Shown here piece after piece: positions 1 to 64,000 of a stretch of 64,000 bases of DNA. Each line of letters begins with the position of its first letter. Position 1 is the stretch's first letter. The stretch lies in contig JACAEQ010000114.1 in assembly GCA_013388755.1 (NCBI GenBank), positions 1 to 64,000 of the forward strand, read 5' to 3'. Below the pieces are notes generated by a model. It was not told the origin of the DNA and searched no databases. It saw only the letters and a list, made by a program, of their open reading frames with translations. The translations under genes were made by a program, and so were the position numbers. The DNA comes from Chloroflexota bacterium. Its GTDB lineage: Bacteria; Chloroflexota; Chloroflexia; Chloroflexales; Roseiflexaceae.

Positions 1-1478
1 CGGCCTCGGCCACGCCCACCGATACGGCCACGCCCACCAGCAGCCCGACGGCCTCGGCCACACCCACCGATACGGCCACGCCCACCAGCAGCCCGACGGC
101 CTCGGCCACACCCACCAATACGGCCACGCCCACCAGCAGCCCGACGGCCTCGGCCACACCCACCGATACGGCCACGCCCACCAGCAGCCTGACGGCCTCG
201 GCCACATCCACCAGCAGCCCGACGGCAACTGCTTCAGCGACTCCGGCAGCGAATCTGCTCGCGAATCCAGGATTTGAGCTTGATGCCAACAATGACGGCC
301 GGCCCGACGGCTGGACCAGCAATGCCAGCTTCACACGCAGTAACGCCATGGTGCGCAGCGGCAATTATGCAGGCCGGCATTTCTCGACCACCAATGCCGG
401 GTATACCCTCACCCAGACCCGTACCGGCCTGGTGGCAGGGCAGAGCTATACGTTTAGCGGCTGGGTCAATATCCCGGCCACCAGTGATGCGTTCACCTTT
501 CAGATCCAGGTGCGCTGGCGCAACGCCAGCAATGGCGCCATTCGCACCGATACCGTGCGCAGTTTCACGTCTGCAACTGGCGGCTGGACCGAGGCAGGAG
601 CAACCCTCACCGCGCCGGCAGGAACGACCAACGCCGTCATGCGGATGGTCGTAAGCAGCCTGAACGCGACGATCTATGTGGACGACTTTGCATTCCAGAC
701 AGGGGCATCACCAACACCTACCAGCACACCCGGCGTCACGCCGAGCGCCACGAATACGGCGACCACGCCGACACCCTCCAGCACACCAACGGCCACGCGC
801 ACACCAACAGCAACACCATCCTCACCGGGTGGGCTGATAGCGGCCTACAATTTCGATGCCGGTAGTGGAACGACCCTGGCCGACATGAGCGGCAATGGCA
901 ACACCGGTACACTTGTCAACGGTCCAACCTGGACAACGCAGGGTCGCTATGGTGGAGCGCTTGTGTTTGACGGATCAAACGATTATGTTTCCGTGGCCGA
1001 CTCGGGCACACTTGATCTCACGAGCGGCATGACAGTTGAGGCGTGGGTCTACCCGACCTCCGGCAATCGCTGGGGAACCGTGGTATTCAAGGCGCAATCA
1101 GGATCGCTTGTGTATGCCCTGTACGCCGGGTCGAGCAGCCCGGATCGGCCACGCGGATACGTTTACCGGAACGGCGAGCAGGAGGTTGTAGGAAGTACTG
1201 CGCTGCCGTTGAACAGTTGGAGCCACATAGCGACAACCTACGACGGGACGACGCTGCGCCTGTTTGTGAATGGGTCACAGGTAGCCAGCCGGGTGGTCAG
1301 CGGGGCGATGCCTGTTTCAACCGGCATCCTGACCATCGGTGGTAGCCAGGTCTATCCGAACGATGACTTTGCCGGGCGAATCGATGATGTGCGGATATAC
1401 AACCGGGCGTTGAGTGCGGCGGAAATCCAGGCGGACTCGACGACGCCGGTAAGCGGGATGGCCGGTGCTGAACGATGA
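1..1478 (+). CDS. Secreted carbohydrate-binding protein, 5' truncated: Thr/Pro repeats, CBM-like and LamG-like domains
   Basis: The open frame enters from the left edge (first full codon at 3), so the start and any signal peptide lie outside. It begins with a 16-residue Ala/Ser/Thr/Pro repeat. A jelly-roll module follows, opening with NLLANPGFE and a GWTS motif, as in CBM4/9-type carbohydrate-binding domains. A second Thr/Pro linker (about 710-830) leads to a C-terminal concanavalin A/LamG-like domain (LIAAYNFDAGSG, GALVFDGSNDYV, IDDVRIYNRALS). Known members of these families are extracellular or cell-surface proteins that bind glycans. No catalytic domain is visible in the part present. The TAA-free C-terminus ends in AGAER with no anchor. 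Confidence 0.8.
   Translation, partial: ASATPTDTATPTSSPTASATPTDTATPTSSPTASATPTNTATPTSSPTASATPTDTATPTSSLTASATSTSSPTATASATPAANLLANPGFELDANNDGRPDGWTSNASFTRSNAMVRSGNYAGRHFSTTNAGYTLTQTRTGLVAGQSYTFSGWVNIPATSDAFTFQIQVRWRNASNGAIRTDTVRSFTSATGGWTEAGATLTAPAGTTNAVMRMVVSSLNATIYVDDFAFQTGASPTPTSTPGVTPSATNTATTPTPSSTPTATRTPTATPSSPGGLIAAYNFDAGSGTTLADMSGNGNTGTLVNGPTWTTQGRYGGALVFDGSNDYVSVADSGTLDLTSGMTVEAWVYPTSGNRWGTVVFKAQSGSLVYALYAGSSSPDRPRGYVYRNGEQEVVGSTALPLNSWSHIATTYDGTTLRLFVNGSQVASRVVSGAMPVSTGILTIGGSQVYPNDDFAGRIDDVRIYNRALSAAEIQADSTTPVSGMAGAER
3..224 (+). repeat. 48-bp tandem repeat coding a Thr/Pro linker
   Basis: There are four full 48-bp units (3-50, 51-98, 99-146, 147-194) and a shortened 30-bp unit (195-224). 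They encode ASATPTDTATPTSSPT with few substitutions. The array probably continues left of the window. The near identity of the DNA suggests recent unequal recombination or slippage. There are no spacers, so it is not a CRISPR. Confidence 0.95.
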
Positions 1479-1546
1479 AACGAATACTGCGCGTGCGGCA
1501 TCACATGGGTAGATTCAGTTCAGACCGAGGAAGTGAGGATGGCGTG

Positions 1547-1894
1547 ATGTTCTGGCGCAAACAAACAGCAGCACCCGCGCCTGCCACAACGAGTGCTCCA
1601 TCAGAAGCAGCGCTGGAGCGATTGCACGAACAGGCGGCCAACCGGCGCTACGACCTGCGTGTCTGCAATCCGGCGCATGGTGGATTCTACGCCCTTATGG
1701 CGCGCTACAAAGATGCTGCTACCGATCCCGCTGCACTGGAGGAACTGGCAACCGAGATAGAAGAGCGCCAGGCGTGTCTGGCGCAAGAATCCGGGCTGCG
1801 CGAATCATTCGGCCAGCTGGCGGAACTTGCGCGCTGGCGCGCTCGCAAGGTGCGAGCGCTGGCCGAACATGACAATGCACACCCTGGCCACTGA
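1547..1894 (+). CDS. Small coiled-coil hypothetical protein
   Basis: A 115-residue protein starting MFWRKQ. The ATG at 1547 is chosen over an in-frame ATG at 1475 because a purine-rich GAGGAAGTGAGG lies just upstream and the earlier ATG would overlap the preceding gene. The N-terminus is Ala/Thr-rich. Most of the rest is predicted helical with many Glu/Arg/Leu (LEELATEIEERQ, AELARWRARKVRALAEH). There is no signal peptide or membrane segment. I do not recognise the family. Confidence 0.55.
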   Translation: MFWRKQTAAPAPATTSAPSEAALERLHEQAANRRYDLRVCNPAHGGFYALMARYKDAATDPAALEELATEIEERQACLAQESGLRESFGQLAELARWRARKVRALAEHDNAHPGH

Positions 1895-1908
1895 ACCCTG
1901 TGCAGCCC

Positions 1909-1980
1909 GGCGCCGTGGATCATGACGCCGGGCCACCATTCACCGGCGCCGTGGATCATGACGCCGGGCCACCATTCACC
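1909..1980. repeat. 36-bp perfect tandem duplication at a gene end
   Basis: Two identical 36-bp units (1909-1944 and 1945-1980), each beginning GGCGCCGTGGATCATGAC. The right unit contains the last codons and TGA stop of the leftward DUF2085 gene. The left unit is a spare copy of the same 3' end in the short gap to the preceding gene. Confidence 0.95.
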
Positions 1981-2840
1981 AGCACCGCGCGCAACAACGC
2001 CATCACGACCAGAAAGACACCCGTGAACGCGAGCGCCAGGGTTGCCGGTCGCGCAAGCTGCGCAGGGTGCGTGATGGTTCCATCGTACCGCAGGATCACC
2101 GCTATGGCGACCAGCGCAGTCACAAACAGCGTACCCGTCACCCCGGCAAACACCAGCAACGCCAGCGGCCACGCCAGCGGTGCCACGTCCAGCAAGGCGC
2201 TGGCCAGTAAGGCGCCATCAATCAGCGCGATCAATCCCAGTTCGCGCCACTGCCCCAGCACCGGCAGCGAGTCGTCAACATCGCGACGCAGTGAGCGGTT
2301 CAGCAACAGCACCAGCACAACTGCCAGGCCCACCCCGGCACCCATACCCGTCAGCGCACGCAGGTCATTGCGCGGCGTGTACCAGGGCACCAACCCGATT
2401 TCGTTGAGCAGCGAATTGACGCCATCAACCCCCATGATGGCGACGAGCCCGGCGAGAACGGTGAGGATCGGCCACGGCGGCAGCGCCCCGGCACGCCCGC
2501 GCCCACGCATGATAACTACCGCCAGCGTTGCCAGCAGACTGAGATACATGCCCGAGTCACGCGCGCAGAGCGGCAACTGCACCCCGCCGACGATCAGGTT
2601 ATGTTCCTGGGCGCAAACGCCGCTGAGCGCGAGGATCAGTTTGCGCTCAAGCGTTGCAGCCGGCGCGAACAGCACGCCAAGCAGCAGGATGGCCAGCACC
2701 ACGAAAAACAGCGGTTGCCAGCGCCGTTCACGCGCCCGGCGTTCCGCGGCCGCCATGCCGGCGCGTTCCATTATTGCGGCGCGCGCCGCGGCGATCACCT
2801 GCTCCGGCTCCGGTACATTCGTCGGGTTGGCAGGCTGCAT
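1956..2840 (-). CDS. DUF2085 family membrane protein
   Basis: A 294-residue integral membrane protein. The N-terminal 40 residues are soluble and Ala/Glu/Arg-rich. About seven hydrophobic segments follow. The signature CAQEHNLIVGG...LPLCARDSGMYLSLL (about residues 77-103) matches the DUF2085 pattern of a Cys-containing loop followed by PLCAR-x-x-G-x-Y. The family's function is unknown. It stands alone, separated from menC by a GC-rich hairpin region. The 3' end lies in a 36-bp duplication. Confidence 0.8.
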   Translation of the reverse strand: MQPANPTNVPEPEQVIAAARAAIMERAGMAAAERRARERRWQPLFFVVLAILLLGVLFAPAATLERKLILALSGVCAQEHNLIVGGVQLPLCARDSGMYLSLLATLAVVIMRGRGRAGALPPWPILTVLAGLVAIMGVDGVNSLLNEIGLVPWYTPRNDLRALTGMGAGVGLAVVLVLLLNRSLRRDVDDSLPVLGQWRELGLIALIDGALLASALLDVAPLAWPLALLVFAGVTGTLFVTALVAIAVILRYDGTITHPAQLARPATLALAFTGVFLVVMALLRAVLVNGGPAS

Positions 2841-2967
2841 AGCAACTCACTCCAGTGTCTGCATCGCCGCGCAATATTCAGTATGAGCACCGGCGCGCAG
2901 CGTCTCATCGAGCAGCAAACGACAATCACACGACAGCAAAGTGCAGAATGATTGAACCACATGCGTG

Positions 2968-3015
2968 CTGGGAGCGCGCGCATCGTGCGCGCAAGCGGGC
3001 GGGACGCCCGCGTAC
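2968..3015. terminator. GC-rich double hairpin downstream of menC
   Basis: Two adjacent inverted repeats: GCGCGCA (2976-2982) with TGCGCGC (2986-2992), and GCGGGC (2995-3000) with GCCCGC (3006-3011). They lie just after the leftward menC-like gene stops. There is no T-tract, so this may equally be a REP-like palindrome. Confidence 0.35.
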
Positions 3016-3022
3016 CCGGCGA

Positions 3023-4150
3023 TCAACTATTCTGAACTTCGCTGTAGCCAATGGTCAACTGGCGCACCTGCACGGCGCGCAGCCGCTCTGGCAGCACGAC
3101 CACCCCCAGCCCGGGCTCCTGCGGGACGCTTATGGTCGAGTCGGCGTTCAGGACGAAATCGGGAGTGGCGATGTCGCTGTGATAGTAGCGTGCCGAGGCA
3201 GAAATGTCGCCCGGCAACGTGAAGTTCGGCAGTGCTGCCAGGGCAAGGTTTGCCGCGCGCCCGACGTTCGTTTCCAGCATACCGCCACACCATACCGGTA
3301 TACCGCGCGCCGCGCATAGATCGTGAATCTGGCGTGCGGCCGTTAACCCACCGACACGACCGGCCTTGATATTGATCACCCGGCAGGCGTCAATATCGAG
3401 CGCCCAGCGGGCATGGTCAGGCGAATGGATGCTCTCATCGAGGCAGATCGGCGTACGCAGTTGCGCCTGCAATCGTGCATGGTCAACGATGTCTTCATGG
3501 TGCAACGGCTGCTCGATCAAGAGCAGATTCATCTCGTCAAATTCGCGAAAAATCGGCGCATCGGCAAGTGTGTAGGCCGAGTTTGCGTCCACCTGGAGCA
3601 GCAGGTCGGGCCAGCGTTCGCGCACGGCGCGTACCATCGCCACGTCCCACCCCGGCTTGATCTTCAACTTGACGCGCGCATACCCGGCTTCGACAAAGCG
3701 CGCCACGCTGGCAAGTTGTGCGTCGAGCGTCGGTTCGATGCCCACGCTGACGCCAACCGCTACCCGCTCGCGCGTTGCGCCAATAAGGTGTGCCAGCGAT
3801 ACGCCACGCACGCGGGCGGCGAGATCCCAGAACGCCGCTTCTACTGCAGCGCGCGCCATCGCGTGGCCGCGCACCGCGCTGAAGCGCTCCGCCAGCGCCT
3901 CGGGTGACGTGAACTCCTGCCCGACAACCATTGGCGCAAGAAATTCGCTGATGATGTGCCACGCCGTACCAATGGTTTCATACGCATACCACGGTCCGGC
4001 GCCGGCAACACACTCACCCCAGCCTGTCAATCCGCCGGCCCGCATCTCGACGAGAATACACGGGCGCTCCGTCTCACGGCCAAAACTGGTTTCAAAGGGG
4101 GCGACGAGTGGTAAGCTGATATGGTGCAGGGTGATCGACTCGATCTTCAT
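3023..4150 (-). CDS. menC: o-Succinylbenzoate synthase / N-acylamino acid racemase (enolase superfamily)
   Basis: 375 residues from the ATG at 4150, which overlaps the upstream stop (ATGA). It is an enolase-superfamily barrel with a full active site: KLK (K161/K163), D188, E213 in LIEQPL, D238 in CLDES, and K262 in INIKAGRVGG. The numbering sits almost exactly on the NSAR/OSBS subfamily. Members make o-succinylbenzoate for menaquinone, racemise N-succinyl amino acids, or do both. The translational coupling to a GNAT acyltransferase and the Arg in KAGRVGG favour a racemase role, perhaps in addition to MenC. Sequence alone cannot separate the two. Confidence 0.85.
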   Translation of the reverse strand: MKIESITLHHISLPLVAPFETSFGRETERPCILVEMRAGGLTGWGECVAGAGPWYAYETIGTAWHIISEFLAPMVVGQEFTSPEALAERFSAVRGHAMARAAVEAAFWDLAARVRGVSLAHLIGATRERVAVGVSVGIEPTLDAQLASVARFVEAGYARVKLKIKPGWDVAMVRAVRERWPDLLLQVDANSAYTLADAPIFREFDEMNLLLIEQPLHHEDIVDHARLQAQLRTPICLDESIHSPDHARWALDIDACRVINIKAGRVGGLTAARQIHDLCAARGIPVWCGGMLETNVGRAANLALAALPNFTLPGDISASARYYHSDIATPDFVLNADSTISVPQEPGLGVVVLPERLRAVQVRQLTIGYSEVQNS

Positions 4151-4995
4151 TCCGGGCTCCCGTTCTGCTGCAGAAGATAGTAGCTGCACGCGCCGTCGGC
4201 CAACACGTCAACGACAGCATACCCGGCTGTAAAGGCTGCCTCGCACAGTTCACGAAGCTGCATACGCCACGCCAGCGCCTCGGTGGGCCGTGCGATTTTG
4301 ATGGCATTGATATCCGCCGGGAAGCGGATAAGCACTCGCTCACCCGTAGGAGCGCGGCATGCTGTCGCCGGTGCGTCGTTCCCTGGTTCTGGCGATTCAT
4401 TTAATACTATCACCCCTTCTGCCGCAAGGGCCGCGAGCACCGGCGCAGCAACGACCCGCCCCAGGCGTTCGGCGGTATGACGCGATGCAAGATGCCACTC
4501 GACCTCGAACCGGTCACTCGGCAACCCGGCATTCAGACCATCGGCCATGGCGCCATAGAGATTCCGGATATATGTCCGGCAGGTTGCGCCCAACTTGCGT
4601 ATGTTCAGCCAGGCGTTACGGCTCTGCAACGGGTCATAGGTCCACGTCATCAACGTGATGCCCTGCGCCAGAACATAGTCGCGCTGGCGCTGTTTCAGCT
4701 CCTCGCCCACCCCACGGTCGCGATATGCTGGCAGTACCGCCAGCATGTGCGAGCAATGCTTTACCTGTCCCGCAGAGGTCAGACCCACAAAACCAAACAC
4801 GAACCCGACCATGTCGCCAGGCGGTGCGAGCGCAGTATCAAATGCCCCGAGCGCCAGGCCACCATGCTTGTTTGCAGTCACCAGAACATGGAGTGGCACA
4901 ATATCGCGCTCGCCGCCACCCCAGACCTGTTCCTGCAGTTCCTCCATCGCGTGGTAGTCGGCATGCGTCGTGACTCGACGGTAGGTCAGGGTCAT
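4147..4995 (-). CDS. GNAT family N-acyltransferase (COG3375-like)
   Basis: 282 residues. The N-terminal half has a GNAT fold: Val/Gly-rich strands (GDMVGFVFGFVGL), then HMLAVLPAYRDRGVGEELK resembling the acyl-CoA pyrophosphate loop, then TWTYDPLQSRNAWLNI. The C-terminal 120 residues are an extension found in this COG. It overlaps menC by 4 bp at its 3' end, and its 5' end overlaps the alpha/beta hydrolase stop by 4 bp, so the three genes are translationally coupled. In Geobacillus, a GNAT beside NSAR succinylates D-amino acids; the same job here is inference. Confidence 0.75.
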   Translation of the reverse strand: MTLTYRRVTTHADYHAMEELQEQVWGGGERDIVPLHVLVTANKHGGLALGAFDTALAPPGDMVGFVFGFVGLTSAGQVKHCSHMLAVLPAYRDRGVGEELKQRQRDYVLAQGITLMTWTYDPLQSRNAWLNIRKLGATCRTYIRNLYGAMADGLNAGLPSDRFEVEWHLASRHTAERLGRVVAAPVLAALAAEGVIVLNESPEPGNDAPATACRAPTGERVLIRFPADINAIKIARPTEALAWRMQLRELCEAAFTAGYAVVDVLADGACSYYLLQQNGSPE

Positions 4996-5864
4996 GATCC
5001 TTCTTCCTCAAGAAACGCAGCCATGGCGGCATTGACCTCGTCTGGCGCAACCTGTTGCACCCAGTGCGACGCCTGCGGCAGGTAATGGATGCGCAGATCA
5101 GGGACGAAACGCCCGGTTTCGTGGACGACCTCCAGCGCGAAGGCAATATCCTGTTCGCCCCAGATGAGCAGGGTGGGCGCGGCGACGCGCATACCGGTCC
5201 CGCGGAACATACCGCGCGCCCCGACCTGCACCATGCTGCGGTAGTAGTTGAGCGCCGCACTGAGCGCGCCGGGCCGCGCGATGGCCTGCTGGTAATGGTG
5301 CATCGTCGCCTCATCGAATACCTGCCGGTCAATCGCCGTGGCACGGAAGGCGCACGCGATCGCGGCACCGCGACGGGCGCGCAATGCCGCTTCTGCCAGC
5401 CATGGGATCTGGAAGAATCCAATGTACCACGAGCGCCTCTGCTGCAGTGGATTACGGCGCAGTTCCTCAACGAAACGCGCCGGGTGCGGCATATTCAGCA
5501 CAATCAGCCGTTCCACCAGGTACGGCCGGGCAATTGCCAGCGACCAGGCGAGCATGCCGCCCCAGTCGTGCCCGGCAACATATGCCCGGCGAAACCCGAG
5601 GGTCCGGATGAGTTCCGCCACATCATGCACCAGGACATCGAGCTCATATCCCCAGGACGGCTTCTCTGTCTCATTGTAACCGCGCAGGTCAGGCGCAACG
5701 ACGGTGTAACGGTCGGCGAGGGCCGCGATCTGATGACGCCATGACCACCAGAACTCTGGAAAGCCGTGGAGCAACAGGAGCAACTTCTTGCCCCGGCCGG
5801 CGCGGGTAACGTGAAAGCGCACTCCATTCACGTGCAGATAGTGATGCTCGACCGGTAGACGCAT
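4992..5864 (-). CDS. Alpha/beta hydrolase, epoxide hydrolase-like
   Basis: 290 residues from the ATG at 5864, chosen for the strong GGAGGTGAG ribosome site directly upstream; an ATG 15 bp earlier would lie inside the preceding gene. Motifs are HGFPEFWWSW (oxyanion hole region), GHDWGG with the nucleophilic Asp, a late Asp in WGEQDIAF, and the catalytic His in QASHWVQQ. HGFPE plus GHDWGG is typical of soluble epoxide hydrolases and haloalkane dehalogenase relatives. It is cytosolic with no signal peptide. It lies in the four-gene leftward cassette with PPOX, GNAT and MenC-like genes. The substrate is unknown. Confidence 0.85.
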   Translation of the reverse strand: MRLPVEHHYLHVNGVRFHVTRAGRGKKLLLLLHGFPEFWWSWRHQIAALADRYTVVAPDLRGYNETEKPSWGYELDVLVHDVAELIRTLGFRRAYVAGHDWGGMLAWSLAIARPYLVERLIVLNMPHPARFVEELRRNPLQQRRSWYIGFFQIPWLAEAALRARRGAAIACAFRATAIDRQVFDEATMHHYQQAIARPGALSAALNYYRSMVQVGARGMFRGTGMRVAAPTLLIWGEQDIAFALEVVHETGRFVPDLRIHYLPQASHWVQQVAPDEVNAAMAAFLEEEGS

Positions 5865-5865
5865 C

Positions 5866-6288
5866 TCACCTCCAGGCAATCAGTCGTGTTGGCGTGACCC
5901 GCACCGGCAGGCTGTAATCTGCCAGCATCGTTTCAAGCGTCCAGCCCATGCGGGCCATGTGTTCGCCATATTTGGTGGTGAAGGCGGCGAATGCGGGTTC
6001 AGCATCGCGCAGGGTTATGAATGCGGCAACGCCTTCCAGAATCACGACATCACCGCCGTCAGCGGCGGCTTCCAGTGCAAGGCACACGTGCGGTGAGGCC
6101 CGCAGATTGCGGATCTTCTGGGCATCAGGCTGGCTGAAGATCAGGATGGTTGCCCCATCCCAGAGGAACCAGACCGGCACAAGGTGTGGGCGTCCATCAC
6201 GACGAACGGTACTTAACCAGATGATCGGTTCGCGACGCAATCGCCCATTGGCGTGGGCATGGTGCGCATTCTGCAGATCGAACAGCAT
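5866..6288 (-). CDS. PPOX-class F420/flavin-dependent oxidoreductase family protein
   Basis: 140 residues from the ATG at 6288, preceded by AGGAGGTAGGC; the longer open frame upstream lacks a ribosome site. It is a split beta-barrel of the pyridoxamine-phosphate-oxidase-like fold: IIWLSTVRRDGRPHLVPVWFLWDG, LIFSQPDAQKIRNLRASPHVCLAL, and a C-terminal PTRLIAWR. It resembles the Rv3369-type PPOX subfamily, which binds F420 or flavin. Its stop overlaps the ribosome site of the following hydrolase, so it heads the cassette. The substrate cannot be told. Confidence 0.75.
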   Translation of the reverse strand: MLFDLQNAHHAHANGRLRREPIIWLSTVRRDGRPHLVPVWFLWDGATILIFSQPDAQKIRNLRASPHVCLALEAAADGGDVVILEGVAAFITLRDAEPAFAAFTTKYGEHMARMGWTLETMLADYSLPVRVTPTRLIAWR

Positions 6289-6386
6289 GCTGCCTACCTC
6301 CTGGCACCGGGTCATGGCCGTCAACAGCAGTCTAACAGAGAATCGGACCGTCTGGTGCGGTATACTCAGTGCCAGGAACGACATGG

Positions 6387-6429
6387 CTCCATGCTTCCAG
6401 ATTGATTCTGCCATCCTGGAAGCATGGAG
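6387..6429. repeat. Perfect 14-bp inverted repeat (hairpin)
   Basis: CTCCATGCTTCCAG (6387-6400) and CTGGAAGCATGGAG (6416-6429) with a 15-nt loop. It directly abuts the left end of the palindromic element. It lies between divergent genes, so it does not terminate either of them. Confidence 0.8.
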
Positions 6430-6430
6430 T

Positions 6431-6588
6431 GCCTATCCGAATAACGGACCGGATGTCATTGCGAACGCGAGCGAAGCAATCTCCGCTCGCGCTGGTCGAT
6501 TGCTTCAGCCACGCTGCGCCCGCTGCACGCTGTCGCTGGCGCTCCTCGCCATGACCGCAGGCCCATGGGTTGTCGGATAGGCTCTTAG
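6431..6588. repeat. Palindromic intergenic element, copy A (GCCTATCCGA ends)
   Basis: Bounded by GCCTATCCGA (6431-6440) and its exact reverse complement TCGGATAGGC (6573-6582). The interior carries the family words GTCATTGCG, GAAGCAATCTCCGCTCG and GCCATGACCGCAGGCCCATG. Other copies are at 15319-15520, 16270-16421 and 62233-62386. It encodes nothing credible. Confidence 0.85.
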
Positions 6589-6591
6589 ACA

Positions 6592-6797
6592 CAATACCTT
6601 TCAAATAAGCTCTTCGCCTCCACCCCGGCCCGCCCCCGCCGGGGGAGGGAGTCCGACTCCTCCCCCCAGCGGGGGAGGTTGGGTGGCGTGTTTCGCTTCA
6701 CTTGCAGCTTTCGCCGCAGTGTCCGACTCCTCCCCCCAGCGGGGGGAGGTTGGGTGGGGGGCTGTGCGGTGCATAACGCCTTATTTGCAAGGTATTG
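6592..6797. mobile_element. MITE-like element, copy A, with 10-bp flanking duplication
   Basis: The ends are CAATACCTTTCAAATAAG (6592) and CTTATTTGCAAGGTATTG (to 6797), an 18-bp terminal inverted repeat with one mismatch. It is flanked by an identical 10-bp direct repeat CTCTTAGACA (6582-6591 and 6798-6807). The 206-bp interior is GC-rich, with two copies of a CTCCCCCAGCGGGGG-type hairpin followed by AGGTTGGGTGG. No transposase is encoded, so it would need one in trans. Confidence 0.75.
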
Positions 6798-6862
6798 CTC
6801 TTAGACAGATGCTCTGGTGAAGGGCGTACTGGAACATTGTGCTTCTGAGAGGAGGGCCTACC

Positions 6863-7813
6863 GTGCCACGTTATCAACCCGCCGATTCGCTCGCGTCACC
6901 ACGCTTCAGCGGCGTCCGCACCTTTGCGCGATTGCCGAACGTGCAGACAACCGTGGATGTGGATGTTGCCGTGATCGGCCTGCCATTTGACACAGGCGCG
7001 ACCTTCAAAGTCGGTGCGCGTTTCGGCCCCGAGGCGATCCGCAGCGCGTCGGTGTTGCTGCGACCGTACAACCCTGAACTTGACGTACAGGTCTTCAACA
7101 CTCTCTCGTGCATTGACTATGGCGACGTATCGGTTGTACCAGGTTTCATCCAGGAGAGTCACGCGGCGATCACGGCGACATTACAACCACTGGCCGCTGC
7201 TGGAATCATCACCCTTGGACTGGGAGGCGACCATAGCGTGGCATTGCCCGAATTACGCGCCCTCGCGGCAGCACATGGCCCGCTGGCGCTCGTGCAGTTC
7301 GACTCGCACGGCGACCTGTGGGATAGTTACTACGGCGGGCAAAGGTACACTCACGGCACGCCGTTTCGCCGCGCCGTCGAAGAGGGTTTGATCATCCCTG
7401 AGCGCTCGGTGCAACTTGGCATGCGCGGGCCATTGTATGGGAGCGGAGATCTGCAACTGGCGCGCGACATGGGCTTCACCATGCTGACGACAACCGAATT
7501 GCTACGCCGGACACCGCAGGAGATCGGGGACCTGGTGCGCGCAACGGTCGGCGATCACCTGGCGTTTCTGTCGTTCGATGTGGACTTTTTCGACCCGGCG
7601 TTTGCACCGGGCACAGGTACGCCCGAAGTCGGCGGGCCGACCAGCTTTCAGGGCCTGGCCTACCTGCGCGCATGTACCGGGATACGCTGGGCCGGCGGTG
7701 ATGTGGTTGAGGTTCTGCCGGCGCTCGATCACGGCCAGATCACTGCACACCTGGCGGCGCAGGCTGGCTATGAGTTTCTGTCACTGTCCGCGTTGGCGCG
7801 TCGAGGATCGTAG
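6863..7813 (+). CDS. speB: Ureohydrolase (agmatinase/arginase family)
   Basis: 316 residues from the GTG at 6863, preceded by GAGAGGAGGG; an ATG-like start at 6839 would leave out this site. The metal ligands of the binuclear manganese site are present: H124 (GGDHS), D147/H149/D151 (FDSHGD, where most relatives have DAHxD), and D239/D241 in SFDVDFFDP, followed by PGTGTPEVGG. The family hydrolyses guanidino groups to urea; agmatinase is the default call. Guanidinobutyrase or guanidine hydrolase are possible, and the Ala-to-Ser change in the metal loop is worth noting. It is monocistronic, with a Lon-like protease gene downstream. Confidence 0.85.
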   Translation: MPRYQPADSLASPRFSGVRTFARLPNVQTTVDVDVAVIGLPFDTGATFKVGARFGPEAIRSASVLLRPYNPELDVQVFNTLSCIDYGDVSVVPGFIQESHAAITATLQPLAAAGIITLGLGGDHSVALPELRALAAAHGPLALVQFDSHGDLWDSYYGGQRYTHGTPFRRAVEEGLIIPERSVQLGMRGPLYGSGDLQLARDMGFTMLTTTELLRRTPQEIGDLVRATVGDHLAFLSFDVDFFDPAFAPGTGTPEVGGPTSFQGLAYLRACTGIRWAGGDVVEVLPALDHGQITAHLAAQAGYEFLSLSALARRGS

Positions 7814-7819
7814 TACAAT
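7814..7819 (+). promoter_or_regulatory. Possible -10 box before the Lon-like protease gene
   Basis: TACAAT directly overlaps the stop of the ureohydrolase gene region. TTGGCG stands 15 bp upstream. The spacing is short, so this is weak support. Confidence 0.25.
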
Positions 7820-7879
7820 ACGGGCGGTTGCCGGTATCGAGGCATGGCAAGAGCACCGGCACAAGCAAAGAGGCGCCGC

Positions 7880-10318
7880 ATGGCTAGAGAACTATCCCCC
7901 GAGCAACTCCGCCGAACCTTCAATGCCCGGCAGATCACGTTTCCCCCGGAAGACGCGCCACTCAAGGATGGCGGCATTATCGGCCAGCAGCGTGCCGTCG
8001 CAGCATTGCAGTTTGGCCTGAACATGGAAGATGGCGGCTTCAATATCTATGCCGCCGGCCCGCCCGGTATCGGGAAAATGACGGCGGTGCAGGCCTTTAT
8101 TGAAGAACTGGCGCAGCGCCGCCCGACCCCACCCGACTGGTGTTATGTCAATGATTTTGATGACCCGTATCAGCCGCGAGCGTTGCGCCTGCCTGCTGGC
8201 CGCGGGCGCCGCCTGCAGCAGGATGTACGCCTGATGATCGAACACCTGCGCACCGAACTGCCACGCGCGTTCGAGAGCGACGACTACGCGGCGCGGCGCG
8301 ACGAGGTGCTCCACGTACTGGCCTCACGTCGCGAGGAACTGCTCAATCAGATCAGCGAGCACGCCATGGCCCAGGGGTTCGTCCTGCAGGCCGGCCCGGT
8401 CGGGATCATGATTATCCCGATCGTTAACGGCGAGCCGCTGAACGATGCCGCGTTCCAGGCAATGACACCCGAACAACGTGAAGAGTTGCTGCGCCGCCGT
8501 TCAGCATTGCAGGACGAACTCAAAAGCGTGATGAAACAGGTGCGTGCCGCTGAACGCGCCGCGCGCGAGCAGATGGAGGAAATTGACCGTCAGGTCGTGC
8601 TCTATGTCGTTGGCGGCCTCATCGACGATCTCGAAGAGCAGTACGCCGACCTGCCAGACGTGGTAGCGTTTTTGAAGGCCATGCAACACGATATTCAGGA
8701 GCATCCTGATCCGTTTCGTACCGGTGGCCAGCAGCAACATCAGTCCGATAGCGAGGCGCAGGTTGACGTGGCCTCCGTTCCCTGGTTGAAGGAATTGCCA
8801 TTTCGGAAGTACCAGGTCAATGTACTGATTGACAATTCCCGCCAGCAGGGGGCGCCGGTGGTCGTTGAGTTCAACCCGACCTATACCAACCTGTTTGGCC
8901 GGATCGAAAAAGAAACCCATTTTGGCGCGCTGTATACCGACTTCATGATGATCAAACCCGGCAGCCTGCATCATGCAAGCGGCGGTTTCCTGGTGATCGA
9001 AGCGGAAGATCTCCTGCGCGACTTCTTCAGCTGGGATGGGCTCAAGCGCGCATTACGCACCCGTGAGATTCAGATTGAGGAGCTTGCGGATCGCCTGGGC
9101 CTGACCACGGTCAAGAGCCTGCGCCCGCAACCGGTACCGCTTGAACTCAAGGTGGTACTCGTTGGCCCGCCGCCGCCCTACTATCTGCTCGCTGCCTATG
9201 ACGACGAGTTCTCGACACTCTTCAAGGTCAAGGCCGATTTTGACATCAGTATGCTGGCGAGTGACGATAACATCCAGGGGACGTTGCGCCTGTTTCGCAC
9301 GTTCTGCACCCGTGAGAAGCTGCGCCCGGTGGATGAAGCGGCGGCGGCACGACTTCTGGAACACTCATTGCGCCTGGCGGAGGACCAGATGCGCCTCTCA
9401 ACCCATTTCGGCGCGCTGACCGACGTGGTGCGCGAGGCAAATTACTGGGCCGCCCAGATCGGGAGTGACACGATCCACGCACAGCACGTGGAACGTGCGC
9501 TGGAGGAAAAGGTCTACCGGTCGAACATGATCCAGGACCGCATCCAGGAGTTGATCACACGCGGGACGCTGCTGATCGATACTGATGGCGCGAAAATCGG
9601 CCAGGTGAATGGCCTGGCGGTGCTGAGCCTGGGCGATTATTTGTTCGGTCGGCCAAATCGTATCAGCGCCAGCGTTGGTCCGGGACGCGGCTCGATCCTC
9701 GATATCGAGCGCGAGGTCAAGCTGGGCGGGCCGATCCATAGCAAAGGTGTCCTTATCCTCAGCGGCTACCTGGCCGAACGGTACGGCCAGGAACGCCCGC
9801 TGACACTTGCCGCTCGCCTGGTGTTCGAGCAGAGTTACGAGGGTATTGAAGGCGACAGCGCTTCCTCTGCCGAGTTGTATGCGCTCCTTTCGGCGCTGGC
9901 CGAGTTGCCGCTGCGCCAGGGCATCGCCGTGACCGGATCGGTGAACCAGCGCGGCGAGATCCAGGCCATCGGCGGCGTCAACCAGAAGATCGAGGGGTTC
10001 TTCGATATCTGCCGTCTGCGCGGTCTCTCCGGCGACCAGGGGGTCCTCATCCCGCAGGCCAACGCACAGCATCTGATGGTGCGCGACGATGTGGTGGCGG
10101 CGGTGCGCGACGGCCGGTTTCATATCTGGACGGCAACGACGGTTGATGAAGGGATTGCGCTCCTCACAGGCGTACCTGCTGGTGAGCGCGGCGCCGACGG
10201 TGACTATCCGCCCGACAGCGTCAATGGTCGGGTTATGGCGCGCCTGCGGGCGTTCGCCGAGCGCCTGAAAGAGCCAGAGGCGAGCAATCGGAACAAAGAA
10301 CCGCGAACTGAGGAGTGA
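7880..10318 (+). CDS. LonB-like ATP-dependent protease (AAA_32 / Lon catalytic domain)
   Basis: 812 residues from the ATG at 7880 (AAAGAGG 6 bp upstream; an ATG 12 codons earlier is possible). The N-terminal AAA_32 ATPase has a Walker A variant GPPGIGKM near residue 60, interrupted by a long helical insert rich in Glu/Arg (about 140-260). A second ATPase segment includes HHASGGFLVIEAEDLL. The C-terminal Lon protease domain has the catalytic pair S660 (EGDSAS) and K703 (GGVNQKIEG), 43 residues apart as in E. coli Lon. There is no membrane segment. It probably degrades damaged or regulatory proteins; substrates are unknown. Confidence 0.9.
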   Translation: MARELSPEQLRRTFNARQITFPPEDAPLKDGGIIGQQRAVAALQFGLNMEDGGFNIYAAGPPGIGKMTAVQAFIEELAQRRPTPPDWCYVNDFDDPYQPRALRLPAGRGRRLQQDVRLMIEHLRTELPRAFESDDYAARRDEVLHVLASRREELLNQISEHAMAQGFVLQAGPVGIMIIPIVNGEPLNDAAFQAMTPEQREELLRRRSALQDELKSVMKQVRAAERAAREQMEEIDRQVVLYVVGGLIDDLEEQYADLPDVVAFLKAMQHDIQEHPDPFRTGGQQQHQSDSEAQVDVASVPWLKELPFRKYQVNVLIDNSRQQGAPVVVEFNPTYTNLFGRIEKETHFGALYTDFMMIKPGSLHHASGGFLVIEAEDLLRDFFSWDGLKRALRTREIQIEELADRLGLTTVKSLRPQPVPLELKVVLVGPPPPYYLLAAYDDEFSTLFKVKADFDISMLASDDNIQGTLRLFRTFCTREKLRPVDEAAAARLLEHSLRLAEDQMRLSTHFGALTDVVREANYWAAQIGSDTIHAQHVERALEEKVYRSNMIQDRIQELITRGTLLIDTDGAKIGQVNGLAVLSLGDYLFGRPNRISASVGPGRGSILDIEREVKLGGPIHSKGVLILSGYLAERYGQERPLTLAARLVFEQSYEGIEGDSASSAELYALLSALAELPLRQGIAVTGSVNQRGEIQAIGGVNQKIEGFFDICRLRGLSGDQGVLIPQANAQHLMVRDDVVAAVRDGRFHIWTATTVDEGIALLTGVPAGERGADGDYPPDSVNGRVMARLRAFAERLKEPEASNRNKEPRTEE

Positions 10319-10359
10319 GCTCATTCGTGACGACGCACCATTGACTTCTGGAGAAACCC

Positions 10360-11346
10360 ATGCATTACCGTACACTGGGGCGAACCGGCATCCGCGTCAG
10401 CGAAATCGGCTTCGGCGCCTGGGGAATTGGCGGCGGCTGGGGCGCACAGGACGATACCGAGGCGCTACGGGCGCTGCGCCGTGCTTACGAGCTTGGCGTC
10501 ACGTTTTTCGATACGGCGCTCGGCTACGGCGACGGCCACAGCGAGCAACTGATCGCCCGCGCCCTGGGCGATGTGCGCGACAAGATCGTGATTGCGACCA
10601 AGATCCCGCCAAAGACGTATCGCTGGCCGGTGCTGCCGCATGAACCGGCATCCGAGACCTTTCCCGCCGACTGGATCGTAACATGCACCGAGGAAAGCCT
10701 GCGTAACCTCAACACCGACTATATTGACGTTCAACAACTCCATGCCTGGACGCCACCGTATGTCGATCAACTGGAGTGGTACGATGCCCTGTCGCGGCTG
10801 AAGGATGCCGGCAAAGTGCGCGCCTTCGGTGTCTCGGCGAACGACTGGGATCCGTATGGTCCGGTCGGTGCAGTTGAGGCCGGCTTGCTCGACTCGGTTC
10901 AGGTGATCTACAACATCTTCGAGCAACGCCCCGCCGAGGCGCTGCTCCCCGCCGCGCTGGCGCACAACGTCGGCATCATTGTTCGCGTGCCGTTCGAGGA
11001 GGGGTTGCTCACCGGCCAGTTCGGCCCCGGCCACCGGTTTGAAGCGGACGACTGGCGCGCCGACTGGCTCACACCAGCGCGCCTGGCCGAAGCCGCGCCG
11101 CGCGTCGCGGCGCTCAAACGGTTCCTCGGCCCCGATCGGCTCACGCTGGCCGCGCTGGCACTGAAGTTCTGCCTGAGCCATCCCGCCGTTTCGACGGTTA
11201 TCCCTGGTATGCGCAGCGCCATGCGCGTCGAGGCCAACTGTGTGGTCTCGGACGGTCTGCTGTTAACGGAGACGGAACTCACTGCGCTCAAGGAGCATGC
11301 CTTTGTTCATGGCTGGGCCTACCCCTGGGCACAGGGATCTGGATGA
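10360..11346 (+). CDS. Aldo/keto reductase
   Basis: 328 residues, (beta/alpha)8 barrel. The full catalytic tetrad is visible: D51 and Y56 in FFDTALGYGDGHSE, K81 in IATK, H128 in QLHAW. It starts with the typical YRTLGRTGIRVSEIGFGAWGIG. The C-terminal part (VSTVIPGMRSAMRVEANC) is the NADP-binding end of the barrel. It is cytosolic and NADPH-dependent by family. The stop overlaps the HAD gene start (ATGA at 11343), so the two are co-translated. The carbonyl substrate is not predictable. Confidence 0.9.
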   Translation: MHYRTLGRTGIRVSEIGFGAWGIGGGWGAQDDTEALRALRRAYELGVTFFDTALGYGDGHSEQLIARALGDVRDKIVIATKIPPKTYRWPVLPHEPASETFPADWIVTCTEESLRNLNTDYIDVQQLHAWTPPYVDQLEWYDALSRLKDAGKVRAFGVSANDWDPYGPVGAVEAGLLDSVQVIYNIFEQRPAEALLPAALAHNVGIIVRVPFEEGLLTGQFGPGHRFEADDWRADWLTPARLAEAAPRVAALKRFLGPDRLTLAALALKFCLSHPAVSTVIPGMRSAMRVEANCVVSDGLLLTETELTALKEHAFVHGWAYPWAQGSG

Positions 11347-12146
11347 TCGAAATTATTCATCACCCGCCGGGCGCGCCAATCCGCGCCGCACTCCTCGACT
11401 TCGATGGAACGCTGTCGCTGGTGCGTAGTGGCTGGCAACGTGTAATGCGCGCGCTGATGCTGGAAACGTTACCGGCAGGGAAGGAGTCGGGCGCGGCGCT
11501 CGCGGCGGAGGTCGAAGCCGCTATCCATCGCCTGACCGGGCAGGCGACGATCCACCAGATGGAATGGCTGGCGACGGAAGTTGCGCGGCGCGGCGGCAAT
11601 CCCGAGCCCGCCGAAACGTACAGGCGTCGTTATGCCGAACGCCTGGCGGTGCATGTCGCGCACCGGCTCGCCGCGCTGGAGCGTGGCGACCTTGCCGCAG
11701 ACGCGCTGCTCGTTCCGGGCGCGCGCGCGCTGCTGCAGGCTCTCCGGGCGCGTGGCGTGCTGTTGATCCTGGCGAGCGGCACCGATCGCGATGAGGTGCT
11801 ACGCGAAGCGCGCGCGCTCAAAATTGCTGGCTATTTCGGCGTACACGTCTATGGGCCGGGAACACACGACCCGGCCTTCAGCAAACGCGCAGTTATTGCA
11901 TGGGTACTGTCCCACCAGTGCCTGGCGGGCCCCGAGCTTCTGGTCATCGGCGATGGGCCGGTGGAGATCGCCGAAGCGCACGCCGTGGGCGCGGTCGCCG
12001 TCGGTGTGGCGTTTGACGAGGAGCGCGGCACGGGCCTGGATGCATCCAGGCGGGAGCGCCTGATTGCCGCCGGCGTTGACCTGATCGTCCCGGATTTTGT
12101 TGAGTATGAGCGGTTGCTGGCCCTGGTCGAGCATGGTGAACGTTGA
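11343..12146 (+). CDS. HAD superfamily hydrolase (phosphatase)
   Basis: 267 residues. HAD motif I is LLDFDGTLS (nucleophile first Asp), motif II is LILASGTDRD, and motif IV is VIGDGPVEIAEAHAVGA. A helical cap lies between motifs I and II (about residues 35-115), giving a phosphoglycolate-phosphatase-like layout. It overlaps the aldo/keto reductase by 4 bp and is followed closely by hyuA. The natural phosphate ester is not evident. Confidence 0.85.
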   Translation: MIEIIHHPPGAPIRAALLDFDGTLSLVRSGWQRVMRALMLETLPAGKESGAALAAEVEAAIHRLTGQATIHQMEWLATEVARRGGNPEPAETYRRRYAERLAVHVAHRLAALERGDLAADALLVPGARALLQALRARGVLLILASGTDRDEVLREARALKIAGYFGVHVYGPGTHDPAFSKRAVIAWVLSHQCLAGPELLVIGDGPVEIAEAHAVGAVAVGVAFDEERGTGLDASRRERLIAAGVDLIVPDFVEYERLLALVEHGER

Positions 12147-12166
12147 ACGGTCCAGGATGAGGAGGA

Positions 12167-14263
12167 GTGGTGACCGGTTACCGGATTGGCGTTGACATCG
12201 GCGGTACATTCACCGATTTTGTTCTGTTGCGCCCGGAAGGAACAGTTGTGCTGTACAAGTGCCTGACAACAGCGCACGATCCGGCAGAAGGCGCGCTTGA
12301 TGGCCTGCAGCACCTGCTGGCACGTGAACCTGTCGCGCCATCCGACATTCAGCTGATCGTCCACGGCACGACCCTCGTGACGAACGCGATTATGGAGCGG
12401 CGTGGCGCACTCACCGCACTCCTGGTCACCCGTGGCTTTCGCGACATGCTCGACATGGGACGTGAGCAGCGCTACGATATCTATGACCTGTTCTTACGCT
12501 TCCCGGATGCGCTCGTCCCGCGCCGGTTGCGTTGCGAAGTTGATGAACGGATGACCCGCGATGGTGAGTCGCTGCGTGCCCCCGATCTTGATGCTGTCGA
12601 ACGGCAGGTTGCCGCGCTGCTGGAAGAAGGTGTCGAAGCGCTGGCGATCTGCTTTCTCCATTCGTACCGCAACCCGGCACACGAGCGCGCTGTCGGCGAA
12701 CGGTTGCGCACTCGCTTCCCGCAACTGAATGTCTCGCTTTCTGCCGAGGTTGTACCGGAAATACGTGAATTCGAACGCACCAGTACCACGGTTGCCAATG
12801 CGTTCGTTCAGCCACTCATCAATGGCTACCTGGCACGATTCGAAACCGCACTGGCCGCGTCCGGGTTCCAGGGCCGGTTGCTCCTGATGCAGTCGAGCGG
12901 CGGGCTGGCGGCTACCGAAACCGCGCGGCGCTTCCCGATCCGGTTGCTCGAATCCGGACCAGCCGGTGGGGCACTGGTGACAGCGTTTCTCGGCAAGTAC
13001 GCCGGTCTGCGCGATCTGCTGGCATTCGATATGGGCGGCACGACCGCGAAAATCTGTTTGATTCAGGATGGCCGGATGGCCATCGCGCCGCGGGTGGAAG
13101 CCGCGCGGGTACATCGTTTCAAACGCGGTTCAGGCGTCCCAATCAGCGCACCGGTGGTCGAGATGATTGAAATCGGCGCGGGCGGTGGTTCCATTGCCCA
13201 CGTTGACAGCCTGGGATTGCTCAAGGTCGGCCCGGAGAGCGCCGGTGCCAGTCCCGGACCCGCCTGTTACGGCCGCGGCGGCAGCGCCGCCACGGTTACT
13301 GATGCATGCCTGGCGCTCGGCTACTATGACCCCGATTACTTCCTCGGCGGAGCCATGCGCCTGGATCGCGACGCCGCCATCCGGGCGCTGGCGCGCCTTG
13401 GCGAACGCCTGGGCCTCGACGTCGCCGCGACCGCCTGGCGTGTCTGCCAGGTTGTCGCCGAACAGATGGCCGGCGCGGCGCGGGTGCATATTGTTGAGCA
13501 AGGGCGCGATCCGCGGCGCTTTCCGCTGGTTGCCTTCGGTGGCGCGGGGCCGGCGCATGCCGCACAGGTTGCCCGGCACCTCGGTGTCGCCGAGATTATC
13601 GTGCCTCCGGCGTCGGGAGCGGCATCGGCGCTGGGGTTCCTGGTTGCGCCGGTCAGCCTTGAGCTTGTTCGCTCCTATCCGGCAGAACTCACTTCACTCG
13701 ACTGGACCATGGTGGCGGCAATCTATGCTGACCTGGAGTCGCAGGCACGGCGCTTCCTGGTTCCCGCTGGCGTGCCGCCCGAGGCGATTCGGTTTGAACG
13801 CCGCGCGGCCATGCGCTATGCCGGCCAGTTCCACGATATTGATGTCCCATTGCCGCCCGGTGCGCTCAATGCCACCACCGGTCGCGCGCTGGCCGATGCA
13901 TTTGCCGCCGAGTATCACCGGCTGTTCCATATCGCCCTGCCGGATTCTGAGCCAGTGGTGCTCAACTGGCGATTACACGCGTCCGGGCCGGAGCCAACCG
14001 TGCAACTGAACCTCCTGGCGACGCGACCGGGCGGCGCGCTCAAGGGTGAACGGGCGGCATACATGCCCGGCGACGGTTTTGTTGCTGTACCGGTCTATGA
14101 TCGCTACCGGCTCGTTGTGGGCGACACCATCGCCGGCCCGGCGATTATCGAAGAGCGCGAGAGCACAACCGTAGTCTGGCCGGGCGATAGGCTGGCAGTT
14201 GATCCCTTCGGTAACCTGCGCATGACGCTTGCCACGACACCAGAAACCGCGACAGCTATGTGA
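12167..14263 (+). CDS. hyuA: Hydantoinase/oxoprolinase A-type ATPase subunit (HyuA)
   Basis: About 698 residues from a GTG (12167, or the adjacent GTG at 12170) after ATGAGGAGGAG. It has an actin-like ATPase fold: IGVDIGGTFTDFVLL (phosphate 1 loop), HGTTLVTNAI, LESGPAGGALV, LLAFDMGGTTAKICLI, and a C-terminal oxoprolinase domain with AFGGAGPAHAAQVA. The family performs ATP-dependent opening of 5-oxoproline, hydantoins or N-methylhydantoin, or acetone/acetophenone carboxylation, normally together with a HyuB subunit. No hyuB lies beside it. The next gene is ilvE after a 44-bp gap. Confidence 0.88.
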   Translation: MVTGYRIGVDIGGTFTDFVLLRPEGTVVLYKCLTTAHDPAEGALDGLQHLLAREPVAPSDIQLIVHGTTLVTNAIMERRGALTALLVTRGFRDMLDMGREQRYDIYDLFLRFPDALVPRRLRCEVDERMTRDGESLRAPDLDAVERQVAALLEEGVEALAICFLHSYRNPAHERAVGERLRTRFPQLNVSLSAEVVPEIREFERTSTTVANAFVQPLINGYLARFETALAASGFQGRLLLMQSSGGLAATETARRFPIRLLESGPAGGALVTAFLGKYAGLRDLLAFDMGGTTAKICLIQDGRMAIAPRVEAARVHRFKRGSGVPISAPVVEMIEIGAGGGSIAHVDSLGLLKVGPESAGASPGPACYGRGGSAATVTDACLALGYYDPDYFLGGAMRLDRDAAIRALARLGERLGLDVAATAWRVCQVVAEQMAGAARVHIVEQGRDPRRFPLVAFGGAGPAHAAQVARHLGVAEIIVPPASGAASALGFLVAPVSLELVRSYPAELTSLDWTMVAAIYADLESQARRFLVPAGVPPEAIRFERRAAMRYAGQFHDIDVPLPPGALNATTGRALADAFAAEYHRLFHIALPDSEPVVLNWRLHASGPEPTVQLNLLATRPGGALKGERAAYMPGDGFVAVPVYDRYRLVVGDTIAGPAIIEERESTTVVWPGDRLAVDPFGNLRMTLATTPETATAM

Positions 14264-14307
14264 GTTCAGTATGATCACACAGGATCGTCAACAGAAGAGG
14301 AACAGCC

Positions 14308-15234
14308 ATGCCAGCACCTAACCGCTTCGCGTTCTTTAACGGCGAATTCGTCCCGATCGAGCAGGCGCAGGTCAGTGTGATGACTGCCGCACTGAACTAT
14401 GGCCTTGGAGTATTTGAGGGTATTCGCGCCTACTGGAACGCCGAACAGGAACAACTCTTCGTCTTCCAGTTGCGCGAGCACATGGAACGCCTGCAACGTT
14501 CCTGCAAAATCATGTTCATGGAACTGCCGTACAGCGCCGACGAGTTATGTACCCTTACAGTCGAACTGCTGCGGCGCGAAGGCTTTCGTGAGGACGCCTA
14601 CATCCGCCCGCTGGTGTACAAGAGCGACCAGACGATCGCCGTGCGCTTGCACGGCCTCAGCGATGCCTTCACGATCTACGCGGTTACCTTCGGCCAGTAC
14701 ATTCCCGGTTCGGCCATCCGCGCCTGTGTCTCGTCATGGCGGCGGATCGAGGACAATATCATGCCATCGCGCGCCAAGGTTTCCGGCGGGTACGTCAACT
14801 CTGCGCTCGCAAAGACCGAGGCACTGCTCAACGGGTACGATGAAGCCATCGTTCTCGGCGACGATGGTCACGTCTCTGAGGCCAGCGCGGCCAACCTGTA
14901 CATTGTGCGCCATGGCGCTCTGATAACACCACCTATCACTAGCGATGTCCTTGAAGGAATTACCCGCCGTGTCGTGGCAGAACTCGCGCGGGCCGAACTG
15001 GGGGTTCCGGTGATCGAACGCCCGATCGACCGCACCGAGTTGTATGTCGCGGATGAGGCATTCTTCTGCGGCACCGGCGCCGAAATCAAACCAATCATTG
15101 AGATCGACCGGCGACCGGTTGGAACAGGCCAGGTCGGTAGTGTAACGGCGCGTCTGGTCGAACTGTATCGAGACGTGGTGCGTGGCCGGGCTTCTGCCTA
15201 TCGCTCGTGGTGCACGCCGGTGTATCCTGGATAG
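14308..15234 (+). CDS. ilvE: Branched-chain amino acid aminotransferase (PLP class IV)
   Basis: 308 residues, the usual length. The PLP-binding lysine is K157 in PSRAKVSGGYVNSALAK. Other class IV motifs are LNYGLGVFEGIRAY, YIRPLVYKSD, and GHVSEASAANLYIV with LEGITRRVV. It carries out the final transamination for Leu, Ile and Val with glutamate. A ribosome site GAAGAGGAA precedes the ATG. It closes a run of rightward metabolic genes and is followed by repeats. Confidence 0.92.
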   Translation: MPAPNRFAFFNGEFVPIEQAQVSVMTAALNYGLGVFEGIRAYWNAEQEQLFVFQLREHMERLQRSCKIMFMELPYSADELCTLTVELLRREGFREDAYIRPLVYKSDQTIAVRLHGLSDAFTIYAVTFGQYIPGSAIRACVSSWRRIEDNIMPSRAKVSGGYVNSALAKTEALLNGYDEAIVLGDDGHVSEASAANLYIVRHGALITPPITSDVLEGITRRVVAELARAELGVPVIERPIDRTELYVADEAFFCGTGAEIKPIIEIDRRPVGTGQVGSVTARLVELYRDVVRGRASAYRSWCTPVYPG

Positions 15235-15318
15235 CATACCTGTACCATGCCACCGACGTACGCGATGGGCCGCACGTCGTGTCAACGGCAGTCTGGCGGA
15301 GATCTCCCGGCTGGAGCG

Positions 15319-15520
15319 TAAGAGCCTATCCGAAAACCCATGGGCACGCTGTCATTGCGCGGCGCGTGAGCGACCGCCTGCAGCGCGCGACGCGTGGCTG
15401 ACGCAATCGACCGGCGCGAGCGGAGATTGCTTCGCTTCGCTCGCAATGATCCGGAAGATGGGAGATTGCGTCGCTGCGCTCGCAATGACAGTGATCATCT
15501 GGTGTTCGGACAGGCTCTAA
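15319..15520. repeat. Palindromic intergenic element, copy B
   Basis: The left end is TAAGAGCCTATCCGAA and the right end TTCGGACAGGCTCTAA, about 15 bp of inverted match with one mismatch. It is the longest copy (about 200 bp). It carries two GCAATGA-ended GAGATTGC(T/G)TCGCT(T/G)CGCTCGC sub-palindromes where the other copies have one. Confidence 0.85.
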
Positions 15521-15523
15521 GTC

Positions 15524-15659
15524 CAATACCTTTCACATACGCCCGTCACCCTCACCCCGGCCCTCCCCCGCCGGGGGAGGGAGTCCGACTCCTCCCCCTG
15601 GCGGGGAGAGGTTGGGTAGAGGGCTGTGCGGTGCAGAACGCCTTATTTGAAAGGTATTG
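15524..15659. mobile_element. MITE-like element, copy B, with 10-bp flanking duplication
   Basis: The ends CAATACCTTTCACATACG and CTTATTTGAAAGGTATTG match copy A. The flanking 10-bp direct repeats GCTCTAAGTC (15514-15523 and 15660-15669) are identical to each other but differ from those of copy A, as expected of target duplication. The 136-bp interior has a single CCCCGCCGGGG-type hairpin, while copy A has an extra internal unit. Confidence 0.75.
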
Positions 15660-15704
15660 GCTCTAAGTCGTGTTAATAATGAATACTCATGAGGGGCAGG
15701 AGTG

Positions 15705-16133
15705 TCACTGGCGTACGACGGCGAGCGCGAGGTATGGCGCGCCAGTCAAGGCGTCGTCGACGTGGGCGATCGCGATCAACTGATCACGATTGCGCCATCC
15801 GGCATAGCTGATGGTATCGCCTTCGACAAGCACGTCAGGATCGGCGCGCCACCCTGTGCCTTCGAGCTGGTCGGCATAGAAGCGCTTTGCCTGCTCCCAG
15901 GTGACACCGGCGGGCAACCGCACTAGCCGTACCGCAGCAGCGTTGCGCTCGCCAACGATCTCTGCCGTGAAACCGCCGACCATCGCGTCGGCAAGCGACG
16001 ACTCGCCGGTTGCAGCAGGGGTTGCGCCCGGGTAGAGTGGCGGTTCGGCCAGTGGCGTACTGCCACAGGCGGCAAGCAATACCATGGTGATCAGGATCGG
16101 CAGCCAGCGGAGAAACATACGCATTGCTCTCAT
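15705..16133 (-). CDS. Hypothetical lipoprotein
   Basis: 142 residues from the ATG at 16133; ATGs at 16124 and 16118 are equally possible. The N-terminus MRMFLRWLPILITMVLLAAC is a lipoprotein signal with lipobox LAAC. The mature part is about 120 residues with VTWEQAKRFYADQLEGTGW, which resembles small extracytoplasmic proteins of unknown role. It is probably anchored on the outer face of the membrane. It is monocistronic between repeat-rich gaps. Confidence 0.65.
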   Translation of the reverse strand: MRAMRMFLRWLPILITMVLLAACGSTPLAEPPLYPGATPAATGESSLADAMVGGFTAEIVGERNAAAVRLVRLPAGVTWEQAKRFYADQLEGTGWRADPDVLVEGDTISYAGWRNRDQLIAIAHVDDALTGAPYLALAVVRQ

Positions 16134-16269
16134 GACAGGATTCAGATAACATGGCACCCTGTTCCACCGATACGCCGACAACATATCGGATGGAACCATG
16201 CCTCCAGAGATGGTACGTGGTGCATCGTCTGGCCGGATGCCTGGTATTGATGCGTGTGCAGGGCAACTT

Positions 16270-16421
16270 GCCTATCCGAACGGCTGGTTGGATGGCATTG
16301 TGCGCGAAGCGACGCAATCCCCCATCGCAGATAGGAGATTGCGTCAGCCATGCGTCGCTCGCTGCAGGCGGTCGCTCGCGCTCCGCGCAATGACAGGAGG
16401 CGGAGAGGTTTTCGGATAGAC
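16270..16421. repeat. Palindromic intergenic element, copy C
   Basis: Begins GCCTATCCGAA (16270) and ends TTTTCGGATAGAC (to 16421). The interior has GGCATTGTGCGCGAAGCGACGC and CGCTCCGCGCAATGACAGG as in the other copies. No MITE is inserted at this copy. Confidence 0.8.
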
Positions 16422-16460
16422 ATCAGGTATACGAGTCCCACACGGCTGCGCCGTTTACTA

Positions 16461-16488
16461 ACCGGATGATCCGGTATCATGGTATACT
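16461..16488 (+). promoter_or_regulatory. Palindrome next to a -10 box (possible operator/promoter)
   Basis: A perfect palindrome ACCGGATGATCCGGT (16461-16475; 7+1+7) ends 7 bp before TATACT (16483-16488). It covers the place where a -35 box would be, and no good -35 is visible. That suggests an activator or repressor site for the TPR gene starting at 16538. Confidence 0.35.
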
Positions 16489-16537
16489 GCCACGCAAGAT
16501 CGGGCTACAATCGCGCCCAACAACGACGAACGCAACT

Positions 16538-18292
16538 ATGAGCGAAACCTCAACACCGCAACAGCGTGCCGCACACCTGATCGATGAAGGCATTGCCGCC
16601 GTCAGGGCCGGCGATCAGGCCCGCGCCCGCCAGTTGCTCGGCCAGGCATTGCACCTTGACCCGCAGAACGAACGTGGCTGGTTGTGGCTCGCAGGCGCGG
16701 TCACCGATGCCGCCCGGCGTCGCTACTGCCTTGAACGTGTGCTGGCGATCAATCCGCAGCATGAGGCGGCCAGACGCGGCCTGGCAAGCCTTCAACCGGC
16801 GTCACCGCCATCCATAGCTGCCCCCATACCCGAGCCGGCAGCACCTGTGACGCCGCCGGTGGTGAATGTTCCACGCCAGCAGCGCCCGGTCTTCGACCCG
16901 CTCGCACCGGATGCCGCTCCGTCGCGCCGGCCAGCGGCCCCGGCCGGCAATGCGCCCACGGTCGTGGAGCGCCCATCCATTGCGCCTGCGCCGCAGCCTG
17001 CGACCGGTCGTGCAGAAGCGGTTGCAGCGGCGCCAACCGGGCCGTCGCGGCCATCAGGGTCTGAAGTTGAGCCACAACGCCTGCGATCCGTGCCGGAGGT
17101 GACGCCTGATGACTCGCTGGCATCGTTGCGCCCCGGCGCCGCAACAAAGCCCGGTAGCCTGCTCCGGCGTCCCGCCGGTGCGCCGTCTGCCCCGGCAGTG
17201 CGCCGCCCACCTCGCACGCTGTATGCACTGATCGGTGTGGTTGCCATTATCGTTATCCTTGGTGCCGGCTTGCTCGTGCTGAATCCTGGTATCCTGGGGC
17301 CGCAATCGTCTGCTGGCGAAGCCGGTGCGCCAACCGCCGAACCGGCCGTGCCGACAACCATGCCCACCGTTACCAGTGTCCCGGCGACTGCGACACCGGT
17401 GCCAACCGCAACGCCGGCTGACGTACGGGAGATGGTACGTGAGGCCGATACCCTCGCGGCTGCCGGAAACCTTGGCCAGGCCGTGGAACGCTACACCGAC
17501 GCCATTCGCGCCAATGACTCCTCGGTTGAGGCGTATTTTGGACGTGGTTCCGTCAATTTCGCCCTCTCGTTGTTTCAGAATGCGGTTGATGACTTCACCC
17601 GGGTCCTCATGCTCGACCCGGAGAATGCCGAGGCGTACCATCAGCGTGCGCGCGCTTTCTATCGCCTCGAGCAGTATGATGCTGCGATCAGCGACTTCAG
17701 TGAGGCGCTGGCGCGTGATCCCAACAACGACACGATTCTGCTGCGACGCGGTGTTGCATACCGCGACAATGGCGACTATGACGAGGCGCTGGCCGATTTC
17801 GAGCAGGCCTTGCAGTTGAATCCGAATGTTGGATTCACCTACTATCACCGTGCCGTCCTGTTCCAGTTGACTGGCAAGCCGGAACAGGCGCGCGCCGATT
17901 TTGACCGCGCCCTGGAGATTGCGCCCACCTATCGGCTGGCATTCGTCGGGCGGGGCATGCTGCGATTGGAGCAGGGTGATGCGCGCGGTGCGCTCCGTGA
18001 CTGTACGCAGGCGATCGAAATTGATGCCACGATGGTTGATGCCTATCTCTGCCGCGCGGCAGCCGCATCTGCGCTGCGAGATTACCGTTCTGCGATTGCC
18101 GATCTGGACATCGTCATCGCGCGCGAACCGGAAACGGCTGATGCGTACCGCGACCGTGGCGTGGCACACCAGGCATTGCGCGACACCGACGAGGCGCTGG
18201 CGGATTACCAGCGCGCCGTTGAACTCTACCGCGCACAGGGGCGCGATGACGACGCGGCTGCGGTTGAGAAGCGTATTGCAGCGCTGAAATAG
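16538..18292 (+). CDS. Membrane-anchored TPR repeat protein
   Basis: 584 residues from the ATG at 16538 (MSETSTPQQ); the longer frame has no better support. An N-terminal TPR-like pair (about 10-90) is followed by a Pro/Ala-rich linker, one transmembrane segment (LYALIGVVAIIVILGAGLLV, about 228-250) and a second Thr/Pro linker. About seven canonical TPRs follow (motifs such as AEAYHQRARAFYRLEQYDAA, repeated to the C-terminus). The larger TPR domain is probably outside the cell and serves protein-protein assembly. The partner is unknown. The amidohydrolase gene follows after 2 bp. Confidence 0.85.
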   Translation: MSETSTPQQRAAHLIDEGIAAVRAGDQARARQLLGQALHLDPQNERGWLWLAGAVTDAARRRYCLERVLAINPQHEAARRGLASLQPASPPSIAAPIPEPAAPVTPPVVNVPRQQRPVFDPLAPDAAPSRRPAAPAGNAPTVVERPSIAPAPQPATGRAEAVAAAPTGPSRPSGSEVEPQRLRSVPEVTPDDSLASLRPGAATKPGSLLRRPAGAPSAPAVRRPPRTLYALIGVVAIIVILGAGLLVLNPGILGPQSSAGEAGAPTAEPAVPTTMPTVTSVPATATPVPTATPADVREMVREADTLAAAGNLGQAVERYTDAIRANDSSVEAYFGRGSVNFALSLFQNAVDDFTRVLMLDPENAEAYHQRARAFYRLEQYDAAISDFSEALARDPNNDTILLRRGVAYRDNGDYDEALADFEQALQLNPNVGFTYYHRAVLFQLTGKPEQARADFDRALEIAPTYRLAFVGRGMLRLEQGDARGALRDCTQAIEIDATMVDAYLCRAAAASALRDYRSAIADLDIVIAREPETADAYRDRGVAHQALRDTDEALADYQRAVELYRAQGRDDDAAAVEKRIAALK

Positions 18293-18294
18293 CC

Positions 18295-19473
18295 GTGCGT
18301 ATTGACGCGCACATCCATGTTCAGCCGCCCGAACTGGCCGAGCGCCTTGCCGTTGAAGCCGAGCGCGAGCCCTACTGGGCGCTGTTGCTTGCCCCTGGCC
18401 AGGGGGCACGCCACGTACCGATGCTTGCCGATGCCTATCGTACGCTGGCCGACATGGATCGTGCGCGTATCGACCGCGCGGTGATCCAGGGCGAATACTA
18501 CCGCCAGCATGAATCGTGCGTGGCGGCCAATAATCGCGCACTGGCGTTACAGCGGCAGCATCCCGATCGCTTCCTCGCATTCGCCACGGTCCAGCCATCC
18601 ACCGAAACCGGCGCGCTTGATGAAGTGCGGCGTTGCGCCGCTGCGGGAGTTGCCGGGATCGGTGAGCTGAACCCATATGCACAGGGATTCGCACTCAACT
18701 CGCCAGCATTCCTGCGACTGGCGGAATTGTGTATCGAGCTGAAGTTGCCCCTGTTGCTGCACGTGAATGAGCCGGTCGGGCGCTACTACCCCGGGAAGGC
18801 CACGACACCGCTGGTCCAGTATTACCAGCTTGCGCTGCGCTACCCCGAACTCAAGATCATCCTGGCGCACTGGGGCGGCGGGTTGTTGTTCTACGAGTTG
18901 ATGCCGTCAGCGCGCCGGGTATTGCGCAATGTCTGGTATGATACCGCTGCCTCGCCGCTGATCTACCCCGGTACCGCAATCTTCTCAGCCGCTTTGTTCT
19001 GTATTGACCATCGTAAGATTCTGTACGGCAGCGACTACCCGTTGCCGCTCTACCCGCGACTGTCGCGAGAGCCAGAGATGGCGAGGTTTTGGGGGGAGAT
19101 CGCCGCGCTCGGGCTTGCGCCCGCGATCCTCGACGATATCCTGGGGGGCAATGCCGCGCGCCTGTTCGGCCTGGAACGCGGGCCATCGGCTTCGCCCGGC
19201 ACAGATCCCGCCGGTGCGCGCCACATGCAGGTGAACGTCGCAATCGCGGCGCTGACGCCGGTCGCTGCGATTGCGTCCGCCTGGCCGGAAGCACGCCCGG
19301 TACTGGACGAGTATGGCATCCCGTGGGAAGAGGACCGGGTGCCGTTCTGGGAACCGCTTGGCCAGGCGGCTGCGGCGCATGGGCTTGGCCCGCAGCGACT
19401 GGAGCGCTTGCTTGATGATCTCAATACTGCAGTGCAGCAGCATACCCGGAACACCGATCGAGAGTCATCCTGA
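18295..19473 (+). CDS. Amidohydrolase_2 family hydrolase with C-terminal DUF1858-like domain
   Basis: 392 residues from a GTG two bases after the TPR stop, so probably coupled. The N-terminal TIM-barrel (1-300) has DAHIHVQPP, LLLHVNEPVGRYYPGK, LAHWGGGLLFYEL and YGSDYPLPLYPR, the metal and catalytic residues of Amidohydrolase_2 proteins. These are related to ACMS/gamma-resorcylate decarboxylases and uronate-type hydrolases. From residue about 311 a separate segment (VAAIASAWPEARPVLDEYGI) resembles the DUF1858/ScdA N-terminal fold but lacks the usual Cys. The substrate is unknown. The fusion is unusual. Confidence 0.75.
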   Translation: MRIDAHIHVQPPELAERLAVEAEREPYWALLLAPGQGARHVPMLADAYRTLADMDRARIDRAVIQGEYYRQHESCVAANNRALALQRQHPDRFLAFATVQPSTETGALDEVRRCAAAGVAGIGELNPYAQGFALNSPAFLRLAELCIELKLPLLLHVNEPVGRYYPGKATTPLVQYYQLALRYPELKIILAHWGGGLLFYELMPSARRVLRNVWYDTAASPLIYPGTAIFSAALFCIDHRKILYGSDYPLPLYPRLSREPEMARFWGEIAALGLAPAILDDILGGNAARLFGLERGPSASPGTDPAGARHMQVNVAIAALTPVAAIASAWPEARPVLDEYGIPWEEDRVPFWEPLGQAAAAHGLGPQRLERLLDDLNTAVQQHTRNTDRESS

Positions 19474-19485
19474 AAGATTCATACG

Positions 19486-20757
19486 ATGCAATCGCACAAT
19501 CAGGTCGCCGCACAACCCCGCGCACAGGGGGTGAACCGTGCGCTTGCCGTCTTTATCTTCTTTGGCATCGGCTATTTCCTGTCGAATTTCTTTCGCGCGG
19601 CCAATGCCGTGATTGCCGGCGACCTGGTACGTGACCTGGGATTGAGCGCCGCTGACCTGGGCATGATGACGAGCCTGTTCTATGCCGGTTTTGCTGCTGC
19701 ACAGTTACCGCTTGGCGTCGCCCTCGATCGCATCGGCCCGCGCGTTGCCGTGCCGGCACTGATGCTTGCCACTGTTGTCGGCTGCCTGTTGTTCGCAACC
19801 GCATCAGCATTGCCGCAAGTCGCCGCAGGACGGATGCTGATCGGCATCGGGATGGCGGGCAATCTGATGGGCGCGGTCAAAGCATTTGCCGTCTGGTTCC
19901 CGCCCCATCGGGTCGCAACGTTCACCAGTCTGATGGTTGGTATCGGGGCACTGGGCGCACTGGCAGCGGCCACGCCGCTGGCCTGGCTCAATCAGCAGTT
20001 CGGCTGGCGCACGGTCTTTGTCGGTGGGGCGGTCGCGGCGCGGGCCAGCGCCACCGGGATCGCCGCCGGCACGCGTAATGCGCCAGATGGCGTTGCCTGG
20101 CGCGCGCCATCCGGCGCGCCAGATGAGGGATTCGCCCGGATCTTCCGCAGCGTCCAGTTCTGGCGCATCGCGCCGCTCAACTTCTTTTTGATCGGAACGC
20201 TGCTGGCGGTACAGACCCTCTGGGCCGGGCCCTACCTGTTTGATGCACTGCGATTGCCGCCGATTGACGTTGGCAACCTGTTATTGATTATCAGCGCCGG
20301 TGTCGCTGCCGGCTACGGGCTCTGTGGCTGGCTGGCCGACCGCTTTGGCGCGCAGCGTGTCCTGGCGGTTGGAACGCCACTGTTTCTGTTGTCGCTCGCG
20401 CCGTTGGTATTGCCCGACCCTGCATCACCAGCGTTGCTCGCAGTCACGTTCTTTGTGTTTGGTTTCACCGGCGCATTCAACCTGCTGACACTGGCGCAGG
20501 TCCAGCCGCTGTTCCCGCCACATATGGCCGGGCGTGCCGTCACAGCCGTCAACCTGTTCGGCTTCGGCGGCGCAGCCATCATTCAGTGGGGAATGGGAAC
20601 GATCATCAGCGCCTTCGCGTCTGATCCGGCCGGGAGGTACCCGGTCGCCGCCTATGTAGCCGCCTTTGGCACGGCGATGGCGTTGACCGCAATTGCGCTG
20701 GCGTGGTACCTGGCGCCAGTACGAATACGCGAAACACCGGCACAGCGGTATGGCTGA
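19486..20757 (+). CDS. MFS transporter
   Basis: 423 residues with 11-12 hydrophobic segments. The MFS loop 2-3 signature is GVALDRIGPR and the second half has GWLADRFGAQR. It opens with FFGIGYFLSNFFRAANAVIAGDL, as in the anion/sugar-like branch of Chloroflexota MFS permeases. The region after WRTVFVGGAVAA, where TM6 is expected, is replaced by a short Ala/Thr-rich polar stretch (about 20040-20090), so one helix looks damaged or lost. There is a 12-bp gap to the upstream amidohydrolase. The substrate is unknown. Confidence 0.8.
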   Translation: MQSHNQVAAQPRAQGVNRALAVFIFFGIGYFLSNFFRAANAVIAGDLVRDLGLSAADLGMMTSLFYAGFAAAQLPLGVALDRIGPRVAVPALMLATVVGCLLFATASALPQVAAGRMLIGIGMAGNLMGAVKAFAVWFPPHRVATFTSLMVGIGALGALAAATPLAWLNQQFGWRTVFVGGAVAARASATGIAAGTRNAPDGVAWRAPSGAPDEGFARIFRSVQFWRIAPLNFFLIGTLLAVQTLWAGPYLFDALRLPPIDVGNLLLIISAGVAAGYGLCGWLADRFGAQRVLAVGTPLFLLSLAPLVLPDPASPALLAVTFFVFGFTGAFNLLTLAQVQPLFPPHMAGRAVTAVNLFGFGGAAIIQWGMGTIISAFASDPAGRYPVAAYVAAFGTAMALTAIALAWYLAPVRIRETPAQRYG

Positions 20758-21428
20758 CCAGGTTCTGCCTGCACTACATGGCTCCGGAATCCAGATCCAT
20801 GTACGGCACGTGGTGTGATTCGTAGGATGCACGCTCGATGACCATCCGTATATTCGTAGACATGCACAAAATGCCCCCCACCACCGGCTACAGTCGGGTA
20901 GCCGGGATCCCGAACAACATGGCGATACCATCGAGGAAGGCGGGGTTCAGTCTGTCGTTCATATGCTGTGTCCATGTTCCGTGAGCCACGCCTGCACCTG
21001 CTCAAGATGCTCTTGATGATGGTCGTACGAAGCGATGAGCCCAGATAGGTATTATAGGCCAGATGATCGAGCCCGATGTGGAGGTAGCATGCCATCCAGC
21101 GAGGCACGAATACGTTCGCCAGTTGTTTGAGCAGATCGAAGCCCTGGCTAAATGCCGCTTCACCGATGGGTGAGGTTGCCAGTTTCGCGCGCCAGCCGTG
21201 GGTATGGCGGTGAGGCTGGATGTCGGGTCAAAGTGGCGGATAAGAAATGCCCGGGCACGCTGGCTGTCGATATCGCTACTCATCTGGATTCGGGTGTGTG
21301 ACCGATTCTTCACGTCGTATTGGTGTTACCTTTCCCCACGCGCCGCCATACTGTGCTATGGTGTTCCCTGGTCGAACAGCATGCGCCAGTGCGCTGGCTC
21401 AGCGTTCGCATGACGAAGGGGGGGAATC
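20758..21428. other. Intergenic region containing gene remnants
   Basis: This 671-bp gap has no intact gene. Its middle part (20888-21283, minus strand) carries a decayed gene pair. The rest (20758-20887 and 21284-21428) shows nothing recognisable apart from the ribosome site of the next gene. Confidence 0.6.
20888..21283 (-). pseudogene. Frameshifted remnant of two overlapping small genes
   Basis: Read leftward, an ATG at 21283 gives MSSDIDSQRARAFLIRHFDP. After a frame change the sequence continues as GWRAKLATSPIGEAAF then LLKQLANVFVPRWMACYLH and HIGLDHLAYNTYLGSS. A second frame change gives HHQEHLEQVQAWLTEHGHSI and a stop at 20959. That stop overlaps a new ATG (20962) opening MNDRLNPAFLDGIAMLFGIP, which is cut by a stop at 20888. 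The ATGA overlap looks like a former operon. I do not recognise the families. The reading rests on pieced-together frames. Confidence 0.4.
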
Positions 21429-21944
21429 ATGGCCGAAATCGATCGGCTCGTCCAGGACTTTCTCGCTCAGCGAAAGATTGCGGTGGTTGGCGTGTCCGAT
21501 AAGCGTGATACCGGCTGCAATCTGGGGTATCGCCGGTTCAAGGAGGCGGGCTACACAGTCTTCGCGGTCAATCCCCGTCTGACAACCTTTGATGGCGATC
21601 CATGCTATCCAGACCTGACATCCATTCCCGAGAAGCCGGACGCGGTGTTCATCCTGGCCAATCCCAGGGTTACCGATCAAATCGTCCAGCAGTGCGTCGA
21701 TCTGGGCATCAAGCATGTCTGGATGCACTGCATGATGGGAACGAAGCCCGGGCTGGCGGCAAGCATCACCAGCGTCTCACCGGCAGCCGTGGAACTGTGC
21801 CATGCCAGCGGAATCGCCGTCATCCCGGGCAGTTGCCCGAACCAGTTCCTCAAGCCCGATTTCGGGCACGCGCTGATGCGGGTGCTCTGGCGCGCGCTTG
21901 GGTTCATGAAGATCAGCCGGCACGGGTCAATGAAGCCGACATAA
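21429..21944 (+). CDS. CoA-binding domain protein (Rossmann fold)
   Basis: 171 residues, one CoA_binding_2 domain: KIAVVGVSDKRDTGCNLGYR (nucleotide loop), VFAVNPRL, PDAVFILANPRVTDQIVQQC, HVWMHCMMGTKP, GIAVIPGSCPNQF. It resembles YccU-type proteins and the CoA-binding domain of succinyl-CoA synthetase alpha. There is a strong AAGGGGGGAATC ribosome site. It stands alone, convergent with the nuo operon. It probably binds CoA or acyl-CoA; its role is unknown. Confidence 0.85.
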   Translation: MAEIDRLVQDFLAQRKIAVVGVSDKRDTGCNLGYRRFKEAGYTVFAVNPRLTTFDGDPCYPDLTSIPEKPDAVFILANPRVTDQIVQQCVDLGIKHVWMHCMMGTKPGLAASITSVSPAAVELCHASGIAVIPGSCPNQFLKPDFGHALMRVLWRALGFMKISRHGSMKPT

Positions 21945-22012
21945 TACCGTTTCAGGCGACCTGGTTGCTCACCTCCAGATGCGCCGTGGCAAACGAAACA
22001 ATCTGCAATCGT

Positions 22013-22052
22013 AAGAAGCGGCCGGGCGTCCGCTCCCGCGTTAACGCCCGGC
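22013..22052 (-). terminator. Probable terminator of the nuo operon, overlapping the nuoN stop
   Basis: A 9-bp perfect stem GCCGGGCGT (22044-22052 read leftward) with ACGCCCGGC (22021-22029), loop 14 nt, then CGCTTCTT on the minus strand. The nuoN stop codon (22041-22043) lies in the loop. The T-tract is weak. Confidence 0.45.
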
Positions 22053-23663
22053 AAATGCCGTTGTACCGCTGAGTGCGCCCCAGATGAGGTTTGGCACGAT
22101 GCCGAGCAGAACCACCAGTATGGTTGACGCAACGATCGCGGCATTGGCGATCCGTGGTGTGACGATGGGCGTTGTGGCGGGTGCCGGGTTCATCCACATC
22201 GCCTTGAGGAACCGCAGATAATAGTACAGGCTGACGACTGTCATAACCACGGCGATTGCCACCAGAGGAACCGCGCCCGCCTGGTAACCGGCCATGAAGA
22301 CGAAGAACTTGGCCCAGAAGCCGGCCAGCGGCGGAATCCCGGCCAGCGACAGGATCAGGATCGTCATCATCAACGTCAGCGGCAGATTGCGCCGCCACAT
22401 GCCGTTCATATCGCTCAGATCATCGTTGCCGATGGCGCCGCTCACGACTGCCAGCACACCGAAGCTGCCTACATTGGTGATGGTGTAGGTGATCAGGTAG
22501 TAGAACAGCGCCATCGTACCAAAGTCGCGATCCACCTGCGAACTCGACGTCCACAACAGGATAGCCAGCAACACGAAGCCGGCATGCCCGATCGACGAGT
22601 ATGCCAGCAGGCGGCGCGCGTTGGTCTGCGGTAGTGCTGCCAGGTTGGCAACGATCACCGTCACCAGCGCCAGGATGGCCAGCAGACTGGTCCAGCCGCT
22701 GAATGTCTCGAGGCGTGGCGCGCCGACAGCGCCGGGGAAGGCAGTGGTGAGTAACCGGTAGAGCAGCAGAAAGCCGGCGGTCTTCGATGCCGTTGAAAGA
22801 AACGCAGTGACGGGTGGCGGCGCCCCCTGGTAGACATCCGGCGCCCAGCTATGGAACGGCACAACCGAAATCTTGTACCCCAGGCCGGCAACGATAAACA
22901 GCATGCCGAGGGTCAACAGCGGGTTGCTGGCTGCCTCACCGGTCGCCAGGCGCCCGACCTCAGAGAAGAGGGTCGCAATGATCGGTGTGCCGCCGGCCTT
23001 CTGATTCTCACTGGCGACGAATCCATACACCAGGCTGATGCCATAGAGGAAGATGGCTGATGAGAGCGATCCGAAGAGGAAATATTTCAGCCCGGCTTCC
23101 GGCGAACGATCGCTCTCGCGGAAGTAGCCGGCCAGGACGTACAATGCAATTGACGATAGTTCAAGCGCCAGGTACGCCAGGATGAACTCGGTCGCCGCCG
23201 CCATCAAGGACATGCCAAGCGTTGAAAAGATCAACAACGAGTAGAACTCGCCCGGGTTGGCCGTCAGGCGGTATCCCATCGCCAGCAGCGACGTGAGCAG
23301 CGCGGCACCGACAAACGTCAGCCGTGCCACCATGGTGAACTCATCGGTGGCGAAGGCACCCAGCAACGCTGGCCCGCCCGGCCCACCTGCCTGCAGATTG
23401 CGGCCAAGGGTCAACAGCACATCGAGCGGGCCACCGGTCGGATCAGGAACGGTAAAGAGCAGGCGGCTCTGGATCAGCGCCACCACGAAGACGAGACCAA
23501 GGCCAATGGCGGTTAACTGCCCGGCCTCCCTGGCGCGTTCGGCCCGGGCTTTCGGATCGCGTCCCCAGCGCGTCAGCACATCGGAACCGACCACCAGCAG
23601 CGCCAGCAACAGGAGCATCAGTTCCGGCAGAATGCGCGGGATATCGGTTAGCTGGAAAGACAT
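22041..23663 (-). CDS. nuoN: NADH-quinone oxidoreductase subunit N
   Basis: 540 residues from the ATG at 23663 ([15 protein letters not shown]). It is an antiporter-like membrane subunit with about 14 helices. Key motifs are [17 protein letters not shown] with the conserved Glu, [37 protein letters not shown] with the conserved Lys and Asp, and SIGHAGF. It forms the proton channel closest to the hydrophilic arm. It is the last gene of the leftward operon and is followed by a hairpin. Confidence 0.95.
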
Positions 23664-23691
23664 ATGAGTGCTCCACGCTCGGCGTTCAGCA

Positions 23692-25209
23692 TTACCGCAT
23701 TCCCAGCGCGCCTGCACGCGCCAGTGCCTCGGCGATGGGCCGTACGCTTGCTTCAATGGGCTCGGTCAGGTATGCCGGATAGATCCCGCTGATGATCAAA
23801 ACCACTGCCAGAACAATGCCCGCCGCATACTCGGGTCGTGTCAGCGCCGGCAATGAACGAAACTCAGGGTTCCTCAGTTCGCCGAAGAAGACCCGGTACA
23901 CCGCAATCAGAATATAGCCGGCGGTAATCGGAATCGAAATGCCGGCGAGCACCGCAATCAACGGGTACCGTTGCCACATCCCCATGAAGATATTGAATTC
24001 GGCCCAGAACCCGGCAAAGCCGGGCATGCCCATAGACGAGAGGCCGGCAATGATGAAGATAATCGCGGCGAACGGCATGACCGCGAACAGACCGCCAAGC
24101 TCGGGGAACTGTCGCGTATGCGTCCGGTCGTACACCATGCGCCCGACAACAGCGAAGAAGAGCGCCGTCATCACGCCATGCGCGAACATCTGGAGCACCG
24201 CGCCGGTCATGCCGATAGTATTGGCCGCTGCCAGGCCCATCAGAGTCAGGCCCATGTGGCTCACCGACGAATAGCCGATCATGAATTTGAAATCGCGCTG
24301 GGTCATGGCGATCGATGCGCCATAGACCGCATTGATCAGCGTGGCGACCGCGATCGGCAGCAACCAGTAGTTTGCCCCTTCCGGGAAGATCCACATCGCC
24401 ACCCGCAGGCAACCATACGCGCCGAGTTTCATCAGGACGCCAGCGTGCAGCATCGAAACCGCCGTCGGCGCTGCAACGTGGCCGGTCGGCGACCAGGTGT
24501 GAAAGGGAAACATGCCGGCCAGTACGGCGAACCCGAGGAACACCGGCACGAAGAAGAAGATCTGCACCTCGCGCGTAAACAGCGCCGACTGCGCCAGCAA
24601 CCGCATATCGAATGTGCGCAACGTACTGCCGAAATAGATCGCCACCATGCCCAGAATGATGAACGCCGATCCTCCCATCAGGTAGAGTGTCAGTTTCATC
24701 GCGCCGTATTCTTTGCGGGTGCTGCCCCAGATGCCGATCAGCAGGTACATCGGCAACACTGCCAGTTCGTAGAAGACGAACAGCAGGAACATATCAAGCG
24801 AGACGAACACGCCATACACGCCGGCTGCAAGTAATAACAGCAGCACCCAGTATTCGCGTGCCCGCTCCTCGATGTTCCAGCTGATCAATGCCCCCGTGAA
24901 GATGACAATGCCGTTCAACAGCAACATCGGCAGGCTAATGCCATCAACCCCGAGGATATAGTTGATGCCCAGCGTCGGTAGCCAGGGTAACTCTTCGACG
25001 AACTGGAACGTCTGCGGGCTACGATAGTCATACGCGGCGTAGACGAGGAGGGTCAACACCAGTGATATGAACGCAAAGGTCGCGCCAACGATCCGGATCT
25101 CGCGCTTCTGCGCCGGTTTCAGTAATGCGATGATCATCGTCGGAACGAGCAGACTGAGCCAGATCAGGCTGAGCCAGGGAATCGTTGTCGGCAGATCGAT
25201 CAGGTTCAT
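23692..25209 (-). CDS. nuoM: NADH-quinone oxidoreductase subunit M, second copy (NuoM2)
   Basis: 505 residues, typical NuoM length. It has [34 protein letters not shown] with the conserved Glu, a [11 protein letters not shown] helix, [21 protein letters not shown] in the broken-helix region, and [13 protein letters not shown]. It is clearly different from the upstream NuoM, so this is an old duplication and not an assembly repeat. It contributes one antiporter-type proton channel of the membrane arm. It lies between the first nuoM and nuoN. Confidence 0.93.
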
Positions 25210-25246
25210 GCAACTTTCCCGTTCTGCAACTGTTCACCCCACGTGG

Positions 25247-25281
25247 AACGCGCAACGTTCACCATGCAACGTTCAACGTTC
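25247..25281. repeat. Heptanucleotide array in the nuoM1-nuoM2 gap
   Basis: Five consecutive 7-mers in exact register: AACGCGC, AACGTTC, ACCATGC, AACGTTC, AACGTTC. Related arrays lie in the two preceding nuo gaps. Confidence 0.75.
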
Positions 25282-26982
25282 TCATGCCCCGGCCAGTGCT
25301 CGTGTGAAGAGCTCGGCCAGCGCCGTTGCGGTCCGATTCGAGAGATCCATCAGCGGCGCAGGATAGACGCCAAGGATGAGGAGCAGCGCCAGCAACGGCG
25401 CGACCGCCAGAAACTCGCGCCCGGTCAGGCGCATGTCGGGCAGCGCGCTGTGCCTGGCTGGCGCGCCATGAAACACCTGACCATACATGCGCAACAGCGC
25501 CAGGGCCGTCACCACCAGGCCGATGGTCGCCAGCAGGGCGAACAGGGGGAGCGAGGCCCACACGCCACGGAAGATGAAGAACTCGCCGACGAACCCGGCC
25601 AGCCCCGGCAGGCCAAGATTGGCGAACGTCGCCACACCCATCGCACCGGCAAAGACCGGCATCGTCGTTCGCAAACCGGCCAGCCCGCGCGTGTCGTCCG
25701 TGCCGGTGCGTTCAGCAAGCATGCCGGCCAGCAGGAACAGCGCGCCGGTGGAGAGACCATGCGCCACCATCTGGAACAATGCGCCATTGATCGCGGTTGC
25801 ACGCGTGGCGGCGTCAGCGGCGCCCGCCGTCGCCGCTGCGGCAATCGCCAGGCCGACGTATCCCATGTGATTGACCGACGTGTAGGCGATCAGGCGCTTG
25901 AGATCGCCACCGACCTGGCCGAGCGCACCGAATGCGCCGGCAACGACGCCGATCAGCGCCAGGCCGCCGATGGCCGGCCCGAAATACTGGGCCGCGTCAG
26001 GAACCAGTGGCAACATCAGGCGCAACATACCATACGCACCCATCTTTGACATAACCGCCGCCAGCAGGATGGATGCAGCCGGTGGCGCTTCGCTGTAAGC
26101 GTCCGGTAACCAGGTATGGAACGGCCAGATTCCCAGCTTGATGGCAAAGGCCACGAAAATGGCCCAGAATGCGATCGAGGTGTAGAGCAACGGATAACGC
26201 CCGAGCGTGGCGCTGATACCGAGTTGCTCGACATAATTGAAGATGATCTCACGCAGACTGAGATTGACCGGGTCGAGCACCGCGCGTTCAACGGTCAACC
26301 CCTGGCCGAGGCGTGCCAGTGTGATCAGGTCAAACGTCGGAATGCTGGCGGCGGCGGTCGCGACGTAGAAGAACTGGAAGAGGAGCAACATGCCGATGGA
26401 ACCGGCCATGGTATAGACGAAGAACTTGAGCGCTGCGGCCCGGCGTCGCTGTTCGGTGTCGGCATCGCCCGCATGACGGCGCCCCCAGTTCTGGATCAGG
26501 AAGTAGGCTGGCACCAGACTGAATTCCCAGAAGATAAAGAAGAAGAAGAAGTTCAGTGCCAGGAAGTACCCCAGCATCGCCGTTTCCAGCAGGAACAACA
26601 GGGCAATGTACAGTTTCACCCGCTCACCGATGCCTGACGAGGCCAGCATCGCGACAGGCGCCATCACTGCCGTCAGAAGCACCAGTGGCATACTGATGCC
26701 ATCCACGCCGACGAAATAGTCAACGCGGATCGCCTGCACCCACGGGAGCTTCTCAACAAACTGGACCACGCCCTGTCCATCGGCGACTGCATCCGGCCTG
26801 AACCCGGCCCAGACGATCAGCGCCAGCGCCAGCGGCACGGTTGACCAGGCGGTCGCGCCGAGTTTGACGGTCCGATCGTCGAGGCGCAGCACACCCGCCA
26901 GCGCCGTTAGCAGCAACCCCACCAGCGGCGACAGGATCAACAGTGTGAGTAGAGGCGCCGACGAGAACGACAGATACGCCAT
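25282..26982 (-). CDS. nuoM: NADH-quinone oxidoreductase subunit M, first copy (NuoM1)
   Basis: 566 residues, longer than the second copy. It has YFVGVDGISMPLVLLTAVM, FFIFWEFSLVPAYFLIQNWG, KLGIWPFHTWLPDAYSEAPP and TSVNHMGYVGL. An extra loop follows helix 5 (NWGRRHAGDADTEQRRRAA), and a longer segment around FNYVEQLGISATLGR precedes the conserved Lys helix. An AGGGTGATCCT ribosome site precedes the ATG. It sits directly after nuoL, where a single nuoM is expected, so with the next gene the complex would have two M subunits. Confidence 0.93.
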   Translation of the reverse strand: MAYLSFSSAPLLTLLILSPLVGLLLTALAGVLRLDDRTVKLGATAWSTVPLALALIVWAGFRPDAVADGQGVVQFVEKLPWVQAIRVDYFVGVDGISMPLVLLTAVMAPVAMLASSGIGERVKLYIALLFLLETAMLGYFLALNFFFFFIFWEFSLVPAYFLIQNWGRRHAGDADTEQRRRAAALKFFVYTMAGSIGMLLLFQFFYVATAAASIPTFDLITLARLGQGLTVERAVLDPVNLSLREIIFNYVEQLGISATLGRYPLLYTSIAFWAIFVAFAIKLGIWPFHTWLPDAYSEAPPAASILLAAVMSKMGAYGMLRLMLPLVPDAAQYFGPAIGGLALIGVVAGAFGALGQVGGDLKRLIAYTSVNHMGYVGLAIAAAATAGAADAATRATAINGALFQMVAHGLSTGALFLLAGMLAERTGTDDTRGLAGLRTTMPVFAGAMGVATFANLGLPGLAGFVGEFFIFRGVWASLPLFALLATIGLVVTALALLRMYGQVFHGAPARHSALPDMRLTGREFLAVAPLLALLLILGVYPAPLMDLSNRTATALAELFTRALAGA

Positions 26983-26993
26983 AGGATCACCCT

Positions 26994-27014
26994 AACGTGC
27001 AACGTGCAACGTTC
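26994..27014. repeat. Heptanucleotide array in the nuoL-nuoM1 gap
   Basis: Three consecutive 7-mers: AACGTGC, AACGTGC, AACGTTC, filling most of the 36-bp gap between the two genes. Confidence 0.75.
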
Positions 27015-27018
27015 CAGT

Positions 27019-29196
27019 TCACCGCACCACATACAGGTAAATGACACCCAGAACAACGACGCCGGCGAAAACCAGCGCGACATAATCCTGAATCTTGCCG
27101 GTAACGCTGCGGCGCGTCCCATCGCCCGCGGACTGTGCGCCGGTCGCCAGCAGGTCGGCGCCATCGTTCAGCACCGTGTCGTCAATGATGAAATTCACCT
27201 GACCAAGGAACCGTGTGAAGCTGCCGCTATCAAGCACCACCCGGTCAAGCACCCGTTCATCGAGCCAGGTCGATGCGCGCGCCAGCACTCCGGCGGCTGC
27301 GCCAAACGTGGCGGCATAGATTTCATCGAAGTAGAACTTGCGATTGAGCGCCGTGAATGCGCCGGGCAGCAACCGTTGTAGCGGATCGGCGTCTTCAGCC
27401 GATGCGAATGCATTGCGGTACGCCAGCCAGCCGAGGCCGATCCCGAGCACCGCAATGGCGCTGGAGACCCAGATCACCAGCACATTGAACTTACCGGCCT
27501 CCTGGGCGAAGAACTCCGCCAGGTGGTGGTAGCCGTCGTACGGCAAGTTGACGAAGCCGGCAAACACGGCGAATAGCGCCAGGATGCCCAGCGGAACCGT
27601 CATGGTCCACGGGCTTTCGTGCGGATCGTGCGCCTCATGGTGGTGATCGCCGTGCGTGGTATGCGGCTGCTTGCGCGGATGGTGGCCACGGAACGTTCCA
27701 AAGAAGACCACCATCACCTGGCGTGTCATGTAGAACGCGGTCAGCAGCGACGCGAGGCTCAACACCACCCACACCAGCGTGTTGGTACGGAACGAGTCGG
27801 CCAGGATCTCGTCTTTGCTCCAGAAGCCGGCAAAACCAGGGAAGCCGGCCAGGGCAAGGAACCCGGCCATGTAGGTGACGAAGGTTACCGGCATAAACCG
27901 GCGCAGCCCGCCCATATTGCGAATATCCTGCGACGTATTGCTGTCGTGACCGACGGTGGCCTCCATTCCGTGGATGACCGATCCTGAGCCAAGGAACAGC
28001 AACGCCTTGAAGAATGCGTGTGTCAGCAAGTGGAACATCGCCGCCACCCAGCCGCCCACGCCAAGCGCTGCTACCATGAACCCGAGTTGCGACAGAGTCG
28101 AATAGGCCAGGATGCGCTTGATATCGAACTGGCCGAGGGCGATCAATGCTGCGAACAGTGCGGTGAATGCGCCCACTGCTGCCACCACCGGCAGTGCCTC
28201 GCTTGCCTCGAAGATCGGGAAGGTGCGCGCCGTCAGGAACACTCCCGCCGAGACCATCGTCGCTGCATGGATCAGGGCCGATACGGGGGTCGGGCCTTCC
28301 ATCGCGTCGGGGAGCCAGACGTGCAGCGGAAACTGTGCCGACTTGCCGACGGTGCCGCCGAAGATCAGCAGCGCGATGCCGGTGGCTGCGCTCACGCCGG
28401 TACCGGTGGCCGTCGTTGCGAGGCGTTCAAGTAATGCCGGGTTGAACACCTGCCCCGGTCCGGCGCCCAGTTCCAGTGTCCCGGCCTCGGTCCAGAGCCA
28501 GGCCAGCCCGACCAGCAGCAGCACATCACCGATGCGCGTGGTGATAAAGGCCTTGATCGCTGCCTGGCGTGGCGTTATCTGCGCTGGATCGGCGTAATTC
28601 TTGTCATACCAGAAGCCGATCAGCAGATACGAGCAAAGGCCCATCACTTCCCAGGCCATAAAGAAGAGCAACAGGTTGCTGGCCATAACCATTGCCAGCA
28701 TCGCCGCGCTGAACAGTGAGATGAACGAGAAGAAGCGCGCCTGGCGCGGATCATGTGCCATATAGCCGACTGAAAACAGGTGGATGCACGTTGCCGTGAT
28801 CGTTACCATCACCAGCATGGCCGCCACGGCCGGGTCCACGATGTACCCCATCGTGAATGGCTCGTCACCACCGGCCGGTGCCCAGCGAATGGTACGGACG
28901 ATATTCGGTTCGCGCCATTCATATCCGTGGCCGGCTTTGATCTCAGTGGCAGCCTCCGCATCCGCGCCATGCGCCTCGGTCCCTGCCACGCTCACGGTCC
29001 CGTCAGGCCCGACCACCACGCGCCCGGCGACCTCAACCGCCGTCCCGATCGCAATGACCGTCGCGCCGACCATCAGCAGCGTTGCCAGCCAGGCGCTTGC
29101 ATTCCTGTTCCGCTGAATCGGTGTCAGGGTGATGATACCGAATCCGAGCAGCGGTAGCAGCGGAATGAGCCAGGCGTTTTGCAGAAACCAGGCCAT
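27019..29196 (-). CDS. nuoL: NADH-quinone oxidoreductase subunit L with extended lateral-helix region
   Basis: 725 residues from the ATG at 29196, chosen for the GGTGGAG 7 bp upstream; most NuoL are 610-660. Motifs are MAWEVMGLCSYLLIGFWY, KSAQFPLHVWLPDAMEGPTPVS and YSTLSQLGFM. A His-rich loop lies at HTTHGDHHHEAHDPHE. Between FDEIYAATF and the last helix (KIQDYVALV) there are 69 residues, against about 40-45 in the E. coli-like proteins I recall. A periplasmic loop after helix 2 is also long (HGADAEAATEIKAGHGYEWR). It is the distal proton-pumping subunit whose lateral helix ties the membrane arm together. Confidence 0.95.
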   Translation of the reverse strand: MAWFLQNAWLIPLLPLLGFGIITLTPIQRNRNASAWLATLLMVGATVIAIGTAVEVAGRVVVGPDGTVSVAGTEAHGADAEAATEIKAGHGYEWREPNIVRTIRWAPAGGDEPFTMGYIVDPAVAAMLVMVTITATCIHLFSVGYMAHDPRQARFFSFISLFSAAMLAMVMASNLLLFFMAWEVMGLCSYLLIGFWYDKNYADPAQITPRQAAIKAFITTRIGDVLLLVGLAWLWTEAGTLELGAGPGQVFNPALLERLATTATGTGVSAATGIALLIFGGTVGKSAQFPLHVWLPDAMEGPTPVSALIHAATMVSAGVFLTARTFPIFEASEALPVVAAVGAFTALFAALIALGQFDIKRILAYSTLSQLGFMVAALGVGGWVAAMFHLLTHAFFKALLFLGSGSVIHGMEATVGHDSNTSQDIRNMGGLRRFMPVTFVTYMAGFLALAGFPGFAGFWSKDEILADSFRTNTLVWVVLSLASLLTAFYMTRQVMVVFFGTFRGHHPRKQPHTTHGDHHHEAHDPHESPWTMTVPLGILALFAVFAGFVNLPYDGYHHLAEFFAQEAGKFNVLVIWVSSAIAVLGIGLGWLAYRNAFASAEDADPLQRLLPGAFTALNRKFYFDEIYAATFGAAAGVLARASTWLDERVLDRVVLDSGSFTRFLGQVNFIIDDTVLNDGADLLATGAQSAGDGTRRSVTGKIQDYVALVFAGVVVLGVIYLYVVR

Positions 29197-29216
29197 GTAT
29201 GGCTCCACCAGCATTC

Positions 29217-29251
29217 AGCGTTCCACGTTTCACGTTCCACGTTCAGCGTAC
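29217..29251. repeat. Heptanucleotide array in the nuoK-nuoL gap
   Basis: Five 7-mers in register on the plus strand: AGCGTTC, CACGTTT, CACGTTC, CACGTTC, AGCGTAC. It lies just upstream of nuoL and spans most of the gap. Confidence 0.75.
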
Positions 29252-29258
29252 GTACGAT

Positions 29259-29585
29259 TTAGCCTCGTAAACTATCGACCTCGTCCGCATTCACCGTCTG
29301 GCGGGAGCGGTAGATCGCAATAATCATCGCCAGACCGACAGCCGCTTCTGCGGCGGCGACCGTCACCACAAATAGCGCAAACGTCTGCCCGGCGACGACA
29401 TTCGGCTCCAGGTAGCGCCAGAACGCCACCAGATTGATATTGACGGCGTTCAGCATCAACTCGATGCCCAGCAGAATACCGACGGTATTGCGCCGCGACA
29501 GCGCGCCGAACAGGCCGATACAGAACAGGGCGCCGGCAAGCAAGAGCACCCAGGAAAGCGGCACGGCTTCGGTCATTGATGGCAT
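29259..29585 (-). CDS. nuoK: NADH-quinone oxidoreductase subunit K
   Basis: 108 residues from the ATG at 29585 (GAGAGGCGC upstream; a second ATG three codons later is possible). Three transmembrane helices: [38 protein letters not shown] with the conserved Glu and Asn, and [20 protein letters not shown] with the second conserved Glu. This is a full NuoK. The longer open frame upstream is antisense to nothing and has no ribosome site. Confidence 0.93.
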
Positions 29586-29640
29586 ACTGCGCCTCTCGTG
29601 CAGATGGACGTGGAACCACAACCGCCAGATTACGGCGCAA

Positions 29641-30273
29641 TCATGTCTCGCTTCCTGCAGTCTCGGACGATTGCATGGCCGATGCCGCCGGATCGGGCCG
29701 GCGTACTCGCTGTTGCTGGCGCACCTTCTCCGCCAGTGTCGGCACGTAGCGGCGGCGTTCACGCTCCTCGAAGGCGATCACAACCGCGCCAATCAGGGCA
29801 ACCGTCAGCAGCACGGAGGCCACTTGAAACGGCAACAGGTACTCGCGCACGAAGGCCGTGCCGATCTGCGCTGCTCCGGCGATAGGCGTGGACTGCCCGG
29901 CAGGCGCAGGCGGCGGCAACTGCCATTGATAGGTCAGCACCGTCGGCGTGATCAGCAGGCCAAACAATGCCGCAGGCACGATCAGCGCGATCCACCAGCG
30001 TGGGGTCATCTGGCGGTTCTGCGTCCCCTCCAGGTCACGTGTCAGCATGATGGCGAACAGGATGAGAATCGATACTGCGCCGACATAGATCAACACCTGC
30101 GCCACGCCGATGAACTCGGCTTCCATCAACAGATAGAGCGCACCGACTGTGAAGAACGACGAGATCAGCCACAGGGCGGCATGCACAATATTCTTCACCG
30201 TGACGGTCATAATCGCAGCTACCAGGATGTACACGGCAAACACCACAAACAGGATGGTGATGAACGTATTCAT
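29641..30273 (-). CDS. nuoJ: NADH-quinone oxidoreductase subunit J
   Basis: 210 residues from the ATG at 30273, which overlaps the nuoH stop (ATGA). Five transmembrane segments are present. [33 protein letters not shown] is split here only for description: the conserved [13 protein letters not shown] helix is intact. The C-terminal 35 residues are a charged, cytoplasmic tail ([20 protein letters not shown]) longer than usual. It is a structural and proton-path subunit of the membrane arm. Confidence 0.93.
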
Positions 30274-31631
30274 GTCGCTGCCCATTCCTCGTCGCGCGCT
30301 TCGGGCTCCAACACCGGGCGCTGATTGATCGACAGGATCCAGTAGGTTGCCGCGCCGTTGATGATCGCGCTGACGGCCACGGCAATGAGCTGGCGTTGCC
30401 AGGTCGTGAGGGCGTCAAGATTGACCAGGCCACCCCACTGTGCACCGGTCCACTGAGTGATGGACACAACGAGTGCAGCGGAACCGATGTTTACCAGCGC
30501 CAGCGGCAACAGCAATTTCCAGGCAAAATCCATCAACTGGTCAACGCGCAGCCGTGGGAACGCGCCACGCAACCAGATCATCACGAAGAACAATACCCAG
30601 ATCTTGGCCAGCAAATAGATCGCCGAAAGTGCCGCGGCGGCATGGATCCACGGGCCTCCCATGCTTGCCAGAGCAGCCACGCCGGGCCCCTGCCATCCGC
30701 CGAGAAATGCGGTTGCTGCGAGCGCGGCGAGGGTGAAATTGAGGATGTACTGTGCGATATAGAATACCGCAAATTTCATGCCGCTATACTCGGTCATATA
30801 GCCGGCGACGATTTCTGAATCCGCTTCCGGGATGTCGAACGGCGTTCGCTCACCTTCGGCCAGCGCCGCGATGAAAAAGATGGCGAAACCCAGCAACCCG
30901 ACCGGTGTAAACACCAGCCAGCCGAGACCGACATCGAGTACCTGCACCGGTGCCTGTGTTGAGCCAGGGAAGAGTGTCGTGGTCGAATAGAGCCAGGATG
31001 CACAACCTGAGGGATCGCCACAGATAATACTCGCGCCGAGCAGTGGCACGCCTGCCTGCAGATACGGCAACTGCGCCAGCGACATGCCGCCCACCAGAAT
31101 AACGATGGCAAGCAACGAGATTACAGCCGGGATTTCGTACGAGACGAGTTGCGCCACAGCCCGCATCGCGCCGAGGAGCGCGAACTTATTGTTCGATCCC
31201 CAGCCGGCCATCATCAGGCCAACTCCGGACACCGCCGAAACTGCCAGAATATACAGAATGGCGACATGAAGATCAACCGGTTCCCAGCCGCGCCCCCAGG
31301 GGATGACAGCGAGCATCAACGCCACCGGCGCCAGCGAGACGACCGGCGCCAGCAGGTGCACCCAGCGATCGGCAGTGCGAGGGACGATGTCTTCTTTGGT
31401 GAACATCTTGACCGCGTCGGCAATCGGTTGCAGCAGCCCTGCCGGCCCGACCCGGTTCGGGCCGAGGCGGTCCTGCATGCGTGCCACGACACGTCGCTCG
31501 GCCCAGACCATCATAATGAAGTTGCCGACCGCGAAGAGCAATACAATGACGGTTACCAGCAGATAGGCGATCAGAACGATGAGCCAGTCGGGGAGGGCAT
31601 TGCCGATCAGCGATCGCAGGATGTCCGTCAT
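30270..31631 (-). CDS. nuoH: NADH-quinone oxidoreductase subunit H
   Basis: 453 residues from the ATG at 31631, one base past the nuoI stop. It has eight or more helices, with AERRVVARMQDRLGPNRVGP (quinone-site loop), GWGSNNKFALLGAMRAVAQL, SYEIPAVISLL and EGERTPFDIPEADSEIVAGY. It is longer than typical (about 330-430) because of an inserted loop near IICGDPSGCASWLYSTTTLF and a longer C-terminus. It links the hydrophilic arm and forms the quinone chamber with NuoB/D. Confidence 0.93.
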   Translation of the reverse strand: MTDILRSLIGNALPDWLIVLIAYLLVTVIVLLFAVGNFIMMVWAERRVVARMQDRLGPNRVGPAGLLQPIADAVKMFTKEDIVPRTADRWVHLLAPVVSLAPVALMLAVIPWGRGWEPVDLHVAILYILAVSAVSGVGLMMAGWGSNNKFALLGAMRAVAQLVSYEIPAVISLLAIVILVGGMSLAQLPYLQAGVPLLGASIICGDPSGCASWLYSTTTLFPGSTQAPVQVLDVGLGWLVFTPVGLLGFAIFFIAALAEGERTPFDIPEADSEIVAGYMTEYSGMKFAVFYIAQYILNFTLAALAATAFLGGWQGPGVAALASMGGPWIHAAAALSAIYLLAKIWVLFFVMIWLRGAFPRLRVDQLMDFAWKLLLPLALVNIGSAALVVSITQWTGAQWGGLVNLDALTTWQRQLIAVAVSAIINGAATYWILSINQRPVLEPEARDEEWAAT

Positions 31632-31632
31632 A

Positions 31633-32772
31633 TTAACTTTGCTCCTCGCCATTTTCGCGCTTCATCGCAGCCTTTTTCGCGGCATTGGCGGCACGAATGG
31701 CGGCCAGGCGAGCGGCCTTGTCGTCCGGGGCAATCGGGGTGGTAGCGGCAGCCGGCGGCGCGGCAGGTTCGGCGGCCTTGTCGTCCGGAGCAACCGGGGC
31801 GGTAGCGGCAGCCGGTGGCGCGGCAGGTTCGGCGGCCGTCTTTTTCGCGGCATTGGCGGCGCGAATGGCGGCGAGGCGAGCGGCCTTGTCGTCCGGAGCA
31901 ACCGGGGCGGTAGCGGCAGCCGGCGGCGCGGCAGGTTCGGCGGCCGTCTTTTTCGCAGCATTGGCGGCGCGAATGGCGGCGAGGCGAGCGGCCTTCTCCT
32001 CCGCGCTAAGCGGCCCCGGCTGAGGTTCTGCCGGAGCGGCGGGCGGCGGCGTGGCCGGCTTCGTTCGCGCGGCCGGTGGCGTCGCAGCAGGTATGTCAGC
32101 GGCCCGAGATGTAGCACGCTGCGCCTTGATCTTCTCGACCATCTGCGGTGCAACACCGATCAAATCCGGGCGGCGCTTGATGTTCCCTTGCAGTTTCTTC
32201 AGCGCGCCATCTTTCACTTCAGCCCAGAACGTCGGTGCGAGGCGTTCATAATACGATACAGGGCGATTCAGCCCTTCTTTGTTGATCGTCAACCCGCCGT
32301 GAACATCGGTGGAGAGTTCAAACTCCTGGTCCATCTTAATCGCATCGAAGGGGCAGACCTCGGCGCAGAGGCCACAGCTCATACAGGCATCGTACTCGAT
32401 CATGAATTCGGCCACTGCCGGAACGGCTTTACCGGTAGCCGGATCCCTGGCCTGGGTCATATGAATAACCTGCGGCGGGCAGATTCGCTGGCACTGGAAG
32501 CACGACGTACAGAGTTCCTGGCCCGTTTCATCGTCATAGAGCAGGATCGGGAAATTACGGAACGCTTCCGGGAAGGTCAGCTTTTCTTCCGGGTACTGCA
32601 CGGTAAAGATGCCGCTGCTCTGGCTTGGTTTTTCGAGCTTGCGGGTAAGTGCATCGCGGAAATGGCGAATAACGATGTCAAGCCCGGCGAGCATTCCCTG
32701 CCCGGCGCGCAGTCGTGGCCGGCTGCGGTCGATCACATATACCTTGCCGCGTTCGATGTCAGTCGTCGTCAA
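31633..32772 (-). CDS. nuoI: NADH-quinone oxidoreductase subunit I with a long repetitive Ala/Pro/Lys C-terminal tail
   Basis: 379 residues from a TTG at 32772 (AGAGGACG upstream). The N-terminal about 200 residues are a normal NuoI. Two 4Fe-4S sites are present, CTSCFQCQRICPP and CMSCGLCAEVCPFDA, then the conserved LNRPVSYYERLAP. From about residue 235 to the end runs a low-complexity tail: AARLAAIRAANAAKK occurs three times, separated by AEPAAPPAAAT-type linkers ending APDDKA. Usual NuoI proteins are 140-220 residues. The tail would hang in the cytoplasm near the quinone module; its function is unknown. Confidence 0.92.
   Translation of the reverse strand: MTTTDIERGKVYVIDRSRPRLRAGQGMLAGLDIVIRHFRDALTRKLEKPSQSSGIFTVQYPEEKLTFPEAFRNFPILLYDDETGQELCTSCFQCQRICPPQVIHMTQARDPATGKAVPAVAEFMIEYDACMSCGLCAEVCPFDAIKMDQEFELSTDVHGGLTINKEGLNRPVSYYERLAPTFWAEVKDGALKKLQGNIKRRPDLIGVAPQMVEKIKAQRATSRAADIPAATPPAARTKPATPPPAAPAEPQPGPLSAEEKAARLAAIRAANAAKKTAAEPAAPPAAATAPVAPDDKAARLAAIRAANAAKKTAAEPAAPPAAATAPVAPDDKAAEPAAPPAAATTPIAPDDKAARLAAIRAANAAKKAAMKRENGEEQS
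31668..32002 (-). repeat. 108-bp coding tandem repeat in nuoI
   Basis: Units of 36 codons (a 15-residue basic helix plus a 21-residue Ala/Pro linker). One internal unit (31771-31830) has only the linker half, so the helix occurs three times and the linker three times. DNA identity between units is high. Confidence 0.85.
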
Positions 32773-32818
32773 TGCAGCGTCCTCTATGTTCCAGGGGCCA
32801 TGCGGATGGTAAAGGGTC

Positions 32819-33943
32819 TCACCGATCCACTTCGCCCATCACAATATCAATGCTGCCGAGAATGACCACCACGTCGGCAACCTTGTGGCCGCGGCACATA
32901 TCGCCAAGCGGCGACAGGTTGATGAATGACGGCGCGCGCACTTTGTAGCGATACGGTCGCTCGCTCCCGTCGCTGACCAGGTAGAAGCCCAGTTCACCCT
33001 TCGGCGACTCGACCCGGCCGTAAGCATCGCCCGGTGGTGGGCGCAGCGCCTTCTGCTTGCCGATATTCGCCATCGAAGGGTTAATATGCCCGCCGATGGT
33101 ATCAGGCAGGCGTTCGATCACCTGTTGCAAAATACGGTAGCTCTGGCGCATTTCCTCGATGCGAATCAGGAAGCGATCATAGACATCGCCGACCGACCCG
33201 ATCGGAATGTCGAAATCAAGCTCGCTGTACACACTGTATGGCTGGGCGCGGCGTACATCATATGGAATGCCAGAGGCGCGCAGTACCGGCCCGGTCACAC
33301 TATACGATGCCGCGACTTCTCTAGGCAGGATGCCGATATCCACCGTGCGTGACAGCAGGATCTCATTCTCTTTCAGCAACCGCTCGAACTCATCAAAGAA
33401 CGACGGCAGCGCCTGCATCAGATCCTTGAGTTGCGGCAGAAACTCAGGCGGCAGATCGCGCCAGACCCCGCCGAAGCGGAAGTAGTTACACATCATGCGG
33501 GCGCCGCTCGCCATTTCGAACAGGTCAAGGATCTTTTCGCGCTCACGCATCCCGAACATCAGCGGCGTCTGCCAGGCGCCCATATCATTGAGCATGAAGC
33601 CAACCGCTGCGGCGTGGTTCAGAATACGCGTCAACTCGACCATCAGCACCCGGATGTATTCAGCGCGCTGCGGTACGCTGATGCCAGCCAGTTTCTCCAC
33701 TGCCAGGGCCAGGGCGTGATTGTTGGCCATGGAGTTGAAATAGTCGAGGCGGTCGGTGTAGGGCATGGATTGAATATAGGTCGACACCTCGGCAAGTTGC
33801 TCATGGTTGCGGTGCAAATAGCCAAATACCGGTTTCAGATCGATGATCGTCTCACCATCCACGGTCACGATCATACGGAACACCCCATGAGTCGACGGGT
33901 GCTGCGGGCCGATATTGATCTGGAGTTCCTGCGTCTGAAACAT
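32819..33943 (-). CDS. nuoD: NADH-quinone oxidoreductase subunit D
   Basis: 374 residues. NiFe-hydrogenase-like large subunit fold without Ni ligands: [87 protein letters not shown] at the C-terminus. It forms the quinone head-group site with NuoB. An AGGTGTGCC ribosome site precedes the ATG. It is separate from NuoC, not fused. Confidence 0.95.
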
Positions 33944-33964
33944 GGCACACCTGATGTCGCGCCT

Positions 33965-34528
33965 CTACTCCTCGGCGTCGCCAAAATACTTGTCGCCCTG
34001 CTTTGGGTAGTCCTTGCGCATCGGCCATCCCTCGAACTCATCCCACATATAGATGCGGGTCAGATTCGGATGGCCAGGGAACAGCACGCCGTACAGATCG
34101 AACGCCTCGCGTTCCTGCAGATCGGCGCCGGGCCACTCGGCGGTCAGCGTCGGTACGACGGCCGCATCACGCGGCACACGTACCTTGATGACCAGTTCTG
34201 CGCCGCCACCGAGGTGGAAGAAGTGATACACCAGTTCAATCACGCCATCGGCCAGGTAATCAACGGCCGTGATATTTGAGAGTAACTCGTATCCCAGGAC
34301 ATCGCGAACATACCGCGCCACCTCGGGGATACGGTCGGCATGGATGACCGCATCGTCAGTCGCAAGCAGATCGACGGGCGTGTGCTCGCCGCGCCTGGGC
34401 CGCGCCGTCTTACCGTCACCCGGCGCGTGGCCGGTATCGGCAGGCGTGCGAGTACGGGTTTCGGCGAGGACTCCGGGCAGATCGTGCGCCAGGCGTTCCT
34501 TCAACTCGGCGGCGTTAACCCTGGGCAT
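33965..34528 (-). CDS. nuoC: NADH-quinone oxidoreductase subunit C
   Basis: 187 residues. The first about 60 are a variable, charged N-terminus. The conserved core has [47 protein letters not shown] and [11 protein letters not shown]. Its start lies 14 bp inside the end of nuoB, with GAGGTGGATC just upstream, so it is translationally coupled. It is a connecting subunit of the hydrophilic arm. Confidence 0.93.
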
Positions 34529-35315
34529 GATCCACCTCGGACTCGGGGCGCTTCAGGTCGTTGATCGCAATCTCAGGTGCAATGCCCGCCGCCTTGTAGG
34601 GAGTCTCCAGTTCAACCGTCTCATCCATGATCGGGAACTGGCGCGCGAGTTCAGGATGCTCGATGGTGCCCGAGCGCTCTTCACCGTGCAAGGGGGAAGT
34701 ATACGGGCTGACCAGCGGCAAGCCACCGACCGGGTCAATCAACTGCCCGTCAATCTCCAGGCCCTGCTTGCCAAAGGTTGGCACCGGAAAGTCCCTGGCC
34801 TCGCGCCTGCCGTACCAGCGCACGCGGTTCAGGCGCTGGTTATCGATCTGCGCCTGCAACGTCATCAACGCATGGAGCAGCGCCTCCGGGCGAGGGGGGC
34901 AACCCGGAATGTAAACATCAACCGGAAGGAGCAGGTCAATACCGCGCAGGACATTATAGCCGTCGCGGAACGGCCCGCCCGAGGTGGCGCATGCACCCAT
35001 CGAGATAACATAGCGCGGCTCGGGCATCTGGTTGTACAGCCGCACCACCTGCGGCGCCATCTTCTTTGTGACTGTACCGGCGACGATCATCAGATCTGCC
35101 TGGCGCGGCGATGCCCGAAACATCTCGGCGCCAAACCGTGCCAGGTCGAAGCGCGCCAGGCCCGTGGCCATCATTTCGATTGCGCAGCACGCCAGCCCAA
35201 ACGACAGCGGCCAGACCGAAGAACGGCGCCCCCAGTTATAGAAGCGCTGCATGGTCGTCAGAAAAACACCCTGTTTTTCGGCTTCGAGCTGGATCTCTCG
35301 ATCGTCGGACATCAT
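34515..35315 (-). CDS. nuoB: NADH-quinone oxidoreductase subunit B
   Basis: 266 residues; the usual NuoB is 160-220. The N2 4Fe-4S cluster ligands are the CC pair in [11 protein letters not shown], Cys in [13 protein letters not shown], and Cys in [11 protein letters not shown]. The C-terminal about 90 residues ([19 protein letters not shown] onward) are an extension without cluster motifs. It starts 27 bp after nuoA. It passes electrons from NuoI to quinone. Confidence 0.95.
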
Positions 35316-35341
35316 TCTGCCATTCTAGAATGCCGTGTGGC

Positions 35342-35698
35342 CTATACCCATTCGAGCGCGCCCTTCTTCCAGGCATACACCAGGGCTTCCACCAGGCTGA
35401 ACAGGAAGACTGCCATCGCAATCAGCGCAAAAAGGCCCAGTTCACCATAGGCGACCGCCCATGGATAGAGGAAGACGACCTCGATATCGAAGATAACAAA
35501 GGCCAGGGCATAGAGATAGTATTGCACCTTGAACTGTACTCGAATGTCGCCGACCGCCTCGAGGCCGCACTCGTAGGTATCAAGCTTGGTGGGCGTTGGC
35601 CGTTTTGGCCCGAGAAAGTAAGCTGCAACGATCGGGATCAGTGGAAAAATGACCGCAGCGACAAAAAACACGCCGACAAAAGCGTAGTTTGCAAGCAT
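35342..35698 (-). CDS. nuoA: NADH-quinone oxidoreductase subunit A
   Basis: 118 residues, three transmembrane helices. It has the signature [20 protein letters not shown] with the Cys loop, and [16 protein letters not shown] with conserved acidic residues. AAGGAG lies 9 bp upstream of the ATG. It is the first gene of the operon nuoABCDIHJKLMMN, which has no nuoE, nuoF or nuoG. Confidence 0.95.
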
Positions 35699-35749
35699 CA
35701 GGCCACGCTCCTTCAGGGCAGTATCTCAGCGGTCGCAACGACGTTGTTG

Positions 35750-35779
35750 AGTATATCACAATCCTTCGTGAAGGCGCAA
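35750..35779 (-). promoter_or_regulatory. Candidate nuo operon promoter
   Basis: On the minus strand, TTGCGC (35774-35779) and TATACT (35750-35755) are separated by 18 bp, about 50 bp upstream of nuoA. The -10 is preceded by TGA, a partial extended -10. Confidence 0.4.
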
Positions 35780-35820
35780 ACAAACTGGTAAAAATGCCGC
35801 AACCACGGGTTAGCGGTTGG

Positions 35821-35882
35821 GAAAGAATCGAGATTGCGTCGCTGCACGCGCAATGCCTTCCAGCCATCCGTTCTTCGGGTAT
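35821..35882. repeat. Degenerate fragment resembling the palindromic element interior
   Basis: AGATTGCGTCGCTGCACGCG followed by CAATGCC matches the interior palindrome of copies B and C, but the GCCTATCCGA ends are not present (only a degenerate TTCGGGTATTC). Probably a decayed copy. Confidence 0.35.
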
Positions 35883-36347
35883 TCAGGGGCCGACCAGCCG
35901 CATCTCGATGCGCCCGACGCGGATAATATCGCCTTCCTCGACGATGGTTGCGTCGCGCACCTCAATGTCGTTAACGAATGTGCCATTGGTGCTGTGCAGG
36001 TCCTCAAGCACCCACTGGTTGCCGCGCAGTTCGAGGCGGGCATGCTGCTGTGACAGGAACGTGTCGTTCAACGCGATCTCGCACTGCTCCATGCTTCGAC
36101 CGATGATGGTGCTCGGGCTGAGGGGGAACGCTTTGCCCACGGCGACGCCGCTCTGGCCGCTACGCAATACGACCAGCCGGCCATAGGGGCTGGCGGATGA
36201 TCCGGCGTTGCCTGATTGCCCTGCAGATGCGAGGTCGCGCATCATGACCCGCAGCGCCTGCCACAAAAAGAAGTAGAGCAGCAGAATGACGGCAAACCGC
36301 AACACAAGCATGAGAACATCTATCGAGGTGTTGGCGAGGTCAAACAT
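35883..36347 (-). CDS. Membrane-anchored FHA domain protein (FhaB-like)
   Basis: 154 residues. One N-terminal transmembrane helix (VLRFAVILLLYFFLWQAL), a short linker, then a C-terminal FHA domain with IIGRSMEQCEIALNDTFLSQQHARL and LHSTNGTFVND, carrying the phosphothreonine-binding Arg, Ser-x-x-His and Asn. The layout equals mycobacterial FhaB/FipA. It lies next to an FhaA-like gene. A Ser/Thr kinase and phosphatase that usually accompany the pair are not here. Confidence 0.85.
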   Translation of the reverse strand: MFDLANTSIDVLMLVLRFAVILLLYFFLWQALRVMMRDLASAGQSGNAGSSASPYGRLVVLRSGQSGVAVGKAFPLSPSTIIGRSMEQCEIALNDTFLSQQHARLELRGNQWVLEDLHSTNGTFVNDIEVRDATIVEEGDIIRVGRIEMRLVGP

Positions 36348-36367
36348 CGGGCCAGGTGGTGGGCGCT

Positions 36368-37096
36368 TCAGCGGTCAACATCCCGAAACGTCAGTTCCAG
36401 CCCGCCGAGTGACACAACATCGCCGTCACGCAATGCTCGCTCAGCCACTGGCTCACCATTCACGAATGTGCCGTTCGTTGAGCCCATATCGGTCAACCAG
36501 AAACGACGAGAGCGGTAGCGGAGCTGCGCGTGGTTGCGCGATACGCGCGCATCCTCCAGGACAATGTCGTTATTGAGGCCGCGCCCGATCGTCAGGAGCG
36601 TACTGTCGAGCGGGATAACATGGGCACCGTTTGCCGTGGCCAGCAGCAGGCGGGCGCGTGCTGCCGGTGCAGCGACGATCCGGGCCGGGATCACCTGGGT
36701 ATCACTTGCCGGATCGTTGCCCGCAGGCGCTGCCTGGTTTTCTGCGAGCACCTGGATTGTCCGGCGCGGCACACCCGCATCAGCAACAAGTTCGACACGC
36801 GGATGTTCGACCATGCTGAACCCGCGTTCCTGGGCCAGTTCTGCCAGGTACGTTGCCATCTCGCGCTCGACCTCAGCGCGGATGGGCTTGAATGCCTCAA
36901 GATCCTGCGGGTTCAGATAGGCGCGGTAATAGTTCGGTACCAGGATACGCCGGACGCTGACCGTCTGGCTGGCCTCCATGGCGCGTTCCAGGCGTTTGGC
37001 GATCTCGGCTGGCTGCACCGGGCTGCGGAACAGCCGGGCAACGGACCCCTCGACGATATTCTCCATGAACGATTCGAAACGCGACAGTGCGGACAT
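36368..37096 (-). CDS. FhaA-like protein (DUF3662 + FHA domain)
   Basis: 242 residues from the ATG at 37096 (AGGTG close upstream). The N-terminal DUF3662 domain is FESFMENIVEGSVARLFRSP and PAEIAKRLERAMEASQTVS, about residues 5-115. A linker follows, then a C-terminal FHA domain with LTIGRGLNNDIVLEDARVSRNHAQL and DMGSTNGTFVNGEP. Actinobacterial FhaA regulates cell-wall and lipid II export through kinase signalling; a similar envelope role here is inference. It is followed 20 bp later by the membrane FHA gene. Confidence 0.88.
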   Translation of the reverse strand: MSALSRFESFMENIVEGSVARLFRSPVQPAEIAKRLERAMEASQTVSVRRILVPNYYRAYLNPQDLEAFKPIRAEVEREMATYLAELAQERGFSMVEHPRVELVADAGVPRRTIQVLAENQAAPAGNDPASDTQVIPARIVAAPAARARLLLATANGAHVIPLDSTLLTIGRGLNNDIVLEDARVSRNHAQLRYRSRRFWLTDMGSTNGTFVNGEPVAERALRDGDVVSLGGLELTFRDVDR

Positions 37097-37171
37097 AACA
37101 CCTGCCTGGCTCGATTGCGGCAACGCTAACATCGTGATGGTATTGTACAGGACCTGGAAGGGAGGGGCAAC

Positions 37172-38383
37172 CTACACGTCATGTACGACTGCTTCTCTGC
37201 CCGACTCCGCCACCCGTGTGCAGACCGCCAGCAGCCGCGCCGCCCGCTGCGTATAGGTATGCGGTAGGACGCGCGTGCGTCCGCGTGCCGCAAGCTCCTC
37301 TCGCCGCAGCGGATCGTTGAGCAATGCGCGTATGGCCCCGGCCAGCGCGGCGCTGTCGCTGCGCGGCACGTGCAATGCGCCGTCGCCGCCGGTGATCTCG
37401 CGCAACGCCGGCAAATCCGGGCAGATGACGGCACGCTCCATCGCCATGTACTCGAACAGTTTCAGCGGCGAGGCGGTTACATCGGTCACCGTATCCGGAA
37501 TAACCAGCAGATCGGCAGCCGCCAGGTAGAGCGGCACACGCTCCTGTGGCTGCGGCCCGGCAAAGGTCACACGCCCGGCGATGCCGAGACGTTGCGCCTG
37601 GTCTGCCAGCGCTGCGCGCTCCTGGTCGCGCCCGCCAACCAGAATGAAGTGCACGGCAGGCGTATCGGCGACGGCATCGAGGAGCAGGTCAAGGCCACGA
37701 TAGGCAAAGGTCAGGCCGGCATACACCACGGTTGGAGCATCGGGGAGCCCCAGGGCCTGCCGGGCAGCATCGCGCGCCTGAGGGATGTACCGTTCGTCGT
37801 CATACGCGTCGGGCAGAACGGCCACCTGGCGCGAGTTGCGTATGCCAAGTGCGGCCAGCAGGTCACGAAATGCGCCGGTCAACGACGTCAGCGCTGCAGG
37901 GCGCGTCAGCGCCAGCCGGTCGATCAGGTGCACCACCGGTTGCACCCAGCGTTCTTTCGCCCGTGATGGGTTGCGCGTCTCCAGGTCGTGCACCTCGTAC
38001 ACGACCTGCGCGCCGGTCAGAGCCGGTGCGAGCAGCGCCAGCCACAGAGCACAGATCACCTCGCGCACATAGATCACATCGTAACGCTGTCGCCGCGCCA
38101 GCCGCAACCAGAGCAGCACAGCGAGCGCCAGCCAGGCATAGACACTACGCTCGGCGTAGTACCACAGCGTTGAGCGGTACAGTCGTGACAGACGGCCAAT
38201 CGCGATCCGTGGCAGATGCAACGCCAGCCCGTCAAACGCGCTCGGCCCACCCTCCACACGTGGCACGATCGCCAGCGTCTCCGGCGCCAGCGCCTTCAAC
38301 GCGCGTAGCGTCGCATGCGTCTGCACCGCGTTGGCTGACCGCAGACGCAGGCTGTTTGGATAGGCGATGTAGCAAATACGCAT
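37172..38383 (-). CDS. Glycosyltransferase family 4 protein
   Basis: 403 residues, GT-B fold. The N-terminal acceptor domain begins MRICYIAYPNSLRLRSANAVQTH. The C-terminal nucleotide-sugar domain has VVYAGLTFAYRGLDLLLDA, PQERVPLYLAAADLLVIPD and SPLKLFEYMAMERAVICPDLPALRE, the EX7E-type GT4 signature. A hydrophobic patch at 80-95 may touch the membrane. It is the downstream member of a four-gene glycan cluster read leftward. The sugar and acceptor are unknown. Confidence 0.87.
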   Translation of the reverse strand: MRICYIAYPNSLRLRSANAVQTHATLRALKALAPETLAIVPRVEGGPSAFDGLALHLPRIAIGRLSRLYRSTLWYYAERSVYAWLALAVLLWLRLARRQRYDVIYVREVICALWLALLAPALTGAQVVYEVHDLETRNPSRAKERWVQPVVHLIDRLALTRPAALTSLTGAFRDLLAALGIRNSRQVAVLPDAYDDERYIPQARDAARQALGLPDAPTVVYAGLTFAYRGLDLLLDAVADTPAVHFILVGGRDQERAALADQAQRLGIAGRVTFAGPQPQERVPLYLAAADLLVIPDTVTDVTASPLKLFEYMAMERAVICPDLPALREITGGDGALHVPRSDSAALAGAIRALLNDPLRREELAARGRTRVLPHTYTQRAARLLAVCTRVAESGREAVVHDV

Positions 38384-38415
38384 CTTTGTTGCGGGTCAGG
38401 TGGTAGTCCCGATTC

Positions 38416-39660
38416 TCAATTGCCCATCCCCCTGAGCCATGGTGCGTACAGCCGCAGCAATTCCCCGGCGATCGTCTGCGATGTGAAGCGCTTCGCCAGC
38501 GCCGGCCCGCGTTGTGCGAACGCCTGCCAGAGTGAAGGCTCGCGGAGCAGCCGTGCTAGTGCCAGGCCGATTGCCTGGCCGCTCTCCGGTTCCACGACCA
38601 GGCCACATCCAGCCTCCGCGACATAGTCGCTTACACCGGTGGTGCGGGTGACGATCGGTGGTGTGCCGACCGCCGCAGCCTCGACCACGACCCGGCTGAA
38701 TGACTCGGCGACGGATGGCACCGCAGCGACATCGGCGGCCGCAAGGTACGTCATCGCCACTTCGTGCGGGATGCCGCCGACCAGTGTTATCGTCGTTGCA
38801 ACGCCGAGCGCCTCCGCCCGGCGAGCGAGGTAGGCACCGTAATCGCCGAAGCGCTTTGTGCTACGGTTCGGGCCAATGATCAGCACCTGCGGATCAATGC
38901 CGCTGGCCTGCGCATGGGGAATGGCTTCCACCAGGTATTCGATACCTTTGAACGGATGCAACCGGTTCAGACTGACAACGATCGGTCGCGCCGGGTCGAG
39001 GCCATGCCGTGCGACGATCTCCTGCCGGCTGGCGCGCCGGAATGCATCCAGGCTCATGCCGGCAGGCGGATAGCTATCGGCGGTGATGTTGTATGGGATG
39101 GCTGTCACCTTAGCCGGCGTGGCACCCAGGCGTACCGCCAGCGAGCGGATCTGCGGCGAGTCGGCGCGCAACACGTCGGCGCGGCGGAACACGAATGGCA
39201 GGAGCGCCCGTACGGCTGCAAAGCGCGCATAGCCATAATCAAACGCTGGTTCGCTCATGATGTCGGCGCCGGGGAGAGTGACGGCCAGCGGCGGATGGAT
39301 GGAGCGTGGCACAAGGGCGGCGACCAGCCCCAGCGGGAACGCAGTTTCCACGTGGACCAGGTCATAGCGCCGCGCGGCAATAAAGCGCCGGTAATGCAGG
39401 GCGGCGCCGGCCAGGTACGGGTAGCTCGTCGGCAGCGCCATGGCGCGGTTGGCAGCCTTCAACGCGATCGTCGAACTGACCGGTAGGGAGTGCACGACGA
39501 TCCCTTCGAGTGTCGTACTGGTCAGGCGTGAAATACCGGCTGCGAGGGTGATCACTTCGCTGTCAACGCCACGTTCGCGCCAGGCGGCGATCACCTCGGC
39601 GTGAATGCGATTTCCCATAAGCGCCGGGTCGTAGCGTGGAATGAAATAGAGGATCGTCAT
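38416..39660 (-). CDS. Glycosyltransferase family 4 protein
   Basis: 414 residues from the ATG at 39660, which overlaps the upstream membrane protein stop (ATGA). GT-B fold: MTILYFIPRYDPALMGNRIH at the N-terminus, VVSLNRLHPFKGIEYLVEA, YLAAADVAAVPSVAESFSRV and the EX7E motif region VVEAAAVGTPPIVTRTTGVS. It is co-translated with the GT-C-like protein, so they probably act on the same glycan. Donor and acceptor are unknown. Confidence 0.88.
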   Translation of the reverse strand: MTILYFIPRYDPALMGNRIHAEVIAAWRERGVDSEVITLAAGISRLTSTTLEGIVVHSLPVSSTIALKAANRAMALPTSYPYLAGAALHYRRFIAARRYDLVHVETAFPLGLVAALVPRSIHPPLAVTLPGADIMSEPAFDYGYARFAAVRALLPFVFRRADVLRADSPQIRSLAVRLGATPAKVTAIPYNITADSYPPAGMSLDAFRRASRQEIVARHGLDPARPIVVSLNRLHPFKGIEYLVEAIPHAQASGIDPQVLIIGPNRSTKRFGDYGAYLARRAEALGVATTITLVGGIPHEVAMTYLAAADVAAVPSVAESFSRVVVEAAAVGTPPIVTRTTGVSDYVAEAGCGLVVEPESGQAIGLALARLLREPSLWQAFAQRGPALAKRFTSQTIAGELLRLYAPWLRGMGN

Positions 39661-41993
39661 GGCATGTCCGGCAATCGTCGCCACAGTTGCAGGGTGTAGC
39701 CACGCGTGGTGTGAATGTCAATCAACTCATACCGCGCGCGCAGGACGCCCGCGCCACCAAAGTAATCCTCCCAGATACGCGGGATGTAGGTCGGGCGGCG
39801 CACATTGAGCACATAGTTCGGGTCGCGCTTCTCGTGCCCTGCGGCGCCGCTGCCCATGCCTTCGACTTCGACGCGTGCGATGTGCCGGTCAGCCAGGCCA
39901 TAGATGTCGATCGTTTCGCGCTGCGAGTAATAGGCGATTGCGCCGATGCCGCCCGCCGCGATGCTGGCATCCGGTGGCGTATTCTGGTTGAGCCACAGGC
40001 CGAGATCGGCCCAGATCCAGACGCTTTCGTCATTACCGCGAACGCGCCGGTCGAGTGTGTCGCCGCGGTTCAGCGCGACCAGCGCGGCCACGGCGAGCGC
40101 CCCCACGAGCACCAGCCGCGTCGTTCGCGGCGCACGGCGGGCGAACGGGCGGGCAGCCAGCGTCGCCATGCCGGCGGTGATCAGCATTGCCAGCCATGCA
40201 ACCAGCGGCACGAAGAAACGCTCGCCGGGAAAATGATCGCCGCCCACCATGATGATGTAGGCAGTATAGACCAGGCACACCATCCAGAGATAGCCAGCGG
40301 GTGCGACCAGCGCAGCGATCAGCCGCTCCGCCGGGTGTTGCCTGCTTGTCGTCAGGAACGGTGCAACGACAGCGATGATCAGGAGCGGCCCGCCGGCGAT
40401 CCGCGCAAAAGCGGCGGCATACTCCAGGCCGCGCAGCCATTGCTGCACGCCGCCGCCGGTTTTGGCGTAGAACGTATTCGGCAGCAGGTCGCCATAGTAC
40501 CACAGACGCCACACAAAATACGGCACGAATACGGCCGCGAACGCCGCAATCAATGGTAGCACCGCGCGTGCCGCGTTGTCCAGGGCGCCTCGTCTGACCA
40601 GGCGTGTCGGCGAGAACATGTGCCCGCCCGGTTCCGCGCACAATGCCGCCAGAAATCCGTGCCCCGCCGTCAGCCCGACCAGCATGATGCCCTCCGGCCG
40701 TGTCAGCGCCGCCAGTGCGAATACCAGCCCGCTGAGTGCGAGTCGCCGGGTGACAACAGGGGCGCCATGCACCAGCCCCGCCGACAGGTACAGCCCGCCC
40801 CCAAGCAGGATCAGCCATGCAAACAGGCCGGTCTCCATCCCGGCGCCGCGGGTCGTATAGACCAGCAGACTCTGGCTCGACGCCACCAGCAGGGCCGTGG
40901 CCAGGCCCCACGCCGGGCCATACAGGCGCGCGGCTATCCGGTACGACAGCAGCACCAGCGCCAGGCCAATGACCATACCGGCCAGGTAGCTCCAGAAGAC
41001 CGGATCACCACCGAGCCGGATCACCAGGGCCGCCAGGATGGTCCAGAGAAAGTTGGTATACCCTTCGACGCGCTCACCCGGATTGAACACCAGGCCGTGG
41101 CCGGCGACAAGGTTGCGCGCGTACTGAAACGAGATGAAGGCGTCGTCGGTGAAGCCAGCGGGCCAGATGACACTGCTGTAGCCGGCAAGCGCCAGAAGCG
41201 CGGCCAGCCCGATCCGTGCCGGTGTGGCGTGACCGATGAAGGCGCTGGCGGCAGTGGCAACCAGGACGGGCACAACGAGCCAGAAGAAGGGAAGCGCATC
41301 CGGCCGGTAGAGCGATGCGGTAGCCATCAGCGCAAGTGTATGCACGGCGACAATCGCCAGCGCGCCTCCGCGATCGGTGCGGCGCCGCGCTACCGCCCAC
41401 ACTGCCAGCAAGCCAGCCGGCGCGCCGAGCACCAGCGGCCAGTCGATCGCAACGATGGGGGAAATCTCCAGTCTGGTGATCATCAGGCCAAGATCGCGCC
41501 CTTCGCCGGCGGCGCGGAATGGCCGAGTCGCCACGCCAAAGCGCATGGCCGCGTCGCCTCCCGCCGGATCAAGCAACAGGCGATAGGTACGTAGCGCACG
41601 TTCGGGCGTCGTCTCGGCGAGCACGCGATCGTTGAGCAGGAAGCGGATCGGTTGCGGACCTTCGGGTTGCGGCGCCAGCGCCGTCACGACCGCGATGTAC
41701 CTGCGCCCGCTGTTGTGTCGTAGCGGCAGACGCGCCTCGGTATTGCCGCCCGACCAGCGATAGGCGAACTGGTCATTGCGTTCGATACCATAGAGACCCT
41801 TTGTGTCAAGCGTATCCGCCGGCCCGTCGAGCGTGTAGCCAGCAGGATTCTGCTGCATGACAAACAAAAATACGGCACAGAGCGCTATGAGCAGAATCAG
41901 CGCCGCGCCTTCGCCCGGTGCAGGGAGGAACGTGCGGCTGGCTGGTCCAGTACGGGAGCGCCCAGGAAGTGATTGTTCGAGCGACTGACGCAT
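39657..41993 (-). CDS. GT-C-like polytopic membrane glycosyltransferase
   Basis: 778 residues from the ATG at 41993. One helix near the N-terminus is followed by an extracytoplasmic beta-rich domain of about 150 residues. Then come about 11 helices: FTDDAFISFQYARNLVAGHG (GT-C acidic loop), ERVEGYTNFLWTILAAL, LTRPEGIMLV. The C-terminal soluble part has DASIAAGGIGAIAYYS and IDIYGLADRHIARV. This is the layout of ArnT/arabinofuranosyltransferase-type enzymes using polyprenyl-phosphate sugars. It is coupled to the GT4 gene downstream. Confidence 0.8.
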   Translation of the reverse strand: MRQSLEQSLPGRSRTGPASRTFLPAPGEGAALILLIALCAVFLFVMQQNPAGYTLDGPADTLDTKGLYGIERNDQFAYRWSGGNTEARLPLRHNSGRRYIAVVTALAPQPEGPQPIRFLLNDRVLAETTPERALRTYRLLLDPAGGDAAMRFGVATRPFRAAGEGRDLGLMITRLEISPIVAIDWPLVLGAPAGLLAVWAVARRRTDRGGALAIVAVHTLALMATASLYRPDALPFFWLVVPVLVATAASAFIGHATPARIGLAALLALAGYSSVIWPAGFTDDAFISFQYARNLVAGHGLVFNPGERVEGYTNFLWTILAALVIRLGGDPVFWSYLAGMVIGLALVLLSYRIAARLYGPAWGLATALLVASSQSLLVYTTRGAGMETGLFAWLILLGGGLYLSAGLVHGAPVVTRRLALSGLVFALAALTRPEGIMLVGLTAGHGFLAALCAEPGGHMFSPTRLVRRGALDNAARAVLPLIAAFAAVFVPYFVWRLWYYGDLLPNTFYAKTGGGVQQWLRGLEYAAAFARIAGGPLLIIAVVAPFLTTSRQHPAERLIAALVAPAGYLWMVCLVYTAYIIMVGGDHFPGERFFVPLVAWLAMLITAGMATLAARPFARRAPRTTRLVLVGALAVAALVALNRGDTLDRRVRGNDESVWIWADLGLWLNQNTPPDASIAAGGIGAIAYYSQRETIDIYGLADRHIARVEVEGMGSGAAGHEKRDPNYVLNVRRPTYIPRIWEDYFGGAGVLRARYELIDIHTTRGYTLQLWRRLPDMP

Positions 41994-42088
41994 GGCTATA
42001 GCAACGTGCAACAACCTTACACCCCGGTGGGGGGCGCGGCGCGCAGGAACGGCGGCGTGTCCGCGAAGCACGGTTGCTGCTTGCCGCT

Positions 42089-44446
42089 CTACGGTGCGCG
42101 ACGTTCGTAGATTATGACATCATGGCGCGTGAGCACCGGCTGGTACCCATCCGCTAGGCGTTGTTCAAGCTCCGGGAAACTGCGGGTCGTGCCGGGGCCG
42201 TTGACCCACGGTTTGTCTTCGGCAGTGACCTGGACGATAAACCGCGGTTGCGCCTGATCCAGTTCGGCAAGGAACCGCTGGCGCAGGCGTTGAATAACCG
42301 GGTGCGACACATGATGGTAGAAATAGAAATCCTCCACAAAGGACGTCGCCGGGCAAGCCTTGGCGATCAGCAGCGCGTGAATCGCGCCGCCGGTCCAGTC
42401 GAGCGTCTGTACCCGATCACCCGGTTGGAGATGTTCGTCCAGGAATGCTGCGATCCGGTCGGTTCGTTCCAGTTTCGCGCTACTCACCGGCCGGCCGATC
42501 AACTGATCGAGCAACTCGGGCGCCGGCCGCGCCGCGGTGACGATCACCACAGCGGCAATGATCGGCGCCACGACCTGCCACCTTCCTGGCGCGCTGACGA
42601 CACGAAAACAGAGCGCCGTCAGGATGGTGAGAAAGAATGCCAGCGGCAACCAGTGATAGGTCCAGAACTTTCCGGCCGGGATCGGGTAGAGGCTGTAGGC
42701 GATTGCCAGCGCCACGAGCATCCAGACGAACATCCGGTGATCGCGATCGAGCTGCTCGTCACGCAACGCGACCACACTGCCGATGACAGCCGGGATCAAC
42801 CAGAGGTGATAGGTACCAAGTTCAAGCCAGCCACGCAACAGATACAATGGATAATTGATATCGTCCGTTGTGCGGTGCAGGCTATCGAGCCGGCCATAGA
42901 GCGGCCAGTAGCCAGTTGCCAGGTCGAGGAAGCCGGGTAATGCACCGGATGCCCACAGATAGCCAGCGGTTGCAAGCAGCGGCACGGTGGCGCCGGCGGC
43001 TGTGGTGGCAAGGGTCACGACAACGAGACGGAGCGATGGTCGTTCACCCGGCGGAGTACGCGCCAGCGCAGAGCATGTCGCCACGATCGGCAGGCCAATG
43101 ATGGCGTGTGGTTTGATCGTCGCCGCAAGGCCGAAGAGCATGCCGGCAAGCGCCTGGCGAGCATAGAAATGCCGTGCATCGCCGTGAGCGGCTGCAGGAT
43201 GTGTGAGGAGCAATGTCAGGCTGATCGGCAGCAAGATCACAAATTCGCGCTGTAACCCCATGTACATGCCATAGCCGAGGTAGAGTAACCCGAAGGTAAT
43301 GGTTGCCGCCCAGGCGACTCGCGCGCCGAGCGATCGCAACGCAAACCCCGTACTCGTGAGTATTCCAAGGAGCATGGCGCCGTCAGCCATCCGGAAGCCG
43401 AGGTCACCAAAGCCGAATATGCGCCCGATGGCAGCATTGAAGAGATAGACGCCGGGCATATTCTGCTCAAAGAAATCGCGGTACGGCACGCTGCCGAAGC
43501 GATCGACCAGCCAGCCGAGGTAGAGCATGATTGCCGAGTCGAACCCGATGCGCCAGAACAGTGAACACACGATACTGACTGCCAGCAGGGCGCCAAGCGG
43601 TGCGAACAGCGCGGCAAAGGCGCGAGACTGGCGTGTGGCCGTCGGCTCTGCGGCGTGATTCGGCAGGTACCGTAGGGCGCTTGCGCCACACGCAGCGATT
43701 ACGGCCAGATCCCAGAATGATGGTTGGATCGAAGCCAGCAGCGGCGGGGCAATGTGCCAGCCGGCGACCAGGGTTGCGGCCAGCGCCAGGGCCAGTGCCG
43801 TTGCCGGCAATGGCTGGAGCAGGCGCTGCAACCAGGCGCGCGCCAGCCATGCGACAAGCACAACCGTCAGGCAGCGCAGCGCCGCCGGCAGCGGCAATCG
43901 CTCATCCAGTGGGCGCACACGTACAGCGCCGATTGCCGCTCCAAGCGGGCGATCATCATCCGTGCCGCTGGCTTCCGCACGTCCGATCAGGCGCAGATCC
44001 GGTTGCTGCCAGGCTGCCGCCGCGGGCATGAGCAACAGGTGGTATGTTCGCCAGTGCGGCGGAATGTCAAGCACGGCAATCGTGCGCCGGTCAGCTGACA
44101 GGGTCAATGTTGCCGGCGGAGCATCCGGATATTGCGGCGCCGTCAACGGCGCCGACAGCACCAGGGCGCGATATTCGCGGTAGCCGCCAAGACGCACGAT
44201 ACTTCGCCCGTCGCTCCAGCGCAGCGCTGCCGCGCCACTGCCTTCAACGCCCCAGAAACCATCGAAGACCGCATCGGCGCCAGGCGCATCGACTGCGAAA
44301 CGCTGTAACCCCGGTGCAGGCGGAAATACAACCAGTACAATGAGGAAGGCGATACCGGCGAGATGCCATACATCAGAAAGGAATCGCTGTGGTTCAGGGC
44401 GTTGCCAGGTCATCGAGAGCGGCATGTCAGTCACGGGCAAGACCAT
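42089..44446 (-). CDS. GT-C-like polytopic membrane protein
   Basis: 785 residues; starts at 44446, 44425 or 44413 are all possible. One N-terminal helix, an extracytoplasmic beta-rich domain (about 45-185) similar in layout to the neighbour, then about 12 helices. It has FDSAIMLYLGWLVDRFGSVPYRDFFEQNMPG, quoted here only as the region about residues 300-330, with the acidic GT-C loop. LAATIKPHAIIGLPI follows. The soluble end contains QPGDRVQTLDWTGG. It heads the glycan cluster. Polyprenyl-linked sugar transfer is inferred. Confidence 0.75.
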   Translation of the reverse strand: MVLPVTDMPLSMTWQRPEPQRFLSDVWHLAGIAFLIVLVVFPPAPGLQRFAVDAPGADAVFDGFWGVEGSGAAALRWSDGRSIVRLGGYREYRALVLSAPLTAPQYPDAPPATLTLSADRRTIAVLDIPPHWRTYHLLLMPAAAAWQQPDLRLIGRAEASGTDDDRPLGAAIGAVRVRPLDERLPLPAALRCLTVVLVAWLARAWLQRLLQPLPATALALALAATLVAGWHIAPPLLASIQPSFWDLAVIAACGASALRYLPNHAAEPTATRQSRAFAALFAPLGALLAVSIVCSLFWRIGFDSAIMLYLGWLVDRFGSVPYRDFFEQNMPGVYLFNAAIGRIFGFGDLGFRMADGAMLLGILTSTGFALRSLGARVAWAATITFGLLYLGYGMYMGLQREFVILLPISLTLLLTHPAAAHGDARHFYARQALAGMLFGLAATIKPHAIIGLPIVATCSALARTPPGERPSLRLVVVTLATTAAGATVPLLATAGYLWASGALPGFLDLATGYWPLYGRLDSLHRTTDDINYPLYLLRGWLELGTYHLWLIPAVIGSVVALRDEQLDRDHRMFVWMLVALAIAYSLYPIPAGKFWTYHWLPLAFFLTILTALCFRVVSAPGRWQVVAPIIAAVVIVTAARPAPELLDQLIGRPVSSAKLERTDRIAAFLDEHLQPGDRVQTLDWTGGAIHALLIAKACPATSFVEDFYFYHHVSHPVIQRLRQRFLAELDQAQPRFIVQVTAEDKPWVNGPGTTRSFPELEQRLADGYQPVLTRHDVIIYERRAP

Positions 44447-44739
44447 GTGGGGCTTCTACTACGAGGCGCACCGCGCGCCCGGGCACCTGCGATCATCCAC
44501 AGGGATTCTCGTGTGTTCTCGCGCTGGTCGCATCACTCCGCAAGCCGGCGTTTGTGCATGTCTGTGTCATGGCTGCCACAGTGTACCACAGATCACCTCC
44601 ACAGAGGGCCGCCGCATAACTGTTTATGAGCGGAGGTCCAGGGGAAGCCTCGGGAAAAAGAATCGGCGATGGCACGTCGCCCCGCCTTCGCAAACAACCT
44701 GCCTTCGAGACGTGTGAACACTGACGTCGCTGACTCTAT

Positions 44740-44768
44740 TTGACAGGCATCTTCCCGCGTGCTATTGT
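44740..44768 (+). promoter_or_regulatory. Sigma70-type promoter of the thiamine transport operon
   Basis: TTGACA (44740-44745) and TATTGT (44763-44768) with the optimal 17-bp spacer. The predicted start is about 20 bp before the riboswitch. Confidence 0.7.
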
Positions 44769-44792
44769 GATTCCGTTAATAGATCACACACT

Positions 44793-44891
44793 GCTAGGGG
44801 TGCCGGGTGAGCCCGGCTGAGATTGCGGCCCGATTGATGCCGCCGACCCTTCGAACCTGACCCGGATCATACCGGCGTAGGGAAGCGTATC
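44793..44891 (+). promoter_or_regulatory. TPP riboswitch (THI element)
   Basis: The aptamer core is complete: AGGGGTGCCGGG and GGCTGAGATTGCGG (P2/P3 with the CTGAGA pyrimidine sensor), ACCCTTCGAACCTGACCCGG, and ATACCGGCGTAGGGAAGCG (pyrophosphate-binding helix). It lies between the promoter and thiB. The GC-rich stretch GACCGTACCCGGGTCGGT just after it (44907-44924) can form a hairpin that may be the expression platform. TPP binding should lower transporter expression. Confidence 0.93.
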
Positions 44892-45007
44892 TGCTGTTCA
44901 GCCGCTGACCGTACCCGGGTCGGTGGCTGTTGTGTTTTCAGCCGGCGTGACGTTGCATGGCGCAGTGTGTGCGATCGGTCTCTGGAGTGAAAGACAGGAG
45001 GCAGAAG

Positions 45008-46141
45008 ATGCGTACCAGATGGAGGAGGAGGTTCGCAGGCGGTGCGCGCCGGTACGTGCATACCGCGTGGGGGATCGTCGTCATGGTGCTGGCAACCATG
45101 CTCCTGGCAGCCTGTGGCGGCGCGGCACAAACGGGTGGCCCGCCAACGCCGGCATCTGCGCCGGGCGAGCGACGCCTGGTTGTCATGACCCACGACAGCT
45201 TTGCAGTCTCCGAAGATGTCATGGCCGATTTCGAGCGCGAACAGAGCGTCAGCGTTGAAGTGCTGCCTTCCGGCGACGCGGGGAGCGCGTTGAACAAGGC
45301 CATTCTCAGCAAGGATGCTCCACTTGCCGATGTATTTTTCGGCGTTGACAACACGTTCCTCAGCCGGGCGCTCAATGCCGAGATATTCGAGCCGTACCAG
45401 TCTCCGGCGCTGGCGGCCATACCGGATGATCTGAAGCTCGATCCGTCCGCGCGACTGGTTCCGATTGATTTCGGGTATGTGACGATCAACTATGATCGCG
45501 CGTTCCTGGAAGCGCGCAATCTGGCGCCGCCGCAACAACTTGCCGACCTGACCGGACCGGCCTGGAAAGGATTGCTGGTGGTGGAACATCCGGCAACATC
45601 ATCGCCGGGCCTGGCATTCCTCATGGCAACCATCGCAACCTTCGGTGAGGATGGAAGTTACACCTGGCGCGACTTCTGGCGCGATCTGCGCGCGAACGAC
45701 GTGCTGGTGGCCGAGGGTTGGAACGATGCCTACTACACGCATTTCAGCGGGTCGAGTGGCCAGGGGCCGCGCCCACTGGTCGTGTCGTATGCCACCAGTC
45801 CGGCGGCTGAGGTGTTTTTCAGCGAGGGAAAGCTGGAGACTCCGCCGACAGGCAACCTGATGGCCGGGAGTTTCAAGCAGATTGAATTCGCCGGTGTGCT
45901 GAAGGGCGCGCGCGAGCCGGAACTGGCGCGCCGTTTCATTGACTTCATGCTCAGCCGGCGTTTCCAGGAAGATATTCCGTTGCAGATGTTCGTCTACCCG
46001 GTCTTGCCGGATGCCGCGCTTCCCGATGTGTTCGTTCGCTTCGCTCAGGTCCCGTCCGATCCGGCGATCATTGCGCCCGAACGTATTGAGCGGAACCGTG
46101 AGCGCTGGATCGAAGAATGGACGCAGATTGTGCTCAGGTGA
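45008..46141 (+). CDS. thiB: Thiamine ABC transporter substrate-binding lipoprotein
   Basis: 377 residues from the ATG at 45008 with AGGAGG 6 bp upstream. A basic N-terminus, a hydrophobic helix and a lipobox LLAACGG mark a lipoprotein. The mature part has RLVVMTHDSFAVSEDVMADF, LADVFFGVDNTFLSRAL, PIDFGYVTINYD, TSSPGLAFLMATIATFG and SYATSPAAEVFF, the ThiB signature. It captures thiamine (or its phosphates) for the ThiP permease. Riboswitch control supports the assignment. Confidence 0.92.
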   Translation: MRTRWRRRFAGGARRYVHTAWGIVVMVLATMLLAACGGAAQTGGPPTPASAPGERRLVVMTHDSFAVSEDVMADFEREQSVSVEVLPSGDAGSALNKAILSKDAPLADVFFGVDNTFLSRALNAEIFEPYQSPALAAIPDDLKLDPSARLVPIDFGYVTINYDRAFLEARNLAPPQQLADLTGPAWKGLLVVEHPATSSPGLAFLMATIATFGEDGSYTWRDFWRDLRANDVLVAEGWNDAYYTHFSGSSGQGPRPLVVSYATSPAAEVFFSEGKLETPPTGNLMAGSFKQIEFAGVLKGAREPELARRFIDFMLSRRFQEDIPLQMFVYPVLPDAALPDVFVRFAQVPSDPAIIAPERIERNRERWIEEWTQIVLR

Positions 46142-46213
46142 CGCCAGGCAGGGCCAGGCGCGCTCTGGCCGGCAGCCGGCAGGGGGCAGGTTCAGGGGCT
46201 TCGGTGGCGACCA

Positions 46214-47899
46214 ATGCGTCTTCGTTATGCAATATACGCGGTACCGGTCATATTTTTGACGCTGTTCCTGCTCTATCCGCTTGCCATGATCCTGCGATCA
46301 GGGCTGGCTGGCGGGTTTCCCGCATTCACCGACCGGTTCATCCTGTCGGTCATCTGGTTCACATGCTGGCAGGCGGTACTTTCCACCGGGTTAACCCTGC
46401 TTGCCGGCCTGCCGGCTGCGTATGTTCTGGCGCGCTACCGGTTTCCGGGCCGTAGCGCGCTGTATGCGCTGGCAACTGCGCCATTCGTCATGCCGGTGGT
46501 TGTCGTAGCAGCAGGGTTCGTGGCGCTACTGGGGCGGAACGGTATCGTGAACGATGCCCTGGCGGGGATATTCGGCGCGGCGGCGCCACAGATTGACGTG
46601 TTGAATACGCTTGGCGTGGTGCTGCTGGCGCATGTTTTCTACAATCTGAGCGTTGTTGTGCGCCTGGTCGGTGGCCTCTGGAGCGTGCTGGATCCACGGC
46701 TCGAAGAGGCGGCAGCCGTGCTGGGCGCCAGCCGCCGCGCGACGCTCCGGCGGGTGACGCTACCGCTCCTGGCGCCTGCAATCGGCGCGGCGGCGCTGCT
46801 GGTTTTTTTGTTTACCTTTGGCAGTTTTGGCGTCGTGTTGTTGCTTGGCGGCCCGCGCCTGGCAACCATCGAGGTTGAAATCTACCGCCAGACAGCGCAG
46901 GCCCTGCGACTGGATGTTGCGTCCGCGCTTGCGCTTGTGCAGTTGTGCGCCACACTGGCAGCCGCTGCCGTTTATGACCGGTTGCAGCGTCGCAGTACGG
47001 TGGCGTTGCGGTTGCGACCGGCAGGAGCCAGTGCTCGCCCGCCGGAAACGTGTCGGGCGTGGTTGCTGGTTGGCGGGTGCATGCTACTGGTGCTGCTCTT
47101 GATGGCGCCATTACCCGCGCTGGCATTGCGTTCGCTGACCAGCCTGACGCCTGGCGTTGAGGGCATGACGCTGGAGTACTACCGCATGCTGGGCGAGAAC
47201 CGGCGAGGATCGTTATTCTTCGTGCCGCCGCTGGCTGCGCTGGCGAACTCGCTTCTGTTCGCCGGCGCTGCAACGCTCCTGGCACTCCTGGTCGGTATAC
47301 CGGCAGCCTATGCCCTGACCGGCAACGCTGTGCGCAGCGTGGCGATCGCGCATACCCGGCGACGTGTTTCCGGCCGGCAGATCGCACGCGTGATTCTCGG
47401 CGGCATCATCATCCTCCCGGTCGGCGTCAGCGCGATCGTCCTCGGCCTCGGCTATATCGTCGCCTTCGGCCCGCCGGGATGGTTGCGCTCGCCATTGCTC
47501 ATCCCTGTGGCGCATGCCTTGCTGGCGCTACCACTGGTGGTGCGCTCCCTGACACCGGCGCTGCAGGCGATCGATCCACGCATTCGTGAAGCGGCGCGTG
47601 TGCTGGGCGCCGGGCCGGCACGGATCATCATGCGCGTGGATCTGCCGCTTGTGGCGCCAGCGCTCCTGGTCGCCGGGCTATTCGCATTTACCGTGTCACT
47701 CGGCGATTTCGGCGCGGCACTGTTGCTGGCGCGCCCTGAATACCCGACGATTCCCGTCGTGATTGCGCGTCTGCTTGGCCAGCCCGGTGCGGCGAACTAT
47801 GGGCAGGCGCTGGCCCTGGGCACCATCCTCATGGGCGTGACCCTGGCGGCGTTCCTGGTCATCGAATGGGTGCAGCCGCGATCCATCAGCACCCCCTGA
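46214..47899 (+). CDS. thiP: Thiamine ABC transporter permease (fused two-domain)
   Basis: 561 residues, about 12 helices in two homologous halves typical of ThiP/FbpB permeases. The two EAA loops are EEAAAVLGASRRATLRRVTLP (about 170-190) and REAARVLGAGPARIIMRVDLP (about 455-475). It follows thiB by 72 bp. No ATPase gene (thiQ) follows; the next gene is a histidine kinase after 119 bp with its own likely promoter region. Confidence 0.92.
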   Translation: MRLRYAIYAVPVIFLTLFLLYPLAMILRSGLAGGFPAFTDRFILSVIWFTCWQAVLSTGLTLLAGLPAAYVLARYRFPGRSALYALATAPFVMPVVVVAAGFVALLGRNGIVNDALAGIFGAAAPQIDVLNTLGVVLLAHVFYNLSVVVRLVGGLWSVLDPRLEEAAAVLGASRRATLRRVTLPLLAPAIGAAALLVFLFTFGSFGVVLLLGGPRLATIEVEIYRQTAQALRLDVASALALVQLCATLAAAAVYDRLQRRSTVALRLRPAGASARPPETCRAWLLVGGCMLLVLLLMAPLPALALRSLTSLTPGVEGMTLEYYRMLGENRRGSLFFVPPLAALANSLLFAGAATLLALLVGIPAAYALTGNAVRSVAIAHTRRRVSGRQIARVILGGIIILPVGVSAIVLGLGYIVAFGPPGWLRSPLLIPVAHALLALPLVVRSLTPALQAIDPRIREAARVLGAGPARIIMRVDLPLVAPALLVAGLFAFTVSLGDFGAALLLARPEYPTIPVVIARLLGQPGAANYGQALALGTILMGVTLAAFLVIEWVQPRSISTP

Positions 47900-48018
47900 T
47901 GCACGCTTCATCTCCATGCTTCAGCAAGATGCAACATCATGCGCCGCCATCTGGTGCCGGTGTGGAGTACAATGTCACCAGGATGCCTGATAGGGTGTAG
48001 TTGTGGTGTGAGGGTGAC

Positions 48019-49917
48019 ATGTTTCGGGCGCTTGCCGCGCGTCCAGGGCTGTTTGTCACAGGGTACCTGGCGCTGGCGCTGCTCACCAGCGCAACCCTGG
48101 TGGTCGTCAGGAGCTACGATCAGTGGCTCTTCTTGCTCGTCTGGCCGGTGATTCTCAGTGCAGCACTCTTCCCGCGACGGTTGTATCTGCTCGTGCTTGG
48201 TCTTGCGCTGCTCGTTGTGGTTGGCACACTGGTACTCATTGTCCCCGACATTGCCGCATCGCTCAGAACGGTACTGGCCGGTGGAGTTATGACACTGATA
48301 GCCTGTGAGAGCCTGTTCCGGTTGATGCGTCGCCAGCGCACTGCTACGGCTGCCTTACGCATCAGCGAGGAACGCTTCCGCTCTACCTTTGAGCGTGCAC
48401 CTGTGCCTATGGCGATCACTGATCTCCAGGGACGCTTGAAGCGCTTTAACCCGGCGTTGAGCGTGATGCTCGGCTATGATGCATCTGAATTGCAGGGCAT
48501 CGAGTTGAATAGTATCGCCCATCCTGAGGATCGTGCAGTCGGTCACCGGTTGCGCGATGCCATCATGGCAGCGGGTGGTGATGCTGACCTTGAGAAACGC
48601 TATATCTGCAAGGATGGCCGGGTCATTCATATGCTGCTGAAGGGAACGCTCCTGCTGGATGCCAATGGCCAGCCCCATGAGTTGCTGGGTATCTTCTTCG
48701 ATCTGACCGAGCGCCGTCAGGCGGAAGAGAACCGCCTGGCATTCGAGCGCACCATCCTCGAGCGGCAGCGCCTCGAAAGCCTGGGTGTTCTGGCTGCCGG
48801 CGTGGCGCATGATTTCAATAATCTTCTGGCTGGCGTGATGGGGAACACGAACGTGGCATTGCTTGAGCTACCGCCTGAATCGCCGGCGCGAGCCTGCCTG
48901 AGCCAGATCGAAGTCTCCGTGAAACGTGCCGCAGATCTGACGCGGCACATGCTGGCCTATGCCGGCCATGGCCGGGTGATGCGCGAAACGATTGACATGA
49001 ATGCCACCATCGGTGAGTTTGATGCGCTGCTGGACACGTTGATCTCTGCTGCGATTACCGTTGAGTATCGGCTCGCTCCGGGTGCACTACCGGTGTATAT
49101 TGATCGCGCCCAGTTGCAGCAGATGCTTACAGCCTTGATGATGAATGCCGTTGAGTCGATCGGCGAAAACCCCGGCACTATTGTTGTTGTGACCGATCGG
49201 CGGACGCTGCAAGCGGATGATACTGCATCGCACTGGATCGGCGCGCCGTTGCCTGCGGGCGAGTATGCCCTGATTGAGATTCGTGATACCGGGTGTGGTA
49301 TGGACGAGGCAACGCGCGAGCGTATCTTCGACCCCTTTTTCAGTACGAAGCAACCTGGTCGCGGCCTCGGTCTCGCGGCCACGCTGGGGATCGTGCGCAG
49401 CCATGGCGGCGCGCTGCAGGTCGAAAGCGCACCTGGCGCAGGCAGTGTGTTCCGTATCGTGTTGCCGGTTTGCGGGGCGGCCATAACTGGCAATGTATTC
49501 CCGCCAGAGAAGACGCCAGCGCCACGAGCTGCGGTTCCTGATCGCGAACGCAGGATACTGGTTGTTGATGATGAGGCGGCGGTGCGTACGGTAACGTCAC
49601 GTATGCTGGAGCGTCTGGGGTACCAGACGCTGGTTGCGCCTGATGGTCAGGCAGCGGTCGATCTGTTTGCGGCACATGCCGACACGATCGCCTGTGTGCT
49701 GCTGGATGTGACAATGCCGGTTATGGGCGGTGCACAGGCACTCCAGGCAATACGGGAGGTTCGCCCCGAAGCGCCGGTCGTGCTTATGAGTGGGTATGCC
49801 AGTGAGGAGACAGCGGCACGCTTTGCGCAGCTGCGACCGACTGGCTTTCTGCATAAGCCATTCGATACCAGTGAGCTGCGTACCTGCCTCGAAGCTGCGT
49901 TCAGGCACGCCAATGAT
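48019..49917 (+). CDS. Hybrid sensor histidine kinase/response regulator with PAS domain
   Basis: Start ATG 48019 (GAGGGTGAC upstream), 633 residues. Three N-terminal helices (about 11-95) with very short loops, a PAS domain (about 115-235, SEERFRSTFERAPVPMAIT), and a HisKA domain with phospho-acceptor H264 in GVAHDFNNLLAG. The HATPase domain has MNAVESIGE (N box), DTGCGMDE (G1), FDPFFSTKQPGRGLGLA (F/G2). The C-terminal receiver has VVDDE, phospho-acceptor D563 in LLDVTMP, and K613 in HKPF. No output regulator is adjacent. The signal is unknown. Confidence 0.92.
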
Positions 49918-49969
49918 TGACATCGCGGTTCCGGCGCGGGTTGCCACAAACAGGGGATCCAGTTCAGCG

Positions 49970-49975
49970 TATAAT
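49970..49975 (+). promoter_or_regulatory. Consensus -10 box placed for a leaderless transcript
   Basis: A perfect TATAAT ends 8 bp before the ATG at 49984, so transcription would start at or beside the first codon. No good -35 at 16-18 bp; TTGCCA lies 23 bp upstream. No ribosome site precedes the ATG. Confidence 0.4.
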
Positions 49976-49983
49976 AGCCTGCC

Positions 49984-51078
49984 ATGAACAGCAGCGATCG
50001 CCTTGTGCCTCGATTTTGCGGCCAGTGCGGCGCGCCTCTGCCGCCTGGCCATCCGCGTTTCTGCATCGAGTGCGGTCATCCGCTCAGGCATCACACGCCG
50101 CAGGACGCGCCACCATCCTCACAGCCCGATCATCCCGTGGCGACGGGACCGACAGTGCGACTCGCCAACGCGCGTACCGAGCAGTCAGTGGTCGGCGGCA
50201 CCGTGCAATTGCCCTCGTCGGGTGCCGTCCCGCCAGGGTTGTGGTTCGCACCAGAGCTACCTGGCCCTGACGATATTGTTGCGATTTATGCTCCCCTGCG
50301 CGCGGTCGTCGGCGGGTGGAGTGGCCTGATCGAAAACGGTTGGGAGAAACTTGGGCAGGCATGGGCCGGCGACGGTACCAGTCGTGATCTGGTGCGGTTT
50401 GCGGTGGAGCGTGTCTGGTTTGCCGCACCCGATGCAGCGCAGGGCATGAAACTTCACGTCCGGATCACCGCTGCGGCCCATGCCGACGAGGGGCGCACAC
50501 GGCGCGGATTTCGCTACCGGATCGGCGCCGACCCGCCGATGGAGGTTGCTGCATCATGGTGGTCAGAAGGAGATGCGCCGCGCTATGACCTGGCCGTGCC
50601 CCAGATACAGATCATGGCGCCGCCACGCATCAGGCGCGTGTCGGACTACCCGGAACAGGTGCAGCGGATGGTTGCGCGCGAGGCGGAAACCTGGGCACAA
50701 CAGGGAGAAGTGCGCGGGTTGTTCCGCATGCCGAACCCGGCACAGCAGCGTACGATCGCCGGGCGCGGTATTCCGTTGATCGAAGTCTCCGCAATCGGCG
50801 CGTTGCTGCGCCTGGGAGGCGCGGTGCAGCGGCTCTATCGCGTCCTGATGCACCGGCCACTGGTCTGCCGCAGCGGCGACTGGCCGAAACTCAAGCGCCG
50901 CATGGCGCACGATGCAGCCGGCCTGGGTCTCGACATGCGCGCCGATGCCATGATCGAGTGGTGGCTCGATCGCGAAGGATACGATGGCGTGGTACTGGAA
51001 CGCGGCGCGCATCGCTATGGCGGCGGGCGGGCCGTAATTGCCTTCCGGCGCAGCCAGATCGCTTTGATAGAGGGATGA
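49984..51078 (+). CDS. Zinc-ribbon protein of unknown function
   Basis: 364 residues. The N-terminus has a rubredoxin-like zinc ribbon, FCGQCGAPLPPGHPRFCIECGHPL (about residues 11-34; four Cys). A Pro/Ser linker follows, then a roughly 280-residue domain with WFAPELPGPDDIVAIYAP and FRYRIGADPPMEVAASWW, ending IEWWLDREGYDGVVLERG. I do not recognise the large domain. There is no membrane segment. It lies 14 bp before glgA in the same direction. Confidence 0.75.
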   Translation: MNSSDRLVPRFCGQCGAPLPPGHPRFCIECGHPLRHHTPQDAPPSSQPDHPVATGPTVRLANARTEQSVVGGTVQLPSSGAVPPGLWFAPELPGPDDIVAIYAPLRAVVGGWSGLIENGWEKLGQAWAGDGTSRDLVRFAVERVWFAAPDAAQGMKLHVRITAAAHADEGRTRRGFRYRIGADPPMEVAASWWSEGDAPRYDLAVPQIQIMAPPRIRRVSDYPEQVQRMVAREAETWAQQGEVRGLFRMPNPAQQRTIAGRGIPLIEVSAIGALLRLGGAVQRLYRVLMHRPLVCRSGDWPKLKRRMAHDAAGLGLDMRADAMIEWWLDREGYDGVVLERGAHRYGGGRAVIAFRRSQIALIEG

Positions 51079-51091
51079 AGAGAGGAGAACG

Positions 51092-52615
51092 ATGCCACGA
51101 CCGAAACGCACCAGAGCCGGAAAAGCCGTCCAGCAGGCAGCGCCGCCGCTGAAGGTCGCCATGATCGCATCAGAATGCGTGCCGTTTGCCAAAACCGGCG
51201 GCCTGGCCGATGTGGTTGGCGCATTGCCAAAGGTGCTGCGCGCCATGGGGCACGATGTCATCGTCATTATGCCGTTGTATGGCATGATCAATCGTGAGCG
51301 GTTCGATCTGCGCCTCTTCCTCGCGCCCATGGGTGTCTGGATGGGCGATGGCCAGGAATGGTGCGCGGTGCATACAACGACCGTTGACGGCGTCCCGGTC
51401 TTCTTTATCGAGAGCGACAAGTACTTCGCGCGACCTGGCCTCTATCACGATGCGGATTACAATGACTATCAGGATAACCCGCGTCGCTTCGGCTTTCTCA
51501 CGCGTGCCGGATTGCAGCTCTGCATTGATATGGGCTTCCGGCCCGACATTGTGCACGCCCACGACTGGCAGACGGCGCTGGCTGCGGCGTATCTGAAGAT
51601 CTGGCACTGGGATCATCCGGTGCTGGGTGGCGCCGCCAGTGTGCTGACGATACATAATATTGCGTACCAGGGCGTGTACGATGCGTCGAATTATCCTTAT
51701 CTCGGATTGCAGTGGGGCAATTTTACTTCGGACAAGTTCGAGGATCACGGGCGGATAAACTTCCTCAAAGGCGGCATCCAGTATGCCGACATGATCAACA
51801 CCGTGAGCCCGACCTACGCCAACGAGACACGCACGCCGGAGGGTGGGTACGGGCTGGCGATGTATCTGAATGATCGCGGCAGCGCATACCGTGGCATTCT
51901 CAATGGTGTGGACTACCAGCAGTGGAACCCGGAGACTGATTCATTGATCCCGGCGCGCTACAGCGCCAGAGACATGTCAGGCAAAGCAATCTGCAAGCGC
52001 GAGTTGCAGTTGCGCCTCGGGCTCGACCTGGATCCGAACGTGCCGGTTGTGGGTGTGGTCAGCCGGCTGGTGCATCAAAAAGGGCTCGATCTACTGGCTG
52101 GCGCGATCGAAGGCCTGGTGCAACAGGCGCTGGTGCAGTTCGTCATTCTCGGTTCGGGCGACAAAGGGCTGGAGGGATTCTATGGCCGGCTTCCCGGCCG
52201 CTATCCAGGCCGGATCGGCAGCTTTATCGGGTATAACGATGAACTGGCGCACTGGATCGAAGCCGGTAGCGACTTTTTTGTGATGCCGTCGCGTTACGAA
52301 CCATGTGGCCTGAACCAGATCTACTCGCTGCGCTACGGAACGCTGCCGATTGTGCGCGCCACGGGCGGGCTCGAGGATACGGTGCAGCAGTATGATGAGC
52401 AAAGTGGTACCGGTACTGGCTTCAAGTTCTATGAATCGAGCGTTCACGCCGTCTATTACACAACTGGCTGGGCCATCAGTACGTACTTCGATCGCCCGCA
52501 TCATATGCAGCAGATGATCCACACGGCAATGGCGCAGGATTACTCGTGGGAACGCAGCGCGCAGGAATATGTGCTCCTGTACCGGGAGGCGCTGGCGCGG
52601 AAGCGGGGATCGTAG
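51092..52615 (+). CDS. glgA: Glycogen synthase (ADP-glucose type, GT5)
   Basis: 507 residues. ADP-glucose binding KTGGLADVVGALPK with K34, HAHDWQTALAAAYLK, LTIHNIAYQGVYD, GILNGVDYQQWNPETD, VSRLVHQKGLDLL and PSRYEPCGLNQIYSLRYG (catalytic C-terminal motif). A GAGAGGAGAACG ribosome site precedes the ATG. It extends alpha-1,4-glucan for storage. The first 20 residues are a basic/Pro extension. No branching enzyme or glgC is near. Confidence 0.95.
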   Translation: MPRPKRTRAGKAVQQAAPPLKVAMIASECVPFAKTGGLADVVGALPKVLRAMGHDVIVIMPLYGMINRERFDLRLFLAPMGVWMGDGQEWCAVHTTTVDGVPVFFIESDKYFARPGLYHDADYNDYQDNPRRFGFLTRAGLQLCIDMGFRPDIVHAHDWQTALAAAYLKIWHWDHPVLGGAASVLTIHNIAYQGVYDASNYPYLGLQWGNFTSDKFEDHGRINFLKGGIQYADMINTVSPTYANETRTPEGGYGLAMYLNDRGSAYRGILNGVDYQQWNPETDSLIPARYSARDMSGKAICKRELQLRLGLDLDPNVPVVGVVSRLVHQKGLDLLAGAIEGLVQQALVQFVILGSGDKGLEGFYGRLPGRYPGRIGSFIGYNDELAHWIEAGSDFFVMPSRYEPCGLNQIYSLRYGTLPIVRATGGLEDTVQQYDEQSGTGTGFKFYESSVHAVYYTTGWAISTYFDRPHHMQQMIHTAMAQDYSWERSAQEYVLLYREALARKRGS

Positions 52616-52709
52616 CGCCACATCAGTGGAACCGGCAACGGGCAAACGTCCGTGAAGCTGCTGTCGCGCGCCTGCTGGATGGTCCACGTTCGGGCCCTGT
52701 GACGCATGC

Positions 52710-52715
52710 TATAAT
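52710..52715 (+). promoter_or_regulatory. -10 box upstream of ppk2
   Basis: A perfect TATAAT 37 bp before the ppk2 start, with a weak TTCGGG 15 bp upstream. It supports independent expression of ppk2. Confidence 0.35.
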
Positions 52716-52752
52716 CCAGGCACCGGTTGTGGCCACGAGAAGGGGAACTGCC

Positions 52753-54369
52753 GTGCTTGAACAGATTGACCTCGATCTCAGGCTCAACAAACATGAGTAT
52801 CGCCAGCGGCTCGTTGACCTGCAGACGCGGTTGTACCACATGGAGCAGGCACTGTTCGAGGCGCGCGTACCGGCGCTGTTCCTCTTTGAAGGATGGGCCG
52901 GAGCAGCCAAGGTGCGTACCATCAGTGTCATTACGCGCCGGCTTGACCCACGTGGCCTGCGGGTACATTCGATTACGCCGCCGCGCACCTATGAACTACA
53001 GTATCCCTGGCTCTACCGCTTCTGGCTGAAGACCCCCAGTTATGGCCAGATCGCGATTTTCGATCGCTCATGGTACCGCCAGGTACTCGCCGAACGGGTG
53101 CGCCAGGAAGTGACCGTCGCCGACTGGCGCAGTCATTGCGAGGATATTGTCGCATTCGAACGCCAGCTCGCCGACGATGGCGCGGTGATCTTGAAGTTCT
53201 GGCTGCATATCTCGCGTGGGGAGCAGGGCCGGCGTTTCAAGAAATTGCTTGGCGACAAAACCACGGCCTGGCAGGTGACTGAAGACGACCAGTGGCAACA
53301 TCGCCATTACGATGAAGTGCGCGACGCGGTCGAAGACATGATTGCTCGCACCGATATGCCGTACGCGCCATGGATTGTGCTGCCGGCGACCAGTGCCCAT
53401 TATGTTCGCGTCGCGGCGTTCGATGCCATTCTGAATGCGCTTGAGGCGCGCATTGGTCGCCCTTCGCTACCCGATCTCGCCTCGCGTGAGGAGATGCTCG
53501 ATACGAGCGGGGTATCGTTTCGCCGCGGCCTTGACTTGCTGCGCACGGGCGGGGCTCGTCCGATCCCACTGCCAGCGCCGCACAATGGCGCATCGGTTGA
53601 AGCGTCATCGCCGGATGCGCATGCTTCAATCAGCCCGGCCGGGGTCAGTGTGCTGCGCCGTGTGGACCTGAGCCGCAAACTGGACGCTCGCACCTATGAT
53701 CGCAAGCTCAATCAGCTCCAGGCGAAGCTGCGCCTGCTCGGTTTTCAGGTCTATCTCCAGAAACGCCCGGTAGTGATTGTCTTTGAGGGATGGGATGCCG
53801 CCGGTAAAGGCGGTACCATCCAGCGTATCACCGAGAAACTCGACCCGCGAAGTTATGTGGTGCACGCGATTGCCGCACCGACCGGCGAGGATAAGGCGCA
53901 TCATTACCTGTACCGCTTCTGGCGCCGGTTGCCGCCGCGTGGTCAGATCGCGATGTTCGATCGTTCGTGGTACGGTCGTGTGCTTGTTGAACGAGTTGAA
54001 GGGTTTGCGCGCCCCGATGAATGGCAGCGCGCCTATGCCGAGATTAACGAATTCGAGCGCCAGCTGGTGGAGTTCGGTACGGTTGTGGTGAAGTTCTGGC
54101 TGCATCTGAGCCCCGAAGAGCAATTACGGCGCTTCGAAGAACGCCAGACGATCCCCTACAAAGCCTGGAAGTTGACGGATGAGGACTGGCGCAACCGCGA
54201 AAAGTGGTCGCAGTATGAGCAGGCCGCCGATGAAATGTTGCTGCGCACGTCAACGCCAGCAGCGCCATGGACGATCGTCGAGGCTGATGATAAGCGGTTT
54301 GCGCGGATCAAAACGTTACGCACGCTGGTTCGCCGGCTGGAGGCCGAGCTTGGCAAAGTGAAACTGTAG
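52753..54369 (+). CDS. ppk2: Polyphosphate kinase 2, fused two-domain (class II, polyphosphate:AMP phosphotransferase type)
   Basis: 538 residues from the GTG at 52753 (GAGAAGGGG upstream, -10 box before it). Two PPK2 domains in tandem. The C-terminal one (about 310-535) has an intact Walker A G346-W-D-A-A-G-K-G-G-T, LDPRSYVVHAI, and Walker B/lid FDRSWYGRVLVERVEGF. The N-terminal one (about 10-250) has GWAGAAKVRT instead, losing the Walker A Asp and Gly residues, but keeps FDRSWYRQVLAERVR. Fused enzymes of this layout usually phosphorylate AMP from polyphosphate, with only the second domain active. Downstream is DUF507. Confidence 0.9.
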   Translation: MLEQIDLDLRLNKHEYRQRLVDLQTRLYHMEQALFEARVPALFLFEGWAGAAKVRTISVITRRLDPRGLRVHSITPPRTYELQYPWLYRFWLKTPSYGQIAIFDRSWYRQVLAERVRQEVTVADWRSHCEDIVAFERQLADDGAVILKFWLHISRGEQGRRFKKLLGDKTTAWQVTEDDQWQHRHYDEVRDAVEDMIARTDMPYAPWIVLPATSAHYVRVAAFDAILNALEARIGRPSLPDLASREEMLDTSGVSFRRGLDLLRTGGARPIPLPAPHNGASVEASSPDAHASISPAGVSVLRRVDLSRKLDARTYDRKLNQLQAKLRLLGFQVYLQKRPVVIVFEGWDAAGKGGTIQRITEKLDPRSYVVHAIAAPTGEDKAHHYLYRFWRRLPPRGQIAMFDRSWYGRVLVERVEGFARPDEWQRAYAEINEFERQLVEFGTVVVKFWLHLSPEEQLRRFEERQTIPYKAWKLTDEDWRNREKWSQYEQAADEMLLRTSTPAAPWTIVEADDKRFARIKTLRTLVRRLEAELGKVKL

Positions 54370-54378
54370 GAGTAGGGT

Positions 54379-54678
54379 ATGCGCCTGAGTGAGGATAAGG
54401 TTCGCCGCATTGCCGAGCGATTGCACGATGAGCTGGAACAGCGTGGCCTGCTGGCCTATAAGGAGCCTGTCGGTGCGCGCGGCGGCACCGGGCGCGCTGC
54501 ACGCGTCAAGGCCATCTATGATTTCATCGTTGCCGATTTGCAGGTTGAAGCGGAAATTGATGCCGAAGTCGATCGGATTCTCAGTACGTATTCGCGTGAG
54601 ATCAAAGGTACGGAACGCGATATCCTGTTTCGGAAGCATAAAGAAGAGGTTGCTCGCAAACGAGGATATGTTCTGTAG
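54379..54678 (+). CDS. DUF507 family protein
   Basis: 99 residues, all helical and highly charged. The N-terminus MRLSEDKVRRIAERLHDELE and the C-terminal ERDILFRKHKEEVARKRGYVL region are typical of DUF507. It lies 9 bp after ppk2 and is probably co-transcribed. Function unknown; there are no catalytic motifs. Confidence 0.8.
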   Translation: MRLSEDKVRRIAERLHDELEQRGLLAYKEPVGARGGTGRAARVKAIYDFIVADLQVEAEIDAEVDRILSTYSREIKGTERDILFRKHKEEVARKRGYVL

Positions 54679-54746
54679 CCAGCGTCAGACTGGTAGTACC
54701 GTCGGGTCACGCGAGGATGGATCCATCCGTTCCTGCGCTGTACGCC

Positions 54747-55496
54747 TCACACATATGCTGCCATGGTATCGCGCATCTGCTTCTGGTACGCATGCTGCAG
54801 CGCGCTAACATCCACCGCGCCGTGACGCAGCAGAATCTCGCCGAGCGGCTCGTGAGCCCCCGCCAGACGTAGACGGATCTGTTCCACCAGGGCGCGCTCG
54901 AGTTGTTCCGGTTTCAGGTGGCCTTCGGCGATCAGGTATTCACCGAGAACCTGTGGCACGGCGCCGTTCGTCGCGCGTACACGAAACTGCAGGATCAGCG
55001 CTCGCGCCAGTACCTCCGGCGTGATCCTGCCACGCGCTACCAGCAGATCACCCAGCAGCACCGGATGCCCAAGGTGTTTGAGGCGGTCTTGCTCTTCCAG
55101 CGCCAGTTCGATGTCTTCGCACGTGATCGCGCTGATGGCGCAGAGGATGGCGCCAAGGGGCGCCGTTGCATCCTGGTAGCGAAAGATGCGTGGCTTGTAG
55201 CCAGCGATCGCACGGCGCGCGCGACTCGCACGCAGATCGGCTGCGGCCTCAGCGTCGTCAGGATGCAACGCAACATAATGTTCGAGGTAAGCTATGCGGA
55301 GCACCAGATCATCCGGTACAATGGCTGCAGCGCGTTCGAGGCATTCGACCCGTTGCCACGGAGCATGCAACAGGTGCGCCAGCGCAACCCAGGCATCGGC
55401 ACAGCGGTGCCCTGCGGCAAGGTGATTACGCAATTCAACCAGGTTGTTGCGATACATAAAGGCGACCGGGCATGGGCGAGCGCAGACGTGGCTCAT
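54747..55496 (-). CDS. Protein with repeated GspE/MshE N-terminal-like domains, no ATPase
   Basis: 249 residues from the ATG at 55496 (GAGGTTGGT upstream; ATG 55457 possible). The N-terminal part (about 15-90) is helical and TPR-like (AWVALAHLLHAPWQRVECLERAAAI). The C-terminal half has three repeats of the GspE N-terminal type: LGDLLVARGRITPEVLARAL, LGEYLIAEGHLKPEQLERAL and LGEILLRHGAVDVSALQHAY. In type II secretion and type IV pilus ATPases such domains bind partners or c-di-GMP. The ATPase itself is absent. Confidence 0.7.
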   Translation of the reverse strand: MSHVCARPCPVAFMYRNNLVELRNHLAAGHRCADAWVALAHLLHAPWQRVECLERAAAIVPDDLVLRIAYLEHYVALHPDDAEAAADLRASRARRAIAGYKPRIFRYQDATAPLGAILCAISAITCEDIELALEEQDRLKHLGHPVLLGDLLVARGRITPEVLARALILQFRVRATNGAVPQVLGEYLIAEGHLKPEQLERALVEQIRLRLAGAHEPLGEILLRHGAVDVSALQHAYQKQMRDTMAAYV

Positions 55497-55545
55497 ACCA
55501 ACCTCATACATTGTGATGAATGTCGTGCACTTCATACTTAATCGT

Positions 55546-55574
55546 ATATTATGATTTGATCATATCGGCGGCAA
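55546..55574 (-). promoter_or_regulatory. Candidate promoter of the GspE-N-like gene
   Basis: On the minus strand TTGCCG (55569-55574) and TAATAT (55546-55551) are 17 bp apart, in a noticeably AT-rich patch, 50 bp upstream of the start. Confidence 0.45.
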
Positions 55575-55700
55575 ACATCATGCTGGCAGATTACGATCAG
55601 AATTCGGACGCATAATTGTCGTACGATGCCATATGACAGGGGCGCGCCAGCGCGCCGCGATCGCCTGGCTATCGTGAGAGCCGGGCAAAGGGACCGATGA

Positions 55701-56762
55701 ATGGCGGATACACACAATACACATACCGGCGTCTGGGAGGAGCGCTGGCATCCGCTGCGCCAGGAGTGGGTGATTGTGGCGGCACACCGGCAAAGCCGAC
55801 CCTGGATCGGTCAGACGGTGGGCGCTCAGGATCAACCGCCGCCGGCCTATGTTGCCGATTGTTATCTCTGCCCCGGCAATGTACGGGTCAGTGGCACGCG
55901 GAACCCGCACTATGCCGGCGTTTTTGTGTTTGATAACGATCATCCGTGCGTCGGGCCGGATGCGCCGGGTGACATGGCGCTCCCGCCGCTGCCGTACCGC
56001 GTGCGCCGCGCCGATGGCCTGGCGCGCGTGATCTGTTATTCACCACGGCACGATCTGACAGTTGCCGAAATGGATGTGGCCGGTATTGGCGCAATTGTGC
56101 AGAGCTGGCAACAGCAGACACGCGATCTCGGCGCGCGACCGGAAGTTCGCCAGGTGCTGATCTTTGAAAACAAAGGCGAAGTGGTCGGGGTCTCCAATCC
56201 TCATCCGCACGGCCAGATCTACGCAACCAATTTCACCTGGACCACCTTCGATACCGAGCTCGACGCTCAGCGCCGGTATCGCGTCGAGACTGGCCGCGCA
56301 CTGTGGGGTGATATCATTGCCGCCGAACAACAGGATGCCCGGCGCATCCTGTATGAAGACGAGTATGCTATCGCGTTTGTGCCATACTTCGCGCGCTATG
56401 CCTACGAGGTCTATGTAGCGCCGAAACGCTGCATGCCACATGTGACCGGCCTCAACGATGCCGAGGTGGAGAGTCTGGCGCGCGCGTTACAGAATGTGAC
56501 GGTGCGGTATGACAACCTGTGGCGCCAGTCATTCCCGTACGTCATGCCGTTGCATCAGGCGCCGACCGATGGCGGCGACTATCGTGATTTTCACTTCTTC
56601 ATCGGCTTTCTGCCGCCGCTACGCCGCCCGAACACGCTGAAGTACCTGGCCGGCCCGGAGATCGGTGGTGGAAACTTCCTCAGTGATACGTCGCCGGAAG
56701 AAAAGGCTGCTGAGTTGCGTGCTCAGCCATTGCGGCACTATCGCGATCACCGGTTACCATGA
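55701..56762 (+). CDS. galT: Galactose-1-phosphate uridylyltransferase
   Basis: 353 residues. Zinc ligands C54 and C57 (DCYLCPGN). Active-site HPHPHGQ with nucleophile H170 (H168-P-H170). [20 protein letters not shown] and the conserved [13 protein letters not shown] in the C-terminal domain are present. It is a Leloir enzyme exchanging UMP between UDP-glucose and galactose-1-phosphate. The stop overlaps the start of the helicase gene (ATGA). No galK or galE is near. Confidence 0.92.
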
Positions 56763-59368
56763 ACGATTTTGTAGCATTGTTGCGCGGTGCGCGCGGGTAT
56801 ACCGGGCAGATCGCCCATGTTGAATCGTTGCCGTCGCGCCCGGCGCGTTATGCCGATCCTGCCCGGCCGCTGCCGCTACCGCTCGCCGAAGCGCTTGCCG
56901 CCCGCGGTATTACTCGTCTCTATGCTCACCAGGCGGCAGCGCTCGATGCGGCGCGCGCCGGCGATCACATGGGCATTGTGACGGCAACGGCATCTGGTAA
57001 AACGCTCTGTTACCAGCTTCCGGCGCTTGAAGCAATACTGGCCGATCCTGCGGCGCGGGCGCTGTTCCTCTTTCCAACCAGGGCACTGGCTGCGGACCAG
57101 TTGCGCGCCTTGAATGACCTGCTTGCGGCGCTTGCGCGCACTCAAGGCGAGGAGGCGCTCATGGCTGCGACCCTCGATGGCGATACCCCTCACTCTGCGC
57201 GTGACCAGTTGCGTGCCCGGGCGCAGATTGTGCTCTCGAATCCTGATATGCTCCACCGCACGGTGCTGCCCGACCACCGGCGCTGGGCGGTGGTGATTGC
57301 GCGGCTGCGGTTTGTGGTGCTGGACGAAGCACATATCTATCGTGGCGTCTTCGGGACCCACGCCGCACTGATCATTCGCCGCCTGCGCCGCCTGTGCACC
57401 TATTATGGCAGTGCGCCGCAGTTTATCTGTTGTTCTGCAACCAGCGCCAATCCGCAACAACACCTGGCGGCGCTGATCGGCGCTCCGGTGAATGTGATAG
57501 ACGATGACGGTGCGCCGCAGGGCGCACGAACATTTGTGATGTGGAACCCGCCGCTCCGTGACAGGAGCGGTGAGCGGCGCGGAACATTGCCGGCGCGATC
57601 CCTGGCCGGCGAAGGTGGGCAGCGGCGCAGTACCAACGTCGAAACTGCACACCTGCTCGCGTTGCTGGTTGGCGCCGGAATCAAGACACTGGCCTTTACT
57701 CGTACTCGCCGTGGTGCGGAACTGGTGCTGCGCTATACCCGTGAGGCCCTGGAGAACAACGGAGCGATGCCCGCCGCTCAGTCGCCGCAGCGTACCCCAG
57801 GACACACCAGTACGCAGGGTGATGGGCAGCAGGTTGCCGCCTATCGCGCCGGCTACACCGTGGACGATCGCCGGCGCCTGGAGCAGGCGTTCCTGAATGG
57901 TGAACTGCGGGGCCTGGTTTCGACCAATGCGCTTGAACTTGGCGTGGATATTGGCGGAGTTGACGCCGTCGTGATGGGTGGGTTTCCCGGAACAATTGCC
58001 AGTTGCTGGCAGCAGGCCGGGCGCGCCGGTCGTGCACAGAGCCGTAGCCTGGCGGTGCTTGTCGCACAGGATGACCCGCTTGATCAATTCTACATGCGCC
58101 ATGCAGCAGAGTTCTTTGCCCGGTCGCACGAGCATGCGCGTGTGGCCCTCGACAATCCCTACATCCTCAGCGATCAGCTCCGTTGTGCTGCCGCCGAATT
58201 GCCACTGCACGACGCTGACGAGATCTGGTTCGGCACAACGTTCGCTGCGCTACGCGACTGGCTCATGCGGCATGGCGAACTCGCATCATTGCCCGATGGG
58301 CGGGCTGCCTATGCAGGTAACGTGCGTCCGGCCGCAAGTGTCAACATCCGCAACGCAGATGGCGAACCGGTGGAGCTGGTAGATAGCGACACTGGACGCC
58401 GGATCGAGCAGATCGCCGCGACACGCGCGCCATTTGAGGCATTTCCCGGCGCCGTCTATATGCATCAGGGCGACACATTTCTGGTGACGGAACTGGCGCC
58501 GCGGCGTGCACTGGCGCGCCGTACACAACTGGAGTACTACACCCAGACAATTGATGAGACCGAGATCGCAATCAAGCACGTTCGTCAGCAGCGCCAGGTC
58601 GGGCCGGCCAGCCTGCACCTCGGCGTCGTCGAAGTCACGCGTCGCGTTGTGGGATACCGGCGCAAGCAGCATTATAGTGAGGCGGTGCTCAGCGAGCACG
58701 ATCTGGTGTTACCGCCGCAGACCTTCCGTACAATCGCCGTGTGGTGGACCGTGCCTGAGCCGGTCTGCCGGCGCGTAGGGCAGGAGTGTGATGATGCGCT
58801 GGATGCACTGCACGCTATGGAGCATGCAGCGATCGGCTTGCTGCCGTTATTTGCCCAGTGCGATCGCGCCGATATTGGCGGGTTGTCGATCGGAACGCAC
58901 CCGGATACCGGCGCAGCCACAATCTTTGTGTATGATGGCGTTCCCGGAGGCGCAGGAATCGCGCAGGTCGGGTATGAACAGGCGGATCAGTGGTGGGAGC
59001 AGACATGGCGGCTGCTGAGCGACTGCCCCTGCCTCGATGGATGTCCGGCGTGCATTCAGTCGCCGAAGTGTGGCAACGCCAACCAGCATCTGTCGAAGGC
59101 TGGCGCGGCGGCGCTCGCTGCACTGTTGACGGGAAGGACCCCGGCGGCACGTACTGGTCGTCGCGCCGCGACTGGCGCCGCAGTCATCGAAGAGTTACGC
59201 GGGCGGCTCGCGCGCGCAAAAGCTGAACCGCCCGGTGTGCAACGAACGGCGCTGCTGGTTGCCCTACGATACCGGATTGCGGTTGAGCGAGACGCTGCGC
59301 ACGACGAGAGCCAGCGTAGCGCCCTGGCAGCAATCGAGGCCGAATCGAAACGCTTGATGCCATCGTAG
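56759..59368 (+). CDS. mrfA: DEAD/DEAH-box helicase with DUF1998 zinc domain (MrfA/YprA-like)
   Basis: 869 residues. Helicase motifs: Q-like [15 protein letters not shown], Walker A TATASGKT, Ia [15 protein letters not shown] in [38 protein letters not shown] and [10 protein letters not shown]. The C-terminal DUF1998 ends with a four-Cys cluster [18 protein letters not shown]. This layout equals Bacillus MrfA, a 3'-5' helicase of mitomycin-damage excision repair. A low-complexity insert lies around 340-360. No mrfB nuclease is beside it. It overlaps galT by 4 bp. Confidence 0.9.
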
Positions 59369-59399
59369 CGACGCGGTGCGCCCCTCCCCCGCAATATCG

Positions 59400-59780
59400 T
59401 CACGCTGCCGCCCGCGCCGCCTCGTCCTTCGGTAGCCACTCGGCCTTCGGCTCGACCACATCAGCCGGGCGTGGCCCGGTATCGCTCCATCCTTCCTGGT
59501 TCTCCAGGGTCATTACTGGCTCAACCTCCATATCGTGTGAACAGACAATCTGGCATGCCAGGCGATACTGACCGAGCAGGCCACGTTCGCTCAGCTTCTG
59601 GTACTCGGCGATCGTCATCGTGTCGGGTTCACCCGTTACGAATGTCACCCGACAGGTGGTGCAACGCGCGTGTCCGCCACACCGATGGCCGATGTGTACT
59701 CCCATGTCTTCGATAGCATTGACCAGTCGCTTATCAGCGCTCCATTCGGCCGTCTGGCCTGCAACCGTCAGTTTCGACAT
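59400..59780 (-). CDS. 2Fe-2S ferredoxin
   Basis: 126 residues. Plant/adrenodoxin-type 2Fe-2S domain with C34, C40, C43 and C76 (HRCGGHARCTTC and LACQ). The C-terminal about 45 residues are an acidic/Pro tail with no motif. GGAGG lies 10 bp upstream. It is monocistronic and convergent with mrfA. It is a possible electron carrier, but the partner is not shown by context. Confidence 0.88.
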   Translation of the reverse strand: MSKLTVAGQTAEWSADKRLVNAIEDMGVHIGHRCGGHARCTTCRVTFVTGEPDTMTIAEYQKLSERGLLGQYRLACQIVCSHDMEVEPVMTLENQEGWSDTGPRPADVVEPKAEWLPKDEAARAAA

Positions 59781-59965
59781 ACGTCTGTGTCCTCCAGTCT
59801 GATGCTGTCACTCATTGTGATTTCATCCCAACATACGAATCGCACGGTCAACTAGACGCATCATGCAGAGTGAGCGTGGTATACTGTGACGCGGTGTTGT
59901 CTGAGCCCTGATATTGAAGATCAGGACATCGGACAGTTCCACTATTGCACACTGGTTGGGGTGGT

Positions 59966-60559
59966 ATGCTTCGAAGATATCGCTGGATGGCCTTGCTGGC
60001 GCTCGTACTGGTGCTGGCTGCGTGTGGCGAGTACCGTTTTCGTGGCGGTATTATCGACCCGCCGTTTGAGGCGCCTGACTTCACGTTGACCGATCAGCAC
60101 GGCCAGCCGTTTCGTCTGAGCGAACAGCGCGGCAATGTGGTAATGATCTATTTTGGCTTCACCAACTGCCCTGATATGTGCCCTGCGGCCCTCGCCGACA
60201 TGGCGGCGGCACGACGCCAGCTTGGCGCGGAGGGGAACAGGGTGCTTGGTGTGTTTATCTCGCTTGACCCGGAACGCGACACGCAGGAGCGCCTGGGGCG
60301 ATATGTCACAGCCTTTGACAGCACATTCATCGGGTTACGCGGCAGCGAAGCGGAACTTGCGCCAATCGTGAAAGACTACGGCGTCACCTACGCTCGGCGC
60401 GAGTTGCCCGGCTCGGCGCTCAAATACACGATCGATCACTCCACGTTTATTTATGTGATCGACGCAGCAGGTCGCTGGCGTGTCCTCTTCCCGCACGGTG
60501 CAGCCGTTGACGACATCGTGAGCGATCTGCGCTACCTGGTACGTCGAGGGAGCGCCTGA
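59966..60559 (+). CDS. Sco1/SenC family copper protein
   Basis: 197 residues from the ATG at 59966 (an earlier in-frame ATG at 59945 is less likely). Lipobox LVLAAC with C20 as lipid anchor. Thioredoxin fold with the Sco copper site C68-x-x-x-C72 in FTNCPDMCP and H158 in TIDHSTFIY. Such proteins deliver copper to CuA of cytochrome c oxidase or act as thiol reductants. It is anchored on the outer face of the membrane. It is followed 2 bp later by a cupredoxin-like gene. Confidence 0.9.
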   Translation: MLRRYRWMALLALVLVLAACGEYRFRGGIIDPPFEAPDFTLTDQHGQPFRLSEQRGNVVMIYFGFTNCPDMCPAALADMAAARRQLGAEGNRVLGVFISLDPERDTQERLGRYVTAFDSTFIGLRGSEAELAPIVKDYGVTYARRELPGSALKYTIDHSTFIYVIDAAGRWRVLFPHGAAVDDIVSDLRYLVRRGSA

Positions 60560-60561
60560 CG

Positions 60562-60933
60562 ATGTGGTCGGTGCACCGAATTGCGTTGCTGGCGTTCACA
60601 TTCATTGTTCTCGGCGCGGGAATCGCTGGTGCCTGGTACGGATCACAGCGCCAGGAAGCCGAGCGTCGCCTGGTGTTTACCGTACCGAACGGGAGTGTCG
60701 CACGGCTGGCGGCTGGCGAACAACTGGACGTTCTTCCGCCAACCATTCAGTTGTCGTTGCGTGGCCAGGATACCCTCGTGATCCGTAATGAGGATGTCCA
60801 GCCCATCCAGGTTGGCCCATTTAAGATCGCTCCTGGTCAGCAGTTCGAACAGCGCTACTATAATCCTGGCACCTACGATCTCATGTGCACACTGCACCAG
60901 TCACAGCGGCTGCGGATTGTTGTGGTGCGCTGA
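60562..60933 (+). CDS. Membrane-anchored cupredoxin-like protein, copper site incomplete
   Basis: 123 residues. One N-terminal helix (IALLAFTFIVLGAGIAGAW) acts as anchor. The outer domain has the plastocyanin-like end DTLVIRNEDVQPIQVGPF, FKIAPGQQFEQRYYNPGTYD, then DLMCTLHQSQ. C and H of the usual C-x-x-H are kept, but the first His (in N-x-D-x-x-x-H position) is Gln/Val and no Met ligand follows. It starts 2 bp after the Sco1 gene, so it is probably made together with it. Confidence 0.7.
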   Translation: MWSVHRIALLAFTFIVLGAGIAGAWYGSQRQEAERRLVFTVPNGSVARLAAGEQLDVLPPTIQLSLRGQDTLVIRNEDVQPIQVGPFKIAPGQQFEQRYYNPGTYDLMCTLHQSQRLRIVVVR

Positions 60934-61106
60934 GGCGTGCCACATCTCTCCCGCGCGACGGTTGATCACCGTGTAGCGATTGCCGTGCTCAACCTTCCCC
61001 CGAAGATGTGCACTCTTCACGAGGGGGTGAAGCGCCTGGACCATACCGTGTCTCTCGTCCGTACCCGGGAGTCATCGTACGCTACGTCTGCTGGCAGGGG
61101 GTTGGC

Positions 61107-61802
61107 ATGGAGGATCTGGAGATATACAAGCAGATGGCTGCTCAACGGTGCCTGGACTATGTCGAGAGCGGCATGGCGCTTGGTCTGGGAACGGGCGCGA
61201 CTGCTGGCTGGATGCTGCGTGAGCTTGCCGCACGCCTGGCCGATGGCCGGCTGCGGCAGATCGTTGGCGTACCGACATCCGAGCGCACGGCACTGCTGGC
61301 GCGTGAGCTCGGCATCACGCTGGTGACGCTCGAGCAACAACCGCGGCTCGATCTTGCACTGGATGGCGCGGACGAGGTTGACCCGCAGTTGCGCCTGATC
61401 AAAGGGCTGGGCGGTGCGCTCCTGCGTGAGAAAATCGTGGCTGCTTCGGCTGATCGCTTTCTCGTCATGGGCAGCGCCATCAAGCGAGTGGCGCGTCTGG
61501 GTGAACGATCCCCGCTACCGGTCGAGGTTGTCGCTTTTGGCATACCGTTGTGCGCGCGCCGGCTGGCGGCGCTCGGTTGCGAACCGGTCCTCCGCCGCGA
61601 TTCTACCGGTGCCCCGTTCATAACGGATGAAGGGCACGTTATTCTTGACTGCCGTTTTGGTGTCATTGATGATCCCGAAGCGCTGGCGGCGGCGATCCAT
61701 GCCATCCCGGGCGTTGTCGAGCATGGCCTGTTCATTGGTATGGCATCGCTGGCGGTGCTTGCCGGCGCAGGCGGTGTGTCCATTGTGTGCGCATCAGTAT
61801 GA
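61107..61802 (+). CDS. rpiA: Ribose-5-phosphate isomerase A
   Basis: 231 residues from the ATG at 61107 (CAGGGGGTTGGC upstream; the longer frame has no support). Motifs are MALGLGTGATAGWML (phosphate loop), VPTSERTALLAREL, LDGADEVDPQL with the catalytic Asp residues, and KGLGGALLREKIV with the catalytic Glu/Lys. It interconverts ribose-5-P and ribulose-5-P in the pentose phosphate and Calvin-type pathways. The 174-bp gap before it has no clear feature. Confidence 0.93.
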   Translation: MEDLEIYKQMAAQRCLDYVESGMALGLGTGATAGWMLRELAARLADGRLRQIVGVPTSERTALLARELGITLVTLEQQPRLDLALDGADEVDPQLRLIKGLGGALLREKIVAASADRFLVMGSAIKRVARLGERSPLPVEVVAFGIPLCARRLAALGCEPVLRRDSTGAPFITDEGHVILDCRFGVIDDPEALAAAIHAIPGVVEHGLFIGMASLAVLAGAGGVSIVCASV

Positions 61803-61823
61803 ACCGGTACGCTCGCGCCATCC

Positions 61824-61852
61824 TTGACGCCGTACAGCCAGCCTGCTAGAAT
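61824..61852 (+). promoter_or_regulatory. Promoter of clpS, probably giving a leaderless mRNA
   Basis: TTGACG (61824-61829) and TAGAAT (61847-61852) have a 17-bp spacer. The ATG lies at 61859, 7 bp after the -10 box, exactly where transcription should start. No ribosome site precedes the ATG. Confidence 0.6.
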
Positions 61853-61858
61853 CGACAC

Positions 61859-62188
61859 ATGGCTGCCACAACGAGTGCCCCTGTACCAACAACCATTCCG
61901 TCCATTGAGTATGTCGTCGTCGCCGAGGAAGAGCTCGAACGACCGTATCGGGTGATTATCGAGAATGATGATGTCACACCGATGGACTTTGTGGTGCTGA
62001 TCCTGCTGACCGTCTTCGAGCTCGATTTTGAACGTTCGGTCGAGGTGATGCTACAGGCGCATCACAACGGCCGGGCGCACGTCGCTACCATGCCATTCGA
62101 AGAGGCGCAGCGCCGGGTGTATGAAGCCCAGCACGCTGCGCGTGAGGCCGGCTACCCGTTGAGTTTTTACCTCGAACCCGACTCATAG
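61859..62188 (+). CDS. clpS: ATP-dependent Clp protease adaptor ClpS
   Basis: 109 residues. The N-terminal 20 residues are a flexible Thr/Pro/Ala tail. The ClpS core is YRVIIENDDVTPMDFVVLILLTVF (Asn-Asp-Asp, the N-end-rule binding site), then HHNGRAHVATMPFEEAQRRV and PLSFYLEPDS. It delivers N-degron substrates to ClpAP/ClpCP. No clpA or clpC is near; the gene is apparently leaderless and monocistronic. Confidence 0.92.
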   Translation: MAATTSAPVPTTIPSIEYVVVAEEELERPYRVIIENDDVTPMDFVVLILLTVFELDFERSVEVMLQAHHNGRAHVATMPFEEAQRRVYEAQHAAREAGYPLSFYLEPDS

Positions 62189-62232
62189 TCTTCGGTCACC
62201 AGGCGCAGCCGCCGCTGCAAGAGTTGGTTAGT

Positions 62233-62386
62233 GCCTATCCGAAAACCCATGGGCCTGTGGTCATTGCGCGGAGCGTCAGCGACCGCGTGCAGCGAGCGCA
62301 GCGTGGCTGAAGCCATCGACCGGCACGAGCGGAGAGTGCTTCGCGCGCGCTCGCCATGACAGTGACCATCTGGTGTTCGGATAGAC
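62233..62386. repeat. Palindromic intergenic element, copy D
   Basis: Begins GCCTATCCGAAAACCCATGG and ends GTTCGGATAGAC, with TCTTAG following. The interior has GTCATTGCGCGGAGCG and CTCGCCATGACAGTGACC as in copies A and B. The right end runs into the stop codon of the next leftward gene. Confidence 0.85.
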
Positions 62387-62388
62387 TC

Positions 62389-63447
62389 TTAGCCGGTCAG
62401 CGCCGCGCCGCATTCGATGCAGAACTTTGCCCCCGGCGTCACGGCATGGCCGCATTTCGGGCATGCCGCAGGTCGCAGCGATGCCCCGCATTCGCTGCAA
62501 AACCTTGCTACTGACGGGATGTTTGCACGGCAACGCGGGCAGGTGATCACCGTTGTGGCAGGCGCCGGCGCCTGTGGCTGGTGCGCCTGCGGCTGTGCTT
62601 GCTGGAGCGCCTGACCCATAAGCGCACCCAGGTTCATACCCGCCCCCAGCCCGATCCCTGCGCCAGCTGCACTGTCGCCGCCGGCGCGCGCGGCATCCTG
62701 CAACGCCTCAGCAGCCTTGAACCGTGTGTAATCCCCCAGGCCACCCATCGCCGCCACGCCGCCCGCCTGATCGAGCCGGCGCTCGAGTTCCTCAGGCACA
62801 CTGATTGTGTTGATGTAGAAACGGGTCAACTGCAGGCCGAGTGCTGCGAAGTCATCCTTCAGCGCGTGGTGTGCCATCTCGGAGAGTTCGTCATACTCGG
62901 TGGCCAGGTCGAGTACCGATAACTGCCGTTCGCGCATACGCTCGGCAATCACGTCGGCGACGCGCGCAATGATTGAGCTGCGCAGTTGTTCCTCAACATC
63001 CTGCACGACAAGCCGCCCGCGCGTGCCGACCACTGCGGTCAGCAGTCGCCGTGGTTCGGCGACCTGGATGATGAAGGTGCCGAATGCCCGCAACCGTACC
63101 ATGCCGAAGTGTGCATCGCGCATCGGGATGGGCTGCGGTGTGCCCCATTTCAGATCGGTGTGCTGGTGCAGACTCACAAAATACACATCGGCGCGGAACG
63201 GGCTCTTACTGCCGAATGGTAGCTTGACCAGATCGATCAGCAGCGGGATGTTGTTACTCGTCAGTGTATGCCGGCCCGGGATGAGCATGTCGAGGAAACG
63301 CCCGTCGCGCGCGAAGAACGCCAGTTGTCCCTCGCGCACGATGCACTGTGAGCCAAGGCGCAGCTCACCATCGCCATTCGGTGGCACGCGCGCCACCAGG
63401 GTCTTGCCCGTAGGGTCAACAAACTCAGCAATATCGAGCAGTGGCAT
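62389..63447 (-). CDS. SPFH-domain protein with double zinc ribbon (YdjI/virion core-like)
   Basis: 352 residues from the ATG at 63447 (AAGGAGAG 6 bp upstream). The SPFH/band-7-like core is LVARVPPNGDGELRLGSQCIV, FRADVYFVSLHQHTDLKWG, GTFIIQVAEPRRLLTAVVGT and FYINTISVPEELERRLDQAG. A Gly/Ala and Gln/Ala/Pro linker leads to two C-terminal zinc ribbons (CPRCRANIPSVARFCSECG and CPKCGHAVTPGAKFCIECG). Such proteins are linked to membrane stress and resemble B. subtilis YdjI. No membrane helix is present. The TAA stop lies in the end of repeat copy D. Confidence 0.85.
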   Translation of the reverse strand: MPLLDIAEFVDPTGKTLVARVPPNGDGELRLGSQCIVREGQLAFFARDGRFLDMLIPGRHTLTSNNIPLLIDLVKLPFGSKSPFRADVYFVSLHQHTDLKWGTPQPIPMRDAHFGMVRLRAFGTFIIQVAEPRRLLTAVVGTRGRLVVQDVEEQLRSSIIARVADVIAERMRERQLSVLDLATEYDELSEMAHHALKDDFAALGLQLTRFYINTISVPEELERRLDQAGGVAAMGGLGDYTRFKAAEALQDAARAGGDSAAGAGIGLGAGMNLGALMGQALQQAQPQAHQPQAPAPATTVITCPRCRANIPSVARFCSECGASLRPAACPKCGHAVTPGAKFCIECGAALTG

Positions 63448-63627
63448 GGGATGCTCTCCTTGTCGTGGGTGTGGCCATCCTGCGAACGCCAGTACCATGT
63501 ACGCGGCGAGTGCAATGTGGTTGCGCTCGCTGTTACTATACCCTGGCGCTGAACGAGGGAGATGTGCGATTCGGGATCGAATCCGTGACAGTGGGGAGGC
63601 TGGATTCGGGCGTCGAGAGCGAGACAC

Positions 63628-64000
63628 CTATCCTTGCTCTGCTTCGTTCCACACAATCACGGTGCCTTCGCCGCCTGCATCACCGAGCAGGGCGCGTCGC
63701 AAGAGGCCAGGGTCAGGACCGATCAGATGCACCTGCAGAGTGGGCGTTGCCTGGACCAGGCGCCACATCAGTTCTACTTTGCTGCGCATGCCGCCGGTGA
63801 CGTCAACGCCATGCGACGCTCCTGCACTCGCCAGCACTTCGCTGATGTTTGTGTGGTCTATCCGTGCGATCCGCACTGCCTGCGGGTTGCTGCGCGGGTC
63901 GGCGGTGTACACCCCTGCTTCACCCACCAGGATGATGCGCGTCGGGCGGAGTGGCGGCAGTGTTGCGAGGTGCGCCAGCAGTTGCTCCGTTGAAATGATG
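63628..64000 (-). CDS. Isopentenyl phosphate kinase, 5' part outside the window
   Basis: 124 residues of the C-terminal half; the start lies beyond the right edge. Amino-acid-kinase fold end: ISTEQLLAHLATLPPLRPTR, IILVGEAGVYTADPRSNPQA, GVDVTGGMRSKVELMWRLV and a C-terminal GEGTVIVW. The DVTGGMxxK motif and the VGEAGVYTADP loop fit isopentenyl phosphate kinase of the alternative mevalonate pathway, known in Roseiflexus. Uridylate- or glutamate-5-kinase relatives are less likely. The ATP-binding half cannot be seen. Confidence 0.7.
   Translation of the reverse strand, partial: IISTEQLLAHLATLPPLRPTRIILVGEAGVYTADPRSNPQAVRIARIDHTNISEVLASAGASHGVDVTGGMRSKVELMWRLVQATPTLQVHLIGPDPGLLRRALLGDAGGEGTVIVWNEAEQG

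Follow-up and report, generated by a model that had tools for sequence, protein, structure and literature searches.

A MITE in a Chloroflexota genome adjoins one end of a palindromic element so closely that the two overlap in sequence, raising the question of whether the MITE seeks out the palindrome as such or only a motif that the palindrome carries. The locus lies at 15319-15669 of the window, the 64,000-nucleotide stretch analyzed here, which belongs to contig C75 of a 5.08-Mb genome (62% GC) in 145 contigs (Table 1). The direct repeat GCTCTAAGTC around the MITE is identical at 10/10 positions between its two copies, and its first four bases are the last four of palindrome B; the left copy begins inside the palindrome, just as the initial annotation had it when it stated that the MITE duplication covers the palindrome end. 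The same annotation had the MITE following the palindrome without a gap, which is correct up to the shared target duplication, but three flank bases (GTC) separate the TAA of element B from the MITE. Element B is longer than element D by about 38 bp, apparently owing to an internal duplication around GGAGATTGCKTCGCTKCGCTCGCAATGA. A second palindrome-plus-MITE pair with the same arrangement occupies 6429-6807; its MITE is flanked by CTCTTAGACA at 6582-6591 and 6798-6807, and the internal repeat of this longer variant lies around GTCCGACTCCTCCCCCCAGCGGGGGAGGTTGGGTGG. Elements C and D, which had been taken for empty sites, both lack a MITE, but only D, with its intact flanks, is a true empty site, C having lost its flanking TWA and being a poor one.

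Table 1. Palindromic elements, MITEs and their target duplications in the window
Feature	Position	Description
Palindromic element A	6429..6584	Same IS5-type family as B
First nested MITE	6592..6797	206-bp variant with internal duplication; 10-bp TSD CTCTTAGACA
Left TWA duplication copy of element B	15319..15321	TAA; 3-bp target duplication
Palindromic element B	15322..15517	GAGCC...GGCTC, 196 bp; ends GAGCCTATCCGAA / TTCGGACAGGCTC; non-autonomous IS5-family derivative
Left MITE target duplication	15514..15523	GCTCTAAGTC, 10 bp; its GCTC belongs to palindrome B
Right TWA duplication copy of element B	15518..15520	TAA; inside the MITE target
MITE	15524..15659	136 bp; ends CAATACCTTTCACATA / TATTTGAAAGGTATTG; non-autonomous IS4-family derivative
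Right MITE target duplication	15660..15669	GCTCTAAGTC, bearing palindrome-derived GCTC
Palindromic element C	16268..16423	Without MITE; flanking TWA lost
Palindromic element D	62231..62388	Without MITE; TTA/TTA flanks intact

To judge from its termini, the palindromic element is a non-autonomous derivative of the IS5 family. Its ends, GWGCCTATCCGAA, are bordered by a 3-bp TWA target duplication whose two copies agree in about 10 intact pairs from the sample, and read outward they give the consensus YTWAGW|GCC. A relative from the same order (G018) has eight elements with palindrome ends, each about 905 bp long and nearly identical to one another; they lie in a CTTAG context, and two overlapping frames in them match NF033580 (IS5 family transposase). 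The ends also occur on transposase-bearing IS5-family elements of G027 and G012. In these relatives, in the TWA duplication and in the ends themselves (GAGCCTATCCGAA), the element resembles the IS5 family, within which we take its placement to be IS427/IS1031-like, but the window elements lack genes, span about 155-196 bp and have only about 17 bp per end in common with the transposase-bearing elements. The L193 protein, used as a query, found no match in the window's genome (G000); G003, G012, G018 and G027 match. Elsewhere in the window's genome, palindromic elements stand end to end with a single common TWA or similar triplet (contig C104, 2148-2176; C74, 27867-27895; likewise C50, 1084-1112, and C92, 3063-3091), so palindrome ends also serve as targets for other palindromic elements. 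In G003, a relative assembled as a single contig, palindrome ends repeat at about 260-bp spacing (C1, 2165705-2166568 and 2890686-2891746), which suggests tandem arrays of the element.

The MITE, in turn, is a non-autonomous derivative of the IS4 family, probably of subgroup IS4. MITE-type ends are present in many Chloroflexota MAGs; related MITEs there also have a 10-bp duplication centered on YT|AR, and palindrome-like sequence lies beside only one of them (L138). One Chloroflexia MAG holds a 1545-bp element (L143) that has the MITE ends and codes for a 483-aa protein matching NF033592 (IS4 family transposase; 171 bits) as well as the Pfam domains Nterm_IS4 (75.5 bits) and DDE_Tnp_1, with residues D139, D215 and E321 fitting the IS4 spacing D(60-110)D(100-150)E. 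A genome of the same family as that of the window, G005, has two contig-edge pieces of IS4-transposase elements with exact MITE ends. The end signature of the IS4 subgroup, -AATR--------WTW (Table 1 of De Palmenaer et al. 2008, PMC2266710), is fitted by the MITE ends CAATACCTTTCAAATA and CAATACCTTTCACATA, both of which keep A-T-A at positions 14-16, and the 10-bp direct repeats and the length of L143 fall within the ranges given for duplications (10-13 bp) and autonomous elements (1400-1650 bp) of that subgroup (PMC2266710). Alike in these respects and in the domains of the autonomous relative, the system departs from the subgroup (PMC2266710) in that the window MITE is 136 bp long without a transposase and that the Y(2)R(3)E(6)K motif of L143 and G005 has Y, R and E but D in place of K. 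With the L143 protein as query, no match was found in the window's genome, though G005 and G028 match; a MITE need not have its transposase in the genome it occupies, but the lack bears on whether it can still move. Four DDE_Tnp_1 loci of the window's genome were considered as partners of the MITE and rejected, since none bears MITE ends. The flanks of an IS4-type element in G028 (L280, about 1290-2930) are inverted copies of each other for 14 bp or more, which looks like insertion at a palindrome center.

The order of insertion can be read from the far duplication copy. Of the 59 letters that the near copy takes from the palindrome, summed over 16 junctions, 54 recur in the copy beyond the MITE (P = 2e-25); the MITE therefore came second. 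It is the younger element in the window, as at nearly every other nested site, and the proposal that one non-autonomous element is nested in another holds, the MITE having gone into the palindrome's edge. In the opposite order, the palindromic element would have inserted into the duplication beside an older MITE, which also has YTWAR; the motif is indeed common to both elements, and palindromic elements do insert beside each other with one TWA in common, but a later palindrome would not make the GCTC, CTC or GCAC found in the far duplication copy, and this order, which the window copies and 14-15 of the 16 junctions contradict, is extremely unlikely. We regard it as very unlikely, too, that palindrome and MITE form a composite copied jointly by duplication or recombination, such that nested copies would not be independent: although some copies have mismatched flanks through rearrangement or misassembly (L020 and L004 have their left flank in common and differ in the right, a pattern pointing to MITE-to-MITE recombination or misassembly), nested copies vary in palindrome side, end type (GA/GT), TWA version, TSD and outer flank, and for most of them the distinct outer flanks contradict a composite unit.

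A search of the window's genome scored 40 strong MITE copies, and the MITE terminal 11-mer, with one mismatch allowed, occurs there about 110 times per direction. Reading of a sample of 1.264 Mb, made up of the window and 60 other stretches, and of targeted fetches, in which up to two mismatches per end were accepted and more divergent copies missed, yielded about 83 distinct MITEs, comprising 57 two-ended copies (the window copy at 6592 included) and 26 usable single ends. The duplication is perfect (10/10) in 25 of the 57, and its consensus is GNTCT|AGANC, with YT|AR at the center. This resembles the target consensus of IS10, NGCTNAGCN, and that of IS50/Tn5, GNTYWRANC, both palindromic, 9 bp long and built around CTNAG or YWR; the MITE target is unlike them in spanning 10 bp rather than 9, and the two insertion sequences have other ends and belong to other subgroups. 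Seventeen of the 83 copies abut a palindrome end, as do 15 of the 57 two-ended ones, including one doubtful case (L028) whose flanks are unlike each other. Because contigs of this assembly often stop inside a MITE or a palindrome (C2, C23, C53, C87, C96, C100 and others), these counts are lower bounds; at least four single MITE ends, from contigs that break off there, finish in TTAGAGC and probably hide more nesting, since the missing side would be palindrome.

Site-preferred nesting, as first proposed, is real, for palindrome-end positions make up 0.07% of the sample and the excess over uniform position is about 290-fold; yet unrelated sequence surrounds 74% of the two-ended copies and 80% of all copies, the outcome that the initial annotation had named as refuting its proposal. 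A uniform-position model is moreover too naive, taking no account of the target motif. Weighting by a target matrix lowers the excess to 21-fold, and added restriction to intergenic sequence, whose boundaries come from a crude codon-based caller that called both flanks coding for 5 of 19 sampled MITEs, lowers it to 4-fold (P = 5e-7). This matrix assumes independence between positions and derives from copies that lie mostly at CTAG, whereas palindrome ends offer CTWAG; with the intergenic restriction, the additive model predicts 5.7 of 83 copies at palindrome ends for present sequences and 9.5 of 83 if all palindrome ends were undecayed, versus the 17 seen, leaving a residual 1.8-3-fold excess.

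Such a residue could mean that the palindrome itself, folded as a hairpin or cruciform or bound by a host protein, is recognized by an IS4-type transposase and draws it to the edge beyond the pull of the motif. Sites scoring 4-7 bits, with odds ratios for nesting of about 6-9, would fit this reading, and extragenic palindromes are known to serve as targets for some insertion sequences (PMC1525189). At the highest-scoring sites, however, the odds ratio is about 1.1 and there is no excess; the YT|AR target in other genomes almost always occurs without a palindrome, and most MITE copies in this genome lie away from palindromes. Matching nested copies for target class and intergenic position gives 11.9 expected and 15 seen (P = 0.22, not significant, and a value to be read in the knowledge that this test was picked once a residue had emerged from the additive model). 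In the 1.264-Mb sample, about a quarter of the genome, from which empty sites were counted, 30 intergenic CTWAG sites are unoccupied and 20 of them are palindrome ends; scaled to the genome, MITE occupancy of CTWAG is 13.9% at palindrome ends versus 4.7% at other intergenic sites, a nominal and not significant difference (Fisher P = 0.15), and that of intergenic CTAG is 6.5%. The preference for the palindrome end, strong against random position, becomes indistinguishable from a preference for the motif (CTAG / CTWAG / YTAR) when intergenic sites of one class are compared. That the transposase recognizes the palindrome as such, in addition to the motif, is not supported, and we consider it unlikely; that the transposase senses a cruciform or host protein and prefers the palindrome's edge over identical motifs, in a weak commensal relation, is decidedly unlikely.

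Differential retention offers another account of the residue. Insertion would be motif-driven everywhere, and palindrome edges, being intergenic and without promoters or constrained sequence, would keep more copies. The fall from 21-fold to 4-fold upon intergenic restriction is in keeping with such a safe haven, which is compatible with and additive to a common target motif and would account for a small residue, but its effect is inseparable from target choice in these data, and we find it possible but unlikely.

We posit, with good though not complete confidence, that the nesting reflects two independent non-autonomous families with a common target motif, plus intergenic retention. The older IS5-family palindromic element enters C-TWA-G and duplicates TWA, and its outermost G restores (C)TWAG at both termini. 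The MITE, of the IS4 family and the later arrival, would then have been moved in trans by a transposase, which we infer to have been of the IS4 group and now absent from the genome, making 10-bp staggered cuts centered on YT|AR (GNTCT|AGANC). Such motifs are scarce in this genome of 62% GC and lie mostly within genes, from which purifying selection presumably removes MITE insertions; palindrome ends thus constitute a large share of the tolerable targets and gather about one-quarter of MITE insertions. The nesting excess would thus arise because IS5-type and IS4-type elements prefer one CTWAG-like target, and a small palindrome-specific effect beyond this common target may exist in addition.

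A search of the literature on MITEs in Roseiflexus or Chloroflexi found nothing on this element pair. As in the palindrome-targeting insertion sequences of PMC1525189, a mobile element recurs at short intergenic palindromes; unlike what is described there, insertion here occurs at the outer edge, via the palindrome's own target-duplication motif, and not at a palindrome-specific target. Both elements are of known kinds, and their nesting is a cleanly legible case of ordinary transposon biology. It places two waves of transposase-less elements within a single genome in order of relative age and illustrates how one element can make target sites for another through a common motif, without dedicated recognition. 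Both families extend beyond this genome in Chloroflexota, so the two together might be used as a natural experiment on target choice. The window also contains tandem repeats at 1-240 and 31667-32100, with 24-bp and 60/48-bp spacing, that are unrelated to the nesting.
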